Source: Cruoricaptor ignavus
GTDB lineage: Bacteria; Bacteroidota; Bacteroidia; Flavobacteriales; Weeksellaceae
NCBI RefSeq assembly: GCF_900141665.1
Contig: NZ_FQYI01000001.1
Span: forward strand, 62,001-126,000
DNA: 64,000 nt
Reading direction: 5' to 3'
The notes under the pieces are model-generated. The model saw nothing but the letters and a program-made list of their open reading frames with translations. It ran no database searches and had not been told where the DNA came from. A program made the translations under genes and the position numbers. Below, piece by piece: positions 1 through 64,000 of the stretch (its first letter is position 1; each line of letters starts with the position of its first letter).

Positions 1-815
1 ATGTAGCCAGTTTTGGGCCCGGTCTTGTAGATCGATATGCCTTCGTGATCGGATGCGAAACCAGTCTGAGCAAACAGGTTAAGTTCCTCGTTGCCTTTAG
101 CAGGATCGGCGTGGTATTTTCTCACGCCCACCTGCTCGTCGGAGTAATAGATGAAGCCGTTTTCATTATCTACCGCGATGGACTCTATCTCCTTTTTGCC
201 GCTGTATTTTCCAAATTTCCGAACCAAATCGGCTTTTACTACGCCTCTGCCATCATCCTCCAGGAGGTATTGCCAAAGGTATCCCTCCGCAGGACCCGTC
301 TTCCTCCCTACAATGGCGTAAATTTTCCCGTCGGGGGCGGTGTATAATGCGATGCCCATAAGATCGCGGAAGCCTTCGCCAGCCTCGCCTTCGAAAACAG
401 GTATACCGCCGCCGTCCACCGCCTTCATATCCGGAAGAGAGAAAATGCGCAGTTTGTGTGTGAGCCGCTCGGTAGTTACCGCGATGTCTGTCGGTCTACC
501 ATTGATTTTCAAGCCGTAGGCGATGTCTACATTATTTGGCCGCTGTAGTCCGGAAACGGTAAGCTCGGGAATAATCCTCCCCTCCAGATCGAAAACGAAG
601 AGCGCACCGTCCTTATCCTTATCTGTGCCTACAATCAAGCTTTTGGACGGGTCTTTTTTATTAATCCAAATGGCGGGGTCGTCCGTATCGTGCTTTACTG
701 GCTGGGTAATGACGGCAGGCTGTATCACCTCTTCCGAAATAGCCGCGCTCTGCTGCGTAGTTTTGCAAGAAATAATGATTGCAGAAAAAACTGCTGCTCT
801 TACAAATTTTTTCAT
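1..815 (-). CDS. Beta-propeller 3-phytase, lipoprotein (3' end outside window)
   Basis: The reading frame opens with ATG at 815 and stays open to the window edge, giving 271 codons without a stop; the C-terminus is missing. Residues 1-17 form a lipoprotein signal ending in an IISC-type lipobox (Cys17). DTDDPAIW at residues 43-50 followed by a RPNNVDIAYG segment matches the calcium-dependent beta-propeller phytase family, which removes phosphate from phytate and related phosphate esters. It lies 7 nt after the beta-helix lipoprotein gene and downstream of a TonB receptor on the same strand, so a surface phosphate-scavenging operon is likely. The family call is from visible motifs; the true substrate is inferred. 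Confidence 0.85.
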   Translation of the reverse strand, partial: MKKFVRAAVFSAIIISCKTTQQSAAISEEVIQPAVITQPVKHDTDDPAIWINKKDPSKSLIVGTDKDKDGALFVFDLEGRIIPELTVSGLQRPNNVDIAYGLKINGRPTDIAVTTERLTHKLRIFSLPDMKAVDGGGIPVFEGEAGEGFRDLMGIALYTAPDGKIYAIVGRKTGPAEGYLWQYLLEDDGRGVVKADLVRKFGKYSGKKEIESIAVDNENGFIYYSDEQVGVRKYHADPAKGNEELNLFAQTGFASDHEGISIYKTGPKTGY

Positions 816-822
816 AATAAAA

Positions 823-2082
823 TTATTTCACTCCATACGCACCTATCGTCGCTGATGGCGCGGGGGATTCATAGGTTATTCCATCCATCACCAGACCTTT
901 CGGGAAGTTTTTGGTGATGTTCGTTTTGCCCTTACCGATGGCCGGCGAGCCCGGCATCAGCCGGAAATCCCACTCCGGATTAAATACAGCATTATACATA
1001 TCGGTATTCAGTGGATAGTTTACAAATTTCGGGTCGTTGGCGCCAGGTGTCTTGGTATCGAGGATATCGTTTACTCCCCCCACCTGATCTTTCCCGTTCG
1101 GCGTAAAGCCTTTTACCGCTTCTGCATTATGGCCATAGTATAGATTGTTCGCTATGGTGGAGCGCGCATCCTTAGGCTTTTTGGTATCCTCCTTTACTCC
1201 GAAACGCGTATTCACGAAAAGTGTGTTGTAGATTTCTGCATGCACCGTCTGCTCCAGCCATATAGAGCCGCCTTTTATGCTCGGTTTCCGCCAGCCGGTA
1301 TTCAGTATCGTATTGTTGTAAGCTACTACATGCGCCTGGGGAGATCTGTCGCCCGCGTTGGAAAGCTTCATCGCGTTGGTATTGTTGGAATAAAACAGGT
1401 TATAGCTTACATCCGCAAGCGTGCCCGAGTTGATATATACACCCTCGCCGCCGCTTTTCCCGGTGGTGTAGAATTTATTTCCCGTAATGATGAGCTGCCC
1501 GCCATCGAAGTAACTAGAATGAACAAAGAAGTTTTTGATAATTGAGTTCTTCAACACAAGCTTCCCATTGCTGTTTGAAAACCATATCGCCGGAAGATCC
1601 TTTCCGGCTGCAGCTTTGTAGAGCCCAAGTTTTACAGAAAGCGAAGACTGCGTAGTGGATGCGCCGCCATATTCGATGATTGCGTGCTCTAAAAGAACTT
1701 CCTCCGCAGACTGCCCGCATAAGATTCCGCCCCAGTTCTTCCCCCAGGAATCGGGGGTGCGGAGCTCTTTCACGGTGGTAATCCTCACCGGGTTTTCCTC
1801 AGTGCCTTTTACATAGAGATTCCCCAGCACAATGAATTCCGGCTTCGCCTCGGCATCCATCTCCACCGTGCAGCCCTCCTCTATCACGAGGCGCTTCCCG
1901 GCAGGGATCACAATATCTCCGGATACTTTTACGACGCTGTTTCTCGTCCAGGTTCCAGAAACCTCTCCGGAAACGCCGGCAGAGCTGGAATTGATTTCAG
2001 ACAGATCCACATCATGGTTTGCATCCTCGCAGGACATAAAACCAAGGCTGGCAGCTAGAAGCGTATATCTTAGAATTTTCAT
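823..2082 (-). CDS. Right-handed beta-helix repeat lipoprotein
   Basis: This encodes a 419-residue protein with a lipoprotein signal (lipobox Cys18) and then a body of short beta-strand turns. Phrases such as 'leg..IVLGNLYVKGTEENPVRIT' and 'GGILCG' near residues 80-130 are typical of parallel beta-helix proteins in Bacteroidota. No catalytic pair could be identified, so enzymatic activity is uncertain; a binding role is equally possible. It sits between a TonB receptor (15 nt upstream) and a phytase (7 nt downstream) and is almost certainly co-transcribed with them. A role in capturing or presenting organic phosphate is inferred from the neighbours only. Confidence 0.75.
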   Translation of the reverse strand: MKILRYTLLAASLGFMSCEDANHDVDLSEINSSSAGVSGEVSGTWTRNSVVKVSGDIVIPAGKRLVIEEGCTVEMDAEAKPEFIVLGNLYVKGTEENPVRITTVKELRTPDSWGKNWGGILCGQSAEEVLLEHAIIEYGGASTTQSSLSVKLGLYKAAAGKDLPAIWFSNSNGKLVLKNSIIKNFFVHSSYFDGGQLIITGNKFYTTGKSGGEGVYINSGTLADVSYNLFYSNNTNAMKLSNAGDRSPQAHVVAYNNTILNTGWRKPSIKGGSIWLEQTVHAEIYNTLFVNTRFGVKEDTKKPKDARSTIANNLYYGHNAEAVKGFTPNGKDQVGGVNDILDTKTPGANDPKFVNYPLNTDMYNAVFNPEWDFRLMPGSPAIGKGKTNITKNFPKGLVMDGITYESPAPSATIGAYGVK

Positions 2083-2097
2083 TTATAAAAGTTTTAG

Positions 2098-4851
2098 TTA
2101 AAATTTCACTCGGAGGCCAAGGAGATAAGTTTGTTTATAGAAATCTTTCCGGATCAGTGTTTCGCCGCTGGAAATATCCTGCCCGGCAATATCGGCATTC
2201 TGCTCATTCACCCCTTTTATGAAGAGTTTCATAGGCGTATCCAGCAGGTTGTTCGCCTTTGCGTAGATGCTCAGCCTATCGCCAAGTCTTTTCTCAAGTG
2301 ATGCATCCATTCGGATGAAACCCTTCTGCCAAATGTCATTATCCAAAAACTGGGAAACTGTGGAAATTCTCGGCCCGGTGTATGAGCCGGCAATCTGCGC
2401 ATCCCAGCCGGACTGAGGATTTTTGTAAAGCAGGGAAAGATTCGCGATGTGCTCACTCTGCCCATACAGAGGCCGCTTCTGATCTTGGGTAATAGTCTCC
2501 AGGTTGCCTGCGGCATCGCGCACGCGGACGGATTTCGGAGTGGTGATTTCAGAGTGCGTGTATGTGTAGTTGGCCTTAAAACCAAAACTGCTGAAGAACT
2601 TTATCACATCCACCTCTACCCCATAATTTTCCGCGCTGCCGAAGTTGCCCGGAGAATAGAAAATGTCCTGCCCGCGGGTTTTATCCGGCTGCAAGGTGTA
2701 CTCGATAGGGTCTTTGATATTTTTGTAGAAAACGCCCACCATATACTGATCGGAGGCTTTCGGGAAAAACTCATAGCGAAGATCCACATTATCTGCCTTG
2801 GCTCGCTTCAGATCCGGGTTCCCTCTTTCAGAATACTCCTCATAAACCAGTTTTGAAGGCACAATCTCGAAGAAGCCTGGCCTGTTGATGGATTTAAAAT
2901 AAGTAGCCCGCAGGTTTTGCGTAGGCGTTATTTTATACTTCACACTTGCCGAAGGCAGCGCATCGGTATATTTTTGGCTAAGCTCCGGCCGGTCTTCGCC
3001 CATCGGGAAGAGCAGCGTGTAAGACTGGTCCGTATGCTCGAAACGGATACCGCCGCTCAGTTCTATTTTTTCAAGTTTAGCTTCCAGCATTCCGTATCCT
3101 GCAGCGATCTTCTCCGCAGCATCGTAGGTCAGGGAGTTGGCCACCGCTCCTTTCGGATTTTCCACATTATACTGAATATCAGCTACATCCATAAAATCCG
3201 TTCCGAGAATATGGTTCCTGCTCACAGGATAGAGTGAGTAGTTGTTGTAGAAATGGCTGCGTTCCTTATCCCGGTACATCCCTCCGGCGAGGATGTTAAA
3301 GCCGTCAGCCACCGTTACTTTTAAGTTAAGATACCCGGCATAGTCGTTATCCGTATTCCTCAGCCAGGTTCTAAAGGCATTGTTCGGCGAGGTCTGCGTA
3401 TCTACAAAATTTCTCCTTATTCCGAGCGTCCCGAAATTCGTCTGATCAGGCACCTGGTTATCCGCTGAGGATACTACGCCCGACCAGTCAAGGGAGAACC
3501 TGCCCGGGATGATGCTATGTTCGCCACGCAAAGTAGTGTTCCAGATGCGCTGCTGAGTGAATCGGGAGCGGTAGGAGTAGCTGAGATCTGCGTTTCCTGC
3601 CAAAGGCTCATAATTCGCATTGGAGGCATTGGCAGTAAGTCTCTCCCTCAGCTGCGTGTTGCGTAGCAGCATAAAAGAGTTGAACAATTTCAGCTGATGG
3701 TTCGCGTTGATTCTGAAATCAAGAATACCGTAAGCACCCATACGCTGCTGATTTTCAAAGTATTTCCTGTCGGATTCTGAGGTAATGACTCCGTACTTCA
3801 TTGTATCCACATTGGATGTGGAGTAGAATTTACTATCCGTCATCCGGTTGCTGTTCTGATAGCTCACCGCGGCGAGCACGCCCAGCTTATTATCGGCAAA
3901 CCTTCTGCCCAGGGTAAGGCCACCCGTAAAATTCGGCATGGCATTTAGTCTTTCTATTTGATACCTGCTTTTCGGGAAATCTGCCACTGTGGCATTATAA
4001 GATCTTCCGAACCGCTCGTAGGGAGATTTAAATTTAATATCGGAAGTATCAAACGAATGGAACTTCCGCTCAAACAGCGCCTGAGAATATCCCACCGCCA
4101 TATTTGCCGAAAGATCCCTGGCAGCAGGTGCGCTTTTCATCACCATGTTTACACCCCCTCCTATCGCATCGCCTTCCATATAAGGCAAAAGCGATTTGTA
4201 AACTTCCAGCCTGTCCAAAAGTTCAGAAGGAAAAATATCCAGCGGCACATATCTGTGGCGGTTTTCAGGCGAAGGGATTTTTACGCCATTTACTAAGGTA
4301 TAATTGTAGCGCTTGTCCATACCGCGGAGGATTGCATACTGGCCTTCGCCGTTGCTGCTGCGCTCCACGGAAACGCCGGACACACGCTGAATAACATTGG
4401 CTACGCTGAGATCCGGAGAAATCTGTATGGCATTTCCTGACACCACATTCACCACTTCCGGTGCGCGCTGCTCTATCCTCCTTGCCATACCCTCCGTATC
4501 GTGGCGGCGGATTCCAAGGATCGTCACTCCGCTGATTTCACGCGCATCCTTATCGGGAAGGCTGTAGCTCACTGTCACAGCCTGATCACTGCTAACTATA
4601 ATATCCTCATTCACCCCCTGAAATCTTGGGTGAGAAATGGTGATGCTATAGCTTCCATCCTCCAGATTGAGAAAGCTGAAAGAGCCATCCAGCCCGGTTT
4701 GCGTACGGATATTCCCAGGCTGAAGCACAATATTTGCCCCAGCCACCGCCTCGCCCCTCTCGCTGCTCTGCACCGTTCCTCTGATTTCTTGGGCATAGAG
4801 AAATGCCGGCGCGATGAGCATCAGCGGAAGGGATATAATATATTTTTTCAT
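2098..4851 (-). CDS. TonB-dependent outer-membrane receptor
   Basis: The 917-residue product starts with a signal peptide (cut near AQ at 20-21). A carboxypeptidase-regulatory-like domain follows at about 22-100. The plug domain is at about 125-240 (SPDLSVANVIQRVSGV, VNGVKIPSPE, IGGGVNMVMKS) and the rest is a 22-strand-type barrel ending in the usual aromatic residue (RVKF). Such receptors import ligands too large for porins using TonB-ExbBD energy. It is the first gene of a three-gene unit with a beta-helix lipoprotein and a phytase, which suggests uptake of phosphate esters, inositol phosphates or a bound metal. No typical -7/-33 promoter or Pho-type repeat was recognised in the AT-rich 90 bp upstream. 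Confidence 0.93.
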   Translation of the reverse strand: MKKYIISLPLMLIAPAFLYAQEIRGTVQSSERGEAVAGANIVLQPGNIRTQTGLDGSFSFLNLEDGSYSITISHPRFQGVNEDIIVSSDQAVTVSYSLPDKDAREISGVTILGIRRHDTEGMARRIEQRAPEVVNVVSGNAIQISPDLSVANVIQRVSGVSVERSSNGEGQYAILRGMDKRYNYTLVNGVKIPSPENRHRYVPLDIFPSELLDRLEVYKSLLPYMEGDAIGGGVNMVMKSAPAARDLSANMAVGYSQALFERKFHSFDTSDIKFKSPYERFGRSYNATVADFPKSRYQIERLNAMPNFTGGLTLGRRFADNKLGVLAAVSYQNSNRMTDSKFYSTSNVDTMKYGVITSESDRKYFENQQRMGAYGILDFRINANHQLKLFNSFMLLRNTQLRERLTANASNANYEPLAGNADLSYSYRSRFTQQRIWNTTLRGEHSIIPGRFSLDWSGVVSSADNQVPDQTNFGTLGIRRNFVDTQTSPNNAFRTWLRNTDNDYAGYLNLKVTVADGFNILAGGMYRDKERSHFYNNYSLYPVSRNHILGTDFMDVADIQYNVENPKGAVANSLTYDAAEKIAAGYGMLEAKLEKIELSGGIRFEHTDQSYTLLFPMGEDRPELSQKYTDALPSASVKYKITPTQNLRATYFKSINRPGFFEIVPSKLVYEEYSERGNPDLKRAKADNVDLRYEFFPKASDQYMVGVFYKNIKDPIEYTLQPDKTRGQDIFYSPGNFGSAENYGVEVDVIKFFSSFGFKANYTYTHSEITTPKSVRVRDAAGNLETITQDQKRPLYGQSEHIANLSLLYKNPQSGWDAQIAGSYTGPRISTVSQFLDNDIWQKGFIRMDASLEKRLGDRLSIYAKANNLLDTPMKLFIKGVNEQNADIAGQDISSGETLIRKDFYKQTYLLGLRVKF

Positions 4852-4940
4852 AAATCCTATTTAAGCCGTTAAATTATATTTAAAAATTCTTCAGCATATT
4901 AAGAAAATGTTATTTTTTTTTTAATGCTGCCAATTATCAT

Positions 4941-4968
4941 AAAAAAACCGCCTCATAATATGAGACGG
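4941..4968 (-). terminator. Rho-independent terminator after DUF3467 gene
   Basis: A hairpin with arms at 4948-4956 and 4960-4968 is followed on the minus strand by seven T residues (4947-4941). It lies just past the stop of the DUF3467 gene and insulates the TonB receptor gene beyond it. Confidence 0.85.
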
Positions 4969-4995
4969 ATATAAAAAATAATTCCAGTATTTTAC

Positions 4996-5301
4996 TTATG
5001 CCTGAACATTGTTGTTCTGCCCGATTACAAAAGGTTCAACTTCCTTAATCTCGCCGAATTGCTGCTCGTAGTTTTGGATGTTCTGCTGTAGCGCATTCAA
5101 AACTCTCTTAGCGTGAAGCGGCGCCAAGATTACCCTTGAGCGTACCTGTGCCTGCTGAACGCCCGGCATAAGCTGGATGAAATCCAACACGAATTCAGAC
5201 GGCGAGTGGTTTACAAGCGCAAGGTTGCAATATGCACCGGCAGCCACCATCTCGTTCAGTTGGATGTTAATGTTGTTGTCGTTGTTTTGGTTTTGGTCCA
5301 T
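4996..5301 (-). CDS. DUF3467 family protein
   Basis: This encodes a 101-residue protein with an Asn/Gln-rich start followed by the conserved DUF3467 core (NEMVAAGAYCNLALVNHSPSEF, LDFIQLMPG, and RVILAPLHAKR near residues 55-66). No signal peptide is present, so it is cytoplasmic. The family is widespread in Bacteroidota and its function is not established. It lies downstream of rpoC on the same strand, but a strong terminator separates the two, so it is probably transcribed by read-through or from its own unrecognised promoter. The gene is complete and ends in its own hairpin. Confidence 0.85.
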   Translation of the reverse strand: MDQNQNNDNNINIQLNEMVAAGAYCNLALVNHSPSEFVLDFIQLMPGVQQAQVRSRVILAPLHAKRVLNALQQNIQNYEQQFGEIKEVEPFVIGQNNNVQA

Positions 5302-5320
5302 TGTTATTCTGTTTAGGTTT

Positions 5321-5384
5321 AAAAAAGTTTGACGCTCAAAGTTAAGGAAAGTTTTTCAACGGTGCCTTATTTTGAGCGTCAAAC
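5321..5384 (-). terminator. Long-stem terminator after rpoC
   Basis: A perfect 14-bp inverted repeat (5371-5384 with 5327-5340) begins 7 nt past the rpoC stop. The 30-nt loop contains a further 5-bp inner pairing. On the minus strand the stem is followed by six T residues (5326-5321). The stem is unusually long for this genome's terminators. Confidence 0.85.
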
Positions 5385-5391
5385 AGAAAAA

Positions 5392-8300
5392 TTATTCGTA
5401 ATCTGCAAATTCCTTCTTAGAGCCTACGATTACATTCTGATACTCCTTCAAGCCTGTACCAGCAGGGATTCTGTGCCCTACGATTACATTTTCCTTCAGG
5501 CCGTTCAGCTCGTCCACTTTTCCGGAAACTGCGGCTTCGTTCAGCACCTTGGTTGTTTCCTGGAAGGATGCTGCGGACATAAAGGATTTCGTCTGAAGCG
5601 CTGCCCTCGTGATACCCTGTAGCACCGGCGTTGCCGTTGCAGGAAGCGCTTCCCTTGCTTCCACGAGTTTCAGGTCTTCCCTCTTCAGCTTGGAATTTTC
5701 ATCGCGAAGTTCCCTTGCGGAAATCATCTGCCCAGGCTGAAGCTCCTTGGAATCTCCTGCATCCACTACCACCTTCATTCCGAAAATCCTATTGTTTTCC
5801 TCGATGAAGTCGTATTTATGTTCCAGCGAGCCTTCCAGGAACTGCGTATCGCCACCGTCCACGATTTCAACCTTCGTCATCATCTGGCGCACGATGATTT
5901 CAAAGTGCTTGTCATCAATCTTCACACCCTGCAATCTGTATACTTCCTGAATTTCGTTCACCAGATATTCCTGAACTGCGGTAGGCCCTTTGATTCTCAG
6001 GATATCATCCGGCGTTACGGAACCGTCTGAAAGCGGCGTACCAGCACGAACGAAGTCGTTTTCCTGTACCAGGATTTGGTTCGAAAGTTTCACCAGGTAG
6101 GTTTTTCTCTCGCCTGTTTTCGCTTCCACGATAAGTTCGCGGTTTCCACGCTTGATTTTTCCGTAAGATACCACCCCGTCAATCTCCGTTACAACGGCAG
6201 GGTTGGATGGATTTCTTGCTTCGAAAAGCTCTGTAACCCTTGGAAGACCACCGGTAATATCGCCTGCCTTCGCAGATTTTCTCGGGATTTTAATCAAAAT
6301 CTTACCAGCCTTGATTTTCTCGCCGTCGTTCACCATGAGGTGCGCTCCAACAGGCAGGTTGTAAGATTTCTGCTCTTCACCTTTAGCATCCACCACGCGA
6401 AGCGTTGGCACGGCTTTGCGGCTTCTCGATTCTATGATTACCTTCTCTTCAAAACCAGTCTGCTCATCTATTTCCAGCTGGAAGGAAGTACCCTGGATAA
6501 TATCTTCATACTCCACCTTACCGGAAGCTTCCGCGATGATTACGGCGTTGTAAGGATCCCATTTTGCAATCAAATCGCCTTTGCTCACCTTAGCACCAGG
6601 TTTCACGGAAATTACGGAACCGTAAGGAATGTTGGCCACCATCAGTGGCGTTCTTTGCTCGTTATCCGAGACAAGGCGGAATTCCGTAGAGCGCGAAACT
6701 ACAACTTCTGCCGTGTTTCCATTTTCATCTTCGGAAGTTACCGTGCGGATTTCATCCATTTCCACGATACCATCCCTCCTTGCCACGATGGAAGGATTTA
6801 CAGAGACGTTCCCTGCCGTACCACCTTGGTGGAAGGTTCTCAGCGTAAGCTGGGTACCAGGTTCACCGATGGATTGCGCCGCGATAACGCCCACAGCCTC
6901 ACCCATGTGGATTGGCTTGCCGGTTGCCAAGTTTCTACCGTAGCATTTTGCGCAGATACCTTTTCTCGCTTCGCAAGTCAGCGGAGAACGCACTTCCACG
7001 CTTTCTAGGCCAAGGTTTTCTATTGTTTTTGCTAAATTCTCGTCAATCAGTTCATCCGCTCCCACGATTTTCTCGTCCGTTTCAGGATGATAAATATCGT
7101 GCAGGGAAATTCTACCCAGAATTCTCTCGGAAATTCTTTCCACGATTTCGTCGTTCTTCTTCAGCGGCGTAATTTCCGTTCCGCGAAGTGTGTGGCAATC
7201 GTCCTCCGTAATAATCACATCCTGAGCCACATCCACCAGCCTTCTGGTCAGATATCCTGCATCGGCAGTTTTCAGAGCCGTATCGGCAAGACCTTTACGG
7301 GCACCGTGCGTGGAAATGAAGTATTCCAGGATGGAAAGGCCTTCCTTAAAGTTCGCAACAATCGGGTTTTCAATAATTTCCGAACCTGTGGACCCGGCTT
7401 TCTGTGGCTTCGCCATCAGACCCCTCATACCGGAAAGCTGGCGAATCTGCTCCTTGGAACCACGGGCACCGGAATCCAGCATCATATATACGGAATTGAA
7501 GCCACCCTGGTCGGTCTTCATCCTGTTCATAATCATCTCCGTAAGGCCGGCGTTCGTATTCGTCCACACATCAATTACCTGGTTGTAGCGCTCCGTATCG
7601 GTGATGAGACCCATATTATAATTCGCACGGATTTCATCCACATTCTCCACAGCCTGAGCAATCATCTGCTGCTTTTCTTCCGGCACCACAATGTCGCCAA
7701 GCGAGAAGGAAAGCCCACCCTTAAAGGCATTGCTGTAGCCCATATCCTTCATATCGTCCAGGAATTTCACCGTGGTTGGGAAATCGGTATCAGCCAAGAT
7801 ACGGCCGATTACATTCCGCAGAGATTTTTTCGTTAAAAGCTCATTCACGAAGCCTACTTGTTCTGGAACGATTTGGTTGAACAGAATTCTACCCACCGTA
7901 GTTTCCGTAAGTTTCGTGGTGATTTCACCATTTTCCTTAATTGGCAGCCTGCACCGTACTTTAGCGTTCAGCGAAACCTTGCCTTCGTTGTAAGCGATTT
8001 CCGCTTCTTCCGGTGAGTAGAAAGTAAGGCCTTCACCCAGAACCTTTCGTTCCTCGGTAGAGTGCGCTTCCTTGGTCATAAAATAAAGCCCAAGCACCAT
8101 ATCCTGAGAAGGCACCGTAATCGGCGAGCCGTTTGCAGGATTCAGGATGTTCTGAGAGCCCAGCATCAGCAGCTGCGCTTCCAGGATAGCCTCTGGGCCA
8201 AGCGGCAAGTGCACCGCCATTTGGTCCCCATCAAAGTCAGCATTGAAGGCCGTGGTTACCAATGGGTGCAGCTGGATAGCCTTACCCTCGATCATTTTCG

Positions 8301-9657
8301 GTTGGAAAGCCTGGATACCCAGCCTGTGAAGCGTAGGCGCACGGTTCAGGAGAACAGGGTGGCCCTTCATCACATTTTCCAGAATATCGTAAACAACAGG
8401 CTCTTTCCTGTCGATAATTCTCTTCGCAGATTTTACCGTTTTTACGATACCTCTTTCAATTAGTTTCCTGATAATGAACGGCTTATAAAGTTCTGCCGCC
8501 ATATCTTTCGGCAGACCGCATTCGTGAAGCTGCAAATCTGGACCTACGACGATTACTGAACGCGCCGAGTAATCCACCCTTTTACCCAAAAGGTTTTGGC
8601 GGAACCTACCCTGCTTCCCTTTCAGTGAATCGGAAAGGGATTTCAGCGGCCGGTTGCTCTCGGATTTTACTGCGGAAGATTTTCTCGTATTGTCGAAAAG
8701 TGAATCCACAGCTTCCTGCAGCATCCGTTTTTCATTACGCAAAATTACTTCCGGCGCTTTGATTTCCAATAGCCTTTTCAGGCGGTTGTTTCTGATGATT
8801 ACCCTGCGGTAAAGGTCGTTCAGATCCGATGTTGCAAAGCGGCCGCCATCCAGCGGAACAAGCGGGCGAAGTTCCGGCGGAATCACGGGTAGCACTCGCA
8901 TTATCATCCATTCCGGCCGGTTTATCATCCTTGTATTGGCGCTTCGCAGCGCTTCCACCACATTCAGCCTTTTCAGTGCTTCCGTTCTTCTCTGCTTAGA
9001 GCCTTCGTTGTGCGCCTTATGTCTCAGGTCGTAAGAAAGTGCATCCAGGTCGATTCTTTTCAGCAAATCTTCCACGGCTTCTGCACCCATTTTTGCGATG
9101 AACTTATTCGGATCAGAATCTTCAAGATACTGATTTTCGGCAGGTAGCGTATCCAGGATGTCCAGATATTCTTCCTCGGTAAGGAATTCCATTTCCTCAA
9201 AGTCAGAGCCGTCTGCTTTCTTTGCCGCACCCTGCTGTATCACCACATATCTTTCGTAGTAGATGATCATATCCAGCTTCTTGCTCGGCATTCCGAGAAG
9301 GTAGCCTATTTTGTTCGGCAATGAGCGGAAATACCAGATGTGTGCCACCGGCACTACCAGATTGATGTGGCCTATTCTTTCGCGGCGCACTTTCTTCTCG
9401 GTTACCTCCACACCGCATCTATCGCACACGATGCCTTTGTAGCGTATTCTCTTGTACTTTCCGCAGGCACATTCGTAATCCTTCACCGGGCCGAATATTT
9501 TCTCGCAGAAAAGTCCGTCTCTTTCCGGTTTGTGTGTACGATAGTTGATGGTTTCCGGCTTCAGCACCTCGCCTCTTGATTCCTGCAGGATGGATTCCGG
9601 CGAAGCCAGTCCAATCGTGATTTTATTAAACCTGCTTGATTTATTTTTGTTTGACAT
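5392..9657 (-). CDS. rpoC: DNA-directed RNA polymerase subunit beta'
   Basis: This is the 1421-residue beta' subunit, a normal length for Bacteroidota. The N-terminal zinc site ([19 protein letters not shown]) is near residues 64-83. The catalytic magnesium loop [12 protein letters not shown] is near 470-480, and the second cysteine cluster ([13 protein letters not shown]) is near 895-906. It follows rpoB with a 99-nt gap that contains imperfect repeats of AAGAACCAAGA/TCTTG type but no terminator with a T tail, so the two genes form one transcript. A terminator follows the stop. Nothing looks damaged. Confidence 0.99.
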
Positions 9658-9756
9658 TATTATTTTTTTAGATTAAAGAACTTAGAACCAAGAACCAAGA
9701 TTTCCCACTAGGCTTATCTTGATTCTTGTGTCTTGCATCTTGAGTCTTTTTTAAAT

Positions 9757-12700
9757 TTATTCCTCTAATCTCACATCCAATCCAAGGCCCTGCAGTTCGT
9801 GCAGCAATACATTGAAGGATTCCGGGATACCGGGCTCCGGCATTGCTTCACCTTTGGCAATCGCCTCGTATGTTTTCGTTCTTCCCGTCACATCGTCGGA
9901 TTTCACGGTAAGGATTTCACGAAGAATGTTGGATGCACCGAAGGCTTCCAACGCCCAGACTTCCATCTCACCGAAACGCTGACCACCGAACTGAGCCTTA
10001 CCGCCCAAAGGTTGCTGCGTGATGAGAGAGTACGGACCGATAGAGCGGGCGTGCATCTTATCATCCACCATATGCCCAAGTTTCAGCATATAGATTACGC
10101 CCACAGTGGCAGGCTGCGTGAATCTTTCACCGGTACCGCCATCGTACAGATAGGTGTTACCGAATTTCGGAAGGCCGGCTTCATCGGTGTACTTCGTGAT
10201 TTCTTCCAGCGATGCACCATCGAAAATAGGTGTGGCAAATTTCAGCCCAAGCTTCTGCCCTGCCCAGCCGAGAACGGTTTCATAAATCTGCCCGATGTTC
10301 ATACGGGATGGCACCCCCAGTGGATTCAGCACTATGTCCACAGGCGTTCCGTCTTCGAGGAACGGCATATCTTCTTCGCGCACAATCCGCGAAACGATGC
10401 CCTTGTTTCCGTGGCGGCCCGCCATTTTATCACCTACTTTCAGCTTGCGCTTTTTGGCGATGTACACTTTTGCCGTCTTCATAATTCCCGGGGCAAGCTC
10501 ATCACCTATCGTCACGGCATCCTTCTCACGGTTCATCACGCTGCGGATGCTGTTTACTTTAATCTTATAATTATGCAGCAGCTGATTGATCAGCTCATTC
10601 CTGTCCTCGTCCACAGTCCACTCTGCTCCGCTGATGTTCACATAATCGTCTATGGACTGCAGGAGTTTCAGCGTGAACTTTGTTCCTTTGGAAATTACCT
10701 CTTCATTCAGGTCATTGGTTACCCCTTGGGAAACTTTGCCGTTTACCAGGACATTAAGTTTTTCCACAAGGATACCGCGAAGCTCGTCAAATTTTACTTG
10801 GTAATCATTATCGATTTCCTCGAGTTTTAGTTTCTCCTCGCTGCGTTTTTTCTTATCCTTTATGTTTCTGGAGAAGAGTTTTTTATCTACCACTACCCCG
10901 CTAAGTGAAGAGTCTGCCTTCAGGGATGCGTCCTTTACATCTCCGGCTTTGTCGCCGAAGATGGCTCGCAAGAGTTTCTCCTCCGGCGTAGGGTCAGATT
11001 CTCCTTTTGGAGTGATCTTTCCAATCATAATATCGCCCGGTTTTACCTCTGCCCCGATGCGGATCATACCGTTTTCGTCTAGATCTTTGGTAGCCTCCTC
11101 GGACACATTTGGGATATCGGAAGTCAGCTCCTCCATACCGAGCTTGGTATCGCGCACATCTAGCGAATATTCGTCGATATGGATGGAAGTAAACCAGTCT
11201 TCGCGTACCACTCTTTCGTTGATTACTATCGCGTCCTCAAAGTTATACCCCTTCCACGGCATAAATGCCACCACGAGGTTCCGCCCGATGGCGAGCTCGC
11301 CGTTTTCCGTAGCGTAGCCATCGCAGAGCACCTGTCCTTTTTCCACACGCTCTCCTACTTTCACATTTGGCCGTAGGGTGATGGTGGTACTCTGGTTGGT
11401 TTTTCTGAATTTTGTAAGGTTGTATGTTTTTGTTGCGGGCTCAAAGGAAACCAGCTCCTCGTCTTCCGTACGCTCGTATTTTATCACGATTTTCTCAGCA
11501 TCCACATACTCTACCACGCCGTTTCCTTCAGCGTTGATGAGCACGCGGCTGTCCTTTGCCACCTGCCTTTCCAGCCCGGTTCCTACGATTGGGGCTTCCG
11601 GGCGGAGGAGCGGCACTGCCTGGCGCATCATGTTGGAGCCCATCAGCGCGCGGTTCGCATCGTCGTGCTCAAGGAAAGGGATAAGAGAGGCGGAGATACC
11701 GGAAATCTGGTTCGGTGCCACATCCACAAGATCTACCTGCTGTGGCTCTACCACGGGGTAGTCTCCATCCACACGGGCGATGATCCTGTCCGACTCGAAG
11801 TCGCCGCTGTCAGACATTTCCACATTCGCCTGTGCGATTACCTTGCCTTCTTCATCCTCGGCGTTGAGATATACCGCCGGAGATTCCAGATCTACTCTGC
11901 CGTTTTCCACTTTTCTGTATGGGGTCTCTATGAAGCCCAAATTGTTGATTTTGGCATAAAGACCGAGCGAGGAGATCAAACCGATATTCGGCCCTTCCGG
12001 CGTCTCGATCGGGCAAATTCTGCCGTAGTGTGTGTGGTGCACATCCCGCACCTCGAAACCTGCGCGCTCTCTTGAAAGCCCGCCCGGTCCGAGTGCCGAA
12101 AGCCTCCTCTTGTGGGTAATTTCGGAAAGCGGGTTGGTCTGGTCCATAAACTGGGACAGCTGGTTGGTACCGAAGAACGAGTTGATAACCGAGGTGAGCG
12201 TCTTGGCATTTACAAGATCTCTTGGGGTAAATACCTCGTTATCGCGTACATTCATTCGTTCGCGGATGGTTCTTGCGATTCTGGACAGCCCCACGCCAAA
12301 CTGACCGGCAAGCTGCTCGCCTACGGTTTTAATCCTACGGTTGGAGAGATGGTCAATATCGTCGATCTCCGCCTTGGAGTTCACCAGCTCGATAAGGTGG
12401 CGAACGATGGCGATAATGTCTTCTTTCGTTAATACCTCAGTATCCTCGGAGATCTTCAGCCCAAGCTTCTTATTCAGCCTGTACCTGCCTACCTCTCCCA
12501 GGGAGTATCTTTGCTCGGAGAAGAAAAGTTTTTCTATGATGCCCCTTGCGGTTTCTTCATCAGGCGGTTCCGCGTTGCGCAGCTGACGGTAGATGTACTC
12601 CACCGCTTCTTTCTCAGAGTTGGTAGGGTCTTTCTGCAGGGTATTCTGGATGATGGTAAACTCTCCGGAGTTTTCCTTGTGAATCAGCACGGACTTCACG

Positions 12701-13578
12701 CCGGATTCCAGGATCATATCGATGTGCTCTTTTTCAAGAACGGTCTCCCGGTCCAGGATGATTTCATTTCTCTCCACGGAAACTACCTCGCCGGTATCTT
12801 CATCCACAAAATCTTCGAACCAGGTATTCAGCACGCGTGCCGCGAGCGTTCTGCCTTCGTATTTTTTCAGGCTTGCCTTGGTGGCTTTTACTTCCTCTGC
12901 AAGATCGAAAAGCTGGAGGATATCCTTGTCGGATTCATAGCCTATCGCGCGCAGCAGCGTAGTAAGCGGAAGCTTCTTCTTCCGGTCGATGTAGGCATAC
13001 ATCACATTGTTGATATCCGTAGTAAACTCCATCCAGGAACCCTTGAACGGGATAATTCTGGAGAAATAAAGCTTGGAGCCGTTGGCGTGGTAAGTCTGCC
13101 CGAAGAATACGCCCGGCGAGCGGTGCAGCTGCGTAACGATCACGCGCTCGGCACCGTTGATAATGAATGATCCAGAAGGCGTCATATAAGGCACAGGGCC
13201 CAGGTACACATCCTGAATCATAGTTTCAAAGTCCTCGTGCTCCGGATCGGTGCAGTACAGCTTCAGCACTGCCTTCAGCGGCACGGCATAGGTAAGCCCG
13301 CGCTCTATACATTCATCTATGCTGTACTTTGGCGTTCCCAGCTCGTAGTCCATAAACTCCAGCACGAATTGGTTTCTGGAGTCGGAGATAGGGAAATTCT
13401 CAAGGAAAGTTTTGTAAAGCCCCTCCTTTTTGCGGTCTTCAGGGAGCGTATCAAGCTGGAAGAATTCCTTGAAGGACTCGATCTGGATGTCCAGGAAATC
13501 CGGCGTGATCACCTTCCCCTTTACCGAAGAGAAATTAATTCTTTCGTCTGGCTGAGTGTTCTTCAGTGTTTTACTCAT
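9757..13578 (-). CDS. rpoB: DNA-directed RNA polymerase subunit beta
   Basis: This is the 1273-residue catalytic beta subunit. The rifampicin-binding cluster near residues 455-485 ([19 protein letters not shown] then LSALGPGGL) carries the wild-type Asp, His and Ser at the usual resistance positions. It is followed by the conserved [17 protein letters not shown] segment, and the C-terminal [21 protein letters not shown] block is present. In most bacteria rplL lies immediately upstream; here rplL is 12.6 kb away and the space holds secreted-protein genes. A consensus promoter at 13883-13912 gives rpoB-rpoC their own transcript with a leader of roughly 300 nt. Confidence 0.99.
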
Positions 13579-13882
13579 CTTTAAAGGTTCAATGTTTTTC
13601 TAAAAATTAAAATCAGCGAGAGCCCCCGGAGGTAAGAAAGCCTGAGAAAATCAGAAAGAAGAAAATACAACTGCTGCACTTCCTGCTTTTTTTGAAAATC
13701 CCGAGCCTGCTCCGCACGCTCCTCAACTCAAAAATGCAACCCCGTTATATCTTTTCACGGCGTAGTGCAGACGCTTCCGGACAACTTTTAACCACGAAAA
13801 CGCGGAAAACTCTTCCAGATATTTGAAAGAGTAATTCCGTAAAATATTCAGTTTAAAATCTTGATTGCCCCAAAGTGAAATG

Positions 13883-13912
13883 CAAAGATAAGCATTTATT
13901 TTATTTTGACAA
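13883..13912 (-). promoter_or_regulatory. Consensus Bacteroidota promoter for rpoBC
   Basis: Read on the minus strand, TTG (13912-13910), a 19-nt spacer and TATCTTTG (13890-13883) match the TTTG-N19-TAnnTTTG promoter of Bacteroidota exactly. Transcription would start near 13876, leaving about 298 nt before the rpoB start codon. The rest of 13579-13882 is this leader; I saw no gene in it. Confidence 0.8.
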
Positions 13913-13935
13913 AAAAGATTGCAACAAAAGGGAAA

Positions 13936-13962
13936 CAAAAAAAAACCGCCCTTAGAGGGCGG
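13936..13962 (-). terminator. Terminator after the broken secreted-protein gene
   Basis: A GC-rich stem (CCGCCCT at 13946-13952 with AGGGCGG at 13956-13962) is followed on the minus strand by a run of T residues (13945-13936). It separates the island from the rpoB promoter. Confidence 0.88.
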
Positions 13963-13978
13963 CTTATAAGAATTCAAA

Positions 13979-14624
13979 TTAATTAACAGGTTTCCAGAAG
14001 CTCCAGACGGTGCCGTTGAAAACCGCCAGCCTTTTGGCACCGGCCTTATTCACGAAAACCATCATCCCCGGTGAAGGGCTTGGTATACTATTCACATCAT
14101 CTACCGTAGGCAAAACCATAGCCTTAGTCTTGGATTCCAGGACGAGAACGCCATCCTTTGCGAGGATAAGAAACTCAGCTTCTTCAGCTGGCGTTGAAAA
14201 CAGCGAAGGCTGCAGCAACTTCCTTTCTGCAGCTGCAAGCGCTTCCGCACTTTTCGTACGGCGTTCCTTTTCCGCTGCCGCTACTTCTGCGCGGATCTTC
14301 TGCATCTTCTTCTCCCGGAATATTTCATCTACATCGCGGAAGAACACCTGTGTTTACGGCCGGCGGCTCATAGCGGCTTCTGCTGCAAGCTTTTCAAGCG
14401 GGCATCATCCGGATCGGCGTTTTTGATATAATCCCGGATCATCTGCATCAGCTCCGGTTTCAGCTGATATTTCCTGGGTTCGCTGGATGACGCGGTGCGC
14501 AGGAACTTATCAATTTTTCAATCTTCTTTACTGCCTGCTTATCGGTGATGTGCGGTTGGGAAGATTTTTGCGCATTTACCGTGAATGTCAGAAAAAGTAG
14601 AATGATATTAGCGAAACGCTTCAT
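13979..14624 (-). pseudogene. Frameshifted secreted protein with the island's shared C-terminal module
   Basis: An ATG at 14624 opens a signal peptide (MKRFANIILLFLTFTVNAQ) but that frame stops after about 52 codons. The coding sense continues in a second frame (KFLRTASSS, then LKPELMQMIRDYIKNADPDD) that stops near 14370, and then in a third frame from about 14350 to 13979. The last part ends in the module seen in neighbouring proteins: GVLVLESKTKAMVLP, then PGMMVF and FNGTVWSFWKP. Two frameshifts are needed to join the pieces into about 214 residues. It may be a true pseudogene or two sequencing indels. The open third-frame part alone is 122 codons. Confidence 0.75.
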
Positions 14625-14656
14625 TTATATTTTTTATCTAAGTTAACAGATTTAAC

Positions 14657-14686
14657 AAAAACCACCACAGACAAAGCCTGCGGCGG
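14657..14686 (-). terminator. Terminator of the first large/small operon
   Basis: Arms CCACCACAG (14662-14670) and CTGCGGCGG (14678-14686) form a 9-bp stem followed on the minus strand by five T residues. A near-identical hairpin ends the second operon at 19539-19568, so it belongs to the duplicated unit. Confidence 0.8.
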
Positions 14687-14720
14687 AAAATAAATTATGG
14701 AATTACAATGAAATAAGGTT

Positions 14721-15653
14721 TTAATTTGGACAAAGATATTTAAGTTTAAATAATTCTGAACGAGACTCCTCGCAACCCTTAATTTTTGCAAGCGTATAGT
14801 AATATATCTCATTCCATGAGCTATTAACAGCATCGGCAGGTGGTATGAAGCTTTTTCCCTCTCCTACCTTGAACCACTCTTCTTGTTCAATTTTATTATA
14901 ATTGTTACTAAAACTATAATACCATTTTATATATTCTACCTCTTCATCGTTAATCACCTTTGTAGGATCATCTCGATCCTGTAATTTCACTTTTAACTCT
15001 ACTACAGGCGAATTTTCACAAATGGCTTGCTCATAACCTATCGGGCTTACTTTTACTATTTCTGTACTACAAGTAGACCAAAAACTCCACACTGTCCCAT
15101 TAAATATAGCGAGCTGCTTTTTTTTGGTATCATAGGCCATCATTCCTGGCGCAGGTCTCTTTATGCTTGTGTGCGGGCTCTGCATTTTAGGTAACACCAT
15201 TGCTTTATTCTTATCAGAAAGAACTAATACACCAGGTGCGCTTTCCTCCTCATCACCAATAAAAGAATTTCCCCCAATATCTTTAAGAGGTTGCTGAAAA
15301 GTCTCAAAATTAGGAACGATACCTTTAGTATTAGCGATGCTCTGGCCATCCAGGTAAAGGTTCTGTTTATTAACAGAGAGTTTAAACCAGTTATTTACAT
15401 TATTACATGGTGAATCCTTGCAATAAGATACCAAACCACTGGTCGCATCCATAGCTATGGTACCAGGCTGCACCACCCTACCATTTTTAGACATTTCTTC
15501 AATATTAGTAACGTAAGGTAAAACGATACCTTTATTCCCCAATCCAAATTCAATAGATACATATTCATTGCTAATAGCATCTTTACCGATTGCGACCTGC
15601 CCAAAAGCATCCAAAGAGAGTAATAATCCTATAGCTAAAATTATTTTTTTCAT
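14721..15653 (-). CDS. Secreted protein, small partner A of the duplicated operon
   Basis: This encodes 310 residues with a signal peptide cut after FGQ (residue 19). An N-terminal module at about 20-95 has VAIGKDAISNEYVSIEFG, LPYV, PGTIAMDA and VSYCKDSPC. The shared C-terminal module follows at about 140-192 (GVLVLSDKNKAMVLP, then PGMMAYD and FNGTVWSFW). A unique 115-residue Cys-containing tail completes it. The second small partner (19595-20191) lacks this tail. The gene lies 24 nt after large partner A and ends at a terminator, so the pair is one operon. There is no T9SS sorting tail. Function is not recognised; a surface or extracellular structural role is an inference. Confidence 0.8.
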   Translation of the reverse strand: MKKIILAIGLLLSLDAFGQVAIGKDAISNEYVSIEFGLGNKGIVLPYVTNIEEMSKNGRVVQPGTIAMDATSGLVSYCKDSPCNNVNNWFKLSVNKQNLYLDGQSIANTKGIVPNFETFQQPLKDIGGNSFIGDEEESAPGVLVLSDKNKAMVLPKMQSPHTSIKRPAPGMMAYDTKKKQLAIFNGTVWSFWSTCSTEIVKVSPIGYEQAICENSPVVELKVKLQDRDDPTKVINDEEVEYIKWYYSFSNNYNKIEQEEWFKVGEGKSFIPPADAVNSSWNEIYYYTLAKIKGCEESRSELFKLKYLCPN

Positions 15654-15677
15654 ATTTTATTATTTAAAAATCAGATT

Positions 15678-18600
15678 TTAAAAGGGACATGCCGGTGCAT
15701 TAAAACATTTCCAAGAAGTACCGTCAAAAATTTTCAAACATTTATTTGTGGTATCATATACTAACATACCTTCCACTGGAATCTTGATATTATCTTCAAT
15801 TTCTTTTTCGGAAAGCCTATTAATTACAAAGCCTTTATTATTAGATTCCAATACCAACCAACCGTTATTTCTAATTCCTGGCCAGTTATTATTTCCAGAA
15901 TGTGCACGGCTGAGTGTAGTGATACCAAATCTAGCAGGCCCATCATTGTCGCCAGAACTATTAGGTAAACGGTAGCACATTTTCCTTAAATGAATTACCA
16001 CTGTTGCTTCCTCGAATAAACCACTACATCCAGATTGAACTTTATATTTAAAAACATACCTACCAGGTAGAGCTCTGGACATTATAAAAGTTTTTCCACT
16101 TAAGAATTCTGGATTCGTAATATCGTTTGTTCCGGGTGCTTCTTCAACTTCCCAAACGCCATGATTATCATAAGTACCTGAAAGATATGAGAATAAATCA
16201 GTATTAATTTTCTCTGAACCGTCGAAATCGATATAGTAAATTCCTCCGATTCCTGCTCTTGGATCATCAAGCATTTCCGGTCTTACATAGATGTGGTCTT
16301 TCACATTCACGCAATAATTCTTGCCGGCAGGCGTTGTAATATGCACCTGATACATACCTTCGTTTGATGCATTCAATTCACCAAGTACAAGCTTAGGTGA
16401 TGTAGAAAGAACGGGGCCGCTAACTTCGTATTCTCCCTGGTTATTTTTTATCATCTTTTGCCATTCAAACCTGAGGTGATCCAGGTTATGAACTGCAAGT
16501 GTAATTCTAGGAGGTGTTACAGAGCAATCAGTCTCCAAGGTAATACCCGGCTCACCAAGAGCACGAACATCTACCACGCGTTCAATCTCTGACCCACAGC
16601 CATCCTCTACCTTAATGTAGTACACACCACCATCCACTTTTGTAAATATAGGGGCTGCGCTATTTGTAATAGCCAATGGTGTGGAGGAGGCTGTTGGCTT
16701 CTCATTATATAGTTTGAATGTAAGGTCTCTATTACCCTTGTTTGCAGCAATTAACAGATCAAACTTGCCACCACCACAAGCAAACGCAAAAGATTCGAAA
16801 TTGAAAGGATAATCAAATCCAGGACCTCCAACAAAGAACATCTCGCTATAAAATGAATCTTCACACAACTCACCCTGCTTACCAGGCTGGTGAGGAGTCA
16901 TTTTATATCTGTAAACACCAGCTTCAGAAAGTAAGGAGGTAGTCTCAAAATCATTACCTGTGATCGAGCCATGGTCTATCGTGCTTAATTCCTCCCAACG
17001 ATAATATGCAAACTTTTCTAATTCAATTCTCAGCCAACTTTTATTAATTGGGTGATATATAGACGTGTTAATCTCATTTAAAAAATTATAATTCACACGT
17101 ATTTTCACTTCAGTTTCCCCATTGCACAGCACCTTGGTATCAAGTTTAATATCTCGTTTATTGATGTCTTGCACTGTAAATTGGCCCTTAATGATTTTAT
17201 TGCAGATTCCATCAAACATCACTGGATTGAACTCATACTTGTATGTTCCCGGAATACTTAGGGGGATTGCCGCAATACTTCCACCGTCATGAAGCATATT
17301 TTGTGGAACTTCATAGTTAGCATCGAAGCCTGCAGGCCCTTCCGTTATTCTTAGATTATGGAATTTAGTATTGTCCCCGTTTGAGAGCGTCATTAAATAT
17401 CCACTATCATTACAATTCAATGTTTGTATAACACTCGTCTTAATATTACTATTTTGATCTTTAATAACTATAGTAGTAGAATAGTCGTCTATAAACTCGT
17501 CTCCGCAAAAATTAATAATCTTTGCCTTGTAGGTACCGGGTGGCAGCGCTTTACCATCAGGCTTTGGCATGTAATTATGCTTTATTTGGAACGTTCCGTG
17601 ATTACTGTTATAATCTTTCGGATTAAAACCCTTCGGGGCTTCTAAAAACTCTACTATGAAGGGTACACCACTATTGATAGGCGCATTATTATCTGAGGGA
17701 TTAGTATATTTCCAACCAAATGAAAATTTATCATTACAGGCAGTTCCTGTACTAAGAGAGGACAACGTAGGCCAAGCAGGCTTCCCTGCGCTCACAACCT
17801 GCGTTTCCTCTCGCCCGCAACCCTCTACCTTAATAGTTACAAGTTTATCATATGGTATTTTAAGGCTTGGATAATAAGTGCCATCAGACCCAAGAGTGAA
17901 TTTCTGGGGACCAAGGCTTTTATCTTGGCCATTTTCATCCTTGTAATAACCTGATACAGTAAGGGTAACAGGCTTAGAACCTATAATATTAGGAATATAT
18001 TCATCGGGCTTACAGATATTCTCTCCAGTAAAAAAAGGAACACCCAAGTTCCATGCATTGCTGAGGCTGAATTCAGCCTTTATGTCTGCACCACAGTTAT
18101 CAACGGCGTTGAAGGTATAATCTCCCACTGGAAGATTGGAAATGGTAAAACTTTTGGTATCAGATGTTATAGTCTTATTACCTGCTTCACTCTTCAAAGT
18201 AATAGTATAAGGCGCGACACCATTTTTAAACTCACCACTTACAGAGCCGGTCTTACAATCGCCTGCTATTGAAGTTTTAAATTTCTTCTGGTCATTTTCC
18301 ACTAAATATAAAAACCGAGGCATTAAATCAACTTGTTGATCTATCTTTTTTCCGCAGGCATCAGAGACCTCTACTTTATAAGATTCTTTAGTAAGCTCCT
18401 TCGAAGTAAAAGTATCCCCTGTAGTAACAGATATGGTCTCCACCACAGTACTACCATCGTAGATTTTAACAGTGTAAGGTAAATTACCATTAGAAATTCT
18501 ACCAGAAATTACATTGGAGCAGGCAACAACTGATCCTTTTAATATATCTAATTTTAAGGGTGGTTGATCGATATGAACCGATGCAGGTGCAGGCTTCACA

Positions 18601-19142
18601 CTACCGCAATCATCATAAACGCGCACATTATAGTAGCCGTTGCTTAGCCCAGTAATATCAAAATTTTGCTCCTTTATTTCTTTGTATTCTTTTACTATAG
18701 TAGCGCCGTCTGGGCTAGTTACTACAATACGGTAAGGCTGGGGCCCGGTTAGATCTTTTACTCTAAGTATGGCACAATTACCATTCTTTACAGATTCAAT
18801 ACTGAAATTTAAAGACTCCGCATAACTATTAATGGTGACAGAATTACTGGTCGCAGTGTAAGTTTCCGTGGTACCAGGCTTGGTAGCTGTGGCCTGAACA
18901 TAGTATGAACCACTAGAAAGCTGCCTGTAAGAAAACGCACTTAGAGATACCACATCAGAATGGGAGCCATTACGCCTTACAGTAAAGGAAAGCTTTGTAC
19001 CATCCGGTTGATTAAATACGGACCATTTAATGCCCCCACGGTTTTCGCAAAATTCATCCGAAACTTTCTCTGCAATTACTTTAAACTGCGCGCTGAACAT
19101 AGACGCAAGAATACAGAGTAAAAAACTGTACAACTTCTTCAT
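15678..19142 (-). CDS. Large secreted repeat protein, partner A
   Basis: The 1154-residue product has a signal peptide ending FSAQ. A long series of degenerate 80-100-residue beta-rich repeats follows; most end in a 'G.Y.v.v.D.CG' pattern (for example GYYNVRVYDDCG and GDYTFNAVDNCG). This resembles SprB-type or Ig-like repeats of flavobacterial surface adhesins. The last 300 residues match partner B and finish with the shared module (GWLVLESNNKGFVINR, GMLVYDTTNKCLKIFDG, WKCFN). No T9SS type A or B tail is seen, so export beyond the Sec pathway is unexplained. It is the first gene of its operon, behind a 350-bp control region that is also duplicated. Confidence 0.8.
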   Translation of the reverse strand: MKKLYSFLLCILASMFSAQFKVIAEKVSDEFCENRGGIKWSVFNQPDGTKLSFTVRRNGSHSDVVSLSAFSYRQLSSGSYYVQATATKPGTTETYTATSNSVTINSYAESLNFSIESVKNGNCAILRVKDLTGPQPYRIVVTSPDGATIVKEYKEIKEQNFDITGLSNGYYNVRVYDDCGSVKPAPASVHIDQPPLKLDILKGSVVACSNVISGRISNGNLPYTVKIYDGSTVVETISVTTGDTFTSKELTKESYKVEVSDACGKKIDQQVDLMPRFLYLVENDQKKFKTSIAGDCKTGSVSGEFKNGVAPYTITLKSEAGNKTITSDTKSFTISNLPVGDYTFNAVDNCGADIKAEFSLSNAWNLGVPFFTGENICKPDEYIPNIIGSKPVTLTVSGYYKDENGQDKSLGPQKFTLGSDGTYYPSLKIPYDKLVTIKVEGCGREETQVVSAGKPAWPTLSSLSTGTACNDKFSFGWKYTNPSDNNAPINSGVPFIVEFLEAPKGFNPKDYNSNHGTFQIKHNYMPKPDGKALPPGTYKAKIINFCGDEFIDDYSTTIVIKDQNSNIKTSVIQTLNCNDSGYLMTLSNGDNTKFHNLRITEGPAGFDANYEVPQNMLHDGGSIAAIPLSIPGTYKYEFNPVMFDGICNKIIKGQFTVQDINKRDIKLDTKVLCNGETEVKIRVNYNFLNEINTSIYHPINKSWLRIELEKFAYYRWEELSTIDHGSITGNDFETTSLLSEAGVYRYKMTPHQPGKQGELCEDSFYSEMFFVGGPGFDYPFNFESFAFACGGGKFDLLIAANKGNRDLTFKLYNEKPTASSTPLAITNSAAPIFTKVDGGVYYIKVEDGCGSEIERVVDVRALGEPGITLETDCSVTPPRITLAVHNLDHLRFEWQKMIKNNQGEYEVSGPVLSTSPKLVLGELNASNEGMYQVHITTPAGKNYCVNVKDHIYVRPEMLDDPRAGIGGIYYIDFDGSEKINTDLFSYLSGTYDNHGVWEVEEAPGTNDITNPEFLSGKTFIMSRALPGRYVFKYKVQSGCSGLFEEATVVIHLRKMCYRLPNSSGDNDGPARFGITTLSRAHSGNNNWPGIRNNGWLVLESNNKGFVINRLSEKEIEDNIKIPVEGMLVYDTTNKCLKIFDGTSWKCFNAPACPF

Positions 19143-19487
19143 AATATTATTAGAAAAATTTCTGTAAAAAAAAGAAAAATTTTATAACAAAAAAAATATG
19201 GAATATTAACGAATTGTTAACACTTCTTCAATACGGCTTATTGGGCGCAATTCCTTGCGCTGAAAAGCACCGAAATGCGGATGTTTCCATACTCATCGAT
19301 ACAAGGCTCAATAGTAGGCGGTGTTTATGAAGAAGATAACTTTAATAACAATTTTCTTCCAAAAGTTCTCAGTTTTGATTTACTTTCCTTTTGTTTTCTT
19401 CGGGTCGTCTCCCTGTTTGCCTTCGAAAAAGGGCATCCGACCGAAAGAAGACCGAAAGAAAATTGGGAGGACGGTGGGAGGAAAACA
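19135..19487 (-). repeat. Direct repeat copy 1: control region of large partner A
   Basis: About 350 bp beginning at the start codon of large partner A is nearly identical to 23133-23481 upstream of large partner B. Differences are scattered substitutions plus indels of about 6 and 9 nt. It should contain the operon promoter and leader for the minus strand. Copy 1 has an altered sequence where copy 2 carries a TATTTTTG -7 box. It is part of a 452-bp stretch without an assigned gene. Confidence 0.85.
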
Positions 19488-19538
19488 GTTAAGAATGGTA
19501 AGATTATGTGGCTCTGCTGCTTATGAACAGATTAAAAT

Positions 19539-19568
19539 AAAAACCACCACAGACAAAACCTGCGGTGG
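19539..19568 (-). terminator. Terminator of the second large/small operon
   Basis: Arms CCACCACAG (19544-19552) and CTGCGGTGG (19560-19568) form a stem followed by five T residues on the minus strand. It is the counterpart of the hairpin at 14657-14686. Confidence 0.8.
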
Positions 19569-19594
19569 AAAAATAAACAATGGGTTAAATGTAA

Positions 19595-20191
19595 TTAATT
19601 TGTTGCTTTCCAGAAACTCCAAACTGTACCGTTGAAAATTGCCAGCTGATTCGTTTTTAAATCATATGCCATCATACCCGGTGCTGGATTTATAATCTTC
19701 AGGTGTGGGCTTTCCATTGAAGGTAGAACCATAGCTTTATTAGCATCGGAAAGAACAAGGATGCCTTCTGCATTATCTTTTTGATTTTCGCCAATAATAA
19801 CCTTTGCTTCTTTATGTTCTTCCTTATTATGTTGAACATTCGCTATATCGGCGGGCACCTTGCCAGTTGTATCATCTATAAAACCATTAGGTAATCTTAC
19901 GTTTGTAACGTTAAATGTCAATGGTGACCAATCAGTCGCATTTTGACAGTTATTCTGCTTGCAGTAGCTCACAATTCCGGTAGCTGCATCCATAATGATA
20001 GTTCCCGGGACAACATTGCCTACACTAACAACCTGGCTGAAGTTTTGCACATATGGTATAATCACACCACGGTTACCATTTCCAAATTCTAAAGACACAG
20101 AAGAACTGGAGACTTCATCTTTACCAAATGCAACCTGTGCGGAGAAATGAGCTGAAGCAGTAAGTATTAAAGTTAGAATTATCTTTTTCAT
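19595..20191 (-). CDS. Secreted protein, small partner B of the duplicated operon
   Basis: The 198-residue product has a signal peptide ending FSAQ and then the same two modules as small partner A. The N-terminal VAFGKDEVSSSSVSLEFG, PYVQN, PGTIIMDA and VSYCK pattern covers about 20-90. The C-terminal GILVLSDANKAMVLP, PGMMAYD and FNGTVWSFW module covers about 143-195. It stops there, so the 115-residue tail of partner A is absent. It starts 6 nt after large partner B and ends at its own terminator. Function is unknown; it is clearly a paralogue of the 14721-15653 product. Confidence 0.8.
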   Translation of the reverse strand: MKKIILTLILTASAHFSAQVAFGKDEVSSSSVSLEFGNGNRGVIIPYVQNFSQVVSVGNVVPGTIIMDAATGIVSYCKQNNCQNATDWSPLTFNVTNVRLPNGFIDDTTGKVPADIANVQHNKEEHKEAKVIIGENQKDNAEGILVLSDANKAMVLPSMESPHLKIINPAPGMMAYDLKTNQLAIFNGTVWSFWKATN

Positions 20192-20197
20192 ATTCTC

Positions 20198-23140
20198 TTA
20201 TTTTGATTTATGATCAGGGCACGCCTGTTTATTAAAGCACTTCCACTGGTTACCATCATATATCTTTAGGCATTTTTCAGTGGTATCATATACCATCATA
20301 CCTTTGACAGATTTATTTTTAGGAATTTTAGTCGCAGGATTATCAACCCTATTGATTACAAAACCCTTGGTATTTGCCTCCATTACCAGCCAAGCTCCTT
20401 TTCTTACCATTGGCCAGTTATCATTCTCAGCACCAGCTCTACCCAGTGCGGTAATACCCGCATTGGTGCTTAATGTTTGACCATCAGTAGCAGGCAATCT
20501 ATAGCAAGCCTCTGGAAGAAGGTGGATAATAACTTGAGAAACCCTACTTATAGTAGTACTGCCACACAAAGCATTTACTGTATATTTAAATTTATATGTG
20601 CCAGGACTGTTTTCGGCAATATTCCAGCGGTTTCCATCTATGGTGGTAAACTTCGAATCGCTCATCACCTCCCACTTCCCAAAGGTATCCGGCTGGCCGC
20701 CAAGGTAATCAAACAGGTTATGACTCTGTGTACCATCATAATAGAAGGCATGTTCACTATCTTGGCCAGCAGACGGATTAGTAAAACTATCCTCGCGAAG
20801 CGTTATTTGGTCATATGTATCCACGCAGTATTCTTTGCCTTCAGGAGACGTGATGTGGACCTGATAAACACCTGCCTTATCAGCAGTGAAATTTTCCAAA
20901 TCCAAGAAGGATTTTGTACTTAGTACACCACCACTAAGAAGGTTACCATTCGCATCTTTTATTTTCCTCCATTCAAACCTTAGAACATCCAAATCGTTTA
21001 CGCGGAGCCGTATTTTTGGTACATTACCATCACAATCTCCGTCCACAGAGATACCCGGTTTATACAGAACAGTTACTTCCACAGCTTGCGTGTTGACTTT
21101 TCCACATTCATCTTTAACATGAACTATATAAACCCCTTTCTCTAATTTCGTAAATACAGGCTCATTTTGGTAAGGATGAATTACAACACCATTTTTAGAA
21201 AGTGCGTAAGTTAGTTTTTGACTACCTTTTTTAGCTGATACAAATAAATTATATGATTTATTAGAACATTCGAAAGATTGGGTCTTAATTTCAAGGGCGT
21301 CCGTAGGGTTATTATATTCAAATTCATAAATAACAGATGGCTCACTACAGTTACTACTATAAAACAACCCATCGTCTTTTAGAGTATTGTACACATTACC
21401 AGTCTGCCTAACTTGATAAATTCCGGTAGGAAGGTTTCTTGGTTCCCAAGTATAACTTTGCGTTAGTTTAGGATCATCTTTTAGAATTCTATCTCTAGGG
21501 GCTTCTTTATAAAAACTGTATGTGCCATTTGGCTGTTTTTTCCATAGAGAAATTCTTCTATTTAATTCGAATGTACCCAAGTTTTCCCATGTAACTTGGA
21601 TTTTTGGCTGCGCTTCACAGCTGGACACGGGAGCAACTGTGACGGGCAAAGTTTGTATTACATCGAGCTGCTTTTCTTGGCTCTCAGAGGGGCAGTTTTT
21701 GGTTGTAAAAGTATAAGTATACTTACCAATTGGCAAGATAATCGCTCCTTTCGACCTCCCGTTTGTACCTTTAACAAACTGTGTTATATAATATGTTTCC
21801 CCAGCTCCTTGCGCAGAAGCAGATTTTATTGTAATTTTTTCGAAATCAGCATCGCTGGTATTAAATATAACATAGGTTTTATCCGCCTCGCAGGTTGCGG
21901 TTTGATGATAATAAACAAACGGATCACTATCTTTTATTTCATACATGAAATTTTTTTTGTTTCCGCACTGATCTTCAACCTCGAATTTATATATACCTGT
22001 TCCAAAATTTTCAGTATTTGAAAAGGTATGAGCAAACTTTAAAGTGTCATAGTCTGCATTATACTGAGGAATTAAAGTGCTCCCGTCTGGCGCAATAGCT
22101 TTAAGAATTTTAAATTTAGTATTACTTTTAAATGTGAAACTATTCGTGGATTTACAACTAGTAGACGAAAATATTTTAATAGGAAGGACTTCAGGATTAA
22201 GGGGAAGAGTTTGCACCTTGCCGCACAAATCTTCTACTATCAACTTTATATCTTTTGCCGTATTTGGAATCACCAAATCATTACCATAGCGATCTACCGT
22301 TGTTTCTCCCAAGGATTTCGAAGACTTATAGGCTGGTTTCAATTCTTCCACAACCTGGCGATTCCCCGCAGCATCGGTATATGTAATTGCAATTCTCTTC
22401 AACTGCACCTTTTGATTTGGCGACTGTTGATCCAAATTATTTTTCAGGCCCACTTTAAAATTCCAGAAACCACAAGTCTCTACAGTAAAACCATATAAAT
22501 AATCATATTTGCTTTCTTCGCCCTCAGGCATAATATCCCAGATAGGTTTCGTTATTCCTATTTTATACACGAATGCATTCTCTCCGCAAGCATCTATCAC
22601 TTCCACATCATAAAATCCATTTGAGAGATCAGCATAGCTCATTTTTCTTGAGGCGCTTTTGTCAGTCTTAATTAATGTTTTCTTCGTACTATCCTTACTA
22701 TCAATCTTATAAATATTATAAGTATATGGGCCTTTACCCGCGAGAACATTTACATTTAGCGCTTCGCAAGAGGCATCATCTCCGTCGGCAGAAATTTTAA
22801 TTTTCTCAAGTTGATTTTTAATAACAAAATCCAAGGTACCCCTTCTTTTTTCCTCTACAGTCTCGCCAGATATAGTTTCAACTGCTATAATCTGATAATT
22901 GCCAGCTGGTAGAGAGCTATAACTTGGGCCGCTGGATATATTCAATTCTTTATTAGTCTTAAGATCTATAATGGTATAGGAGTAGGAACCATTCGGCCTT
23001 CCATTAGTAACTTTCCACTCAACAGATCCGTTGCTCGGGCAAGTTTCGTGATTAAGACTCGTAATTACAATATTCAGTTTATCTTGCGCGATGAACAATG
23101 AAAAACTGAGCAGTAAGAGGAATGATAAAATTTTCTTCAT
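20198..23140 (-). CDS. Large secreted repeat protein, partner B
   Basis: This 980-residue paralogue of the 15678-19142 product has a signal peptide ending FIAQ. Beta-rich repeats follow with the same 'YdVeViDaCG' endings (for example GFYDVEVIDACG and GTGIYKFEVEDQCG), though fewer of them than in partner A. The C-terminal third aligns with partner A throughout: LRFEWRKI, GVYQVHITSPEGKEYCV, ACYRLP and GAWLVMEANTKGFVINR. It ends with GMMVYDTTEKCLKIYDG and WKCFN. The repeat part has diverged far more than the C-terminal part. No known sorting tail is present. An adhesin or fibre-like role is plausible but unproven. Confidence 0.8.
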   Translation of the reverse strand: MKKILSFLLLLSFSLFIAQDKLNIVITSLNHETCPSNGSVEWKVTNGRPNGSYSYTIIDLKTNKELNISSGPSYSSLPAGNYQIIAVETISGETVEEKRRGTLDFVIKNQLEKIKISADGDDASCEALNVNVLAGKGPYTYNIYKIDSKDSTKKTLIKTDKSASRKMSYADLSNGFYDVEVIDACGENAFVYKIGITKPIWDIMPEGEESKYDYLYGFTVETCGFWNFKVGLKNNLDQQSPNQKVQLKRIAITYTDAAGNRQVVEELKPAYKSSKSLGETTVDRYGNDLVIPNTAKDIKLIVEDLCGKVQTLPLNPEVLPIKIFSSTSCKSTNSFTFKSNTKFKILKAIAPDGSTLIPQYNADYDTLKFAHTFSNTENFGTGIYKFEVEDQCGNKKNFMYEIKDSDPFVYYHQTATCEADKTYVIFNTSDADFEKITIKSASAQGAGETYYITQFVKGTNGRSKGAIILPIGKYTYTFTTKNCPSESQEKQLDVIQTLPVTVAPVSSCEAQPKIQVTWENLGTFELNRRISLWKKQPNGTYSFYKEAPRDRILKDDPKLTQSYTWEPRNLPTGIYQVRQTGNVYNTLKDDGLFYSSNCSEPSVIYEFEYNNPTDALEIKTQSFECSNKSYNLFVSAKKGSQKLTYALSKNGVVIHPYQNEPVFTKLEKGVYIVHVKDECGKVNTQAVEVTVLYKPGISVDGDCDGNVPKIRLRVNDLDVLRFEWRKIKDANGNLLSGGVLSTKSFLDLENFTADKAGVYQVHITSPEGKEYCVDTYDQITLREDSFTNPSAGQDSEHAFYYDGTQSHNLFDYLGGQPDTFGKWEVMSDSKFTTIDGNRWNIAENSPGTYKFKYTVNALCGSTTISRVSQVIIHLLPEACYRLPATDGQTLSTNAGITALGRAGAENDNWPMVRKGAWLVMEANTKGFVINRVDNPATKIPKNKSVKGMMVYDTTEKCLKIYDGNQWKCFNKQACPDHKSK

Positions 23141-23481
23141 AATATTATTAAAAAAATTTCTGCAAAAATAGAAATATTTTATAACAAAAATAATATGGAA
23201 TATTAACGAATTGTTAACACTTCTTCAATACGGCTTATTGGGGGCAATTCCTTGCGTTGAAAAGTACCGAAATACGGATGTTTCCATACTCATCGATACA
23301 AGGGTCCTCAATAATAGTAGGCGATGTTTATGAAGAAGATAACTTTAATAATAATTTTCTTCCAAAAGTTCTCAGTTTTGATTTACTTTCCTTTTGTTTT
23401 ATCTCCCTGTTTGCCTTCGAAAAAGGGCATCCGACCGAAAGAAGACCGAAAGAAAATTGGAAGGACGGTGGGAGGAAAACA
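23133..23481 (-). repeat. Direct repeat copy 2: control region of large partner B
   Basis: This is the second copy of the 350-bp control region (see 19135-19487), beginning at the start codon of large partner B. On the minus strand it shows a TATTTTTG -7-like box about 25 nt before the start codon, but no well-spaced TTG at -33. It is part of the 502-bp divergent gap between the minus-strand operon and the plus-strand trio; no convincing gene lies in it. Confidence 0.85.
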
Positions 23482-23503
23482 TTTTGAATTGACTACAAGA
23501 CAA

Positions 23504-23531
23504 ATCAGCACCGGGAAATCCCGATGCTGAT
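23504..23531. repeat. 28-bp inverted repeat, copy 1
   Basis: A near-perfect hairpin, ATCAGCA-CCGGGAAATCCCG-ATGCTGAT type, with no T tail on either strand. The identical 28 bp recurs at 26083-26110, so two copies bracket the plus-strand three-gene run. Confidence 0.85.
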
Positions 23532-23594
23532 AAAAAACGCTAACAAAAATTGCAACATATTTATATCAGATTTAACAATTTGTTAATATATATA

Positions 23595-23625
23595 TTGCAT
23601 TTCTCTGAATATTTTATTATTTTAG
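23595..23625 (+). promoter_or_regulatory. Likely promoter of the three-gene plus-strand run
   Basis: TTG at 23595-23597, a 20-nt spacer and TATTTTAG at 23618-23625 match the Bacteroidota promoter with one mismatch in the -7 box. The ATG at 23643 lies 17 nt beyond the box. Confidence 0.55.
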
Positions 23626-23642
23626 CAGAAAAATTCTGTATT

Positions 23643-24404
23643 ATGCGTTTTAAGATTATTGCCTCTATTTTCCATCTGGTACTTTTTTCGGCTGCTTTCG
23701 GCCAGCAATATACGGGCAAGGTGGGCATAAACACAGAAGAGCCCAAGGAAATCTTCGATGTGAACGGCACCATGCGCGTACGCGAACTGCCCAACCGCAA
23801 CGGCGGGAAAATATACAACGGAAACGATACAAAACAGACGGACTTCATCCCTACCAAAACCGTAATCGCAGATACTAACGGCGTGCTGGGCACTGCAGAG
23901 AGATTCTATGACCCGGCTAAGATATTCCCCGCCTATGCCAAGCTGGATCCAAATATAACTATAGAGGAAAACGGATATCATTCCATTGTAGGCGGAGAGC
24001 TTTCCTGCATACAGCTGAGCCTAAATCTCACGGGCAATACTTCCGTAACGAAACAGGCACAGCTTTTCATTCGCCTTAACCCCGATAATACCGCACAGAA
24101 ATGCCAAAGCTCAGACGGAACGCTGCAGATGCCTGCCAGCGGCAAATTATTTACAATAATAATGTACTCATTGAACAATTCAAATTCAATCAGCGCCAAT
24201 AACCCCTACGCCAGATACGACCTTGGCACAGATTGGATAAACGCTGCAGGTGGTAAGCAATCCGTGTTATATAACCCTGTATGGCGTTCAGGCGTAATCC
24301 ACTTGCCAGAAATCGCGCAATCTTACAGGTTTTTTGCTACAGCTACACGGTACGACTCCAGCCTGCCAGTGGCTACTTTCGTTCACCTCACCCGGTTGAG
24401 ATAA
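23643..24404 (+). CDS. Secreted protein with VGINT/DVNGT head module, paralogue 1
   Basis: The product is 253 residues when started at ATG 23643; an upstream in-frame start at 23550 would put 31 odd residues ahead of the signal peptide and would lie upstream of the promoter. The signal peptide ends FGQ. The head module KVGINTEEPKEIFDVNGTMRV, with LPN, GKIYNG, PTKTVIAD and GVLGT, covers about 25-85. It is common at the N-terminus of secreted Bacteroidota proteins. The body of about 165 residues ends 'YRFFATATR...F.HLTRLR' and matches the two following genes in overall plan. Function is unknown. It is the first gene of a three-gene operon. Confidence 0.8.
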   Translation: MRFKIIASIFHLVLFSAAFGQQYTGKVGINTEEPKEIFDVNGTMRVRELPNRNGGKIYNGNDTKQTDFIPTKTVIADTNGVLGTAERFYDPAKIFPAYAKLDPNITIEENGYHSIVGGELSCIQLSLNLTGNTSVTKQAQLFIRLNPDNTAQKCQSSDGTLQMPASGKLFTIIMYSLNNSNSISANNPYARYDLGTDWINAAGGKQSVLYNPVWRSGVIHLPEIAQSYRFFATATRYDSSLPVATFVHLTRLR

Positions 24405-24428
24405 ATTTTACTAAAAAATACAAATACG

Positions 24429-25202
24429 ATGAAAAAAATAAATAAATATACAGCCGTCGCAGCCCTTCTCCTCTCCTGTAGCGGCTTCGCGCAAAGCAAC
24501 CCGAAAAATAAGGTAGGAATCAATACAAATCAGCCAACAGAAACGCTGGATATCAACGGAACTGCGCAGATACGCAGCCTTCCTCTTGGCTGGGATGGCA
24601 AAACCTACAATGGAGCAGAAACCCAGGGTACCACCTTTATCCCTACCAAAACAGTAATAGCGGATCCATCCGGAAACATCGGCACCATAGACGGCGTACT
24701 TCGACCTTATATAGACATTTATAAATCCAACACAGGGCTTAGCATCGGGCAAGAAACTGGCTACCAGGCAATAAGCTCTGCGGACGGCTGCATCAGCATC
24801 TGTTGGGAAGTAAAGCTGCCGGATGAATTTACAGCAATGCTCGCAGTAAAAGTAAATAAAGAAAAATGCGGAAAAACTGACACCCCTTTTTTGCTGAATG
24901 TAAACTACAGGGTAGCCAACTCAGCAGGCGTAGGCTCCTTTGTTTGGCCTAACGCAGAAAATCAATTCAGCGTAAAAGATCCTGGTACAGAATGGATACG
25001 CTTCAGGAGTGGCTCAATAGGTACAGAGAATACCTGGCTGGCAGACGGCTCCATACAGCTCTGGGGCTCCAGGGTAGTCAACGGTGCCAGGGAAAATACT
25101 CTTAGGAACTACCGCTTTATGGCTTCCACCAAGGACGGCAGCAAGGTAGGAGGAAAACTGAATGACTATAATATCTTCACGGAGATCAAGAGAAATTATT
25201 AA
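24429..25202 (+). CDS. Secreted protein with VGINT/DINGT head module, paralogue 2
   Basis: This encodes 257 residues with a signal peptide (ending GFAQ). The head module at about 30-95 has KVGINTNQPTETLDINGTA, IRSLP, GKTYNGAE, PTKTVIAD and GNIGTIDG. A body with two Cys-bearing stretches (SADGCISICW, KEKCGK) ends 'NYRFMAST...F.EIKRNY'. It starts 24 nt after paralogue 1 and lies 6 nt before paralogue 3, so all three are co-transcribed. No sorting tail is present. The function is not recognised. Confidence 0.8.
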   Translation: MKKINKYTAVAALLLSCSGFAQSNPKNKVGINTNQPTETLDINGTAQIRSLPLGWDGKTYNGAETQGTTFIPTKTVIADPSGNIGTIDGVLRPYIDIYKSNTGLSIGQETGYQAISSADGCISICWEVKLPDEFTAMLAVKVNKEKCGKTDTPFLLNVNYRVANSAGVGSFVWPNAENQFSVKDPGTEWIRFRSGSIGTENTWLADGSIQLWGSRVVNGARENTLRNYRFMASTKDGSKVGGKLNDYNIFTEIKRNY

Positions 25203-25208
25203 AAAAAG

Positions 25209-25982
25209 ATGAGAAAAACAATATTTTTTTCGGCACTTCTCACTGCTACAGTTGCTCTATCCCAATCTACAGGGAAAGTTAGCATAGCCCTTCCAGAAAA
25301 CACACAGCCACAGGAAACCCTGGATATTGGAGGTACAATACGCATCCGTAGCTTGCCTAACAACAAGAACGGTAAGATATACGCCGGAGCGCAGGAGCAA
25401 ACTACAAATTATGACCCCTCCAGAACTGTGGTAACTGATAACAGCGGCAATCTTGGTTATCTGGATGGCTTCGTAGCACCTGAAGAAGAATACTACACAC
25501 CGGATTCTGGCTTCAGCACCGGCAGGAATCTTTGGGACAATCCACAATACATTGATGAATGGATAGCTATATCCGGGAACGATTGCGTACAGCTCGGGTG
25601 GAGGCCGTGGCTAAATAGTACAAAAGTGGGAGTTGTAGGTGCGCTAGGAGCAAGGCTAAATGATGACATATCAAAATGCGGCAATAATCCAGAGGATGAG
25701 GGATACATCACTTATTACTTCCACAGTGCCGACGCTGGATTATTTGGATCGACATCTGCCGATGTAAAAAGGACGACGATAAAACGAGGACAATGGACAG
25801 ATCTTACTAATGCGATAGATTTTCCAGATTCTACGCTATTTGATGGTATAATTATGCTATGGAATGACACTAATGGTAATAGATACGACAGAATCTACCG
25901 CGTCAAAGCAATGACCAACAATGGATACACAAGCCGTATACGCCCAATAACCGCATTTACCTACATCCAAAGGATTCATTAA
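25209..25982 (+). CDS. Secreted protein with head module, paralogue 3
   Basis: The product is 257 residues, the same length as paralogue 2. The signal peptide ends ALSQ. The head module at about 20-85 (GKVSIALPENTQPQETLDI, IRSLPN, GKIYAGAQ, TVVTD, GNLGYLDG) has lost the exact VGINT motif but is otherwise collinear. The body keeps one Cys before a 'QLGWRPW' segment and a second in 'ISKCG', and ends 'YRVKAMT...F.YIQRIH'. A plus-strand terminator follows at 26044. Function is unknown. Confidence 0.8.
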   Translation: MRKTIFFSALLTATVALSQSTGKVSIALPENTQPQETLDIGGTIRIRSLPNNKNGKIYAGAQEQTTNYDPSRTVVTDNSGNLGYLDGFVAPEEEYYTPDSGFSTGRNLWDNPQYIDEWIAISGNDCVQLGWRPWLNSTKVGVVGALGARLNDDISKCGNNPEDEGYITYYFHSADAGLFGSTSADVKRTTIKRGQWTDLTNAIDFPDSTLFDGIIMLWNDTNGNRYDRIYRVKAMTNNGYTSRIRPITAFTYIQRIH

Positions 25983-26043
25983 AAATGTGATGAATAGATA
26001 AATGATGTAAGGTACAGTAAAAGGACATTAAAAAACAAAAGTG

Positions 26044-26067
26044 AAACCGGGAAAGTTTTCCGGTTTT
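26044..26067 (+). terminator. Terminator of the plus-strand three-gene run
   Basis: AAACCGG (26045-26051) pairs with CCGGTTT (26060-26066), with partial inner AAA/TTT pairing, and is followed by a T- and AT-rich tail. Confidence 0.75.
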
Positions 26068-26082
26068 ATATATATATGGAAA

Positions 26083-26110
26083 ATCAGCACCGGGAAATCC
26101 CGATGCTGAT
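26083..26110. repeat. 28-bp inverted repeat, copy 2
   Basis: Identical to 23504-23531. It lies between the plus-strand terminator and the rplL terminator, marking the other side of the three-gene run. Confidence 0.85.
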
Positions 26111-26152
26111 TTATTTATCCGCAGAAAGACATACAGCCTTCCGTCCAAAGCC

Positions 26153-26180
26153 AAAAAATCCCCTCTCCTTTGGAGAGGGG
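26153..26180 (-). terminator. Terminator after rplL
   Basis: A 9-bp perfect stem (26160-26168 with 26172-26180) has a 3-nt loop and six T residues on the minus strand. The CCCCTCTCC/GGAGAGGGG stem with adjacent TTAGGGGTGAGG looks like a dispersed repeat seen in many Bacteroidota genomes (recollection, not searched). Confidence 0.88.
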
Positions 26181-26194
26181 TTAGGGGTGAGGAA

Positions 26195-26581
26195 TTACTT
26201 CAACTCCACTTCAGCTCCAGCTTCTTCAAGCTGCTTTTTCAGAGCTTCTGCCTCGTCTTTTGCAATACCAGTTTTGATTGGTGCAGGTGCGCCGTCCACA
26301 AGGTCTTTTGCTTCCTTCAGGCCTACACCTGTAAGGTCTTTCACCAATTTAACTACCGCAAGTTTAGAAGCACCGGCTGCCTTAAGGATTACATCAAATT
26401 CAGTTTTCTCCTCAGCACCGCCAGCAGCATCGCCACCGCCAGCACCAGGGCCAGCAGCTACAGCTACAGCCGCTGCAGCAGGTTCGATGCCATACTCATC
26501 CTTCAGGATGTCGCTAAGTTCCTTTACTTCTTTTACGGTAAGGTTTACCAGGTTTTCTGCAAGTTCTTTAAGATCTGCCAT
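26195..26581 (-). CDS. rplL: 50S ribosomal protein L7/L12
   Basis: This is the 128-residue stalk protein that recruits translation factors. The N-terminal dimer helix ([20 protein letters not shown]) is followed by an Ala/Gly-rich hinge near residues 35-55. The conserved C-terminal domain includes [21 protein letters not shown] and ends with [10 protein letters not shown]. It is the last gene of rplK-rplA-rplJ-rplL and is followed by a strong terminator rather than by rpoB, which is unusual. Confidence 0.98.
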
Positions 26582-26627
26582 TTTTGAATTCTTTTTGTTG
26601 TTAAACGATTATTTTTTTGAGTGAGTG

Positions 26628-27149
26628 TTAATTTTCTTTGTTTTCGAGTGTCTTCAGAACGCCGGTAATCGTGTTCGCACCGGATTGAAGCTGAGACATA
26701 ACATTCTTGATAGGCGACTGAAGCAGGCCGATAAGTTCGCCAAGCAATTCCTGCTTAGACTTGATGGCCGCAAGCTCATCTACCTGATCGCCGATGTAAA
26801 CCGCGCTGTCCACCCAGGCACTTTTGATGACAGGCTTCTCAGATTTCTTCCTAAGCTCCTTCACCATTTTCGCCGGTGCATTGCCGGTCTCGCTCAGCAT
26901 TATTACGGTGTTGCCCTTGAAAGTGTCGAACATTTCAGAGTAATCTCTGTCCTCGATGCTTTCCATTGCCTTTCTCAGCAATGTGTTCTTCACCATCTTC
27001 ACCTTGATATTGTTCTTGAACGCCTGCCTTCTAAAATCTGAAGACGCGCCAGCGTTAAGACCTTCGATGTCCGCCACATACACCACATTGGTGCTCTGCA
27101 GCAATTCCGTAATCTCGCGGATTACCGCTACTTTTTCTTCCTTGGTCAT
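26628..27149 (-). CDS. rplJ: 50S ribosomal protein L10
   Basis: The 173-residue stalk base protein binds 23S rRNA and anchors L7/L12 dimers. The start MTKEEKVAVIREITELL, the central FRRQAFKNNIKVKMVKNTLLRKA segment and the C-terminal L12-binding helix are all present. It lies 10 nt after rplA and 46 nt before rplL. Confidence 0.97.
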   Translation of the reverse strand: MTKEEKVAVIREITELLQSTNVVYVADIEGLNAGASSDFRRQAFKNNIKVKMVKNTLLRKAMESIEDRDYSEMFDTFKGNTVIMLSETGNAPAKMVKELRKKSEKPVIKSAWVDSAVYIGDQVDELAAIKSKQELLGELIGLLQSPIKNVMSQLQSGANTITGVLKTLENKEN

Positions 27150-27159
27150 TGTTTCAGAT

Positions 27160-27852
27160 TTAGTTTACAGATTTAGTATCAATTGCAATACCCGGGCTCA
27201 TCGTAGATGACAGGTAAATAGATTTCATATAAGTGCCTTTCGCAGCCGTAGGCTTAAGCCTCTGCAGCGTGGCAATCAGCTCAGACGCATTATCCTTAAT
27301 CTTCTCTGCATCGAAGGATACTTTGCCGATGGCAGCGTGCACGATACCGTATTTATCTACCTTAAAATCAATCTTACCAGATTTCACTTCAGAAACAGCC
27401 TTCCCGATTTCCATTGTTACCGTTCCGGATTTTGGGTTCGGCATCAGGCCTCTTGGCCCTAGAACTCTACCCAGCGGCCCCAGTTTACCCATCACCGCAG
27501 GCATCGTCACAATTACATCCACATCAGTCCAGCCGTCCTTTATTTTTTGAAGATACTCATCCAGCCCCACGAAATCAGCACCTGCCTCCTTCGCTTCGGC
27601 TTCTTTATCCGGCGTTACCAAAGCAAGAACGCGCACATCTTTCCCCGTTCCGTGCGGAAGGGAAACCACGCCGCGCACCATCTGGTTCGCTTTCCGCGGA
27701 TCTACGCCAAGGCGCACCGCGATATCTACAGACGCATCAAATTTAGCCGTATTCACCTCCTTCACAAGGTTTGCACCTTCTTCCAGCGTGTAGAATCTGC
27801 CTTTCTCAACCTTGCCTGCCACTTCTTTTTGCTTCTTTGTAAGTTTTGCCAT
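27160..27852 (-). CDS. rplA: 50S ribosomal protein L1
   Basis: The 230-residue L1 stalk protein has the signature segments [29 protein letters not shown] and [20 protein letters not shown]. In other bacteria L1 represses its own operon by binding the rplK leader; whether the leader here folds that way was not tested. It starts 11 nt after rplK. Confidence 0.98.
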
Positions 27853-27863
27853 TTCAGTAAGTT

Positions 27864-28310
27864 TTAAGCGTTAGTTGTCGGTCTGTTTCCTGTTACACGA
27901 AGGCCCATAGAACGGGCTGTACCTGCTACCATACTCAGCGCAGAATCCAGGGTAAAGCAGTTTAAGTCGCTCATTTTATCCTCGGCGATTTTCTGCACCT
28001 GCTCCCAGGTTACGGAGCCCACCTTGTTTCTGTTCGGCTCACCGGAGCCTCCCTTCACCTTGGCAGCATCCATCAGCTGTACTGCAGCCGGCGGCGTTTT
28101 GATGACGAAATCGAAAGATTTGTCCTCATACACCGTGATCACCACAGGAAGCACCTGTCCTGGCTTATCCTGCGTTCTCCCGTTGAACTGCTTACAAAAC
28201 TCCATAATGTTCACCCCTGCAGAACCAAGAGCCGGGCCAACAGGCGGCGAAGGATTGGCGGCGCCACCCTTTACCTGGAGTTTTACCATTTTAAAGACTT
28301 TCTTAGCCAT
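27864..28310 (-). CDS. rplK: 50S ribosomal protein L11
   Basis: This is the 148-residue L11 of the GTPase-associated centre. The Pro-rich N-terminus ([22 protein letters not shown]) and the C-terminal RNA-binding domain ([13 protein letters not shown]) are intact. It is the first gene of the four-gene ribosomal operon and has a consensus promoter at 28404-28433. The usual upstream neighbours nusG, secE and tRNA-Trp are absent; an umuC gene lies there instead. Confidence 0.98.
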
Positions 28311-28403
28311 CTTTCTTAGTTTAAATGAATAATGAAAAAAGCGGAAGCATTATTCTAAACGCTTTGGCGCTTATCTCACCTCACGCCAAAACATTTGAGA
28401 GCG

Positions 28404-28433
28404 CAAAAGTATAAATAATTTTCTGAATGACAA
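28404..28433 (-). promoter_or_regulatory. Consensus promoter of rplKAJL
   Basis: On the minus strand TTG (28433-28431), a 19-nt spacer and TACTTTTG (28411-28404) form a full Bacteroidota promoter. The leader to rplK is about 90 nt. Confidence 0.8.
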
Positions 28434-28505
28434 AATATTATGTCAATGTTTTGATGAGTTTTATTTTCAGACTAAAACATTGCCAAATCGCGGGGGGTTT
28501 CAGCG

Positions 28506-29780
28506 TCAGTGAAAACGGTAGGCGGCTTCATTCAGAGTATTGTTTTTCAGGAAATTTTCATACTCTTCAGAAAATATTTTCCTGTTGTAAGGGGACTTGC
28601 CGCTTTGCGAGCCCAGCCGTACTTTTTGCTTTCCATATTTGTTATTCATCCTGTCCATAGCCTTCATCACCGGGCGGTGCACCTCCTCCCAGTCCTGTTC
28701 GAAGAGGCTTGTAATCCGCTCGTTTTCCGGGACGAAATCTGAGACGATAACGCCCGCTTTTTTATACATAAAGCCTTCTGCAAAAATTTCGGAAAAGATT
28801 TCTCCGGCGGCCTTTGCAAGAGTGATGGCGCTGTTGGTGGGGTTATTCAGGCGAAGCGTTCTGCCGTTCTGGTAGACGCCGAGCTCCGGGCGGAAGCGGT
28901 TGGTCTTTATAAATACCGTAATCTCCCGGCAGCAGCTGTTTTGCCGGCGGAGTTTTTCTGCGCAGATAAAGGCAAATGTCTTTATGCGCTCGGCCAGCTC
29001 CTCCGGCTCGCTTATCATTTCCATAAAGCTCCGGGTGGTGGCTATGGATTTCTTTTTCGCGGGGTCATCCAGCTCCAGCTGCCGCTCTCCGCGCAGTTCC
29101 CGCACCATCCTTATCCCGTGGATTCCCATCACGCTGCGCACCCAAGGCTCCGGTTTCTGCAGCAGGTCAAACGCTGTGCGCACGCCGGAATCCTGCATTT
29201 TCACGGCAAGCCTGCGCCCTATGCCCCAGACATCCTCTATCGCCAGCCATTTCAGTGCTTTCTCTATTTTCTCGGCGCCTTCCATTTGATATATGCCGCC
29301 AAATTCGGCAGGAAATTTCTTGGCAATGCGGTTCGCCACCTTTGCCAGGGTTTTCGTAGGCGCGATGCCGATCCCCGTGGGGATTTTGGTCTTCAGAAGA
29401 ATTTCTTCACGAATATTGAGGCAGATCTTGTGCAGATCGAAGAACCTGCGGTAGGAATTCAGATCCAGAAAAACCTCATCGATGCTGTATATCTCGCAAT
29501 CCGGAACGAGGCGCGAAATAATGTCGGAAACCTGCTGGCTTTTATGGTTATAGATTTCAAATTTTGCGGAAAGAACCTTTACCCCGTTCCGCTCCATCAT
29601 TTTTTTATACTGAAAATACGGCGCCCCCATCGGTATCCCTAGCTGCTTAGCCTCATCGCTGCGGGAAATCACGCAGCCATCGTTGTTGGAAAGCACCACC
29701 ACGGGCTTCCCGATGAGGGTTTCATCGAGGCATCTCTCACAACTTACGAAGAAATTATTGCAGTCTATGAGCGCGAACAT
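28506..29780 (-). CDS. umuC: Y-family DNA polymerase, UmuC type
   Basis: The product is 424 residues from ATG 29780; the upstream start at 29828 adds 16 residues ahead of the universal MFALIDCNNFF opening and was not used. Catalytic residues are visible in DCNNFF (Asp6) and SIDE (near 100). PTGIGIAPTKTLAKVANRIAKK and the helix-hairpin GIGRRLAVKM region are present. UmuC copies past DNA lesions as the catalytic part of polymerase V. The normal partner umuD is not next to it and was not seen anywhere in the window. It may depend on a UmuD encoded elsewhere. Confidence 0.95.
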   Translation of the reverse strand: MFALIDCNNFFVSCERCLDETLIGKPVVVLSNNDGCVISRSDEAKQLGIPMGAPYFQYKKMMERNGVKVLSAKFEIYNHKSQQVSDIISRLVPDCEIYSIDEVFLDLNSYRRFFDLHKICLNIREEILLKTKIPTGIGIAPTKTLAKVANRIAKKFPAEFGGIYQMEGAEKIEKALKWLAIEDVWGIGRRLAVKMQDSGVRTAFDLLQKPEPWVRSVMGIHGIRMVRELRGERQLELDDPAKKKSIATTRSFMEMISEPEELAERIKTFAFICAEKLRRQNSCCREITVFIKTNRFRPELGVYQNGRTLRLNNPTNSAITLAKAAGEIFSEIFAEGFMYKKAGVIVSDFVPENERITSLFEQDWEEVHRPVMKAMDRMNNKYGKQKVRLGSQSGKSPYNRKIFSEEYENFLKNNTLNEAAYRFH

Positions 29781-29862
29781 GATTTTTTGTTTCCGTACAA
29801 AATTAATCCACGGAAGGGCTTCCTGCAATTTTATTGCACAGAAATTTCAGCTTGATTTTTTT

Positions 29863-29893
29863 AAAAAAAATCCGCCCGATAATTTCAGGCGGA
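29863..29893 (-). terminator. Terminator of the three-gene T9SS cargo operon
   Basis: Stem TCCGCC (29871-29876) with GGCGGA (29888-29893), followed on the minus strand by eight T residues. Confidence 0.85.
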
Positions 29894-29918
29894 AATCTCT
29901 TAGGGGGCTTTAAAAAAA

Positions 29919-30536
29919 TTATTTCTTCAGCAGCTTATGAGCCCTGCCGTTTACATTCAGAATATATGTACCTTTCGGCAGCGCGGAAACATCCAGCGTG
30001 TTTTTCCCGGCGTTCAAACCGTGCTTCTTCAGTAGCCTGCCTTCCATCGAATAAACTTCCGCGATGCCACTCTCATTCGAAGCAACCGTCACAAAATCTT
30101 TTGCAGGATTTGGGTAGACCGCGAAAGCGTCTTTTTTAACTTCAACGGCATCCAGCGAAGTTTCCACCACCACTTTTTTAAGTGTGTACTGGGTATATGG
30201 GCTCTTGTTCCAAGTGCTGCCAGGATAGTTCGGTGGGTTTGGGGAAGCCTGAGGCTGTGGGCTCATAAAAACTACAGCCTGGCCAGTGCCATCAACTCCT
30301 TCCAGAAACCACCCACCACCAAAAGAACTCGTATAATACAGCTTCACCTGAAAAATACCACCATTCGCCTGACCGCCGAACTCAAAATAATTGCTGCCGT
30401 CCGCCTGCGTTTTGGTTTTAGCCATCTTAAAAGTATGGTCTTTAGAATTTTTATTCAATGTAATTTCCACGGTTTGAGCCTGTGAAATTACCAGCCCAAA
30501 AACCAGCGCAAAAAGAAATATCAGCTTTTTCATCAT
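29919..30536 (-). CDS. T9SS-secreted protein with type A sorting domain
   Basis: The 205-residue product has a signal peptide (ending SQAQ). A beta-rich N-terminal domain of about 110 residues follows, and then a type A sorting tail (VYPNPAKDFVTVASN, VYSMEGRLLKK, LPKGTYILNV, KLLKK) at about 138-205. Such proteins cross the outer membrane through the type IX system and are released or anchored after tail cleavage. The N-terminal domain is related to that of the next gene upstream: both open with 'TLN/TLTD...', 'KT..DG..YEF.GQ'. The domain itself is not recognised. Confidence 0.85.
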   Translation of the reverse strand: MMKKLIFLFALVFGLVISQAQTVEITLNKNSKDHTFKMAKTKTQADGSNYFEFGGQANGGIFQVKLYYTSSFGGGWFLEGVDGTGQAVVFMSPQPQASPNPPNYPGSTWNKSPYTQYTLKKVVVETSLDAVEVKKDAFAVYPNPAKDFVTVASNESGIAEVYSMEGRLLKKHGLNAGKNTLDVSALPKGTYILNVNGRAHKLLKK

Positions 30537-30545
30537 TTTACAATT

Positions 30546-31187
30546 TTATTGTTTTACAATTTTCTTCGTGGAAACTCCGCTTGCCGTTTTCACTTTCACA
30601 AGATAAACACCTTTCGAAAGCCCACTAACATTCAGCTGCGCTTTTCCGTCAGAAGTTTTCTGAGACTTTACCGCTTTTCCATCCATAGTGAATAGCTGAA
30701 CTTCAGCAGCTTTTTCCGCAGTGTGGACGAAAAGCACATCTTTCACAGGGTTAGGATAGATTTCCGCACGAACTTCGGAAGCCTTGCTAACGCCAAGGTT
30801 CACGCCTTTTTTCACCACAAAATCGCCAGCAGCAGTTTGCCACATCGCACCGTCAGTTGGTGGGTATGGCGTATTCTCCGTGCTTACAAAAGCGATCACA
30901 TTAAAACTTCCGCTCGGAGGCACAGCGATGCCGCCAAAAGCCCACGCGTTTTCCTGGCCATCCCAGCCCATCTGCATAAACATAAAGGTGTAATCATCTA
31001 CCTGACCATTAAATTCGTACAGCGGCTTCCCGTCTTTCTCGCCGGTTTTTGCCATTTCAATCGTGTAGTCCTTCTGTGGATCTGCCGTTGTATCGGTCAG
31101 CGTCATCAGCATATTCTGTGCGCTCATCATTGCCGCCACCCCGAAAATCATCAGCAGGGCTGCCAGCTTTTTGTAAAGGTTTTTCAT
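30546..31187 (-). CDS. T9SS-secreted protein with type A sorting domain
   Basis: This encodes 213 residues with a signal peptide (ending SAQ), an N-terminal beta domain and a type A sorting tail. The tail at about 140-213 has IYPNPVKDVLFVHT, LFTMDGKAVKS, LSKGVYLVKV and KKIVKQ. The N-terminal domain shares spacing of KTGEKDG, YEFNGQ, a W...GG segment and a PYPP segment with the 29919-30536 product, so the two are probably distant paralogues. The pair is 9 nt apart and in one operon with the propeller gene. Function is unknown. Confidence 0.85.
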   Translation of the reverse strand: MKNLYKKLAALLMIFGVAAMMSAQNMLMTLTDTTADPQKDYTIEMAKTGEKDGKPLYEFNGQVDDYTFMFMQMGWDGQENAWAFGGIAVPPSGSFNVIAFVSTENTPYPPTDGAMWQTAAGDFVVKKGVNLGVSKASEVRAEIYPNPVKDVLFVHTAEKAAEVQLFTMDGKAVKSQKTSDGKAQLNVSGLSKGVYLVKVKTASGVSTKKIVKQ

Positions 31188-31208
31188 AAAAGTTATCTGT
31201 TTTAAATG

Positions 31209-32264
31209 TTAATCCTTGATGAGTTTCTGTACGGAAGTGCCTTCTGCCGAAGTAATTTTCATAAGATACAATCCACGGGAAAGCTTGCTTACATCCACCC
31301 TGTTCTCGCCGGCTGCCAGGCTTTCCGTGCGTACGAGCCTTCCCTCCAGGGTGTAAATGCCGAGCTTGGCGTCCTGCGCATTTTTTGCATCCACGGTTAC
31401 GAAATTTTTTGCAGGGTTGGGATAAATTCTGGCCGCAGCTTCCTTGTTTAAATTTTCGCCGGTGCCCAGCTTGTTCATCACTATCCTCTTCACGAGCTGA
31501 TTTCCAAAATCCACCACCAGGATGTTCCCGTCTGCCTCTACGGCTACGGCGCAGGGATAGCTAAAACCCTCGCCCAGCACCTCTATATTGGTACCGTCTG
31601 CATTCATACGCTTTACCTGGGAGTTGAAGGTATCCGCTACGATGATCCTGCCATCGGGCTGAACCGCCACGCCATACGGATACTGGAAGCCATCTCCCAC
31701 CTTCCTCATACCGGAGCCGTCTTCATTCATCCGGAGGATCTCGCTGCCGCCCATATTGCAAACCAGGATTTTCCCGTCCTTTTCTACAGCCGTTTTTCTC
31801 GGGATAAAGAATTGATCCTGAAGAATTTGGATGTTACTTCCATCCACATTCATCCGCTTCACTTGGGTGTTGAAGTTATCAGTTACAAGCAGCCTGTTCT
31901 GCGCATCCACCGTCATCGAATACGGGTTGGAAAATCCTGAACCGATGGCCTGGATGTTCGTCCCGTCGGCATTCATCACTTTCACGGCATTGCCGTTAAA
32001 ATCTGCCACGGCTATTTTGTCATTCTTCGTGTAGGCCACATCCCAAGGATTTTTGAAGCCAGCGCCCACCGGTGCAATATTATTTCCATCGGCATCCATC
32101 CGAAGAATACCAAGTTCCTGATCCGCGATGAGAATCTTGCCGTCTGACTGAACCGATACGCCCACCGGCATGCTGTACCCGGAGCCTATGACCTCTACCG
32201 TCTGCGCTTTAGCCTGGATTGAGAATAAAGCAACGGCTGCTAACAAACTGTAAATTTTCTTCAT
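31209..32264 (-). CDS. NHL-repeat beta-propeller with T9SS type A sorting domain
   Basis: The product is 351 residues from ATG 32264 (signal peptide MKKIYSLLAAVALFSIQAKAQ). A longer open frame to 32510 runs antisense into the tmRNA gene and is rejected. Six units of about 41 residues each carry 'P.gVaV..dGkIlVaD....qVkRMnaDGtNI', typical of an NHL-type six-bladed propeller. A sorting tail (IYPNPAKNFVTVDA, IYTLEGRLVRT, LSRGLYLMKI) closes the protein. NHL propellers usually bind proteins or small ligands; no enzymatic residues were identified. It is the first gene of a three-gene operon with a promoter at 32295-32324. Confidence 0.88.
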   Translation of the reverse strand: MKKIYSLLAAVALFSIQAKAQTVEVIGSGYSMPVGVSVQSDGKILIADQELGILRMDADGNNIAPVGAGFKNPWDVAYTKNDKIAVADFNGNAVKVMNADGTNIQAIGSGFSNPYSMTVDAQNRLLVTDNFNTQVKRMNVDGSNIQILQDQFFIPRKTAVEKDGKILVCNMGGSEILRMNEDGSGMRKVGDGFQYPYGVAVQPDGRIIVADTFNSQVKRMNADGTNIEVLGEGFSYPCAVAVEADGNILVVDFGNQLVKRIVMNKLGTGENLNKEAAARIYPNPAKNFVTVDAKNAQDAKLGIYTLEGRLVRTESLAAGENRVDVSKLSRGLYLMKITSAEGTSVQKLIKD

Positions 32265-32294
32265 TTTTAAAAAATTTGATTGATATTCATTCAG

Positions 32295-32324
32295 CGAAAT
32301 TATAAAAATAATATTAATATGCAA
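32295..32324 (-). promoter_or_regulatory. Promoter of the T9SS cargo operon
   Basis: On the minus strand TTG (32324-32322), 19 nt and TAATTTCG (32302-32295) match the Bacteroidota promoter with one mismatch. Confidence 0.6.
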
Positions 32325-32388
32325 TAGTAAAAAAAAACAATCTTTATGAAAAAAAAACGACGCACTCGCCCGTAAGATAAAATTTTCG

Positions 32389-32396
32389 TATATTTG
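32389..32396 (+). promoter_or_regulatory. -7 box of the tmRNA promoter
   Basis: TATATTTG fits TAnnTTTG exactly and lies 14 nt before the mature tmRNA 5' end. No clear TTG is seen 19 nt further upstream. Confidence 0.6.
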
Positions 32397-32410
32397 CAGA
32401 CTATCTTTTT

Positions 32411-32805
32411 GGGGTTGACTGGTTTCGACAGCAGGACCAATGGGTAAGTAAGCACGCAGAGAACCGCAGCGCGATCTCTTTAATCCCTTGCTGCAAATAT
32501 TAACTGGCAACGAAGAGTTTGCTCTTGCTGCTTAATCTGAAGCACAGTAGGATAAGCGTTTTCCCGAAGCACAGTAAGGAAACAGGATGTCTCGCCACAG
32601 TTCTTTTCTGCGACGGTGGGCTCTGAGGCATAGGAAAGCGGAAATAAGCTGCCGGAGGTTTCGGCCGGCAGACGAAAATCGAAGAAAATAAGCGCAGTGT
32701 TGGCGGTCTATTGTCTGCACTTCGTCGAAAAATAAGAATAGACTAAGCGTGTAGAAAGCTTGCGTATTGCCTGTTTGGACGAGGGTTCGAATCCCTCCAA
32801 CTCCA
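32411..32805 (+). ncRNA. ssrA: Transfer-messenger RNA (tmRNA)
   Basis: The 5' end GGGGTTGACTGGTTTCGACAG and the 3' T-arm/acceptor (GGGTTCGAATCCCTCCAACTCC) pair as a 7-bp acceptor stem with discriminator A at 32805. CCA is not encoded in full and must be added after transcription. The tag reading frame GGC...TAA at 32506-32535 encodes GNEEFALAA, with the ALAA end needed for proteolysis. tmRNA rescues stalled ribosomes together with SmpB. A U-tailed hairpin follows at 32849. Confidence 0.97.
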
Positions 32806-32848
32806 CAATAACCACGATGAATACGGGGTTTAACTGGTGTCAGGGATT

Positions 32849-32884
32849 AAATCAGGGGCTAATATGATTGGTTCCTGATTTTTT
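32849..32884 (+). terminator. Terminator of tmRNA
   Basis: AAATCAGG (32849-32856) pairs with CCTGATTT (32874-32881), leading into six T residues. Confidence 0.8.
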
Positions 32885-32912
32885 CGTCCACAAAAAAACT
32901 ATATTACGAATT

Positions 32913-33167
32913 TCAGACTCTCTCATATTTTGCTTTCACGATAGGGCTGTAAAGTTTATCGATTTTCTCCATCACTGAAAGCCTAGAATGGTCATCTCCG
33001 TAGTACAATAATTTTTCTTCAGCGTCATACTTTCGGATTTCAGTCATTAATAATGCTTTTTCAGTCTCAGCTGCATCATCTAGCTTCCTGATTTCTATTG
33101 CTCTCATTTCATTAACAAGCATCAATGCCGTGTCCAGCATCATCGGAAATTTTATCTCTTCGTTCAT
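32913..33167 (-). CDS. Small hypothetical protein
   Basis: An 84-residue frame opens at ATG 33167; a TTG start at 33182 would add five residues. The product is charged and helical (for example LDDAAETEKALLMTEIRKYDAEEKLLYYGDD), with no signal peptide or membrane segment. I do not recognise it. It is convergent with the tmRNA and stands in a region with at least one other gene remnant. Coding status is likely but not certain. Confidence 0.5.
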   Translation of the reverse strand: MNEEIKFPMMLDTALMLVNEMRAIEIRKLDDAAETEKALLMTEIRKYDAEEKLLYYGDDHSRLSVMEKIDKLYSPIVKAKYERV

Positions 33168-33340
33168 TTTTTGTTTTTTCAAATTTAAGAATTATATTAT
33201 TTGCAAAACGACCACATTATTAAAAAAACGATAGTAAAATAACGGGAATCTTATCGATATAAAAGCGGCAATAATGCTTCCCATAAGTGATAATGCCTGG
33301 CACTGGTGGTGCAAATGATTGCTCAAGTGGAATTTCTACA

Positions 33341-33478
33341 TTACTCAAGCTGCTCAGAGTTTCCTGCTATTGATTTCCGAAAATTATTTAAACACTGTCC
33401 AACTTCAGAATTTTTCTCAGTAAACTTGAAAATTAAACATTCAAGTTGTCCAAGCCGAATTAATTCTCTCGATTTATT
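33341..33478 (-). pseudogene. Possible gene remnant, 45 codons without a start
   Basis: An open stretch bounded by stops reads NKSRELIRLGQLECLIFKF...GQCLNNFRKSIAGNSEQLE. It has protein-like composition but no start codon and no neighbour to join. The rest of the 33183-33575 gap is AT-rich and I see nothing else in it. It may be the tail of a lost gene or chance. Confidence 0.25.
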
Positions 33479-33575
33479 TTAAGTTTATTCCATAGACTAA
33501 CCAATTTCTTAAACTTTAAATTGTAAATCCTGATAAATCGGAATATAATTTACGCACAATAAATTGAACTCTAAA

Positions 33576-34013
33576 ATGCAACCATTCAGTAAAAATTTTA
33601 AATTCACGATGACGGTTCTTTCTGTTTTTACAATGCTCATCACTTCTGTAATGGACTTGAATGAAACACATATGACCAATCCTTTATGGCCGCCTCACGC
33701 AAGATTTCACTGGGCTGCGCAGTATTTTTCTACACTTGTGATCTCAATTTTAATTGTAGTCGGCATCTGGAGCAATTATCGAGAAAAAGGAACCAAGCTA
33801 TCTGTATTAATAATAGGTCTGAGCCTTTTAGGCTTCTGGGGAATGTTCATCCCTGCACTGCTGATGCCGGGCACGAGCACCGCACCGGACGGATTTATTG
33901 TCCCTGAAAATTTCCCGAAGATTTTTACCATTATCCATCCGAATTTCATTATATCAGTGATAATTACTTTTATCTGCATATTCACAATTATTTTTTTAGT
34001 CGCAAAAATTTAG
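33576..34013 (+). CDS. Small multi-pass membrane protein, function unknown
   Basis: The product is 145 residues from ATG 33576; a TTG start at 33564 would add four. Four hydrophobic segments are visible at about 10-28, 45-65, 75-95 and 120-144. The loop after the first has TNPLWPPHARFHWAAQ with conserved-looking His and Trp residues. No family was recognised with confidence. It precedes the metal efflux locus by 48 nt on the same strand, but a -7 box in between suggests separate transcription. Confidence 0.65.
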   Translation: MQPFSKNFKFTMTVLSVFTMLITSVMDLNETHMTNPLWPPHARFHWAAQYFSTLVISILIVVGIWSNYREKGTKLSVLIIGLSLLGFWGMFIPALLMPGTSTAPDGFIVPENFPKIFTIIHPNFIISVIITFICIFTIIFLVAKI

Positions 34014-34046
34014 AATCATTCTCACATTCAGGTGCTTAAGTTTCCA

Positions 34047-34054
34047 TAACTTTG
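34047..34054 (+). promoter_or_regulatory. -7 box before the metal efflux locus
   Basis: TAACTTTG fits TAnnTTTG. Only 7 nt separate it from the ATG at 34062, so the transcript would have almost no leader. No clear -33 element. Confidence 0.5.
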
Positions 34055-34061
34055 CCCTGCA

Positions 34062-34445
34062 ATGCGGAAGTTTATCGCCATATTTTTCCTGTCGGTTTAC
34101 CTGCTTGCCTTCACGGAAGCAAGGCAACTGCTGAAGCTGCCCGACCTTGTAGGGCACTACATCACGCACAAGCACGAAGATCCGGGCACATCTTTCTACT
34201 CGTTCCTCAGGATGCACTACCTGGAAAGCCACGGGAAAAATACCGACCCTGAAAACCATACCAAGCTTCCCTTCAAAGTGCACGACCTGGCTTTCGCACC
34301 GGCTTCCATCATTCCGCCGGCGAAGGCATTCAGCCTGCTGCCAAAGCCCGTCATTCCGCAGGACAGGAGTTACAGCATCTTCTACATCGAGCCGTTTTCC
34401 GATGAATACCTCTCGTCCGTTTTCAGGCCGCCAAGCATCGGCTGA
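34062..34445 (+). CDS. Small secreted protein of the metal efflux locus
   Basis: This encodes 127 residues with a signal peptide (MRKFIAIFFLSVYLLAFTEA). A segment HYITHKHEDPGTSFYSFLRMHYL near 38-60 is rich in His and acidic residues, followed by LPFKVHD near 86. Similar short proteins occur beside CusA-type pumps in Bacteroidota as far as I recall, and a periplasmic metal-binding role would fit; neither was checked. The pump gene starts 262 nt downstream. Confidence 0.6.
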   Translation: MRKFIAIFFLSVYLLAFTEARQLLKLPDLVGHYITHKHEDPGTSFYSFLRMHYLESHGKNTDPENHTKLPFKVHDLAFAPASIIPPAKAFSLLPKPVIPQDRSYSIFYIEPFSDEYLSSVFRPPSIG

Positions 34446-34629
34446 TTTCTTTTTTCCATTCTGCAATATTTTCAGTGATAAAACGCGCTGAACCCTGAAC
34501 TGATAAGCCTTTTGGTAAATCATCATTGCATTGCAGAATTTTTTCCCAAACTAAAAATTTTTCTGGTTTTTTAATCACTATCGTCAATAAAAATTTCGAT
34601 AGAATGAATGTGTTTCTGAAATTAATCAC
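34423..34629 (-). other. Possible short antisense-oriented ORF or remnant
   Basis: A 68-codon frame on the minus strand occupies most of the 34446-34706 gap. It ends in a protein-like stretch (LQCNDDLPKGLSVQGSARFITENIAEWKKEI) and overlaps the 3' end of the preceding gene by 23 nt. I do not recognise it. It could be the C-terminal remnant of a lost gene. Confidence 0.25.
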
Positions 34630-34706
34630 AGTAAATAATCAGCGGTTTTCCTTTTGAAATCTTCAGATTATTTTCAAGAAAAAACCAACTGTTTAAAAGA
34701 AATCTT

Positions 34707-37700
34707 ATGCTCAATAAAATCATTGAATTTTCCATAAAAAATAAATTCATCATCATCCTGATGACTTTGGGCCTAATATCGTTCGGCATTTACGAAACCA
34801 CAAAATTGCCCATCGATGCAGTGCCCGACATCACGGACAATCAGGTGCAAATCATCACCGTTTCGCCAAGTCTTGGCGCGCCAGATGTAGAGCGCTTCAT
34901 CACCTTCCCGCTGGAACAGGCGAACAACAACATCGAAGGCATAAAGGAAATGCGCAGTTTTTCGCGCTTCGGTTTGTCGGTCATTACCATCGTTTTTGAT
35001 GAAAAAATAAATGTTCACCTTGCAAGGCAGCAGGTTGCAGAACGGTTGCAGCAGGTTTCCACGGAAATTCCGCAAAATCTCGGAACGCCTACAATGGCAC
35101 CGATTTCCACAGGCCTCGGCGAAATTTACCAATACATCATCCGCCCAAAAAAAGGCTACGAGCACCGCTACAACGCTATGGAACTGCGCACCATACAGGA
35201 TTGGATTGTGCGGCGGCAATTGCTGGGCACCGAAGGTGTAGCCGATGTGGCAAGTTTCGGCGGAGATTTAAAACAGTATGAAGTCGCTGTAAATCCTGCA
35301 TCGCTGAAAGCAATGGGCGTCACGATTTCGGAAGTGTTCGATGCACTTTCTGCCAACAACCAAAACACGGGCGGTGCCTATATTGAAAAGGCTGCCAGTG
35401 TGCTATTCATCCGAACGGAAGGCCTGCTTGCCAACATTCAGGATATTGAAAATACCGTCATCAAAAACCTGGACGACGGCACGCCGATTTACATCAAAAA
35501 CATCGGCAAAGTGCAGCTGGGAAAGGCGGTGCGCTACGGTGCGATGACCTATAACGGTGAAGGTGAAGTGGCTGGCGCTGTGGTGATGATGATGAAGGGC
35601 GCGAACTCAAACCAGGTGATAGCCGATGTGAAAGCGCGCATTGCAGAAATTCAGAAAACGCTGCCGGAAGGCGTAATCATCGAGCCGTTTCTCGACCGCA
35701 CAAAAATGGTGAACAACGCCATCAGCACCGTGAAGAAAAACCTGATGGAAGGTGCGCTGATTGTAGTCTTCGTGCTGGTGCTGTTTCTCGGGAATTTCCG
35801 CGCCGGTTTTCTCGTGGCATCCGTCATTCCGCTGTCGATGCTGTTTGCCATTATTATGATGAACCTCTTCGGTGTCTCGGGCAATCTGATGAGCCTCGGT
35901 GCGCTGGATTTTGGGCTGATAGTGGATGGCGCCGTGATCATCGTAGAAGCCGTGCTGCACAGGTTCCACCAAATTCCTGGCATCACGCAGCAGAAAATTT
36001 CGCAGAAAACAATGGACAGGGAGGTGCAGGCTTCCGCTTCGAAAATGATGAATTCCGCAGTGTTCGGGCAAATGATCATCCTGATAGTTTACCTGCCGAT
36101 TCTTACGCTGGAAGGCATCGAAGGTAAGATGTTCAAGCCAATGGCGCAAACCGTAATCTTCGCACTGCTGGGCGCTTTCATCCTTTCGCTCACCTACATT
36201 CCGGTGATGAGCTCGCTGGTTTTGTCCAGGAAAATTTCCGGCAAAAAAACCATTTCCGATAAAATGATGGAAAAAGCGGAAAGCCTTTACGAGAAATGGC
36301 TGGCGAAGGTTTTGCAAGTTCCGAAGCTCGTATTTATCGGCGTTTCAATATTGTTCGGCATTTCCATTTTTGTAATGTCAAGGTTGGGCGGAGAATTTAT
36401 CCCTACGCTTCCGGAAGGCGATTTTGCGGTGGATACCAGGGTTTTGCCGGGCAGCAATCTCAAAACTTCAACCGAAGCCGTTTTGCAGTCGCAGAAAGTT
36501 TTGCTGAAAAAATTTCCCGAGATTGAAAAAATCGTGGGCAAAACCGGAAGCTCAGAAATCCCTACCGATCCTATGCCCATCGATGCCAGCGATATGATGA
36601 TCATCCTGAAACCGCGAAAGGAATGGACTTCCGCGAAAACTTACGATGAGCTTGCCGAGAAAATGACGGAAGAACTGCAGCGCAACATCATCGGCGTTAC
36701 TTATTCCTTCCAATATCCGGTAAATATGCGCTTCAACGAGCTGATGAGCGGTGCAAGGCAAGATGTGGTGTGCAAGATTTTCGGCGAAGATCTGGATTCG
36801 CTGAAAGTTTATGCGGAAAAACTCGGCGAAATTTCCAAAAAAGTAAAAGGCGCACAAAATATTTTCGTAGAGCCAATTTCGGGAATTCCGCAGATTGTCA
36901 TCACCTACAATCGTGCCGCGCTTTCGCAGTATGGTCTGAACCTTGGCGATGTGAACAACATTGTGAACACGGCTTTTGCTGGGCAGGCTGCAGGCTCGGT
37001 TTACGAAGGCGAGAAGAAATTTGATTTGGTGGTAAGGCTGGATGAAGAGCAGCGGCAGAACCTGGAAAATGTGAGCAACCTGCTGATTTCCACACCTTCC
37101 GGAATCGAAATTCCGCTGAGCGCCGTAGCACAGGTGGAGCTGAAGGAAAGCGTGAACCAGATTCAGCGGGAAAATGCGCAGCGCAGAATCATCGTGGGCT
37201 TCAATGTGCGCAACCGTGACATCCAATCCACCGTGGCAGATTTGCAGAAGGAAGTGGAGCAAAACCTGAAACTTCCTGCCGGATATTCCGTGAGTTACGG
37301 CGGCAGTTTCGAAAATCTGCAGCAGGCAAAGGCACGGCTTGGCATCGCAGTTCCGGTGAGTTTGCTGCTCATTTTGCTGATGCTGTATTTCGCCTTCCGC
37401 TCCGTGAAATACGGCCTGCTAATTTTCACGGCCATTCCGCTTTCTGCAATCGGCGGCATTTTTGCGCTGTGGCTTCGCGGAATGAATTTCAGCATTTCTG
37501 CAGGCGTAGGTTTCATCGCGCTTTTCGGCGTTGCGGTTTTGAACGGAATTGTCTTGGTGGCAGAATTTAACCGGCAGAAACAATTCCACAGCGATTTAAA
37601 ATCCGTGGTAAAAGCCGGCGGAAACACAAGATTGAGACCGGTTTTGATGACCGCATTCGTAGCATCGCTCGGTTTTTTGCCGATGGCACTTTCGCAGGGT

Positions 37701-37892
37701 GAAGGTGCAGAGGTGCAAAGGCCTTTGGCCACGGTAGTTATCGGCGGTTTGATGCTTGCCACATTTCTCACGCTGTTTCTGCTGCCAATTATGTACATTT
37801 GGTTCGAGACGCATTTTCCCAACAAAGAACGGAAATCGGAAACCGAAGCCAACCAAGAATTAATTGTTTCACCAAACAACGAAATCGGATGA
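34707..37892 (+). CDS. CusA/CzcA-type heavy-metal RND efflux pump
   Basis: This 1061-residue inner-membrane proton antiporter belongs to the HME-RND family. The start MLNKIIEFSIKNKFIIILM, the TM4 motif GALDFGLIVDGAVIIVEA (about 397-414) with its proton-relay acids, and two large periplasmic loops are present. A second membrane half from about 880 carries GVAVLNGIVLVAEF. It exports monovalent (Cu/Ag) or divalent (Zn/Co/Cd) ions; which one cannot be decided here. The stop overlaps the next start by 4 nt (ATGA), so TolC-like and adaptor genes are translationally coupled behind it. Confidence 0.94.
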   Translation: MLNKIIEFSIKNKFIIILMTLGLISFGIYETTKLPIDAVPDITDNQVQIITVSPSLGAPDVERFITFPLEQANNNIEGIKEMRSFSRFGLSVITIVFDEKINVHLARQQVAERLQQVSTEIPQNLGTPTMAPISTGLGEIYQYIIRPKKGYEHRYNAMELRTIQDWIVRRQLLGTEGVADVASFGGDLKQYEVAVNPASLKAMGVTISEVFDALSANNQNTGGAYIEKAASVLFIRTEGLLANIQDIENTVIKNLDDGTPIYIKNIGKVQLGKAVRYGAMTYNGEGEVAGAVVMMMKGANSNQVIADVKARIAEIQKTLPEGVIIEPFLDRTKMVNNAISTVKKNLMEGALIVVFVLVLFLGNFRAGFLVASVIPLSMLFAIIMMNLFGVSGNLMSLGALDFGLIVDGAVIIVEAVLHRFHQIPGITQQKISQKTMDREVQASASKMMNSAVFGQMIILIVYLPILTLEGIEGKMFKPMAQTVIFALLGAFILSLTYIPVMSSLVLSRKISGKKTISDKMMEKAESLYEKWLAKVLQVPKLVFIGVSILFGISIFVMSRLGGEFIPTLPEGDFAVDTRVLPGSNLKTSTEAVLQSQKVLLKKFPEIEKIVGKTGSSEIPTDPMPIDASDMMIILKPRKEWTSAKTYDELAEKMTEELQRNIIGVTYSFQYPVNMRFNELMSGARQDVVCKIFGEDLDSLKVYAEKLGEISKKVKGAQNIFVEPISGIPQIVITYNRAALSQYGLNLGDVNNIVNTAFAGQAAGSVYEGEKKFDLVVRLDEEQRQNLENVSNLLISTPSGIEIPLSAVAQVELKESVNQIQRENAQRRIIVGFNVRNRDIQSTVADLQKEVEQNLKLPAGYSVSYGGSFENLQQAKARLGIAVPVSLLLILLMLYFAFRSVKYGLLIFTAIPLSAIGGIFALWLRGMNFSISAGVGFIALFGVAVLNGIVLVAEFNRQKQFHSDLKSVVKAGGNTRLRPVLMTAFVASLGFLPMALSQGEGAEVQRPLATVVIGGLMLATFLTLFLLPIMYIWFETHFPNKERKSETEANQELIVSPNNEIG

Positions 37893-39115
37893 AAAATTTG
37901 TTCAAGAAATATGTTTTAGCCTTCATAATTTTAAATGCTCAGCAAGCGTTTTCGCAAATTCCCATTTCGCTGGAAACCGCTGTGGATAAGGCTTTTCAGA
38001 ATAATCTCACTTTGCAGAACGGATTGTTGAGAATTGAGTATCAGGACAGAATCCGCAGTTCTTACCGTGAAATTGAGCCGCTACAAATTACCGCAGAATT
38101 AGGGCAGATGAATTCCATTTATTTTGACAACCGGTTTTCCGCCACGCAAACTTTCCGTCTGCCGAAATTCTACAACGCACAGAAAATGGTGCTGGAAGAA
38201 GAGTGGAAAAATGCAGGGATGCATCTCGAAATTCAGAAATGGCAGCTGAGAAAGGAGCTGGCGCTGATTTACAACAACCTGAATTACCTCGATGAAAAGG
38301 AAAAACTGCTGCAGCAAGCCGACAGCATTTACCGTAATTTTTTCCGAAACGCAGAACTCAGACTAAAAGCCGGCGAAAGCAGCATCCTGGAAAAAACCAC
38401 GGCAGAAGCCTACCGCAGCGAAGCGCAAATGCAGCTAAACGGCATCAGGAAAGACAGGGAAATTCTTCTGTTTCAATTTAATAATCTGATCAACGGCTCG
38501 GAAAAATTCACGAATGAAAGCGGTAGTTTTTTCAGCCAGGACCTGATGCCGTTGCCGGAAAATTTTGGTGAAAATTCCTTTGTTTTGCGCCAGCTTCAGC
38601 AGCAGAAAAATATCGAAAACGCAAGATTGGAAGCCGAGAAAGCGAAACTTTTGCCGAGCTTCAGCATTGGCGTAAATTCGATGACGATGAAGGGTGCTGG
38701 TGCGGATAATAAGGAGTACGATTACTCGAAACGCTTTCACAGCGCGCAAATTGGCGTGGCGATTCCGCTGTTTACAGGTGCGCAGAAATCCGTGATTGAA
38801 GGCCAGAAAATCAACCAGCAAATTGCGGAAAATAACTATGCCATCGGGCTGAAACAGCTGCAAAACCAGTATGCGCAGAGCTTTGGCGAATTTGAAAAAC
38901 TGAAATCGGAAGTGGATTATTACAAAACGGCGGGCATTGCCAATGCGGAAAAAATTCTGTTCACCGCCAATCTTCTGCTGAAGGAAGGCGAAACGGATTA
39001 TCTGGAATATTCCATTTTGGTGAATCAGGCGCTGGAAATTAAAAACAAATACATCGATGCACAGAAGCTGCTCAACGAAAAAATCATCGAGCTGAATGCA
39101 TTGCACAATCAATAA
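37889..39115 (+). CDS. TolC-family outer-membrane efflux protein
   Basis: The product is 408 residues from ATG 37889, which overlaps the pump stop; the open frame back to 37799 lies inside the pump gene and is not used. The signal peptide ends AFSQ. The rest is helical and rich in Gln, Ala and Glu with two related halves, as in outer-membrane efflux channels (ETAVDKAFQNN, and GVAIPLFTGAQKSVIEGQKIN near 290-315). It forms the outer-membrane exit for the RND pump. Confidence 0.88.
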   Translation: MKNLFKKYVLAFIILNAQQAFSQIPISLETAVDKAFQNNLTLQNGLLRIEYQDRIRSSYREIEPLQITAELGQMNSIYFDNRFSATQTFRLPKFYNAQKMVLEEEWKNAGMHLEIQKWQLRKELALIYNNLNYLDEKEKLLQQADSIYRNFFRNAELRLKAGESSILEKTTAEAYRSEAQMQLNGIRKDREILLFQFNNLINGSEKFTNESGSFFSQDLMPLPENFGENSFVLRQLQQQKNIENARLEAEKAKLLPSFSIGVNSMTMKGAGADNKEYDYSKRFHSAQIGVAIPLFTGAQKSVIEGQKINQQIAENNYAIGLKQLQNQYAQSFGEFEKLKSEVDYYKTAGIANAEKILFTANLLLKEGETDYLEYSILVNQALEIKNKYIDAQKLLNEKIIELNALHNQ

Positions 39116-39133
39116 AAATTAACCATAAAATTT

Positions 39134-40273
39134 ATGAAAATGAAAAATTTTATCATAGCGTTTCTTGCGTTGGCAACGCTTTTTTCCTGCAAGCAAACTG
39201 AGGAGAAAGCGCAGGAACAATCTGCCATTTCTTCAGATGGCAACCAAATAACGCTCACGGAATTGCAGAAGAAAAACGCCGGAATTGAAGTGGCAACGCT
39301 TGATAATCAGGACATTGCACACAAAATTCTGCTGAACGGTACGGTAGATGTGCCCCCGCAAGGTATGGCGAGCGTTTCGTCTCAGCTGGGCGGCATTGTG
39401 AAATCCGCAAATTTTCTTCCCGGCAATTTCGTAAAACGCGGGCAAACCCTTGCCGTAATTGAAAATCCTGAAATGGTGCAGATGCAGCAGGATTACCTTC
39501 AGGCGAAAGCCAATCATAACCTGGCAAGGCAGAATGCGGAACGCCAAAGCTACCTGAGCAAACATCAGGCGGTTTCTGCAAAACAGGCACAAATTGCGCA
39601 AACCGAAGCGCAGACGCAGAACATAGCGGTGCAGGGTTTGGCGGGAAGGCTCTCGGCAATTGGTGTGAATCCTAACAGCGTTTCTTCGGGAAGCATCCAA
39701 AGAACGATGGCGGTACGGTCGCCAATTTCTGGCTACATTTCTAAGGTGAACACGAATGTTGGGCAATATGCTGCGCCGGCAGAAATTCTGTTTGAAGTGG
39801 TGAACACCGAGCATCTGCAGCTGGCACTGAAAGTTTTTGAAAAAGATTTGAGCAAAATTTCCGTAGGACAGCGCATTTACGCCTTTACCAATGACAATCC
39901 TGAGAAAAAATATCCGGCGGAAATCAAGGTGATTTCCAAAGATTTCGATGCGGATAAAAGTGTGATGATTCACGCGCATTTTCTGGAAAAAGACCCGGCA
40001 TTAATCCCCGGAACCTTTATGAATGCTGAGGTGGAAACCGATACGCGCCAGGGCCTTGCGGTGCCTGATGATGCGGTGGTAAGCTGGGAAGGAAGGCAGT
40101 ATATCTTTGAAGAAGTGGCGCAGAATACATACCGGATGTTCCCGGTTTCCATCGGAAATTCTGAAAACGGTTTTACGCAGCTGGTGAATTTTGATGTGAA
40201 TAATGCCTCGAAAAAGTTTGTAACGAAGGGCGCTTACCAACTTCTGATGGCGCTGAAAAATGAGGAAGAGTAA
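39134..40273 (+). CDS. Periplasmic adaptor of RND metal efflux (CusB/CzcB type)
   Basis: This 379-residue lipoprotein has a lipobox (LFSC, Cys20). The biotinyl-lipoyl-like halves (LGGIVKSANFLPGNFVKRGQTL near 92-113 and VRSPISGYISKVNTNVGQY near 195) flank a helical hairpin. The beta-barrel region (GQRIYAFTND) follows. It links the pump at 34707 to the TolC-like channel. The three genes are in the order pump, channel, adaptor. No His-rich metal-binding extension is present. Confidence 0.9.
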   Translation: MKMKNFIIAFLALATLFSCKQTEEKAQEQSAISSDGNQITLTELQKKNAGIEVATLDNQDIAHKILLNGTVDVPPQGMASVSSQLGGIVKSANFLPGNFVKRGQTLAVIENPEMVQMQQDYLQAKANHNLARQNAERQSYLSKHQAVSAKQAQIAQTEAQTQNIAVQGLAGRLSAIGVNPNSVSSGSIQRTMAVRSPISGYISKVNTNVGQYAAPAEILFEVVNTEHLQLALKVFEKDLSKISVGQRIYAFTNDNPEKKYPAEIKVISKDFDADKSVMIHAHFLEKDPALIPGTFMNAEVETDTRQGLAVPDDAVVSWEGRQYIFEEVAQNTYRMFPVSIGNSENGFTQLVNFDVNNASKKFVTKGAYQLLMALKNEEE

Positions 40274-40284
40274 AGATTTTAAAT

Positions 40285-41005
40285 ATGAAAGAAAACAAGG
40301 ATATCATGCTGGAAAATCATCTGGACAACCACTTCATCAACCGCACCAACTGGCTTCGTGCGGCGGTTTTAGGTGCGAACGATGCGATAATTTCCTTATC
40401 CAGTTTGGCAATTGGCGTTGCCGCTGCAAGCACGACCAGAGAGCCGATTCTGCTTGCCACTACAGCGGGTCTGGTGGCTGGTGTCATCTCGATGGCTGCT
40501 GGTGAATATGTGTCCGTAAGTTCGCAGACAGACATTGAAAAGGCCGACATTGAGCGCGAAAGGCAGGAGCTGCAGGAAATGCCCGCAGAAGAACTGGAAA
40601 TGCTGACGCAGATTTACCAAAAGCGCGGACTGAAGCGGGAAATAGCGATGACGGTGGCAAGAGAGCTTACGGAAAAAAGATGCCTTGGCAGCGCACATCC
40701 GTGATGAACTGGGCATCACGGAAACCAGCCAGTCCAATCCTATGCAGGCGGCCTTTGCTTCCGGCGCAGCCTTTAGTTGCGGCGGCATTATGCCACTGCT
40801 CGTCACGCTTTTCGCACCGGTGCAAAGTATGGAATACTGGCTTTACGGCTTCACGATTTTATTCCTCATCATTCTCGGCGTGATTTCCGCGAAAACAGGC
40901 GGCTCAAGCGTTCCGAAGGCCATCATCCGCATCACGATTTGGGGAACGGTGGCGATGATTTTGTCTGCCTTGGTGGGCTATCTCTTTGGCGTGAATGTGA
41001 GTTGA
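40285..41005 (+). pseudogene. VIT1/CCC1-family ion transporter with one frameshift
   Basis: The first frame (ATG 40285) encodes the N-terminal half: NWLRAAVLGANDAIISLSSL and AGVISMAAGEYVSVSSQ, both typical of VIT/CCC1 iron-manganese transporters. It runs into 'ELTEK' and then off frame, stopping at 40704. The second half resumes in the +1 frame as DALAAHIRDELGI and continues through two more membrane segments to 41005. Removing one A from the A6 run at 40673-40678 restores a 239-residue protein of normal length. It is either a recent mutation, a phase-variable tract or a sequencing error. It lies 11 nt after the efflux adaptor gene. Confidence 0.88.
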
Positions 41006-41010
41006 GAGAT

Positions 41011-41388
41011 TTATTCTGCAGCGGTGTAGGTCGTGAAATCAATCGGCACATTGTTCGTGTCCATTATCACGAAATGCCTTTCGCCCCAAGGTTCATCGCG
41101 GATGTCCAGATAGATTTCCACGCCTTTTTGCTTAAGCTCGTGGTAGTAGGCATCCACATCGTCCACCTCGATGTTCAGGTAAATGCCCTTGCCATCGTAG
41201 GCTGGGTGAAAAATCGGATCCTGGCTAGGGTGATTCGGCATCAGGAAACTGATTTCAGAGCGTCCGTTCGGCGTGCTCATCAGGATGAAAAAATCCGCCT
41301 CGTACACTACGGAAAAATTCAAAACTTCCGTGTAAAACATTTTCGATTCCTCTAAATTCTGCGTAATAATTCCCGGTTTCAGTTGCAT
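41011..41388 (-). CDS. VOC (glyoxalase/bleomycin-resistance) family protein
   Basis: The 125-residue protein has the paired beta-alpha-beta-beta-beta units of the vicinal oxygen chelate fold: LEESKMFYTEVLNF near residue 12 and VDDVDAYYHELKQKG near 75. It ends with PWGERHFVIMDTNNVPIDF. Substrate cannot be told from sequence; members include metal enzymes and antibiotic-binding proteins. It converges with the VIT gene with a 5-nt gap and no visible terminator. Confidence 0.85.
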   Translation of the reverse strand: MQLKPGIITQNLEESKMFYTEVLNFSVVYEADFFILMSTPNGRSEISFLMPNHPSQDPIFHPAYDGKGIYLNIEVDDVDAYYHELKQKGVEIYLDIRDEPWGERHFVIMDTNNVPIDFTTYTAAE

Positions 41389-41471
41389 TGTGGTAAAAAT
41401 TTTATGGGTGATTTAATGCCGCAAAATTCAAAATATTCCCTCACCGGAAATTGTAAAAAACGGACATTCTT

Positions 41472-42278
41472 TTATTTTGAAAATGCTTCGCCCGGCGTGA
41501 TGCCGTAAAAAGTTTTGAACTCTTTTATAAAATGCGCCTGGTCGTGGTAGCTTTCATCAAAAAATATATTCCTGCGCTGCAAACCAGAAGATGAAAGCTG
41601 CTGCCTGAGTATCGTTTGCAGCCGGACCACCTGACTGAAGATTTTCGGCGAAGCACCAATGTAATATTCAAAATACCGCCTCAGTTGCCGCTCGCTCAAT
41701 CCGGTGTCAATGTCGCCAATTTTAATGTTGCCGCCGGATTTTAAAATCATGGCCAGTGCGTTGTAAAATCGCTGGTCTTCTACAAAATCAATATTCTGCA
41801 GTTTCTTTTTTAGAAAATCGTCAAGTGAATTTATGACCTTATCAGAATGCAATTCCGGTGGGATGTTTGAAATAAAAGTTGCGAAATCCGGAAGGATGTG
41901 CCGTAATTCCACTTCGGAATTATGCAGTTGCCTGGCATTAATCCGGAACATTTGCGAGAAAAAAGACGGCAGAAAGCGTATCCCGAAATACCGAAATTTT
42001 CTGCCTAAATTGAACTGCACAAACCTTCGGCAGAAGCCCATCGTGTAGCTTTCCGCAGGGTTTATCCTGTTGAAATACACATCGGTGCAGCCGTCGGCAA
42101 CCACTCTGTACACATAATCCTCAGCAAGCGGTTTTTCCGAATAAAGTTCCCAATAGCAAAAGACGGCGTGCTGCAAATGCCTTGCAGGAGGGTACTCCTC
42201 ATAAACAACGGCATCGTTGCTGCCGGAAACTGGCTGCTGCGGTGCATAGAAATTTCGGATGACAGAGAAGGTGTTCAT
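41472..42278 (-). CDS. AraC-family transcriptional regulator
   Basis: The 268-residue regulator has an N-terminal sensory domain of a type common in Bacteroidota (YEEYPPARHLQHAVFCYWEL, VVADGCTDVYFN). The C-terminal double helix-turn-helix spans about 165-265: GLSERQLRRYFEYYIGASPK and DQAHFIKEFKTFYGITPGEA. The DNA target is unknown. It lies upstream of the VOC gene on the same strand with an 83-nt gap and may control it. Confidence 0.85.
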   Translation of the reverse strand: MNTFSVIRNFYAPQQPVSGSNDAVVYEEYPPARHLQHAVFCYWELYSEKPLAEDYVYRVVADGCTDVYFNRINPAESYTMGFCRRFVQFNLGRKFRYFGIRFLPSFFSQMFRINARQLHNSEVELRHILPDFATFISNIPPELHSDKVINSLDDFLKKKLQNIDFVEDQRFYNALAMILKSGGNIKIGDIDTGLSERQLRRYFEYYIGASPKIFSQVVRLQTILRQQLSSSGLQRRNIFFDESYHDQAHFIKEFKTFYGITPGEAFSK

Positions 42279-42323
42279 AAAATTATCAGTGAAGGTAGGA
42301 AATTGCTGAGGAACGGAGCATAG

Positions 42324-42572
42324 ATTGCCGTAAATTTAGCACTCCGAATTCTACCGAGATTTCAAGTAAAAGAATGCGCAGAAAAAGTTTCCGGAACAGG
42401 AACACCGCGTGACTTCATCAGCTTCAATACGGCGGAAATCAAGGTAATCCGATTTGATGAAGCGGCGGAGAACTGCAGCGAGATTAATGACGAGGTTTAC
42501 CAGCCCGCCGAAATGACGCCGCTGTACGATGCCGATGTAGTGCAGAATTTCTTCCAGCCGGATGAAGATTAA
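42324..42572 (+). other. Start-less open frame, probable gene remnant
   Basis: An 82-codon stretch after a TAG reads protein-like: VSGTPRDFISFNTAEIKVI, FDEAAENCSEINDEVYQ, then VVQNFFQPDED. It has no ATG except an internal one near its end. It fills most of the 42279-42647 gap. It may use an unusual start, or be the tail of a gene whose 5' part was lost. I do not recognise the family. Confidence 0.35.
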
Positions 42573-42647
42573 TACGGGATTTCCTTCGGTAAGTGAAGGG
42601 AAAATTTCGTAATTATACGGCAGATTTTAACAATAAATTAAAATATC

Positions 42648-43637
42648 GTGTGGTTTCAGGATCTGGTGGGCTTCCAGGAAATATCGGCGGAGAATGTGCT
42701 GGAGAATATTGCGCTGGAAGGCGAGTTTTTGACTTCCGCGATAAACGGCAGAAGCTTGCGCTGTGGAAGGCTGGAAATCCCCACGCTGCAGGAATTGCGT
42801 GAGAGGACACCGCTTTCGGATTTCGAAGGGAAGATACAGCTGGAGGAAGTCGTGGGGGATGCGATGGCGCTGCACAAGGATATCGCCAATGAAAACGCGG
42901 TATTTCAGGCGGCATCGCAATTTAACCTGCTGGAAATGGCGGGCCCGGGCATCACGCCGGAAGCCGGAGTTGACGGCTACGAAAACGATAAGACTCAGGG
43001 GCCTGCCTGCGCCATTGCCTGTGGCGCGGGAACGATTTACCGGAACTACTTCGTGCCGCTGAACGGTAGGATTGGGCAAAGTGCTGATAATCAGATTGAT
43101 TGCCTGGAGGAAATAGGCAGGATCCTGGGGAATGACGGCGATTCACTTTGGGAGATTCGGAACGGCTACGCGATGTTTTCCGAGGAGGGCTTGGCAACCC
43201 TTAATGGACGGCTGGCGGATTTAACAGGTGAGGAACGCGAAAATCTGAAGGCGCAACTGAAGGTGGGCATACAGTGGAATACGGAAGTTACGGCGGCGGA
43301 AAGCGGACATACGGTGTCGCAGGTTTACTGTTCGGCATTGCCGGTGGGCTATCATTATTTCGGGGATTCATCGGCATTTGAGGCATTCTCTCGGCTGATA
43401 TTGGAAGCCGCATACGAGGCCACATTTTATGCAGCGGTGGAAAACTGGCGGCGCGCGAAATCGCCCAAACTTTTCCTGACATTAGTTGGTGGCGGCGTTT
43501 TCGGAAACGAAACTTGCTGGATTCTGGATGCCATCAACATCAGCCTTGAAAAATTCCGCGAAGTTCCGCTGGAAGTCAAGGTGGTGAGCTACGGGAGTTT
43601 GAATAGTCAGGTAGGGGCGTTCTGCCAAAAGTTTTAA
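42648..43637 (+). CDS. Conserved hypothetical protein, possibly macro-domain-like
   Basis: The product is 329 residues starting with GTG at 42648 (MWFQDLVGFQEIS). Highly ordered motifs include LFQ-like 'NENAVFQAASQFNLLEM' near 80-97, GPACAIACGAGTIYRNYF near 115, and KVGIQWNTEVT and SQVYCSALPVGY near 205-235. LTLVGGGVFGNETCWI follows near 285. The 'GGGVFGN' loop followed by a helix is reminiscent of macro domains that bind ADP-ribose, but this is only a resemblance. No signal peptide, so it is cytoplasmic. It stands alone, followed by a lipoprotein gene 36 nt later. Confidence 0.7.
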   Translation: MWFQDLVGFQEISAENVLENIALEGEFLTSAINGRSLRCGRLEIPTLQELRERTPLSDFEGKIQLEEVVGDAMALHKDIANENAVFQAASQFNLLEMAGPGITPEAGVDGYENDKTQGPACAIACGAGTIYRNYFVPLNGRIGQSADNQIDCLEEIGRILGNDGDSLWEIRNGYAMFSEEGLATLNGRLADLTGEERENLKAQLKVGIQWNTEVTAAESGHTVSQVYCSALPVGYHYFGDSSAFEAFSRLILEAAYEATFYAAVENWRRAKSPKLFLTLVGGGVFGNETCWILDAINISLEKFREVPLEVKVVSYGSLNSQVGAFCQKF

Positions 43638-43673
43638 ATTTACCAGTCTCAAACTTCAAATCTTAGACTAATT

Positions 43674-44102
43674 ATGTTCCGAAGAATATTTCCCGTGCTG
43701 ATGATTGCTTTAGTAATTTCCTGTGAATCAAAAAATTCCGGAAAGGTGGAAGATAAGGCGGACAGCCAGAATGCTGAAAGTTTTGAGCTGGTAAAAAAGG
43801 TGGAGGCGCTGGATCTATCGGTGGAGGGTGCGCAGATTGCTTTGCTGAGAAATAATGCCTATGCGGACTCGCTGATTAAGGCGGAAATTTACGGAGAAAC
43901 CGGGCAGTCGGAATATGAGTTTTATTTTAACGGCCAACTAAATCAGGCGAAGGAAAAGCGCTTCCGCTATAGGCAGCACCTGAACGAAAACAGCAATCCG
44001 GAGCTGATTCCGGACGGTGAGCAGACGCTGGAAACTTCCAAGGAATCAGCGGAAGAGCTGACCGCACTTTATAAAACCTGCAGAGATAAATTAGGAATTT
44101 AA
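43674..44102 (+). CDS. Small lipoprotein, function unknown
   Basis: The 142-residue product has a lipoprotein signal (FPVLMIALVISC, Cys17). The remainder is a charged, mainly helical domain ending ALYKTCRDKLGI. No family was recognised. It converges with the TPM-domain gene at 44122 and no terminator is visible in the 19-nt gap. Confidence 0.7.
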   Translation: MFRRIFPVLMIALVISCESKNSGKVEDKADSQNAESFELVKKVEALDLSVEGAQIALLRNNAYADSLIKAEIYGETGQSEYEFYFNGQLNQAKEKRFRYRQHLNENSNPELIPDGEQTLETSKESAEELTALYKTCRDKLGI

Positions 44103-44121
44103 AACCTTAAAATTCAGAACA

Positions 44122-44934
44122 TTACCAGCTCCCCGAGGCACCTCCGCCACCGAAGCTTCCCCCTCCTCCGAAGCCGCCAAAGCCGCCAAAGGAGCCGCCG
44201 CCGCGCCCGAAAGAGCCACCGCCAAAACCCCCACCCATAGGCGGATACGGGAAGAAGCCACCGGTAACCACACGCCTGCCGCGCCGCGAAAGAATCACAT
44301 CGTCACCGCGGCGGTATCCCCTGCCTCCGCCTCCTCCGCCGAACAGTATGCGCAGGATGATGAGAATGATAAACAAGGTAAGGAGGAAGCGCACAAGATC
44401 GAAAGCTTCGGGCCCGGGCTGTTTTGCTTTCGGGCTGAATTTCCCCTGCACCGCCTCCATAATCGCGGAAGTCCCCCGATTGATGCCCTCGTAATAATTG
44501 CCCTGCCGGAAATGCGGCGTCACGATATAATCGAGAATCTGCCCAGCTACGGATGCCGTGAGGTACTGCTCCACTGCCCTGCCTTGCTGGATGCTCATCG
44601 TGCGGTCTTCCGTGGCTATGAGAAACACCACGCCGTTATCCACGCCCTTCTGCCCTATCTGCCATTTCTGCCCGAACATTGTGGCGAGGAAATTCACATC
44701 CTCGCCTTTTGTGGAAGGGATGATGATGACCTCGATCTGAGTAGAGGTAGAATCTGCAAAGGCAATAAGCTTTCTGTTCAATGCCTGCCGCTCCTCGGGG
44801 CTCAGGATGCCCGCCTCATCGTACACGGGATAGAGGACCGCGGGCTTTTCGGGAATGCGGTACTGAGCAAAGGCACAGAACCCGCTGAAGAAAAAAGATA
44901 AAAGTAAAAGGATTTTATGAAAATGTAATCTCAT
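44122..44934 (-). CDS. TPM-domain membrane protein with Gly-rich tail
   Basis: The product is 270 residues if started at ATG 44934, which gives a clean signal peptide (ending FAQ); ATG 44946 would add four. A TPM (DUF477/Psb32-like) domain covers about 35-160: YDEAGILSPEERQALNRKL, STQIEVIIIP and GVVFLIATEDRTMSIQ. One membrane segment is at about 180-200, and then a tail of Gly/Phe/Ser repeats. TPM proteins occur with LemA in many bacteria and are linked to membrane protein assembly or envelope stress. The gene overlaps the preceding TPM gene by 20 nt or more. Confidence 0.88.
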   Translation of the reverse strand: MRLHFHKILLLLSFFFSGFCAFAQYRIPEKPAVLYPVYDEAGILSPEERQALNRKLIAFADSTSTQIEVIIIPSTKGEDVNFLATMFGQKWQIGQKGVDNGVVFLIATEDRTMSIQQGRAVEQYLTASVAGQILDYIVTPHFRQGNYYEGINRGTSAIMEAVQGKFSPKAKQPGPEAFDLVRFLLTLFIILIILRILFGGGGGGRGYRRGDDVILSRRGRRVVTGGFFPYPPMGGGFGGGSFGRGGGSFGGFGGFGGGGSFGGGGASGSW

Positions 44935-45361
44935 CCGGGAGTTCATTGATATTATTTTCTTCGGAAGGAAAGAATTTCTTCAGTTCCTTGCCGGTCACCA
45001 GCACGGCATCCCTGAGGGCAGAGAAATAATTGCCCCGCTGAAACTCTGCCGTAATCTCATCGTGCAGCCGGTCCCAGAAGCTCTGATGCACTTCTCGGTG
45101 GATGCCCTCGTCCCCGATGATGGTAAGGTACCGCTGCTCGAAATTCACATGGAAAAGCACGCCGTTGCGCTCTGCGGTTTTGTCCATCCCCAGCCGCTGA
45201 AAGGCAGCATAAGCCACTTTGGCATTATCCCTCGGCTCGTCGGTGATTTCGTCTGTGGTGTTGTCTATGTGGATACGGATCTCTCCGGAGGTGTGGCCTT
45301 CCGCTACCTGAATAGCCTCCACGAGGGAGGCCATTTCTTCGTCAGATAAATACTCCGTCAT
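44915..45361 (-). CDS. TPM-domain protein without signal peptide
   Basis: The 148-residue product is a second TPM-domain protein (EEMASLVEAIQVAEGHTSGEIRIHI, RNGVLFHVNFEQRYLTIIGDEGIH). It lacks a signal peptide or obvious membrane segment. It lies 2 nt after the LemA gene and overlaps the next TPM gene, so the three are tightly coupled. Its exact role is unknown. Confidence 0.85.
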   Translation of the reverse strand: MTEYLSDEEMASLVEAIQVAEGHTSGEIRIHIDNTTDEITDEPRDNAKVAYAAFQRLGMDKTAERNGVLFHVNFEQRYLTIIGDEGIHREVHQSFWDRLHDEITAEFQRGNYFSALRDAVLVTGKELKKFFPSEENNINELPDEITFS

Positions 45362-45363
45362 AA

Positions 45364-45969
45364 TTATTTAAAAACTTCCGGAGCAGTTTCTGCACCTGCT
45401 GCAGCCTTAAAGTACGGCTTCTCCCTTTTATTGGTAAAATTCGCCAGGATGTTGTTTGGGAATGTGCTGATGGTAGTATTATAATCCTGTGCCGCCTCGT
45501 TGTAGTACACCGTTTCCGTACGGATGCTGTTTTCAATGGCGGTATATTCCCGCTGGAAGTTGATGTACTGCTGGTCGGCTTTCAGGTTGGGGTACTGCTC
45601 TACCACCGCCATCAGCCTGCTGAGGGCTCCCGTGAGCTGCCCCTGCGCCGCCTGAAATCTCGCCATATCCTGCTCAGTCATATTCGTAGGGTCCACGGTC
45701 ACGGAAGTCGCTCTGGAGCGGGCTTCTATTACATTGGTAAGTGTCTCCTGCTCAAACTGGGAGTAGGATTTGACAGCCCTCTCCAGGTTGGGGATCAGGT
45801 TCGCGCGTTTTTGATATACAGTCTCCACATTACTCCATTTGGAGTTTACATTCTGCTCCTTCGTCACGAAAGTATTGTAGCCATTCTTAGCCCACATAAA
45901 AAGAATCCCGCCGATTACCAGCAGCGCTATGCCGATGGTGCCCGCGCTCATACAGCCTCTGTTTCTCAT
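45364..45969 (-). CDS. LemA family protein
   Basis: The product is 201 residues from ATG 45969; the open frame to 46071 overlaps the divergent folA and is not used. After a short MRNRGCMSAG start come one membrane helix (IGIALLVIGGILFMWA) and the LemA helical body. The conserved segments are WSNVETVYQKRANLIPNLERAVK near 40-62 and YPNLKADQQYINFQREYTAIEN near 125. It is the first gene of the LemA-TPM-TPM operon. Function is not firmly known. Confidence 0.93.
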   Translation of the reverse strand: MRNRGCMSAGTIGIALLVIGGILFMWAKNGYNTFVTKEQNVNSKWSNVETVYQKRANLIPNLERAVKSYSQFEQETLTNVIEARSRATSVTVDPTNMTEQDMARFQAAQGQLTGALSRLMAVVEQYPNLKADQQYINFQREYTAIENSIRTETVYYNEAAQDYNTTISTFPNNILANFTNKREKPYFKAAAGAETAPEVFK

Positions 45970-46042
45970 AGTATTTTTTATAAAAGATTTGCGAGCGCCA
46001 ATATACAAATAATGTGCTAAATTTGTTAAAAATTTCAAAAAA

Positions 46043-46537
46043 TTGATAACAGCCGTAGTTGCGATGGGCAAAAACCGAGGGATCGGGTTTCAAAACCGCA
46101 TGCCCTGGCACCTCCCGAACGACCTGAAGCATTTTAAAAAAATCACCTCCGGGCATCCCGTAATTATGGGGCGAAAGACTTACGAAAGCATCGGGAAGCC
46201 GCTGCCCAACCGCACGAATATCGTGCTTTCCTCCCGGGAGGGCTGGTTTGAGGAAGGCATCCTGATTGTGGGAACGATAAAGGAAGCCTTAAAATTTGCA
46301 AAAAAGATTGATGAGGATATCTGCATCATAGGCGGCGGGAAAATTTTTGAGCAGACGATGGATTTAACGGACGCACTGGAGGTCACGGTGATAGATGCCG
46401 AGCCGGAGGCGGATGTATTTTTCCCTGAAATTGATGAAATTAAGTTCCGCAAAGTTTCGGAAGAATGCCACGCTGCGGATGAGAAGCACGCGTACGGCTA
46501 CTGCTTCCAGCGTTGGGAAAGAATCAAAGATGAATGA
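46043..46537 (+). CDS. folA: Dihydrofolate reductase
   Basis: This encodes 164 residues that reduce dihydrofolate to tetrahydrofolate with NADPH. ITAVVAMGKNRGIGFQNRMPW, the LPNDLKHFK helix with the catalytic acid, VIMGRKTYESIG and IIGGGKIFEQ are all present. The start is TTG at 46043, fixed by where the family begins; no ATG lies upstream in frame before a TAA at 46010. It is divergent from the LemA operon with a 73-nt gap. Confidence 0.95.
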   Translation: MITAVVAMGKNRGIGFQNRMPWHLPNDLKHFKKITSGHPVIMGRKTYESIGKPLPNRTNIVLSSREGWFEEGILIVGTIKEALKFAKKIDEDICIIGGGKIFEQTMDLTDALEVTVIDAEPEADVFFPEIDEIKFRKVSEECHAADEKHAYGYCFQRWERIKDE

Positions 46538-46604
46538 TCTCTGCGATTTGAAATATAACGCTTTGCGCTTTTGCGTGAAAACCAAACTTTTAATTATTGC
46601 TTTC

Positions 46605-46612
46605 TATCTTTG
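46605..46612 (+). promoter_or_regulatory. -7 box before the 46628 gene
   Basis: TATCTTTG fits TAnnTTTG and lies 15 nt before the ATG. No clear -33 TTG at the right distance. Confidence 0.5.
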
Positions 46613-46627
46613 CACGAAATCTAACCT

Positions 46628-47197
46628 ATGAACAAAAATATAAAACCGGCCATCGCCGCACTGCTCATTCTGGCGGGGCTTTATATGATGATTTTTACGC
46701 GCAGCTTCGGCTGGGGCCTCGTGGTGTTCCTGCTTTCCGCCTTCCCGATCCTGCTATACTTTAAAAACGAATACATCCTGCTGGCTTTCTGGCAACTAAG
46801 GAAGCAAAATATGCCGAAAGCCGCCGAGTGGCTGGGCAACATAAAAGATTATAAAAAACAGCTGCACAAATCGCAGTACGGCTATTATCATTACCTCACC
46901 GGGCTAACTCTTGCGCAGGATACGCCTGCGAAGGTAGAGCCTTATATGAAAAAGGCTCTGGATTACGGATTGAATTTCAAGCACGACAGGGCTATGGCAA
47001 CGCTAAACCTCGCAGCCGTGGCAATTTCCAAAGGAAGAAGGCAGGAAGGGCAGCGCCTGCTGGAGGAAGCGAAGAAGCTGGACTCCGCCGGTATGATGAC
47101 CGATCAAATTAAAATGCTGAGAGACCAGCTGAAAATGCCCACCATGCAGAAGCATATGCACAACCCGCATATGCGCCAGCGCGGGAAATATTACTGA
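46628..47197 (+). CDS. Membrane protein with TPR-like helical domain
   Basis: The 189-residue product has two membrane segments near the N-terminus (8-25 and 27-46). A cytoplasmic region of paired helices resembling tetratricopeptide repeats follows (AAEWLGNIKDYKKQLHKSQYG, MATLNLAAVAISKGRRQEGQ). The C-terminus is His/Met-rich (MPTMQKHMHNPHMRQRG), which is unusual and might bind metal. I do not recognise a named family. It converges with the TRIC gene. Confidence 0.7.
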   Translation: MNKNIKPAIAALLILAGLYMMIFTRSFGWGLVVFLLSAFPILLYFKNEYILLAFWQLRKQNMPKAAEWLGNIKDYKKQLHKSQYGYYHYLTGLTLAQDTPAKVEPYMKKALDYGLNFKHDRAMATLNLAAVAISKGRRQEGQRLLEEAKKLDSAGMMTDQIKMLRDQLKMPTMQKHMHNPHMRQRGKYY

Positions 47198-47215
47198 TAC
47201 ATTGCCCCATCCCCC

Positions 47216-47872
47216 TTACAGGTCGGGACTGTTTTTTTCAGGGTTGCTGCGCGATTTTTCGTTTAAATAAAATTTGGGCATCTCCCAATGATTCTTTACC
47301 GCCAGGGTGCGTATGGCGACAATCAGGAGGATGGTAAAAACCTGGCTTACCGGATCGGAAATGTTCGTGTACTCCCTTAGCAGCAGGTAGGCGCCGCCCC
47401 CCACAAGGCACGCCGTGGCATAGATTTCCTTCCTGAAAATCAGCGGGATGCGGTTTAGCAGCATATCTCGCACCACGCCGCCCACCACGCCTGTTATCAT
47501 CCCCAGATTCAGGCTGATGATGGGATGCATCCCGGCTATCTGCCCCTTCTGAATACCGATAATGGTGAAAAGCCCGAGCCCGAAGCTATCGAATATAAAC
47601 ATCGGCACCTGGAAATTCTGCTCCACCGATTTAAATATCATTGCAAAAATCGCAGAGAAGAATATTACGGCGCAGATCAGCAGATCGTCCATCCAGAAAA
47701 CCGGCACGCGCAGCAGCATATCGCGCAGGGTACCGCCGCCTACGGAGGTTACGAAGGCAATGATGAGCACCCCGAAGGGATCCAGCCGCCGCTGCATAGC
47801 CGCAAATGCGCCGGACATGGCAAAGGATATTGTGCCAAGAATGATGATAGCCAGGTTGAGCTGATCGTTCAC
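47216..47872 (-). CDS. TRIC-type cation channel (YadS/UPF0126 family)
   Basis: This encodes 218 residues starting with GTG at 47872. Two homologous three-helix halves are visible, each with a Gly-rich motif: FVTSVGGGTLRDMLL near 41-55 and GMITGVVGGVVRDMLL near 125-140. These are the UPF0126 signature, now known as prokaryotic TRIC channels for K+ or other monovalent cations. Seven membrane segments are expected. It ends 18 nt from the converging 46628 gene. Confidence 0.9.
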   Translation of the reverse strand: MNDQLNLAIIILGTISFAMSGAFAAMQRRLDPFGVLIIAFVTSVGGGTLRDMLLRVPVFWMDDLLICAVIFFSAIFAMIFKSVEQNFQVPMFIFDSFGLGLFTIIGIQKGQIAGMHPIISLNLGMITGVVGGVVRDMLLNRIPLIFRKEIYATACLVGGGAYLLLREYTNISDPVSQVFTILLIVAIRTLAVKNHWEMPKFYLNEKSRSNPEKNSPDL

Positions 47873-47918
47873 AACCGAGAAAATTAAATTTAAAACTAGA
47901 CTCTTACCACATTTAAAA

Positions 47919-48377
47919 CTAGACCCTTACTACTTCCGGCACTAGGAGTTCGTATTCTCCGCCGTGGCTGATGATCTCCCGCACGATGCTGCTGCTGATG
48001 AAGGATTTGCCGGAGGATGTAAGGAGGAACACGGTCTCCAGCTTTTTATGGGCAAGCGTTCGGTTGGTATGGGCTATTGCTTTCTCAAACTCAAAATCGG
48101 CTGGGTTGCGCAGGCCGCGGAGGATGTAGCCGGCATTTTTCTGAAGGCAGTATTCTACCGTGAGATTGTCGAAAGAATCTACCTCAACATTTTTAAAATG
48201 CGCTGTGGCTTTCTCAATAAATTCCTTTCGCTTCTCCAGCGGGAACATATATTTTTTCTGGCTGTTCTGCCCTATCGCGATGATCAGCTTGTCAAAAAGT
48301 GGCGCGGCGCGCTCTATGATATCTAGATGGCCGAGCGTGATAGGATCAAACGAGCCCGGGAATACGGCAATTTTCAT
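47919..48377 (-). CDS. coaD: Phosphopantetheine adenylyltransferase
   Basis: The 152-residue enzyme transfers AMP from ATP to 4'-phosphopantetheine, the penultimate step of coenzyme A synthesis. The nucleotidyltransferase motif GSFDPITLGHLDII (9-22), the RGLRNPADFEFE segment near 88 and the ISSSIVRE motif near 128 are present. It lies 2 nt after ddl and is co-transcribed with it, an arrangement common in Flavobacteriia. Confidence 0.97.
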   Translation of the reverse strand: MKIAVFPGSFDPITLGHLDIIERAAPLFDKLIIAIGQNSQKKYMFPLEKRKEFIEKATAHFKNVEVDSFDNLTVEYCLQKNAGYILRGLRNPADFEFEKAIAHTNRTLAHKKLETVFLLTSSGKSFISSSIVREIISHGGEYELLVPEVVRV

Positions 48378-48379
48378 TA

Positions 48380-49375
48380 TTACTTACTGATGGTTTTATG
48401 GTACGCTCTCTCTACCTCGTTTCCGCAGAGGTCTTTTATCGAAATGCCGTAGTGGCGCGCCTGCTGTGGCAGTATGGATGCCGGTGAAAAGCCCGGGTTG
48501 GTGTTCATCTCCAGCATATATGGTTCTCCGTTTACAAGGATAAACTCGCTGCGGGAAAAGCCGGACATACCCAGCGCTTTGTAGGCACGCCGCGCGGCTT
48601 CTTCTACCTTCCGGCGGGCGGCATCATCCAGCCGGGCGGGGGTTATCTCCTGTGAGGCTCCTTCGTATTTCGCTTCATAATCGAAGAACTCATTTTCCGG
48701 GACTATTTCCGTAATGCCAAGCACCGTCACCTCCCCCCTGTAATCCACAACGCCTACGGAGACCTCCATACCGTCGAGAAATTCCTCCACGATCACCTCC
48801 TCATCCTCCTCAAATGCTCTCTGCAGCGCGGCGGGAATTTCTTCCGCTGTTTTCACTTTTGAAATGCCGAGGGAGGAGCCGCTGCGGTTGGGTTTTACGA
48901 AAAGCGGAAGCCCAAGTTTCTCTGTGATTTCCTCCGTCGGAATATCTTCATTTTTTTTTATGTAAATGCTCTCCGCAGATTTTATCCCGTACTTCGCCAG
49001 CACGGCGAGGGTGTCTTTTTTGTTAAAAGTGAGGGCGCTCTGGTAGAAGCCGCAGCCCGTGTAGCGCTGGCCTATGGTGTCCCAGTATGCCTGCAGCTCG
49101 CCGTTTTCTCCCGGCCTCCCGTGGATGATATTGAAGCAGACATCAAACTTCAGCCGGTATCCGCTCTGCATCTCCACGGAAAAATCTTCACGGCTGACAG
49201 GCGCCCTGTTGCCATTATCATCCAGGAAGTACCACTCATCCTGCAGGATCACCACCCTGTACACATTATAAAGCTCGCGGTCGAGGGAATCGTAAATCAG
49301 CTGCCCGCTTTTCAGGGAAACCTTGTATTCATCGGAGTAGCCGCCCATTACCACGGCTATATTCTTCTTTGTCAT
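48380..49375 (-). CDS. ddl: D-alanine--D-alanine ligase
   Basis: The 331-residue ATP-grasp enzyme joins two D-Ala for peptidoglycan. The start VVMGGYSDEYKVSLKSG, FNIIHGRPGENGELQ near 80-95, LPLFVKPNRSGSSLGISKV near 155 and the metal-binding MLEMNTNPGFSPASILPQQA near 290 are all present. It is followed directly by coaD and is divergent from the PASTA gene, with a 138-nt gap. Confidence 0.97.
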   Translation of the reverse strand: MTKKNIAVVMGGYSDEYKVSLKSGQLIYDSLDRELYNVYRVVILQDEWYFLDDNGNRAPVSREDFSVEMQSGYRLKFDVCFNIIHGRPGENGELQAYWDTIGQRYTGCGFYQSALTFNKKDTLAVLAKYGIKSAESIYIKKNEDIPTEEITEKLGLPLFVKPNRSGSSLGISKVKTAEEIPAALQRAFEEDEEVIVEEFLDGMEVSVGVVDYRGEVTVLGITEIVPENEFFDYEAKYEGASQEITPARLDDAARRKVEEAARRAYKALGMSGFSRSEFILVNGEPYMLEMNTNPGFSPASILPQQARHYGISIKDLCGNEVERAYHKTISK

Positions 49376-49483
49376 AATGCTGCATCAGCCAGTGGGGCAA
49401 ATTTAAATATAATTTATTTTAAACCGCCGCTTTTCTCGTGATATTTGTAAGGCTTAGGGCGGCAGGGCATTAACATTATTTTT

Positions 49484-49491
49484 TATCTTTG
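49484..49491 (+). promoter_or_regulatory. -7 box before the PASTA-rluD-hemW genes
   Basis: TATCTTTG fits TAnnTTTG; the ATG lies 22 nt downstream. The -33 region is not convincing. Confidence 0.5.
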
Positions 49492-49513
49492 CACGAATTA
49501 TTCCGGCAATATT

Positions 49514-50689
49514 ATGCTCAAATCCCTTTTTAACTGGAGAGTTCTGCTGAATTTCGTGCTTGCACTCGGCGTCTTTGCCGGCCTTGTGTGGCTTACCTTC
49601 CGCTGGCTGGATTACCATACGCAGCACGGGAAGGAAGTCCCGGTGCCGAATGTGATGAATATGCCGGTGCAGAATGCCATAAAAACACTGGACGACTCCG
49701 GGCTGGATTACGAGGTGGACAGCTTTCAGTTTGATCCCAAATACCGCCCCTACCAGGTGCTGCAGGTGTATCCATCACCCGGCTCGCGCGTAAAGTACGG
49801 GAGGAACATCCTGCTAAAAGTAAACCCGAGGACCTGGGCAAAGGTAGTGGTGCCAGATGTACTGAACCGCTACAAAGGCCTCGCCTTCCGCCAGCTGGAG
49901 CAGGTGGGGCTGAAGGTGGGCGATACCATCTATGAGCCTAATATCCAGCGGGATGCGGTAATCCGCCTGGAGATGAACGGCACGAATATAAAGCCGGGAA
50001 CCCAGGTGCCGCGCTTCTCGGTGCTGGATGTGGTGATAGGCACCGGGCCGAAGCGCAATGTGCCAGTGCCGAATGTGGTGGGGATGACGGTAGGCGAGGC
50101 GCGGAAAATGATCGCCTCTTATCTTTTCGAGGTGGGGCTCGTAACCTTTGAAGACGGCACCGGAAGCGACAGCGAGATCGTGTACTACCAAGATCCGGCG
50201 GTGAATGAGCTGCGCGACCAGGGTATGCAGATCGATATCTGGGCAAGCAAGAAATCGCCCGCGCAGATGAGTGAGGAAATCCGCAAGCTTGACGAAATTT
50301 ATCGTGTAAAAATCGATACCACGCTGCCGCCCATCCGCTATGAAGAAATCCCCGTGGAGCCCTACCGCCCGCAGCCTTTGCCGATACCTGCCGACAGACC
50401 CCGAGCCGAAACTCCTGCGCCGAAACCCGAAAAACCTCCAGTAGAGCAGCCGAGAAGGGAAGAGCCTAAACCTGCCGCGCAGCCGAAGAAGGAAACAAAA
50501 GCTTCAACTGCTAATAGGCCTGAACCTGCCGCTGCACAACCTGCTAAAACTGCACCTTCCAAAGCATCTGAAAAGCCTAAGAAGGCGAGCACTGAGGACA
50601 AGCCTGCCAACGCAAAACCGGCACCAAAGGCAGAGAATAAACCGCCAGCAGAAGAAAAGCCGAAGGTTCGGAAAGTAATCGTGGAATAA
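49514..50689 (+). CDS. PASTA-domain membrane protein
   Basis: The 391-residue product has a cytoplasmic stub, one membrane helix (about 11-32) and three PASTA repeats (VPVPNVMNMPVQNAIKTL near 41, VVVPDVLNRYKGLAFRQLEQ near 113, NVPVPNVVGMTVGEARKMI near 185). A 120-residue tail made almost only of Pro, Ala, Lys and Glu follows. PASTA domains bind peptidoglycan or muropeptides. There is no kinase or penicillin-binding domain. The neighbours ddl and later murI fit a cell-wall role. A terminator hairpin follows just before rluD. Confidence 0.9.
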   Translation: MLKSLFNWRVLLNFVLALGVFAGLVWLTFRWLDYHTQHGKEVPVPNVMNMPVQNAIKTLDDSGLDYEVDSFQFDPKYRPYQVLQVYPSPGSRVKYGRNILLKVNPRTWAKVVVPDVLNRYKGLAFRQLEQVGLKVGDTIYEPNIQRDAVIRLEMNGTNIKPGTQVPRFSVLDVVIGTGPKRNVPVPNVVGMTVGEARKMIASYLFEVGLVTFEDGTGSDSEIVYYQDPAVNELRDQGMQIDIWASKKSPAQMSEEIRKLDEIYRVKIDTTLPPIRYEEIPVEPYRPQPLPIPADRPRAETPAPKPEKPPVEQPRREEPKPAAQPKKETKASTANRPEPAAAQPAKTAPSKASEKPKKASTEDKPANAKPAPKAENKPPAEEKPKVRKVIVE

Positions 50690-50698
50690 AATAACCGA

Positions 50699-50727
50699 AA
50701 GCCTTAGCGAAATGTTAAGGCTTTTTT
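50699..50727 (+). terminator. Terminator between the PASTA gene and rluD
   Basis: AAGCCTTA (50699-50706) pairs with TAAGGCTT (50716-50723), running into T residues. It ends only 9 nt before the rluD ATG, so it may act as a partial terminator that lowers rluD-hemW expression. Confidence 0.75.
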
Positions 50728-50736
50728 CAACAAAAA

Positions 50737-51801
50737 ATGAGCGAAGAATTAGAGCATTTTCCCGAAGAATTTCAGCCGGAAATCCCTTCGAACTACGATG
50801 AGAACGATGGACTTTTCGAGCATCTGAACATCGTGGTTGACAAAAACCAGGAGCCTTTGCGGATTGATAAATTCCTACTGATTTTCCGCCAAAATTCTTC
50901 CCGGAATAAAATTTCGCAAACCTGCAGGGCCGGCAATGTAAAAGTAAACGGAAAAGCAGTAAAACAAAACTACCGCGTAAAACCGGGCGACGAAATTTCC
51001 GTGCTCCTGGCAAGGCCGCCGAGAGAAAATGTCATCATCCCGCAAAACATCCCGCTCAACATCGTTTATGAGGACGATGATTTACTGGTGGTGGACAAGG
51101 CTGCAGGTATGGTGGTACATCCCGGTTTCGGAAATTGGGACGGCACCTTGGTAAATGCGCTGGCCTCCCATTTTGAACAAATCGGGCTGGATACGGATTT
51201 GGACAGAATCGGGCTGGTGCACCGCATCGATAAAGACACTTCCGGACTGCTGGTGATCGCCAAAAACGAATTTGCGCTGAGCCACCTTGCCAGGCAGTTT
51301 TTCGACCGCACAACGCAGCGGCTGTACTGGGCGTTTGCCTGGGGTAATCTGGAAAACGACGAGGGGACGATAACCGGCCATATTGGCAGAAGCGAAAAAA
51401 ACCGAATGCAGATGGCAGTGTATGAGGACGGCAGCCACGGAAAGCACGCCGTGACGCATTACCGCGTTCTGGAAAGATTCCGCTATATGACCTGGGTGGA
51501 ATGCAAACTGGAAACCGGCAGAACGCATCAGATCCGTGCGCATTTCCGGCACATTGGCCACACGCTTTTCAACGATGAGAGGTATGAAGGGAATGTGGCT
51601 TTGCGCGGGCAGAACCTGCCGAAATACAGGCAGTTCATCAGCAATGTTTTTGAAATCTTGCCACGCCACGCACTGCACGCCCACAGCCTTGGCTTCACAC
51701 ATCCTGTGACTGGGCGGCCGATGTACTTCGAGAGCCCGATGCCAGTAGATATGCAGCGTGCCGTGGAAAAATGGCGAAATTATCTGGCGAATAATTTATA
51801 A
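50737..51801 (+). CDS. rluD: 23S rRNA pseudouridine synthase, RluD type
   Basis: The 354-residue RluA-family enzyme has an N-terminal S4 RNA-binding domain (LRIDKFLLIFRQNSSRNK, about 45-105). The catalytic motif HRIDKDTSGLLVIAK near 162-176 carries the essential Asp. LETGRTHQIRAHFRHIGH near 257 follows. RluD modifies helix 69 of 23S rRNA; assignment to RluD rather than another RluA member rests on length and the S4 domain. Its stop overlaps the hemW start by one base. Confidence 0.92.
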   Translation: MSEELEHFPEEFQPEIPSNYDENDGLFEHLNIVVDKNQEPLRIDKFLLIFRQNSSRNKISQTCRAGNVKVNGKAVKQNYRVKPGDEISVLLARPPRENVIIPQNIPLNIVYEDDDLLVVDKAAGMVVHPGFGNWDGTLVNALASHFEQIGLDTDLDRIGLVHRIDKDTSGLLVIAKNEFALSHLARQFFDRTTQRLYWAFAWGNLENDEGTITGHIGRSEKNRMQMAVYEDGSHGKHAVTHYRVLERFRYMTWVECKLETGRTHQIRAHFRHIGHTLFNDERYEGNVALRGQNLPKYRQFISNVFEILPRHALHAHSLGFTHPVTGRPMYFESPMPVDMQRAVEKWRNYLANNL

Positions 51802-52931
51802 TGATCTACATCCACATCCCCTTCTGCAGGCAGAAGTGTAGCTACTGCAACTTCCACTTCTCGGTCAATCAAAACCTGAGGGGGGAAATGGTAGCGGCTT
51901 TGCGCAGGGAAATCACGATGCGCCTTAACGAGCTTTCAGAAAAAACGCTGCAAAGCCTCTACTTCGGCGGCGGCACGCCTTCTCTTCTGAGCATTTATGA
52001 GTTGGAGGAAATTTTCAACGAAATCCAAAAATATTATAGTTTTTCTGAGAATATCGAAATCACTTTGGAAGCCAATCCTGATGATTTAAGCCGGGAATTT
52101 TTGCTCGAATTAAAATCTTTAGGGATAAATCGCCTATCCATTGGAACGCAAAGTTTTTATGATGAGGATTTGAAGCTGATGAACAGGGCGCATAATTCCA
52201 CCGAAGCAGAAACTTCAATAAAATTGGCGCAAGATGTTGGTTTTGAAAACATTAGCATTGATTTAATCTACGGCTCACCAATTTCCGATTTTAGTATTTG
52301 GCAAAAAAATCTGCAAAAAACTGTCGATTTGCAAATTCAGCATATTTCTGCTTATGCGCTTACAATAGAACCGAAAACTGCGCTGGAAAACTGGATTAGC
52401 AAAAGGAAAATTCCATCACCAAACGAAAGCTTGCAGAACGAAGAATTTTATTTTATGTCTGCTTTTTTGAAAGAAAACGGATTTGAGCATTACGAAATTT
52501 CCAATTTTTCAAAGCCTGAATTTTATTCAAAACACAATATATCTTATTGGCAATCAAAGCCTTATGTAGGAATTGGACCTTCGGCGCATTCGTTTGACGG
52601 AAATAAAAAACGAAGCTGGAATATTGCCAATAATGCGATTTATATCAAAGAAATCAGTGAAGGAAAATTGCCATCCGAAAGCGAAACGCTTTCAGAAACT
52701 GATGCACTCAATGAATTTCTGATGACTGGTTTGCGAACAAGTTTAGGCGTAAATCTCGAATTATTACATTCTAAATTTTCCAATGATATTATTGAAGAAT
52801 TAACAAAATCAATCGAAACAAAAATCTTGCGCAATGAACTGGTGATTGAAAACAATTTCCTGAAAATTCCGCAGGAAAAATGGTTTTTTGCGGATGGTAT
52901 TGCTGCAGATTTATTTATCCTGAATGATTAA
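51801..52931 (+). CDS. hemW: Radical SAM heme chaperone HemW
   Basis: The product is 376 residues. The radical SAM cluster C9-x3-C13-x2-C16 (FCRQKCSYCNF) is at the start, with YFGGGTPSLLS near 54, NRLSIGTQSFYDEDLKLMNRAH near 113, and GIGPSAHSFDG near 257. The Cys after the cluster that marks true coproporphyrinogen dehydrogenase (HemN) is absent, as in HemW. By eye, base composition becomes clearly more AT-rich after about 52020 and stays so through the next genes. Confidence 0.92.
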   Translation: MIYIHIPFCRQKCSYCNFHFSVNQNLRGEMVAALRREITMRLNELSEKTLQSLYFGGGTPSLLSIYELEEIFNEIQKYYSFSENIEITLEANPDDLSREFLLELKSLGINRLSIGTQSFYDEDLKLMNRAHNSTEAETSIKLAQDVGFENISIDLIYGSPISDFSIWQKNLQKTVDLQIQHISAYALTIEPKTALENWISKRKIPSPNESLQNEEFYFMSAFLKENGFEHYEISNFSKPEFYSKHNISYWQSKPYVGIGPSAHSFDGNKKRSWNIANNAIYIKEISEGKLPSESETLSETDALNEFLMTGLRTSLGVNLELLHSKFSNDIIEELTKSIETKILRNELVIENNFLKIPQEKWFFADGIAADLFILND

Positions 52932-52967
52932 TAATCGGTTGGGTATTTTTTATTTGGAAAATTTTTG

Positions 52968-52975
52968 TATTTTTG
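52968..52975 (+). promoter_or_regulatory. -7 box of a candidate small RNA
   Basis: TATTTTTG fits TAnnTTTG. Transcription would start near 52982, at the edge of a foldable segment that ends in a terminator at 53083. The -33 element is weak. Confidence 0.5.
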
Positions 52976-52981
52976 TTGTAA

Positions 52982-53083
52982 CGATTTATGAGTAAATTCA
53001 TGGGTTCGGGACCAAACCAATCCCCCCAGGTGTGCTGAAAATAAATTGGAAATAACATCTGTTTGGAGGTGTTATTTTTTTTT
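52982..53083 (+). ncRNA. Candidate structured small RNA, family unknown
   Basis: About 100 nt lie between a -7 box and a strong U-tailed hairpin. An outer helix pairs CGATTTAT (52982-52989) with ATAAATTG (53041-53048). Inside it GGGTT can pair with AATCC, and a C6 run (CCCCCC) and CCAGG lie unpaired. There is no open reading frame of note. It does not show the GGAA-tetraloop core of bacterial SRP RNA, although the size would fit. It could alternatively be the 5' leader and attenuator of murI, whose start is 26 nt past the hairpin. Confidence 0.5.
53051..53083 (+). terminator. Terminator between the candidate RNA and murI
   Basis: AATAACATC (53051-53059) pairs with GGTGTTATT (53068-53076) and is followed by an unbroken T run to 53083. 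Confidence 0.85.
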
Positions 53084-53108
53084 ATTTCTAATCGATTCAA
53101 TAAAAATC

Positions 53109-53957
53109 GTGAAATTTGAGAAAAATAAAATTTTGAGAAAAAAGCAAAATTTTTCACAACTTGATGGAAATCAGCCGATTGGAATTTTCGACAGCGGTGT
53201 TGGCGGACTTACAATTGCGAAGGAAATCAAGCGTCTTCTGCCGAACGAAAACCTAATTTATTTCGGCGATACGAAGCATCTGCCTTACGGGGAAAAATCG
53301 AAGGAAGCCATCATAAATTATTCCCTACAAATCACGGAATTTCTGCTATCGCAAAATTGTAAATGCATCGTAATTGCCTGTAATTCAGCGACTGCCAATG
53401 CTTTGCAGGAAGTGAAAAATTTGGTTGGCGGCAGGGTTCCTGTCATAGATGTCATCAATCCGGTCGCCGAAAAAGTGGCGTACGAACTGCACAGCAATGT
53501 AGGCGTAATTGCGACGAAGGCCACCGTAAATTCAGGGCTTTACCGAAAAACAATTCGCCGGCACAATAAATTCATCAAGGTGGAAGAATTGGCAACGCCG
53601 CTTTTGGTGCCGGCAATCGAAGAAGGCTTCAAAAATCACGCTGTAACCAACGCCATCATCTATCACTATCTCAGCCAAAATAAATTGAAAAATATTGAAA
53701 CGCTGATATTGGGCTGCACACATTATCCATTGTTAATCAATGAGATACAGCAATTTTACGGCAATAGAGTTCGCGTGATTGATTCGCCAAACATCGTAGC
53801 CAACCATCTGAAAATGGTGTTGGAAAAGCACGAACTTTTGAACGAAAACGAAACGCCGTACTACAAATTTTACCTTTCCGATCTAACGAAAAATTTTGAG
53901 AAAATCGCTAAAAGATTTTTCGGGAAAGATATAAGCTTAGAGTTAAAAACGCTCTGA
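53109..53957 (+). CDS. murI: Glutamate racemase
   Basis: This enzyme makes D-glutamate for peptidoglycan. PIGIFDSGVGGLTIAKEI with the first acid, VIACNSATANAL with catalytic Cys, and LILGCTHYPLL with the second Cys are present. No in-frame ATG exists upstream. GTG at 53109 gives 282 residues and is preferred because an earlier TTG at 53046 lies upstream of the terminator hairpin; a TTG at 53133 is another option. The 3' end overlaps the convergent rsmD by 15 nt. Confidence 0.93.
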   Translation: MKFEKNKILRKKQNFSQLDGNQPIGIFDSGVGGLTIAKEIKRLLPNENLIYFGDTKHLPYGEKSKEAIINYSLQITEFLLSQNCKCIVIACNSATANALQEVKNLVGGRVPVIDVINPVAEKVAYELHSNVGVIATKATVNSGLYRKTIRRHNKFIKVEELATPLLVPAIEEGFKNHAVTNAIIYHYLSQNKLKNIETLILGCTHYPLLINEIQQFYGNRVRVIDSPNIVANHLKMVLEKHELLNENETPYYKFYLSDLTKNFEKIAKRFFGKDISLELKTL

Positions 53958-54542
53958 ATCACAATTTTCAATTTCGGAATTTTCTTCAGTATTTTTTACG
54001 AAAAAGCTAAAACTAAGATTTCCGTATTTCCTCGTTTCCGAAAGATTAGGATGCTCAAATTTCAAACGGCTTTGATGCTCTAAGACAAACAACCCATCAT
54101 CCTGTAAGTAATTGTTATCCAGCACCATAGCAATTAATTCTTCGTATTTTTTCTCGTCAGTTTCGCTGAAAGGAGGATCCGCAAAAACAATTTCGTACTG
54201 CTTTCTGCCCTTATTTTTTTTTAGCCAATCGTACACATCGGCACGCACCACATTGATTTGCAAACGCATATCCAGCTTTGCCGCGATTTCATCAATAAAC
54301 GCCGTATGTTTCGGATTGATTTCCACCGCTGTAACATCTTCGTTTCCGCGGGAAGCAAACTCAAGCGAAATGGAACCGATGCCCGCGAACAAATCCAGAA
54401 CTGCCACAGAATCAAGCTCATAGCGATTGTTCAGAATACTGAAAAGTGCTTCCTTTGCAAAATCTGTGGTCGGGCGAACTTCAAAAAATTTCGGCGCGGC
54501 AATGCGTTTCGCTTTCCAGCGGCCTGAGACGATTCTGAACAT
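53943..54542 (-). CDS. rsmD: 16S rRNA (guanine-N2)-methyltransferase RsmD
   Basis: The 199-residue SAM-dependent enzyme methylates G966 of 16S rRNA. MFRIVSGRWKAKRIAAP, VRPTTDFAKEALFSIL, VLDLFAGIGSISLEFASRG and the catalytic FADPPF (near 124) are present. It overlaps the DUF3822 gene upstream by one base and murI at its 3' end. Confidence 0.95.
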   Translation of the reverse strand: MFRIVSGRWKAKRIAAPKFFEVRPTTDFAKEALFSILNNRYELDSVAVLDLFAGIGSISLEFASRGNEDVTAVEINPKHTAFIDEIAAKLDMRLQINVVRADVYDWLKKNKGRKQYEIVFADPPFSETDEKKYEELIAMVLDNNYLQDDGLFVLEHQSRLKFEHPNLSETRKYGNLSFSFFVKNTEENSEIENCDSERF

Positions 54543-55255
54543 CAGCTTAGCATAAAATTTTTTCCCGAAGAATTTGCAAACACAATATTTACATTTGGTG
54601 CAAACTTCTGCAATTCTGTCGTAAATGTCTCATTTTCAGCAACTTCACCATACAAAAAAAACTTCGTTTCGGCAATTTCAAATTTCAGTTTTTTAAGCGT
54701 GAACATCACGAAATAAAGAAAATCCACTTCAGAATTGGCATCCAGGTTATTATACAAAATCACGCGGCCTTTATCCAACGCAAAAAACTCACACTGATTG
54801 TAGTAAAGATTAACATGAATCTCTTTGCCAGCCTTGGTTTGCAGCGCATTTAAAAATTTTTCGCCGGAAAAATTAAAGTGCGTTCTTGTATTCAGCGATT
54901 TAATTTCCCGATAAAAGCCCAGCGGAAAACTGTAATAAAACTGCACCGCATATTTCCGGTTCACAGAAAGCATCAGCTCTTCCCTATCCCTTTGTACATC
55001 GGCATTCAGCGCGATTAAATCAAAGCCGGAATCGTGCACTTTGAAACCTGCTGGCATCAGCGTAAAATGATTGATTGCTGAAATCACAGAAATATCGGTA
55101 AATTTTTGCGATTTCAATATTTTCGAAAGTTCATTGAAAATCAAATTCTGCGGGCTATTCTCATCAGCGAAAAAAGATTTTTCTTCCAGAATTTTCCGTT
55201 GATTGAAAGTGCGGTATTGCAGGCCATCCTTCGTGAAAAGCAGATTCAGCATCAT
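54542..55255 (-). CDS. DUF3822 family protein
   Basis: The 237-residue cytoplasmic protein matches the Bacteroidota DUF3822 family as I know it. This family commonly lies directly upstream of rsmD and has a distant ASKHA (actin-like ATPase) character: LNLLFTKDGLQYRTFN at the start and GRVILYNNLDANSEVDFLYFVMFTLKKL near 165-192. Biochemical role unknown. The one-base overlap with rsmD implies translational coupling. Confidence 0.8.
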   Translation of the reverse strand: MMLNLLFTKDGLQYRTFNQRKILEEKSFFADENSPQNLIFNELSKILKSQKFTDISVISAINHFTLMPAGFKVHDSGFDLIALNADVQRDREELMLSVNRKYAVQFYYSFPLGFYREIKSLNTRTHFNFSGEKFLNALQTKAGKEIHVNLYYNQCEFFALDKGRVILYNNLDANSEVDFLYFVMFTLKKLKFEIAETKFFLYGEVAENETFTTELQKFAPNVNIVFANSSGKNFMLS

Positions 55256-55281
55256 AATCCGGCAAATTTACGGAAAATGCA

Positions 55282-55776
55282 TCAGCTAAATTCTACAATG
55301 ATGGAAGCAGACTGATGTTTCAGCACGGCATTGTGATGAAAAGTGATGCCAGACATACCTTCAAGTGTCTGAATAACAAGCTGTTGCAGCGTTCCATCAC
55401 CAATACCGTGAATAATTTCCATTTTCTTTTGGCGGTGCGCTCTGCAAAAATCTATGGCTTCCAGCAGCTTTTCCTTCTGAATGAAAAACCGCTCAAAACT
55501 ATCGTATTTATCGGGATTTTCCACGAGTTTTTCAAAATGCAAATCAATGGTGAAATGGTTTCTATTGTGCTTTTTAGAAACAGGTTTGGAAATTTCAAAT
55601 TTCTTCTCAGGCTTTACGCCATCATAAATTCCTGCATTTCGCAACACCAATTTCGATTGCGGAAATTCGTGCGAAAAGCCGTGTTCGTCGATGAATGAAA
55701 CGAGCTCACCTTTCACCGAAGAAATCTTTCCAGATAAATTCTCATCCAAAACCGAAACACTGTCACCAATTTTCAT
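55282..55776 (-). CDS. Smr-domain protein
   Basis: The product is 164 residues from ATG 55776; a TTG at 55785 would add three. The N-terminal half is a small beta domain (KIGDSVSVLDENLSGKISSVKG) like that of MutS2-related proteins. The C-terminal Smr domain has FTIDLHFEKL near 75 and the signature IIHGIGDGTLQQLV near 120. Smr domains act as endonucleases on nucleic acids in several systems. It lies 26 nt upstream of the DUF3822 gene on the same strand. Confidence 0.87.
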   Translation of the reverse strand: MKIGDSVSVLDENLSGKISSVKGELVSFIDEHGFSHEFPQSKLVLRNAGIYDGVKPEKKFEISKPVSKKHNRNHFTIDLHFEKLVENPDKYDSFERFFIQKEKLLEAIDFCRAHRQKKMEIIHGIGDGTLQQLVIQTLEGMSGITFHHNAVLKHQSASIIVEFS

Positions 55777-55796
55777 TATTGACAAAAAATCTTCGT

Positions 55797-56306
55797 TTAT
55801 TTTGCGGAAACCTCACCGCGCTTTCCTAATTCAATCACTTCTAAATTCTTCACTTCGCCCGCTTCAATTTCGAAGCGCATCATCGTGCGAACCTTGTGCC
55901 AGCCGATGTTTCCGGCAGCACCAGGATTCAAATGCAGCAGCTGATTCTTCTCATCAAAACCCACCTTCAAAATATGCGAGTGCCCGGAAATAAAAAGCTT
56001 CGGCTTTCGTTCCGCGATTTCCTTCTTTGCCAGGGGAGAATATTTTTCGGGATAGCCACCGATGTGAATCATCAGCACTTCCAAACCTTCACAATTGAAG
56101 CCCAAAACTTCTGGAAACTGCGCACGAACTTCCTGTCCATCGATGTTTCCGAAAGCGCCGCGCAAAGTTTTCAGCTTCTGCAATTCTTCCGCAACGCCAG
56201 CGCCAAAATCGCCGCAATGCCATATCTCATCGGCTTCCGCGGCATAATGCAAGATGCGCTCGTCAAGGTAGGAATGCGTGTCCGAAAGCAGCAAAATCTT
56301 CTTCAA
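55797..56306 (-). CDS. YfcE/MJ0936-family metallophosphoesterase
   Basis: This 169-residue calcineurin-like phosphodiesterase has metal ligands in LLSDTHSYLDE, HCGDFG, GNIDGQE, GHSHIL and NPGAAG. The start is TTG at 56306 (MKKILLLSDTH), fixed by the family's usual beginning. The natural substrate is unknown; relatives hydrolyse phosphodiesters in vitro. It lies 11 nt from the end of the truA upstream region and is divergent from truA. Confidence 0.92.
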   Translation of the reverse strand: MKKILLLSDTHSYLDERILHYAAEADEIWHCGDFGAGVAEELQKLKTLRGAFGNIDGQEVRAQFPEVLGFNCEGLEVLMIHIGGYPEKYSPLAKKEIAERKPKLFISGHSHILKVGFDEKNQLLHLNPGAAGNIGWHKVRTMMRFEIEAGEVKNLEVIELGKRGEVSAK

Positions 56307-56312
56307 AATCCT

Positions 56313-56320
56313 TACTTTTG
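56313..56320 (+). promoter_or_regulatory. -7 box of truA
   Basis: TACTTTTG fits TAnnTTTG. It covers the TTG at 56318, which therefore cannot be the truA start; the TTG at 56339 lies 18 nt downstream. Confidence 0.55.
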
Positions 56321-56338
56321 CAGGGCAAATTTAGTAAA

Positions 56339-57073
56339 TTGCGCTACTTCATCGAGTTTTCTTACAACGGTAAAAATTACTTCGGCTACCAGATTCAGCC
56401 GAAGGAGATCAGCGTTCAAGAGGTTTTGGAAAAAGCTTTATCCACGATACTTCGCGAAAAAATCAAAACGACGGGTGCTGGCAGAACGGATACTGGTGTT
56501 CACGCCAAAAAGGCTTTTGCGCATTTTGATACGGCGCAAAATCTCGAGGAAAATTTAGCCGATAAGCTCAACAGCTTTCTTCCGCCCGATATTGCAGTGC
56601 GAAGAATTTTTCCGGTGAAAGAAAACCTTCACGCAAGATTTGACGCCACTTTCCGAACTTATGAATACCATATTTCACCGGCAAAAAATCCGTTCACGCA
56701 AGATTTCGCCTGGCAAATTCCGAAAGGAAATTTAGATTTAACAAAAATGAACGAAGCTTGCGAAATCCTGAAAGAATACGAAGATTTCGAGAGTTTTTCA
56801 AAAACAGGTGGAGATAACAAGACCACTTTTTGCAAAATCTATAATGCAGAATGGAAACAGAACGGCAGTGAATTTCTTTTCACGATCTCTGCCGACAGAT
56901 TTCTTAGAAACATGGTGCGCGCCATAGTGGGAACGATGGTGGAAATCGGCAAGGGAAAACTGCAACCCGCTGATTTACACCAAATTATAGAGGATAAAAA
57001 CCGCTCATCAGCAGGAAGTTCTGCGCCAGCACACGGACTTTTCCTGGTGGATGTGGGCTACAATTTTGAATAA
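56339..57073 (+). CDS. truA: tRNA pseudouridine(38-40) synthase
   Basis: The product is 244 residues from TTG 56339, where the family motif LRYFIEFSYNGKNYFGYQ begins. The catalytic Asp is in GAGRTDTGVHA near residue 50. FLRNMVRAIVGTMVEIG lies near 195. It modifies uridines in the tRNA anticodon stem-loop. It is followed after 2 nt by the ABC exporter gene. Confidence 0.95.
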   Translation: MRYFIEFSYNGKNYFGYQIQPKEISVQEVLEKALSTILREKIKTTGAGRTDTGVHAKKAFAHFDTAQNLEENLADKLNSFLPPDIAVRRIFPVKENLHARFDATFRTYEYHISPAKNPFTQDFAWQIPKGNLDLTKMNEACEILKEYEDFESFSKTGGDNKTTFCKIYNAEWKQNGSEFLFTISADRFLRNMVRAIVGTMVEIGKGKLQPADLHQIIEDKNRSSAGSSAPAHGLFLVDVGYNFE

Positions 57074-57075
57074 AA

Positions 57076-58812
57076 ATGGAGCAGCAGAATACCTGGCAGA
57101 TCATAAGGAGGCTCTTCAGAATCGGGATGAAGTTCCGCAGCTGGTTTATCCTGGCCCTCATCATTTCCGTTCTGCTTTCTGTGGTCTCCACCTACCGCCC
57201 GTACCTCACGATGCAGGTGGTGGACAATGACATCACCAATCTTCAGGACAAATCCTTGATGATGAAGCACATAGGCTGGCTCATCGCTCTTGTTTTCGCT
57301 GAAACCTTCCTGAATTTCTTCCTTGTTTATTTCTCAAATTTCATCTCCCAGAATGTAATCCGCGACATCCGTGAGAGGCTTTACCAGAAAATAATTTACT
57401 TCCGCACCTCTTTTTTTGACAAAACTCCCATCGGGCAATTAGTGACACGCGCTGTGGGCGATGTAGAAACTATAGCGACAGTATACACCGACGGTTTCCT
57501 GATGGTATTTGGCGATATTCTGCGCATCGTGTTTGTGCTCATTATGATGTTTCAGACCAACACCCACCTCAGCCTCATCTCCCTGATGATACTGCCGCTA
57601 ATGGTGCTGATAACCAGAATTTTTCAGAAAAAACTAAAAAAGGCTTTCGGCGATGAGCGCAGCTGGACGGCCATCCAGAACTCCTTCGTGCAGGAGCGGC
57701 TGCAGGGTATGCAGATCATACAAGTGTTCAACCGGCAGGAGGCGGAGTTTAAAAAATTTGATGAGATCAACCTTCAGCTCAAGGACGCACTGCTGCGCAC
57801 CGTATTCATTTTCTCACTATTCTTCCCGGTGGTAGATTTGATTTCGTCCCTATTCATCGGCACCGTGCTTTTTTACGGCGGCTACATCACGATTTCCGCA
57901 GGCATCGTCATCGCATTCATCCAGTACATAAACATGCTAATACGGCCGCTGAGACAAATTGCCGACAGATTCAACAATATCCAGCGCGGAATCGTGGGCG
58001 CAGAAAGGGTTTTAGGGCTGATGGACCAGGAACTAGCAATGCCGAACGCCGGAACAATCGTGAAGGATGATATTCAGGGAAAGATAGAATTCCGCAATGT
58101 TCGTTTTTCTTACGATGAAAAGCAAGAGGTGCTGAAGGGCGTTTCCTTCACAGTAAATCCCGGCGAAACCGTGGCGATTGTAGGTGCTACAGGTGCCGGA
58201 AAATCCACCATCATCAGCCTGATAACGCGGCTTTACGACATTAATTCCGGGCAAATCTTGATTGATGATGTGGATGTTCAGGATTACGAACTTTACAATT
58301 TGCGAAGCCAAATCGGCGTGGTACTGCAGGATGTTTTCCTGTTTCACGGCAGCATTTTTCAGAACCTATCTTTCGGCGATGAAACCGTGAATTTAGAGCG
58401 GATGAAGAAAGCGGCGCAGGAAATTGAAGTGGATGAATTCATCGAGCAGCTTCCCAACGCTTACGATTATGTGGTGAGCGAGCGTGGCTCCTCTATCTCA
58501 TTGGGACAGAGGCAGTTACTCTCATTTCTCAGGGCCTACCTATCCAACCCTAAAATATTGATTTTGGATGAAGCCACATCTTCCATAGACACGGAAAGCG
58601 AAAAACTCATCCAGAAAGCCACGGAAAAAATCACGAAAAACCGCACCTCCATCATCATTGCGCACCGGCTTTCCACGATAGAAAAGGCGGATAAAATCAT
58701 CGTGATGGACAAGGGCAAAATCGTTGAAGAAGGGCACCACCACGAACTTCTGCAGCAAAACGGCTACTATGCCACGCTGTATCAATCACAGATTAGCGGC
58801 AGTGATGAATGA
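57076..58812 (+). CDS. ABC exporter, fused membrane and ATPase domains
   Basis: The 578-residue half-transporter has six membrane helices in residues 15-320. The ATPase domain carries Walker A GATGAGKST near 372, the signature SLGQRQLLS near 475 and Walker B ILILDEATSS near 494. It resembles MdlB/MsbA-like exporters that move lipids or drugs; the substrate cannot be told. The placement right after truA is common in Flavobacteriia as far as I recall. The active form should be a homodimer. Confidence 0.9.
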   Translation: MEQQNTWQIIRRLFRIGMKFRSWFILALIISVLLSVVSTYRPYLTMQVVDNDITNLQDKSLMMKHIGWLIALVFAETFLNFFLVYFSNFISQNVIRDIRERLYQKIIYFRTSFFDKTPIGQLVTRAVGDVETIATVYTDGFLMVFGDILRIVFVLIMMFQTNTHLSLISLMILPLMVLITRIFQKKLKKAFGDERSWTAIQNSFVQERLQGMQIIQVFNRQEAEFKKFDEINLQLKDALLRTVFIFSLFFPVVDLISSLFIGTVLFYGGYITISAGIVIAFIQYINMLIRPLRQIADRFNNIQRGIVGAERVLGLMDQELAMPNAGTIVKDDIQGKIEFRNVRFSYDEKQEVLKGVSFTVNPGETVAIVGATGAGKSTIISLITRLYDINSGQILIDDVDVQDYELYNLRSQIGVVLQDVFLFHGSIFQNLSFGDETVNLERMKKAAQEIEVDEFIEQLPNAYDYVVSERGSSISLGQRQLLSFLRAYLSNPKILILDEATSSIDTESEKLIQKATEKITKNRTSIIIAHRLSTIEKADKIIVMDKGKIVEEGHHHELLQQNGYYATLYQSQISGSDE

Positions 58813-58858
58813 TTGGTAATCGGAAATAATTAATCAACTATCACTTATCGATTAAGCC

Positions 58859-60817
58859 TCACCTATACATAATCCTCATCGCATTTAAGATCGCTAAAAG
58901 CGCGACGCCTACATCGGCGAAAACGGCTTCCCACATCGTTGCCAAACCAAAACTGCCGAGAATTAGAACCACCAATTTTACGCCGAAGGCTAGCGAAATA
59001 TTCTGCCAAACGATGCGCTTCGTTTGCCGCCCGATTTTGATGGCCAATGGAATTTTCAGCGGTTTATCATCCTGAATTACAACATCAGCGGTTTCAATCG
59101 TGGCATCGCTTCCAAGGCCACCCATCGCAATGCCCACATCGCTCAGCGCAATCACCGGTGCATCGTTCACGCCATCGCCCACAAAAGCCGCGCTGCCATT
59201 TTGCGCCTGTATTTCGCGAACCTTTTCCACCTTGTCTTCCGGCAGAAGTTCGCCGTAGAAATCCGCAATGCCGATGGTTTTCGCTACTTCTTCCACCACG
59301 GAAACTTTATCGCCGCTCAGCATCGTGGTTTTTACGCCTATCCTTTGCAGCTCGGCAACTGCAGCTTTGGCATCGGACTTTATTTCGTCCGAAATCGCGA
59401 TAATTCCGGCGAATTTTCCGGCATAAGCCATAGCAATCACGGTTTGTGCGGCGGAAGAATTTTCAGCATTAAATTCAACATTAAATTTCTCCAAAAGCCT
59501 GAAATTTCCGGCGAGAAACTGCGCACCGTTTATCATCGCAGAAATGCCGTGCCCAGGAATTTCCTCCAAATTTTCCACCTTAATCTCTGGATTAATTTCG
59601 CCCACAAATTGTTGAACTGCCGTAGCAATGGGGTGTGTAGTCTTGCTTTCCGCTGCGCACAGCATCTGCAGAATTTCCCGCTCATCAAAACCATGGGCAA
59701 TTTTCACGTCTTGCACCTGAAAAACGCCCTTCGTCATCGTGCCGGTTTTATCCACCACTACATTTCTCACCTTTGCCAAAATATCGAGAAAATTGCCGCC
59801 TTTGAACAAAATTCCGTTACGGCTTCCCGCACCAATTCCGCCGAAATAACCGAGCGGAATGGAAATGACCAAAGCGCACGGACACGATATGACAAGGAAA
59901 ACGAGTGCTCTGTAAAGCCAATCTTTGAACACATAATCGCTGGCGAAAAAGTACGGCAAAAGGCAGATGGCTACTGCCAAAAAAACGACGATAGGTGTGT
60001 AGATTTTTGCAAATTTGGAGATGAATAATTCGGTGGGTGCCTTTTGTGAAGAGGCTTCCTGAACGAGTTGTAAAATTCTCGACAGCTTGGAATCTTCATA
60101 AGCCGCGGAAATTTCGACAAGTGCCAGATTGTTAAGGTTGATCATCCCGGCAAAAACTGCATCACCCTGAGATTTGGTGTCGGGCAGACTTTCACCCGTT
60201 AAAGCTGCCGTATTAAAACTCGCTGATTCTGAGCGCAATACGCCATCCAAAGCTAATTTTTCGCCAGGCTTTAGCTGGATGATTTCGCCGATTTTCGCTT
60301 CGGTGGCCTTCAAGATTTTTGGCTGATGATTTTCAATAACCGTCACTTCGTCCGGCCTTTGATCAAGCAGGGATTTGATGTTTTTTCTCGCCCTGTTCAC
60401 AGCCATCGCCTGAAAATTTTCGCCGACGGAGTAGAACAGCATCACTGCCACAGCTTCTGGAAATTCACCGATTGCAAAAGCACCAATGGTGGCAATCCCC
60501 ATCAGGAAAAATTCCGAGAAGATATCGCCTTTCGCAATGCCTGCCGCCGCTTCCTTCAGAACCGGAAAACCAACGGGAATGTAAGCCAAAATATATAGCG
60601 CCAACCTATACCATCCTGAAAACCAATCATTTACAATCCACTTTTGATCGAGAAAAATGCCGAGCATTAAAAGTAAAAAAGAAATAATGCTTGGCAGAAA
60701 TAGCTTCCACAAAGGCTGCCCATCCGAATCGTGGGAATGTTCGTGATCATGGGAATGTTCGTGAGAATGCCCGTGCGAACAGGTGCAGGAAGCATCGTGA
60801 TGATTATGGAGCGCCAC
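58859..60817 (-). CDS. Heavy-metal P1B-type ATPase with His-rich N-terminus
   Basis: This encodes 652 residues starting with GTG at 60817. Residues 4-30 are a Cys/His-rich stretch (CTCSHGHSHEH and more His-Asp pairs) in place of the usual ferredoxin-like metal domain. TGES near 207, the SCPCALVIS transmembrane metal site near 311, DKTGTMTKG near 355 and GDGVNDAPVIALSDVGIAMG near 560 are present. The CPC motif with a His-rich start suggests Zn2+, Cd2+ or Co2+ export. Its promoter at 60829-60857 gives a leader of only about 5 nt. It is divergent from a DUF4920 gene. Confidence 0.93.
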   Translation of the reverse strand: MALHNHHDASCTCSHGHSHEHSHDHEHSHDSDGQPLWKLFLPSIISFLLLMLGIFLDQKWIVNDWFSGWYRLALYILAYIPVGFPVLKEAAAGIAKGDIFSEFFLMGIATIGAFAIGEFPEAVAVMLFYSVGENFQAMAVNRARKNIKSLLDQRPDEVTVIENHQPKILKATEAKIGEIIQLKPGEKLALDGVLRSESASFNTAALTGESLPDTKSQGDAVFAGMINLNNLALVEISAAYEDSKLSRILQLVQEASSQKAPTELFISKFAKIYTPIVVFLAVAICLLPYFFASDYVFKDWLYRALVFLVISCPCALVISIPLGYFGGIGAGSRNGILFKGGNFLDILAKVRNVVVDKTGTMTKGVFQVQDVKIAHGFDEREILQMLCAAESKTTHPIATAVQQFVGEINPEIKVENLEEIPGHGISAMINGAQFLAGNFRLLEKFNVEFNAENSSAAQTVIAMAYAGKFAGIIAISDEIKSDAKAAVAELQRIGVKTTMLSGDKVSVVEEVAKTIGIADFYGELLPEDKVEKVREIQAQNGSAAFVGDGVNDAPVIALSDVGIAMGGLGSDATIETADVVIQDDKPLKIPLAIKIGRQTKRIVWQNISLAFGVKLVVLILGSFGLATMWEAVFADVGVALLAILNAMRIMYR

Positions 60818-60828
60818 AGATTTTTTTG

Positions 60829-60857
60829 CAAATTTAAGAATATTAGGTACATTTCAA
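60829..60857 (-). promoter_or_regulatory. Promoter of the metal P-type ATPase
   Basis: On the minus strand TTG (60857-60855), 18 nt and TAAATTTG (60836-60829) match the Bacteroidota promoter. No metal-regulator operator was recognised in the 93-bp divergent gap. Confidence 0.65.
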
Positions 60858-60885
60858 TTCCGAACAAATAAATCAGAAAAAAGTT

Positions 60886-60893
60886 TAAATTTG
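60886..60893 (+). promoter_or_regulatory. -7 box of the DUF4920 gene
   Basis: TAAATTTG fits TAnnTTTG and lies 17 nt before the ATG; no TTG at the expected -33 distance. Confidence 0.5.
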
Positions 60894-60910
60894 CTGGATA
60901 AAATCTTGCA

Positions 60911-61396
60911 ATGAAAAAAATTCTTGCCACTTTGGCTTTTGCAACTTCTGCACTGCTATTCGCTCAGAAAAGCGAAATTCCCGAAGCCGTAATCGGGCAG
61001 CAATATGGTGCCGGCGTTTCGGATGCGGAAGTTTTCAATGTGTATGATACTGCGCAACTTGCGAAGGAGCTGAGCGAAAAAGACAAGCTGGAAAACATTG
61101 TGCTGAAAGCGAAAGTGACGGCGGTTTGCGAAAAGAAAGGCTGCTGGCTGACGCTGAAAAACGATGGCGGCGAAACAGTTTTCGTGAAGATGAAGGACTA
61201 CGCATTTTTCCTGCCACAATCCATCATCGGGAAAACGGTGCTGATGACTGCTGATGCGGAGCGCAAGGAAACGAGCGTGGATGAGCTGAGGCACTATGCG
61301 AAAGATGCGAAGAAAAGCGCGGAAGAAATTGCGAAAATCACGAAGCCGAAGAAAGAAATCCGCGTTTTGGCTAGGGGCATTAAGGTGGTTTCGTAA
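60911..61396 (+). CDS. DUF4920 secreted protein
   Basis: The 161-residue product has a signal peptide (ending LFAQ). The DUF4920 core has KAKVTAVCEKKGCWLTL with a CEKKGCW pair of cysteines near 75-81, then FVKMKDYAFFLPQSIIGK. Periplasmic or extracellular. The two cysteines spaced by four residues could bind metal or form a disulfide. It is divergent from the metal ATPase, so a link to metal homeostasis is an inference. Confidence 0.85.
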   Translation: MKKILATLAFATSALLFAQKSEIPEAVIGQQYGAGVSDAEVFNVYDTAQLAKELSEKDKLENIVLKAKVTAVCEKKGCWLTLKNDGGETVFVKMKDYAFFLPQSIIGKTVLMTADAERKETSVDELRHYAKDAKKSAEEIAKITKPKKEIRVLARGIKVVS

Positions 61397-61486
61397 AAAT
61401 CTTGGCGAAAAAAATCTTGGCGGCTTTCCCGAAAAGGAATGCCGTTTTTTGTTGAAAATCTATTTCATTTCTTGGCCTTAAAGCCG

Positions 61487-61494
61487 TATTTTTG
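61487..61494 (+). promoter_or_regulatory. -7 box of lpxK
   Basis: TATTTTTG fits TAnnTTTG and ends 6 nt before the ATG at 61501, which predicts a leaderless or nearly leaderless transcript. The -33 element is weak. Confidence 0.5.
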
Positions 61495-61500
61495 CAGGAT

Positions 61501-62538
61501 ATGAAGCGGTGGTACCTTGCCCCGTTTGCCGTTCTCTACGGACTGGCGACGGGCATCAGGAATTTTCTTTACGATGCCGGAGTGCTGAAATCAACACGGT
61601 TCGGCACGCCGGTCATCTGCGTGGGGAACATTACGGTGGGCGGTTCCGGGAAGTCCCCAATGGTAATGTACCTGGCCGAGCTGCTCTCCGGATACTGCCG
61701 CACGGGCGTGCTATCCCGTGGCTATGGGAGAATCACGAAAGGATATGGCATCACCAACTACGAGAGTACTTACAAAACTGTAGGCGATGAGGCAATGCAG
61801 CTATTCGAGCGTTTTAAAAACCGATTCGTGATCGGAGTGTCGGAAAAGCGGGTGCCCGGCGCAAAAAAAATCATCGAGGATATGGACTTGGATGTGCTGA
61901 TCCTGGACGATGCAATGCAGCACCGCGCCCTGCGGCCTGGCTTCACCATTATGATGACGGATTTCAGCGATCCTTATTTCAATGACCACCTTCTGCCGGC
62001 AGGAAATCTCCGCGAAAGCCGCCGCGGCGCGAAGCGGGCGGATATCATTATGGTCTCCAAATGCCCCGCCGGGCTTACGGAAGAGGTGAAGCAGGAATTC
62101 ATCTCAAAGATAGCCCCCCAGCCGCATCAGCAGATCTTTTTTTCGTCAATCGATTATGATGAAAATATTTATTCTAAAACCAAAAGCCTTCCAGACAATA
62201 ATTTAGCCTACTACGACATCCTTCTGATTACCGGCATCGCCAACCCGAAACCCCTCCTGCGGCATCTGGAAAAATTTGCAAAAAAGGTAAAACACCTCAA
62301 ATTCCGCGATCACCACGATTTCACAGAGGAGGACATAAAAAAAATTTTTGAAGAATACCGCCGCCTCGGGGATTACAAACTGATCCTGACCACGGAAAAG
62401 GACTATGTAAGGCTGAAAACCTACGACCAGATCAGGGATTTGGTGTATTTTTGGCCTATTAATGTAAACATTGACCGCGAGCCTGAATTTAAAAAAATAA
62501 TTTTGGAATATGTTCGGAAAAATCAAAGAAACTTCTGA
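61501..62538 (+). CDS. lpxK: Tetraacyldisaccharide 4'-kinase
   Basis: The product is 345 residues from ATG 61501; a TTG at 61492 lies inside the -7 box. LpxK phosphorylates the lipid A precursor at the inner membrane. The P-loop VGNITVGGSGKSPM near 38-51, SRGYGR near 75, GDEAMQL near 95 and DDAMQHRAL with the catalytic Asp pair are present. It overlaps the next gene by 29 nt. Confidence 0.95.
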   Translation: MKRWYLAPFAVLYGLATGIRNFLYDAGVLKSTRFGTPVICVGNITVGGSGKSPMVMYLAELLSGYCRTGVLSRGYGRITKGYGITNYESTYKTVGDEAMQLFERFKNRFVIGVSEKRVPGAKKIIEDMDLDVLILDDAMQHRALRPGFTIMMTDFSDPYFNDHLLPAGNLRESRRGAKRADIIMVSKCPAGLTEEVKQEFISKIAPQPHQQIFFSSIDYDENIYSKTKSLPDNNLAYYDILLITGIANPKPLLRHLEKFAKKVKHLKFRDHHDFTEEDIKKIFEEYRRLGDYKLILTTEKDYVRLKTYDQIRDLVYFWPINVNIDREPEFKKIILEYVRKNQRNF

Positions 62539-63322
62539 CTTCATCTTGAACGAAATCGGCGAAACACCAGATTTTGCCATCGTTCTTGGCTCTGGGCTTG
62601 GCGCCCTGAAAAATGAGGTAGAAGCCATTAAAACCCTGAAATACATCGACATACCGAACTTCCCGCAAACTACGGTGGCAGGGCATTCCGGGAAATTAAT
62701 CTACGGAAGGCTGGAAGGGAAAAAGGTGCTGATGATGAGCGGAAGGTTCCACTATTACGAAGGGCACGATATGCAGACCATCACTTTTCCGTTCCGCGTT
62801 TTTCATTTGCTGGGCATCAAAAATCTCATCGTTTCCAATGCTTCTGGCGGCGTTCATCCGGATTTCCAGGTGGCGGATATTATGATCATCAAAGACCACA
62901 TCAATATGATGCCGGAGCATCCTTTGCGCGGAAAAAACCTGGATGAGCTTGGGCCGCGCTTTGTGGATATGAGTGAGCCGTACAGCCGGAGGATGATTGC
63001 GCTGGCGAAGGAAGTGGCGGCGGAAGAAGGCATAGATGCGAAGGAAGGCGTGTATGTGGCGCTGCAAGGCCCCACATTTGAAACGCCTGCGGAATACGGT
63101 ATGGTGCGGGCAATTGGCGGCGATGCGGTGGGAATGAGCACCGTTCCGGAAGTTATCGTGGCGAAACATCAGGGGATAGATGTTTTCGGGATTTCGATAA
63201 TTACGGATTTGGGCGGGCCGGAAATTGCGTTCGCCGTATCGCACGAAGAGGTACTTGCAGCGGCAGATAAAGCGATGCCAAATGTTATCAAGCTGGTAAA
63301 AGGCCTGCTGAGAAAGAGCTAA
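62510..63322 (+). CDS. Purine-nucleoside phosphorylase, trimeric type
   Basis: The 270-residue enzyme cleaves purine nucleosides with phosphate. The phosphate-binding VLGSGLGALKNE near 26, VAGHSGKL near 57, NASGGVHPDF near 112 and DAVGMSTVPEVIVA near 205 identify the class I trimeric family (PunA/PNP). It overlaps lpxK by 29 nt, a tight coupling seen in related genomes as far as I recall. A two-way terminator follows. Confidence 0.95.
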   Translation: MFGKIKETSDFILNEIGETPDFAIVLGSGLGALKNEVEAIKTLKYIDIPNFPQTTVAGHSGKLIYGRLEGKKVLMMSGRFHYYEGHDMQTITFPFRVFHLLGIKNLIVSNASGGVHPDFQVADIMIIKDHINMMPEHPLRGKNLDELGPRFVDMSEPYSRRMIALAKEVAAEEGIDAKEGVYVALQGPTFETPAEYGMVRAIGGDAVGMSTVPEVIVAKHQGIDVFGISIITDLGGPEIAFAVSHEEVLAAADKAMPNVIKLVKGLLRKS

Positions 63323-63364
63323 AAAAACTCGCCGACTGAAATTTCAATCGGCGAGAGTTTTTTT
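63321..63364. terminator. Bidirectional terminator
   Basis: CTCGCCGA (63328-63335) pairs with TCGGCGAG (63348-63355). Seven A residues precede the stem and a T run follows it, so it can stop transcription from both converging genes. Confidence 0.9.
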
Positions 63365-63378
63365 GTTGTGAGATTAAA

Positions 63379-64000
63379 TTAGTTTTTAATCACCTGTTTT
63401 GATTCGGTGGTTCCGTCGGCATATTTCACTTTCAGGATGTAAACGCCTTTAGGGCTTGCCGTGATGTCCACATTCTCTGCCGCGGTTTTCACAAGTTTTC
63501 CGTCAACAGAATAAACTTCCGTGGAAAGCACCTTCTTATCAGACTTCACTGTGAAAAGGCCTTTGGATGGATTTGGGTAAACCGCAGCCTTCGCCTTTCC
63601 GGTTTCAGAAGTTCCTAGCGTCTGGGTAGTCACCTTCAAATCATCTACCAGCATCATATAAACATCGGCAGAGATATAGTTGATAGCAAGGTAAACCGGC
63701 TTCTCATCGTAGGTTGCAGGGATATCCACCGTTACTTCCGTCCAGGTTGTAGGTGCCTGGCGCGTTCCGCCAACTGCCACGAAACCTTTGGAGGTAGTAG
63801 GCGCAGCGCCGCTGCCATCCATAATCGCGACGCGGTATTTTTCCAAACCGAAATCCGAAGCCAGAGACTTCACCCAGAAAGAAAACTTGTTGCCAGTGCC
63901 AAGCGTGATTTTCGGAAGAACCAACCAGTCATCATTCTTCAGAACTCCGGCAGCAGGCTGCGGAACGCCTCCCCAAAATGCGAAATACTTATCGCCGCTA
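63379..64000 (-). CDS. T9SS cargo protein with adhesin-type domain (5' end outside window)
   Basis: The frame is open from the right window edge to a stop at 63379 (206 codons visible); the N-terminus is missing. The visible part begins GDKYFAFWGGVPQP, then NDDWLVLPKITLG and FSFWVKSLASDFGLEKYRV, which is the choice-of-anchor J / cleaved-adhesin jelly-roll domain. The type A sorting tail (VYPNPSKGLFTVKSD, VYSVDGKLVKT, SPKGVYILKV, KQVIKN) completes it. It is probably surface-exposed or released by T9SS; upstream catalytic domains, if any, cannot be seen. Confidence 0.87.
   Translation of the reverse strand, partial: SGDKYFAFWGGVPQPAAGVLKNDDWLVLPKITLGTGNKFSFWVKSLASDFGLEKYRVAIMDGSGAAPTTSKGFVAVGGTRQAPTTWTEVTVDIPATYDEKPVYLAINYISADVYMMLVDDLKVTTQTLGTSETGKAKAAVYPNPSKGLFTVKSDKKVLSTEVYSVDGKLVKTAAENVDITASPKGVYILKVKYADGTTESKQVIKN

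Follow-up and report, generated by a model that had tools for sequence, protein, structure and literature searches.

A two-gene unit, present twice in a 64,000-nucleotide stretch of the Cruoricaptor ignavus genome (positions 62,001 to 126,000 of contig NZ_FQYI01000001.1, hereafter the window) and widespread in the Weeksellaceae, encodes a large surface-type protein and a small secreted protein that contain copies of the same module, one in the large protein and two in the small protein. The small protein is probably an obligate partner, whose two modules would combine with the single module of the large protein to form a pseudo-trimeric knob at the large C-terminus. At the level of sequence, the pairing of the genes, the strict one-plus-two count, the co-divergence of the partners and the signal-sequence-like N-termini of both products are shown by the comparisons described below.

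Two gene pairs in the window

Both pairs lie on the minus strand of this genome of ~2.23 Mb, with rpoB on one side and a group of small secreted-protein genes on the other (Table 1). The earlier note, which was made from the letters of the window and a list of ORFs, had described tandem two-gene units, each with the same control region and a similar terminator. The control regions were found to be 91 % identical over 344 bp, with these two copies genome-wide and none further, and the 11-pair stems of the two terminators are nearly identical, in agreement with that description. The two pairs are likewise real, but they are not the product of a simple recent duplication, because the large coding sequences are 30–40 % identical despite the 91 % identity of the control regions. 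Identity between large A and large B is 40 % across the final 370 residues and 30 % across the initial 190, and small A and small B are 53 % identical. The presence of 91 % identical control regions in front of genes for proteins with 30–53 % identity suggests either that the control region underwent gene conversion or that the coding sequences diverged rapidly. A third intact large/small pair is located elsewhere in the genome (contig 15, as against contig 24 for the window).

Three further features of the region were recorded. Small protein B has ~115 extra residues after the second module (about 14721–15062), which are absent from small A and from the small protein of the third pair. The broken gene next to pair B is interrupted by stops in its first half and ends in a clear module copy, while the middle of this gene is rich in Ala, Glu and Lys and is unlike the small proteins. 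On the plus strand, at 23550–25982 of the window, three consecutive genes encode paralogous secreted proteins of about 257–284 aa without a Pfam match, which start with the motif VGIN..P.E.LD.NGT.RIR.LP, typical of fibre-like proteins.

Table 1. Features of the two gene pairs and the adjoining broken gene (positions in the window)
Feature	Position	Strand	Basis or remarks
Control region, pair A	23141–23500	-	91 % identity to pair B counterpart over 344 bp
Large protein A, 980 aa	20198–23140	-	Sec-type signal sequence; Ig-like/beta-rich body (weak Ig-like matches)
Large A C-terminal domain, single module	20201–20518	-	Profile comparison; predicted to fold with small A
Small protein A, 198 aa	19595–20191	-	Signal sequence and two modules
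Small A first module	19916–20137	-	Profile match to other copies; likeness to collagen XV/XVIII trimerization domain
Small A second module	19604–19807	-	Profile match; part resembles Mtd N-terminal region
Terminator, pair A	19544–19568	-	11-pair stem
Control region, pair B	19143–19490	-	91 % identity to pair A counterpart
Large protein B, 1154 aa	15678–19142	-	ORF; compared with large A
Large B C-terminal domain, single module	15681–15989	-	Sequence comparison
Small protein B, 310 aa	14721–15653	-	Signal sequence, two modules, extra C-terminal domain
Small B first module	15375–15599	-	Alignment to small A
Small B second module	15075–15269	-	Alignment to small A
Terminator, pair B	14662–14686	-	11-pair stem
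Broken gene with module copy near end (about 13988–14176)	13979–14620	-	Copy most like small second module

The module and its one-plus-two count

Each of the four products contains the module, as does the broken gene, in line with the earlier note, and the homology of the copies is significant by profile–profile comparison. The copy in the large protein is closest to the second, C-terminal copy of the small protein (E=6e-14), with values of E=2e-8 for the first against the second small copy and E=5e-6 for the large copy against the first. The C-terminal domain of large A follows the pattern CYRLP...WLVMEANTKGFVINR...GMMVYDT..CLKIYDGNQWKCF..ACP. The first small module reads QVAIGK...SVSLEF...KGLILP.V...GT.IYD...KVKY....W..LS and the second KV.IG...GILVLSD.NKAMILP.V.SPH..I.NP.PGMMVYDT..KQLAVFNGTVWSFW.

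A count of one module per protein, as originally proposed, did not hold; small proteins contain two modules and large proteins contain exactly one, at the C-terminus. To establish this count, 90 small genes from 89 loci were compared, a set that includes the third pair and the window pairs of this genome. The first-then-second module order was present in 90 of 90 small proteins, and exactly one module was present in 81 of 81 paired large proteins, located at the extreme C-terminus in 79. No protein in the 89 loci carries all three modules. Natural fusions of the large and small proteins were absent from these loci and from the full-length in-frame matches listed, so that there is no Rosetta-stone support for the association. 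The large A and small A genes are in the same frame and are separated by a TAA stop and two codons (window 20191–20200), yet a natural fusion was not found.

No Pfam or NCBIfam model reached its cut-off for the small protein or for the pair. A weak match of DUF2793 (PF10983) to the last part of the module was obtained for all 49 small proteins scanned (best value 3.5e-5), with small A scoring 17.1 bits, under the curated cut-off of 27 bits. The collagen XV/XVIII-type family PF20010 had no match above the cut-off and was seen in one of the 49 small proteins at E 0.01 only. The module appears to belong to a generic type of trimerization module that occurs singly in other proteins, but the one-plus-two pair is specific.

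Distribution and co-divergence of the pairs

Profile searches of 100 Weeksellaceae genomes gave matches to the small protein in 70 genomes (up to 23 per genome) and to the large C-terminus in 72 (up to 22 per genome), mostly the same genomes. In a larger sample, the unit was present in 195 of 246 Weeksellaceae genomes. One strict motif identified 450 encoding places in named genomes, with Riemerella, Kaistella, Chryseobacterium, Epilithonimonas, Cloacibacterium, Empedobacter, one Flavobacterium and one Sphingobacterium among the matches listed. In a phylum-wide search, the complete two-module protein was detected in Weeksellaceae only, and single-module matches were also obtained elsewhere in the Bacteroidota.

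The small gene was directly 3' of a large gene in 81 of 90 cases, commonly with a gap of 6–100 nt, and about 36 of 41 small genes in an independent sample were paired with an adjoining large gene. For most of the non-adjacent small genes (about 8 of the 90 units), a large gene was present farther upstream with other genes intervening; lone small genes were very few. The earlier note had proposed a profile search for co-occurring pairs, and had set against its own reading a generic domain without such co-occurrence; the module type appears to be generic, but the pairs occur nearly always together. In some Chryseobacterium/Epilithonimonas units (L096, 5535–7980; L117, 5366–7832; L122, 4191–7975), one or two extra large proteins, which end in a short C.AGTTAP-like tail and not in the module, are encoded between the large and the small gene.

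Distances between large proteins were correlated with those between their small partners (r 0.63) more strongly than in within-genome shuffles (0.47 +/- 0.06; 0 of 5000 reached 0.63). For the sequences, this co-divergence shows inheritance as a unit; contact is not implied by co-divergence alone, since operon linkage alone would yield the same pattern. Covariation between large and small columns, calculated from 123 pairs (effective number 54), yielded a single outlier pair and exceeded the shuffles, and was not counted as evidence of contact because the alignment is too shallow and the signal is phylogeny-driven. The gene neighbourhoods were also scanned for a third component that recurs, for example a barrel, and none was found that accompanies most units. 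A phage or plasmid origin was also considered and was rejected, as the small protein had no match in phage and plasmid collections.

Predicted association of the large C-terminus with the small protein

As the stop codon of the large gene of pair A is in frame with the small gene, the TAA was read as a residue to give a single fused chain consisting of the large C-terminal domain, a linker (the small signal sequence) and the small protein. The alignment for this chain had 108 rows, including 16 true pairs, and was somewhat deeper over the small part (63 rows vs 49). AlphaFold2 predicted the fused chain with a mean pLDDT of 89.7 and a pTM of 0.88, with only the linker poor, while the small protein alone, used as a control, reached a pLDDT of 75.7 and a pTM of 0.41; both are single-chain predictions, in which tethered homologous modules may pack together more readily. 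Freely placed parts would cap the pTM near 0.57. Nearly all blocks of the mature small protein gained confidence when fused, except the last third of the second module, and the first core strand, VSLEF, was unformed in the control.

An association of the large C-terminus with the small protein is thus predicted with confidence by the model, and the fold of the small protein is predicted to depend on the large C-terminus. This supports the proposal of the earlier note that the partners co-assemble through their common module, and the outcome that it had held against this proposal, a prediction without contact between partners, did not arise, as the parts of the fused single chain were placed confidently relative to each other. 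All three module copies in the fused model have the element order strand, strand, helix, strand, strand, and most of them add a closing strand. The count of one large and two small modules and the pTM are consistent with three copies around a common axis, from which we infer that the modules may pack with three-fold geometry.

Resemblance of the module to trimerization domains

Fold matches were obtained with the modules of the model of the small protein alone. The match to the collagen XV trimerization domain (3n3f) covered 52 of 53 residues (Z 4.4, 3.2 A), and further matches were to the collagen XVIII trimerization domain, to the N-terminal region of Mtd, a phage protein (44 residues at 2.1–2.3 A), and to phage tailspikes, fibres and hyaluronidases. 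Chitin-binding domains scored like the trimerization modules. Z values of 4–5 support this resemblance modestly, as values under 8 can reflect a common arrangement and do not prove a shared fold.

For one phage lyase that has the collagen XVIII fold, the structure is described as a triangular prism built from three equivalent strands, with outward-facing helices (PMC8822698). The idea of a pseudo-trimer of one large and two small modules predates any known fold match. The fused model had no match in the PDB (Foldseek, VIA-align), as expected for a multi-chain prism written as one chain, and had weak matches in a viral library, many of them to tail-fibre or structural proteins. Against PDB sequences, the small profile matched nothing and the large profile gave chance-level Ig-like matches in its Ig part and otherwise none.

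Large proteins and export

Weak Pfam matches indicate that the bodies of large A and B are chains of Ig-like beta domains. Large proteins of other species contain GEVED, RCC1-like, legume-lectin, F5/8C and FG-GAP domains, and the C-terminus is the only constant part; by sequence, these domains are typical surface or secreted modules.

The earlier note had seen no type IX secretion, autotransporter or anchoring signal, and this stands against the Pfam and NCBIfam models. Type A, B and C sorting domains were searched for at the large C-terminus with NCBIfam models and none was found; the type A model TIGR04183 gave internal weak matches only (residues 132–180 and 727–769) and none at the C-terminus, and types B and C gave none. 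No Pfam or NCBIfam match up to E 1 was obtained for the YadA-type C-terminal membrane anchor of trimeric autotransporter adhesins. The same models detected no TpsB-type barrel with POTRA domains in the small protein, which has the two modules instead. A PorP/SprF-type barrel was not found beside the large gene, where the adjoining gene encodes the 198-aa two-module protein.

The genome encodes SprA and about 33 type A cargo proteins. SprA was present in all 15 of the genomes with a profile match in the phylum-wide search, compared with 228 of 296 overall; given how common SprA is, this overlap is hardly informative, and in 9 of the 15 genomes the matches were only partial ones to a single module. 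Near the third pair, a protein with Cleaved_Adhesin and GEVED domains (L007, 10990–12537) ends in a type A sorting domain. By analogy with this neighbour, the C-terminal domain of the large protein may have a comparable sorting role.

Alternative explanations

The main alternatives are an export-only role and separate homotrimers. The large C-terminal domain could be a new class of type IX sorting signal, with the small protein acting as a dedicated export partner or chaperone, like SprF for type B SprB, that is released after export. The domain does occupy the C-terminal place that the type A signal takes in other GEVED proteins, the genome has the SprA and type A cargo already described, and genes for type B cargo are usually found clustered with a PorP/SprF partner of their own (PMC10202324). 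However, the SprA overlap has little weight for the reasons given above, and the small protein is not a beta-barrel; a role in export only is considered somewhat doubtful.

It is unlikely that the module is simply a generic homotrimerization domain, by which the large protein trimerizes through its own C-terminus and the small protein forms a separate trimer, with an operon in common and no complex. In collagen XV/XVIII and in phage proteins this type of fold forms homotrimers, single module-like copies occur in other Bacteroidota proteins and there are weak matches to phage-type families, all of which would fit separate trimers, but neither the strict division into one copy in 81 large proteins and two in 90 small proteins nor the near-obligate adjacency of the genes would be expected, and the small protein is predicted to fold poorly alone and confidently with the large domain. 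An independent secreted small protein that merely rides in the transcript, with a likeness to the large protein left by a past duplication of the end of the large gene, is very improbable. The modules are homologous and each gene has its own signal sequence, as this would require, but the pairing is kept in most units over many genera, natural fusions are lacking, lone small genes are very few and the fold of the small protein is predicted to depend on the large C-terminus.

Proposed model and significance

In the preferred explanation, an obligate small partner completing a pseudo-trimeric knob, the products of each unit would be a modular, adhesin- or lectin-like large protein of surface type and a small partner that is secreted. 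Sec-type signal sequences are present on both, and the two would come together either in the periplasm or on the cell surface. The single module at the end of the large protein is probably of a type that normally works as three identical copies, and the small protein would bring the other two on one chain. Closed together, the three modules would give one large chain a pseudo-trimeric, prism-like C-terminal knob, locking the small protein on as an obligate subunit. This folded tail would most likely be the recognition or anchoring element for display at the cell surface, probably via the type IX route present in the genome. As a tentative extension, the pairs may represent a new class of surface display, in which a C-terminal signal or anchor arises only once a co-encoded partner has donated two of three trimerization modules, and the resulting hetero pseudo-trimer is recognized by the type IX machinery or the cell surface, for many adhesins and lectins across the Weeksellaceae.

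The module type and the large surface proteins are of known kinds, while the conserved one-plus-two pair has no family model. The earlier note knew of no system with this layout, and no description of the two-gene unit was found in the open literature, which is weak evidence as most subscription papers lie outside that scope. About four-fifths of the Weeksellaceae genomes sampled carry the unit, often in many copies, and these include Chryseobacterium, Epilithonimonas, Empedobacter and Riemerella. Should the predicted complex hold, a module that elsewhere forms homotrimers has been divided one plus two, so that a single large protein bears a trimer-type knob. This would be a clean example of pseudo-symmetry in nature, and the knob would serve surface proteins generally as a plug-in tail. 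The display of many large proteins of these bacteria that have none of the known type IX sorting signals could then also be explained, and a true joint tail as predicted would amount to a new mode of surface protein assembly or display in bacteria.

Comparison with known systems

The short module, predicted to consist of beta-strands and one helix, bears a modest likeness to the trimerization domain of collagen XV/XVIII (multiplexin) and the phage relatives of that fold (the K1 lyase N-terminus, the Mtd N-terminus and tailspikes). The likeness to the collagen fold comprises a second half with a P..G...Y...L...NG..W-like pattern and a modest structural match that covers almost the whole collagen domain. 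These proteins are homotrimers of one chain, whereas the copies described here are split one plus two between two proteins. DUF2793 (PF10983) resembles the end of the module weakly, and the two-module and pair architecture is outside that family.

Two-partner secretion (type Vb) also has two adjoining genes and one large exported protein, but there is no TpsB-like barrel here and the small protein has a module in common with the large protein. Donor-strand complemented fimbrial subunits of chaperone-usher and type V pili resemble the proposed complex in that a fold is completed by part of another protein; here, whole modules would be supplied instead of one strand, and a closed pseudo-trimer would be expected instead of a polymer. 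The closest functional parallel is SprB/SprF of type IX secretion (type B), in which the C-terminal signal depends on a partner whose gene lies close by (PMC10202324). In both systems, a large protein of the surface adhesin type has a C-terminal domain, and the gene next to it encodes a dedicated partner; they differ in that the partner described here is a small, secretory two-module protein rather than a beta-barrel and the C-terminal domain lies outside the type A, B and C models.
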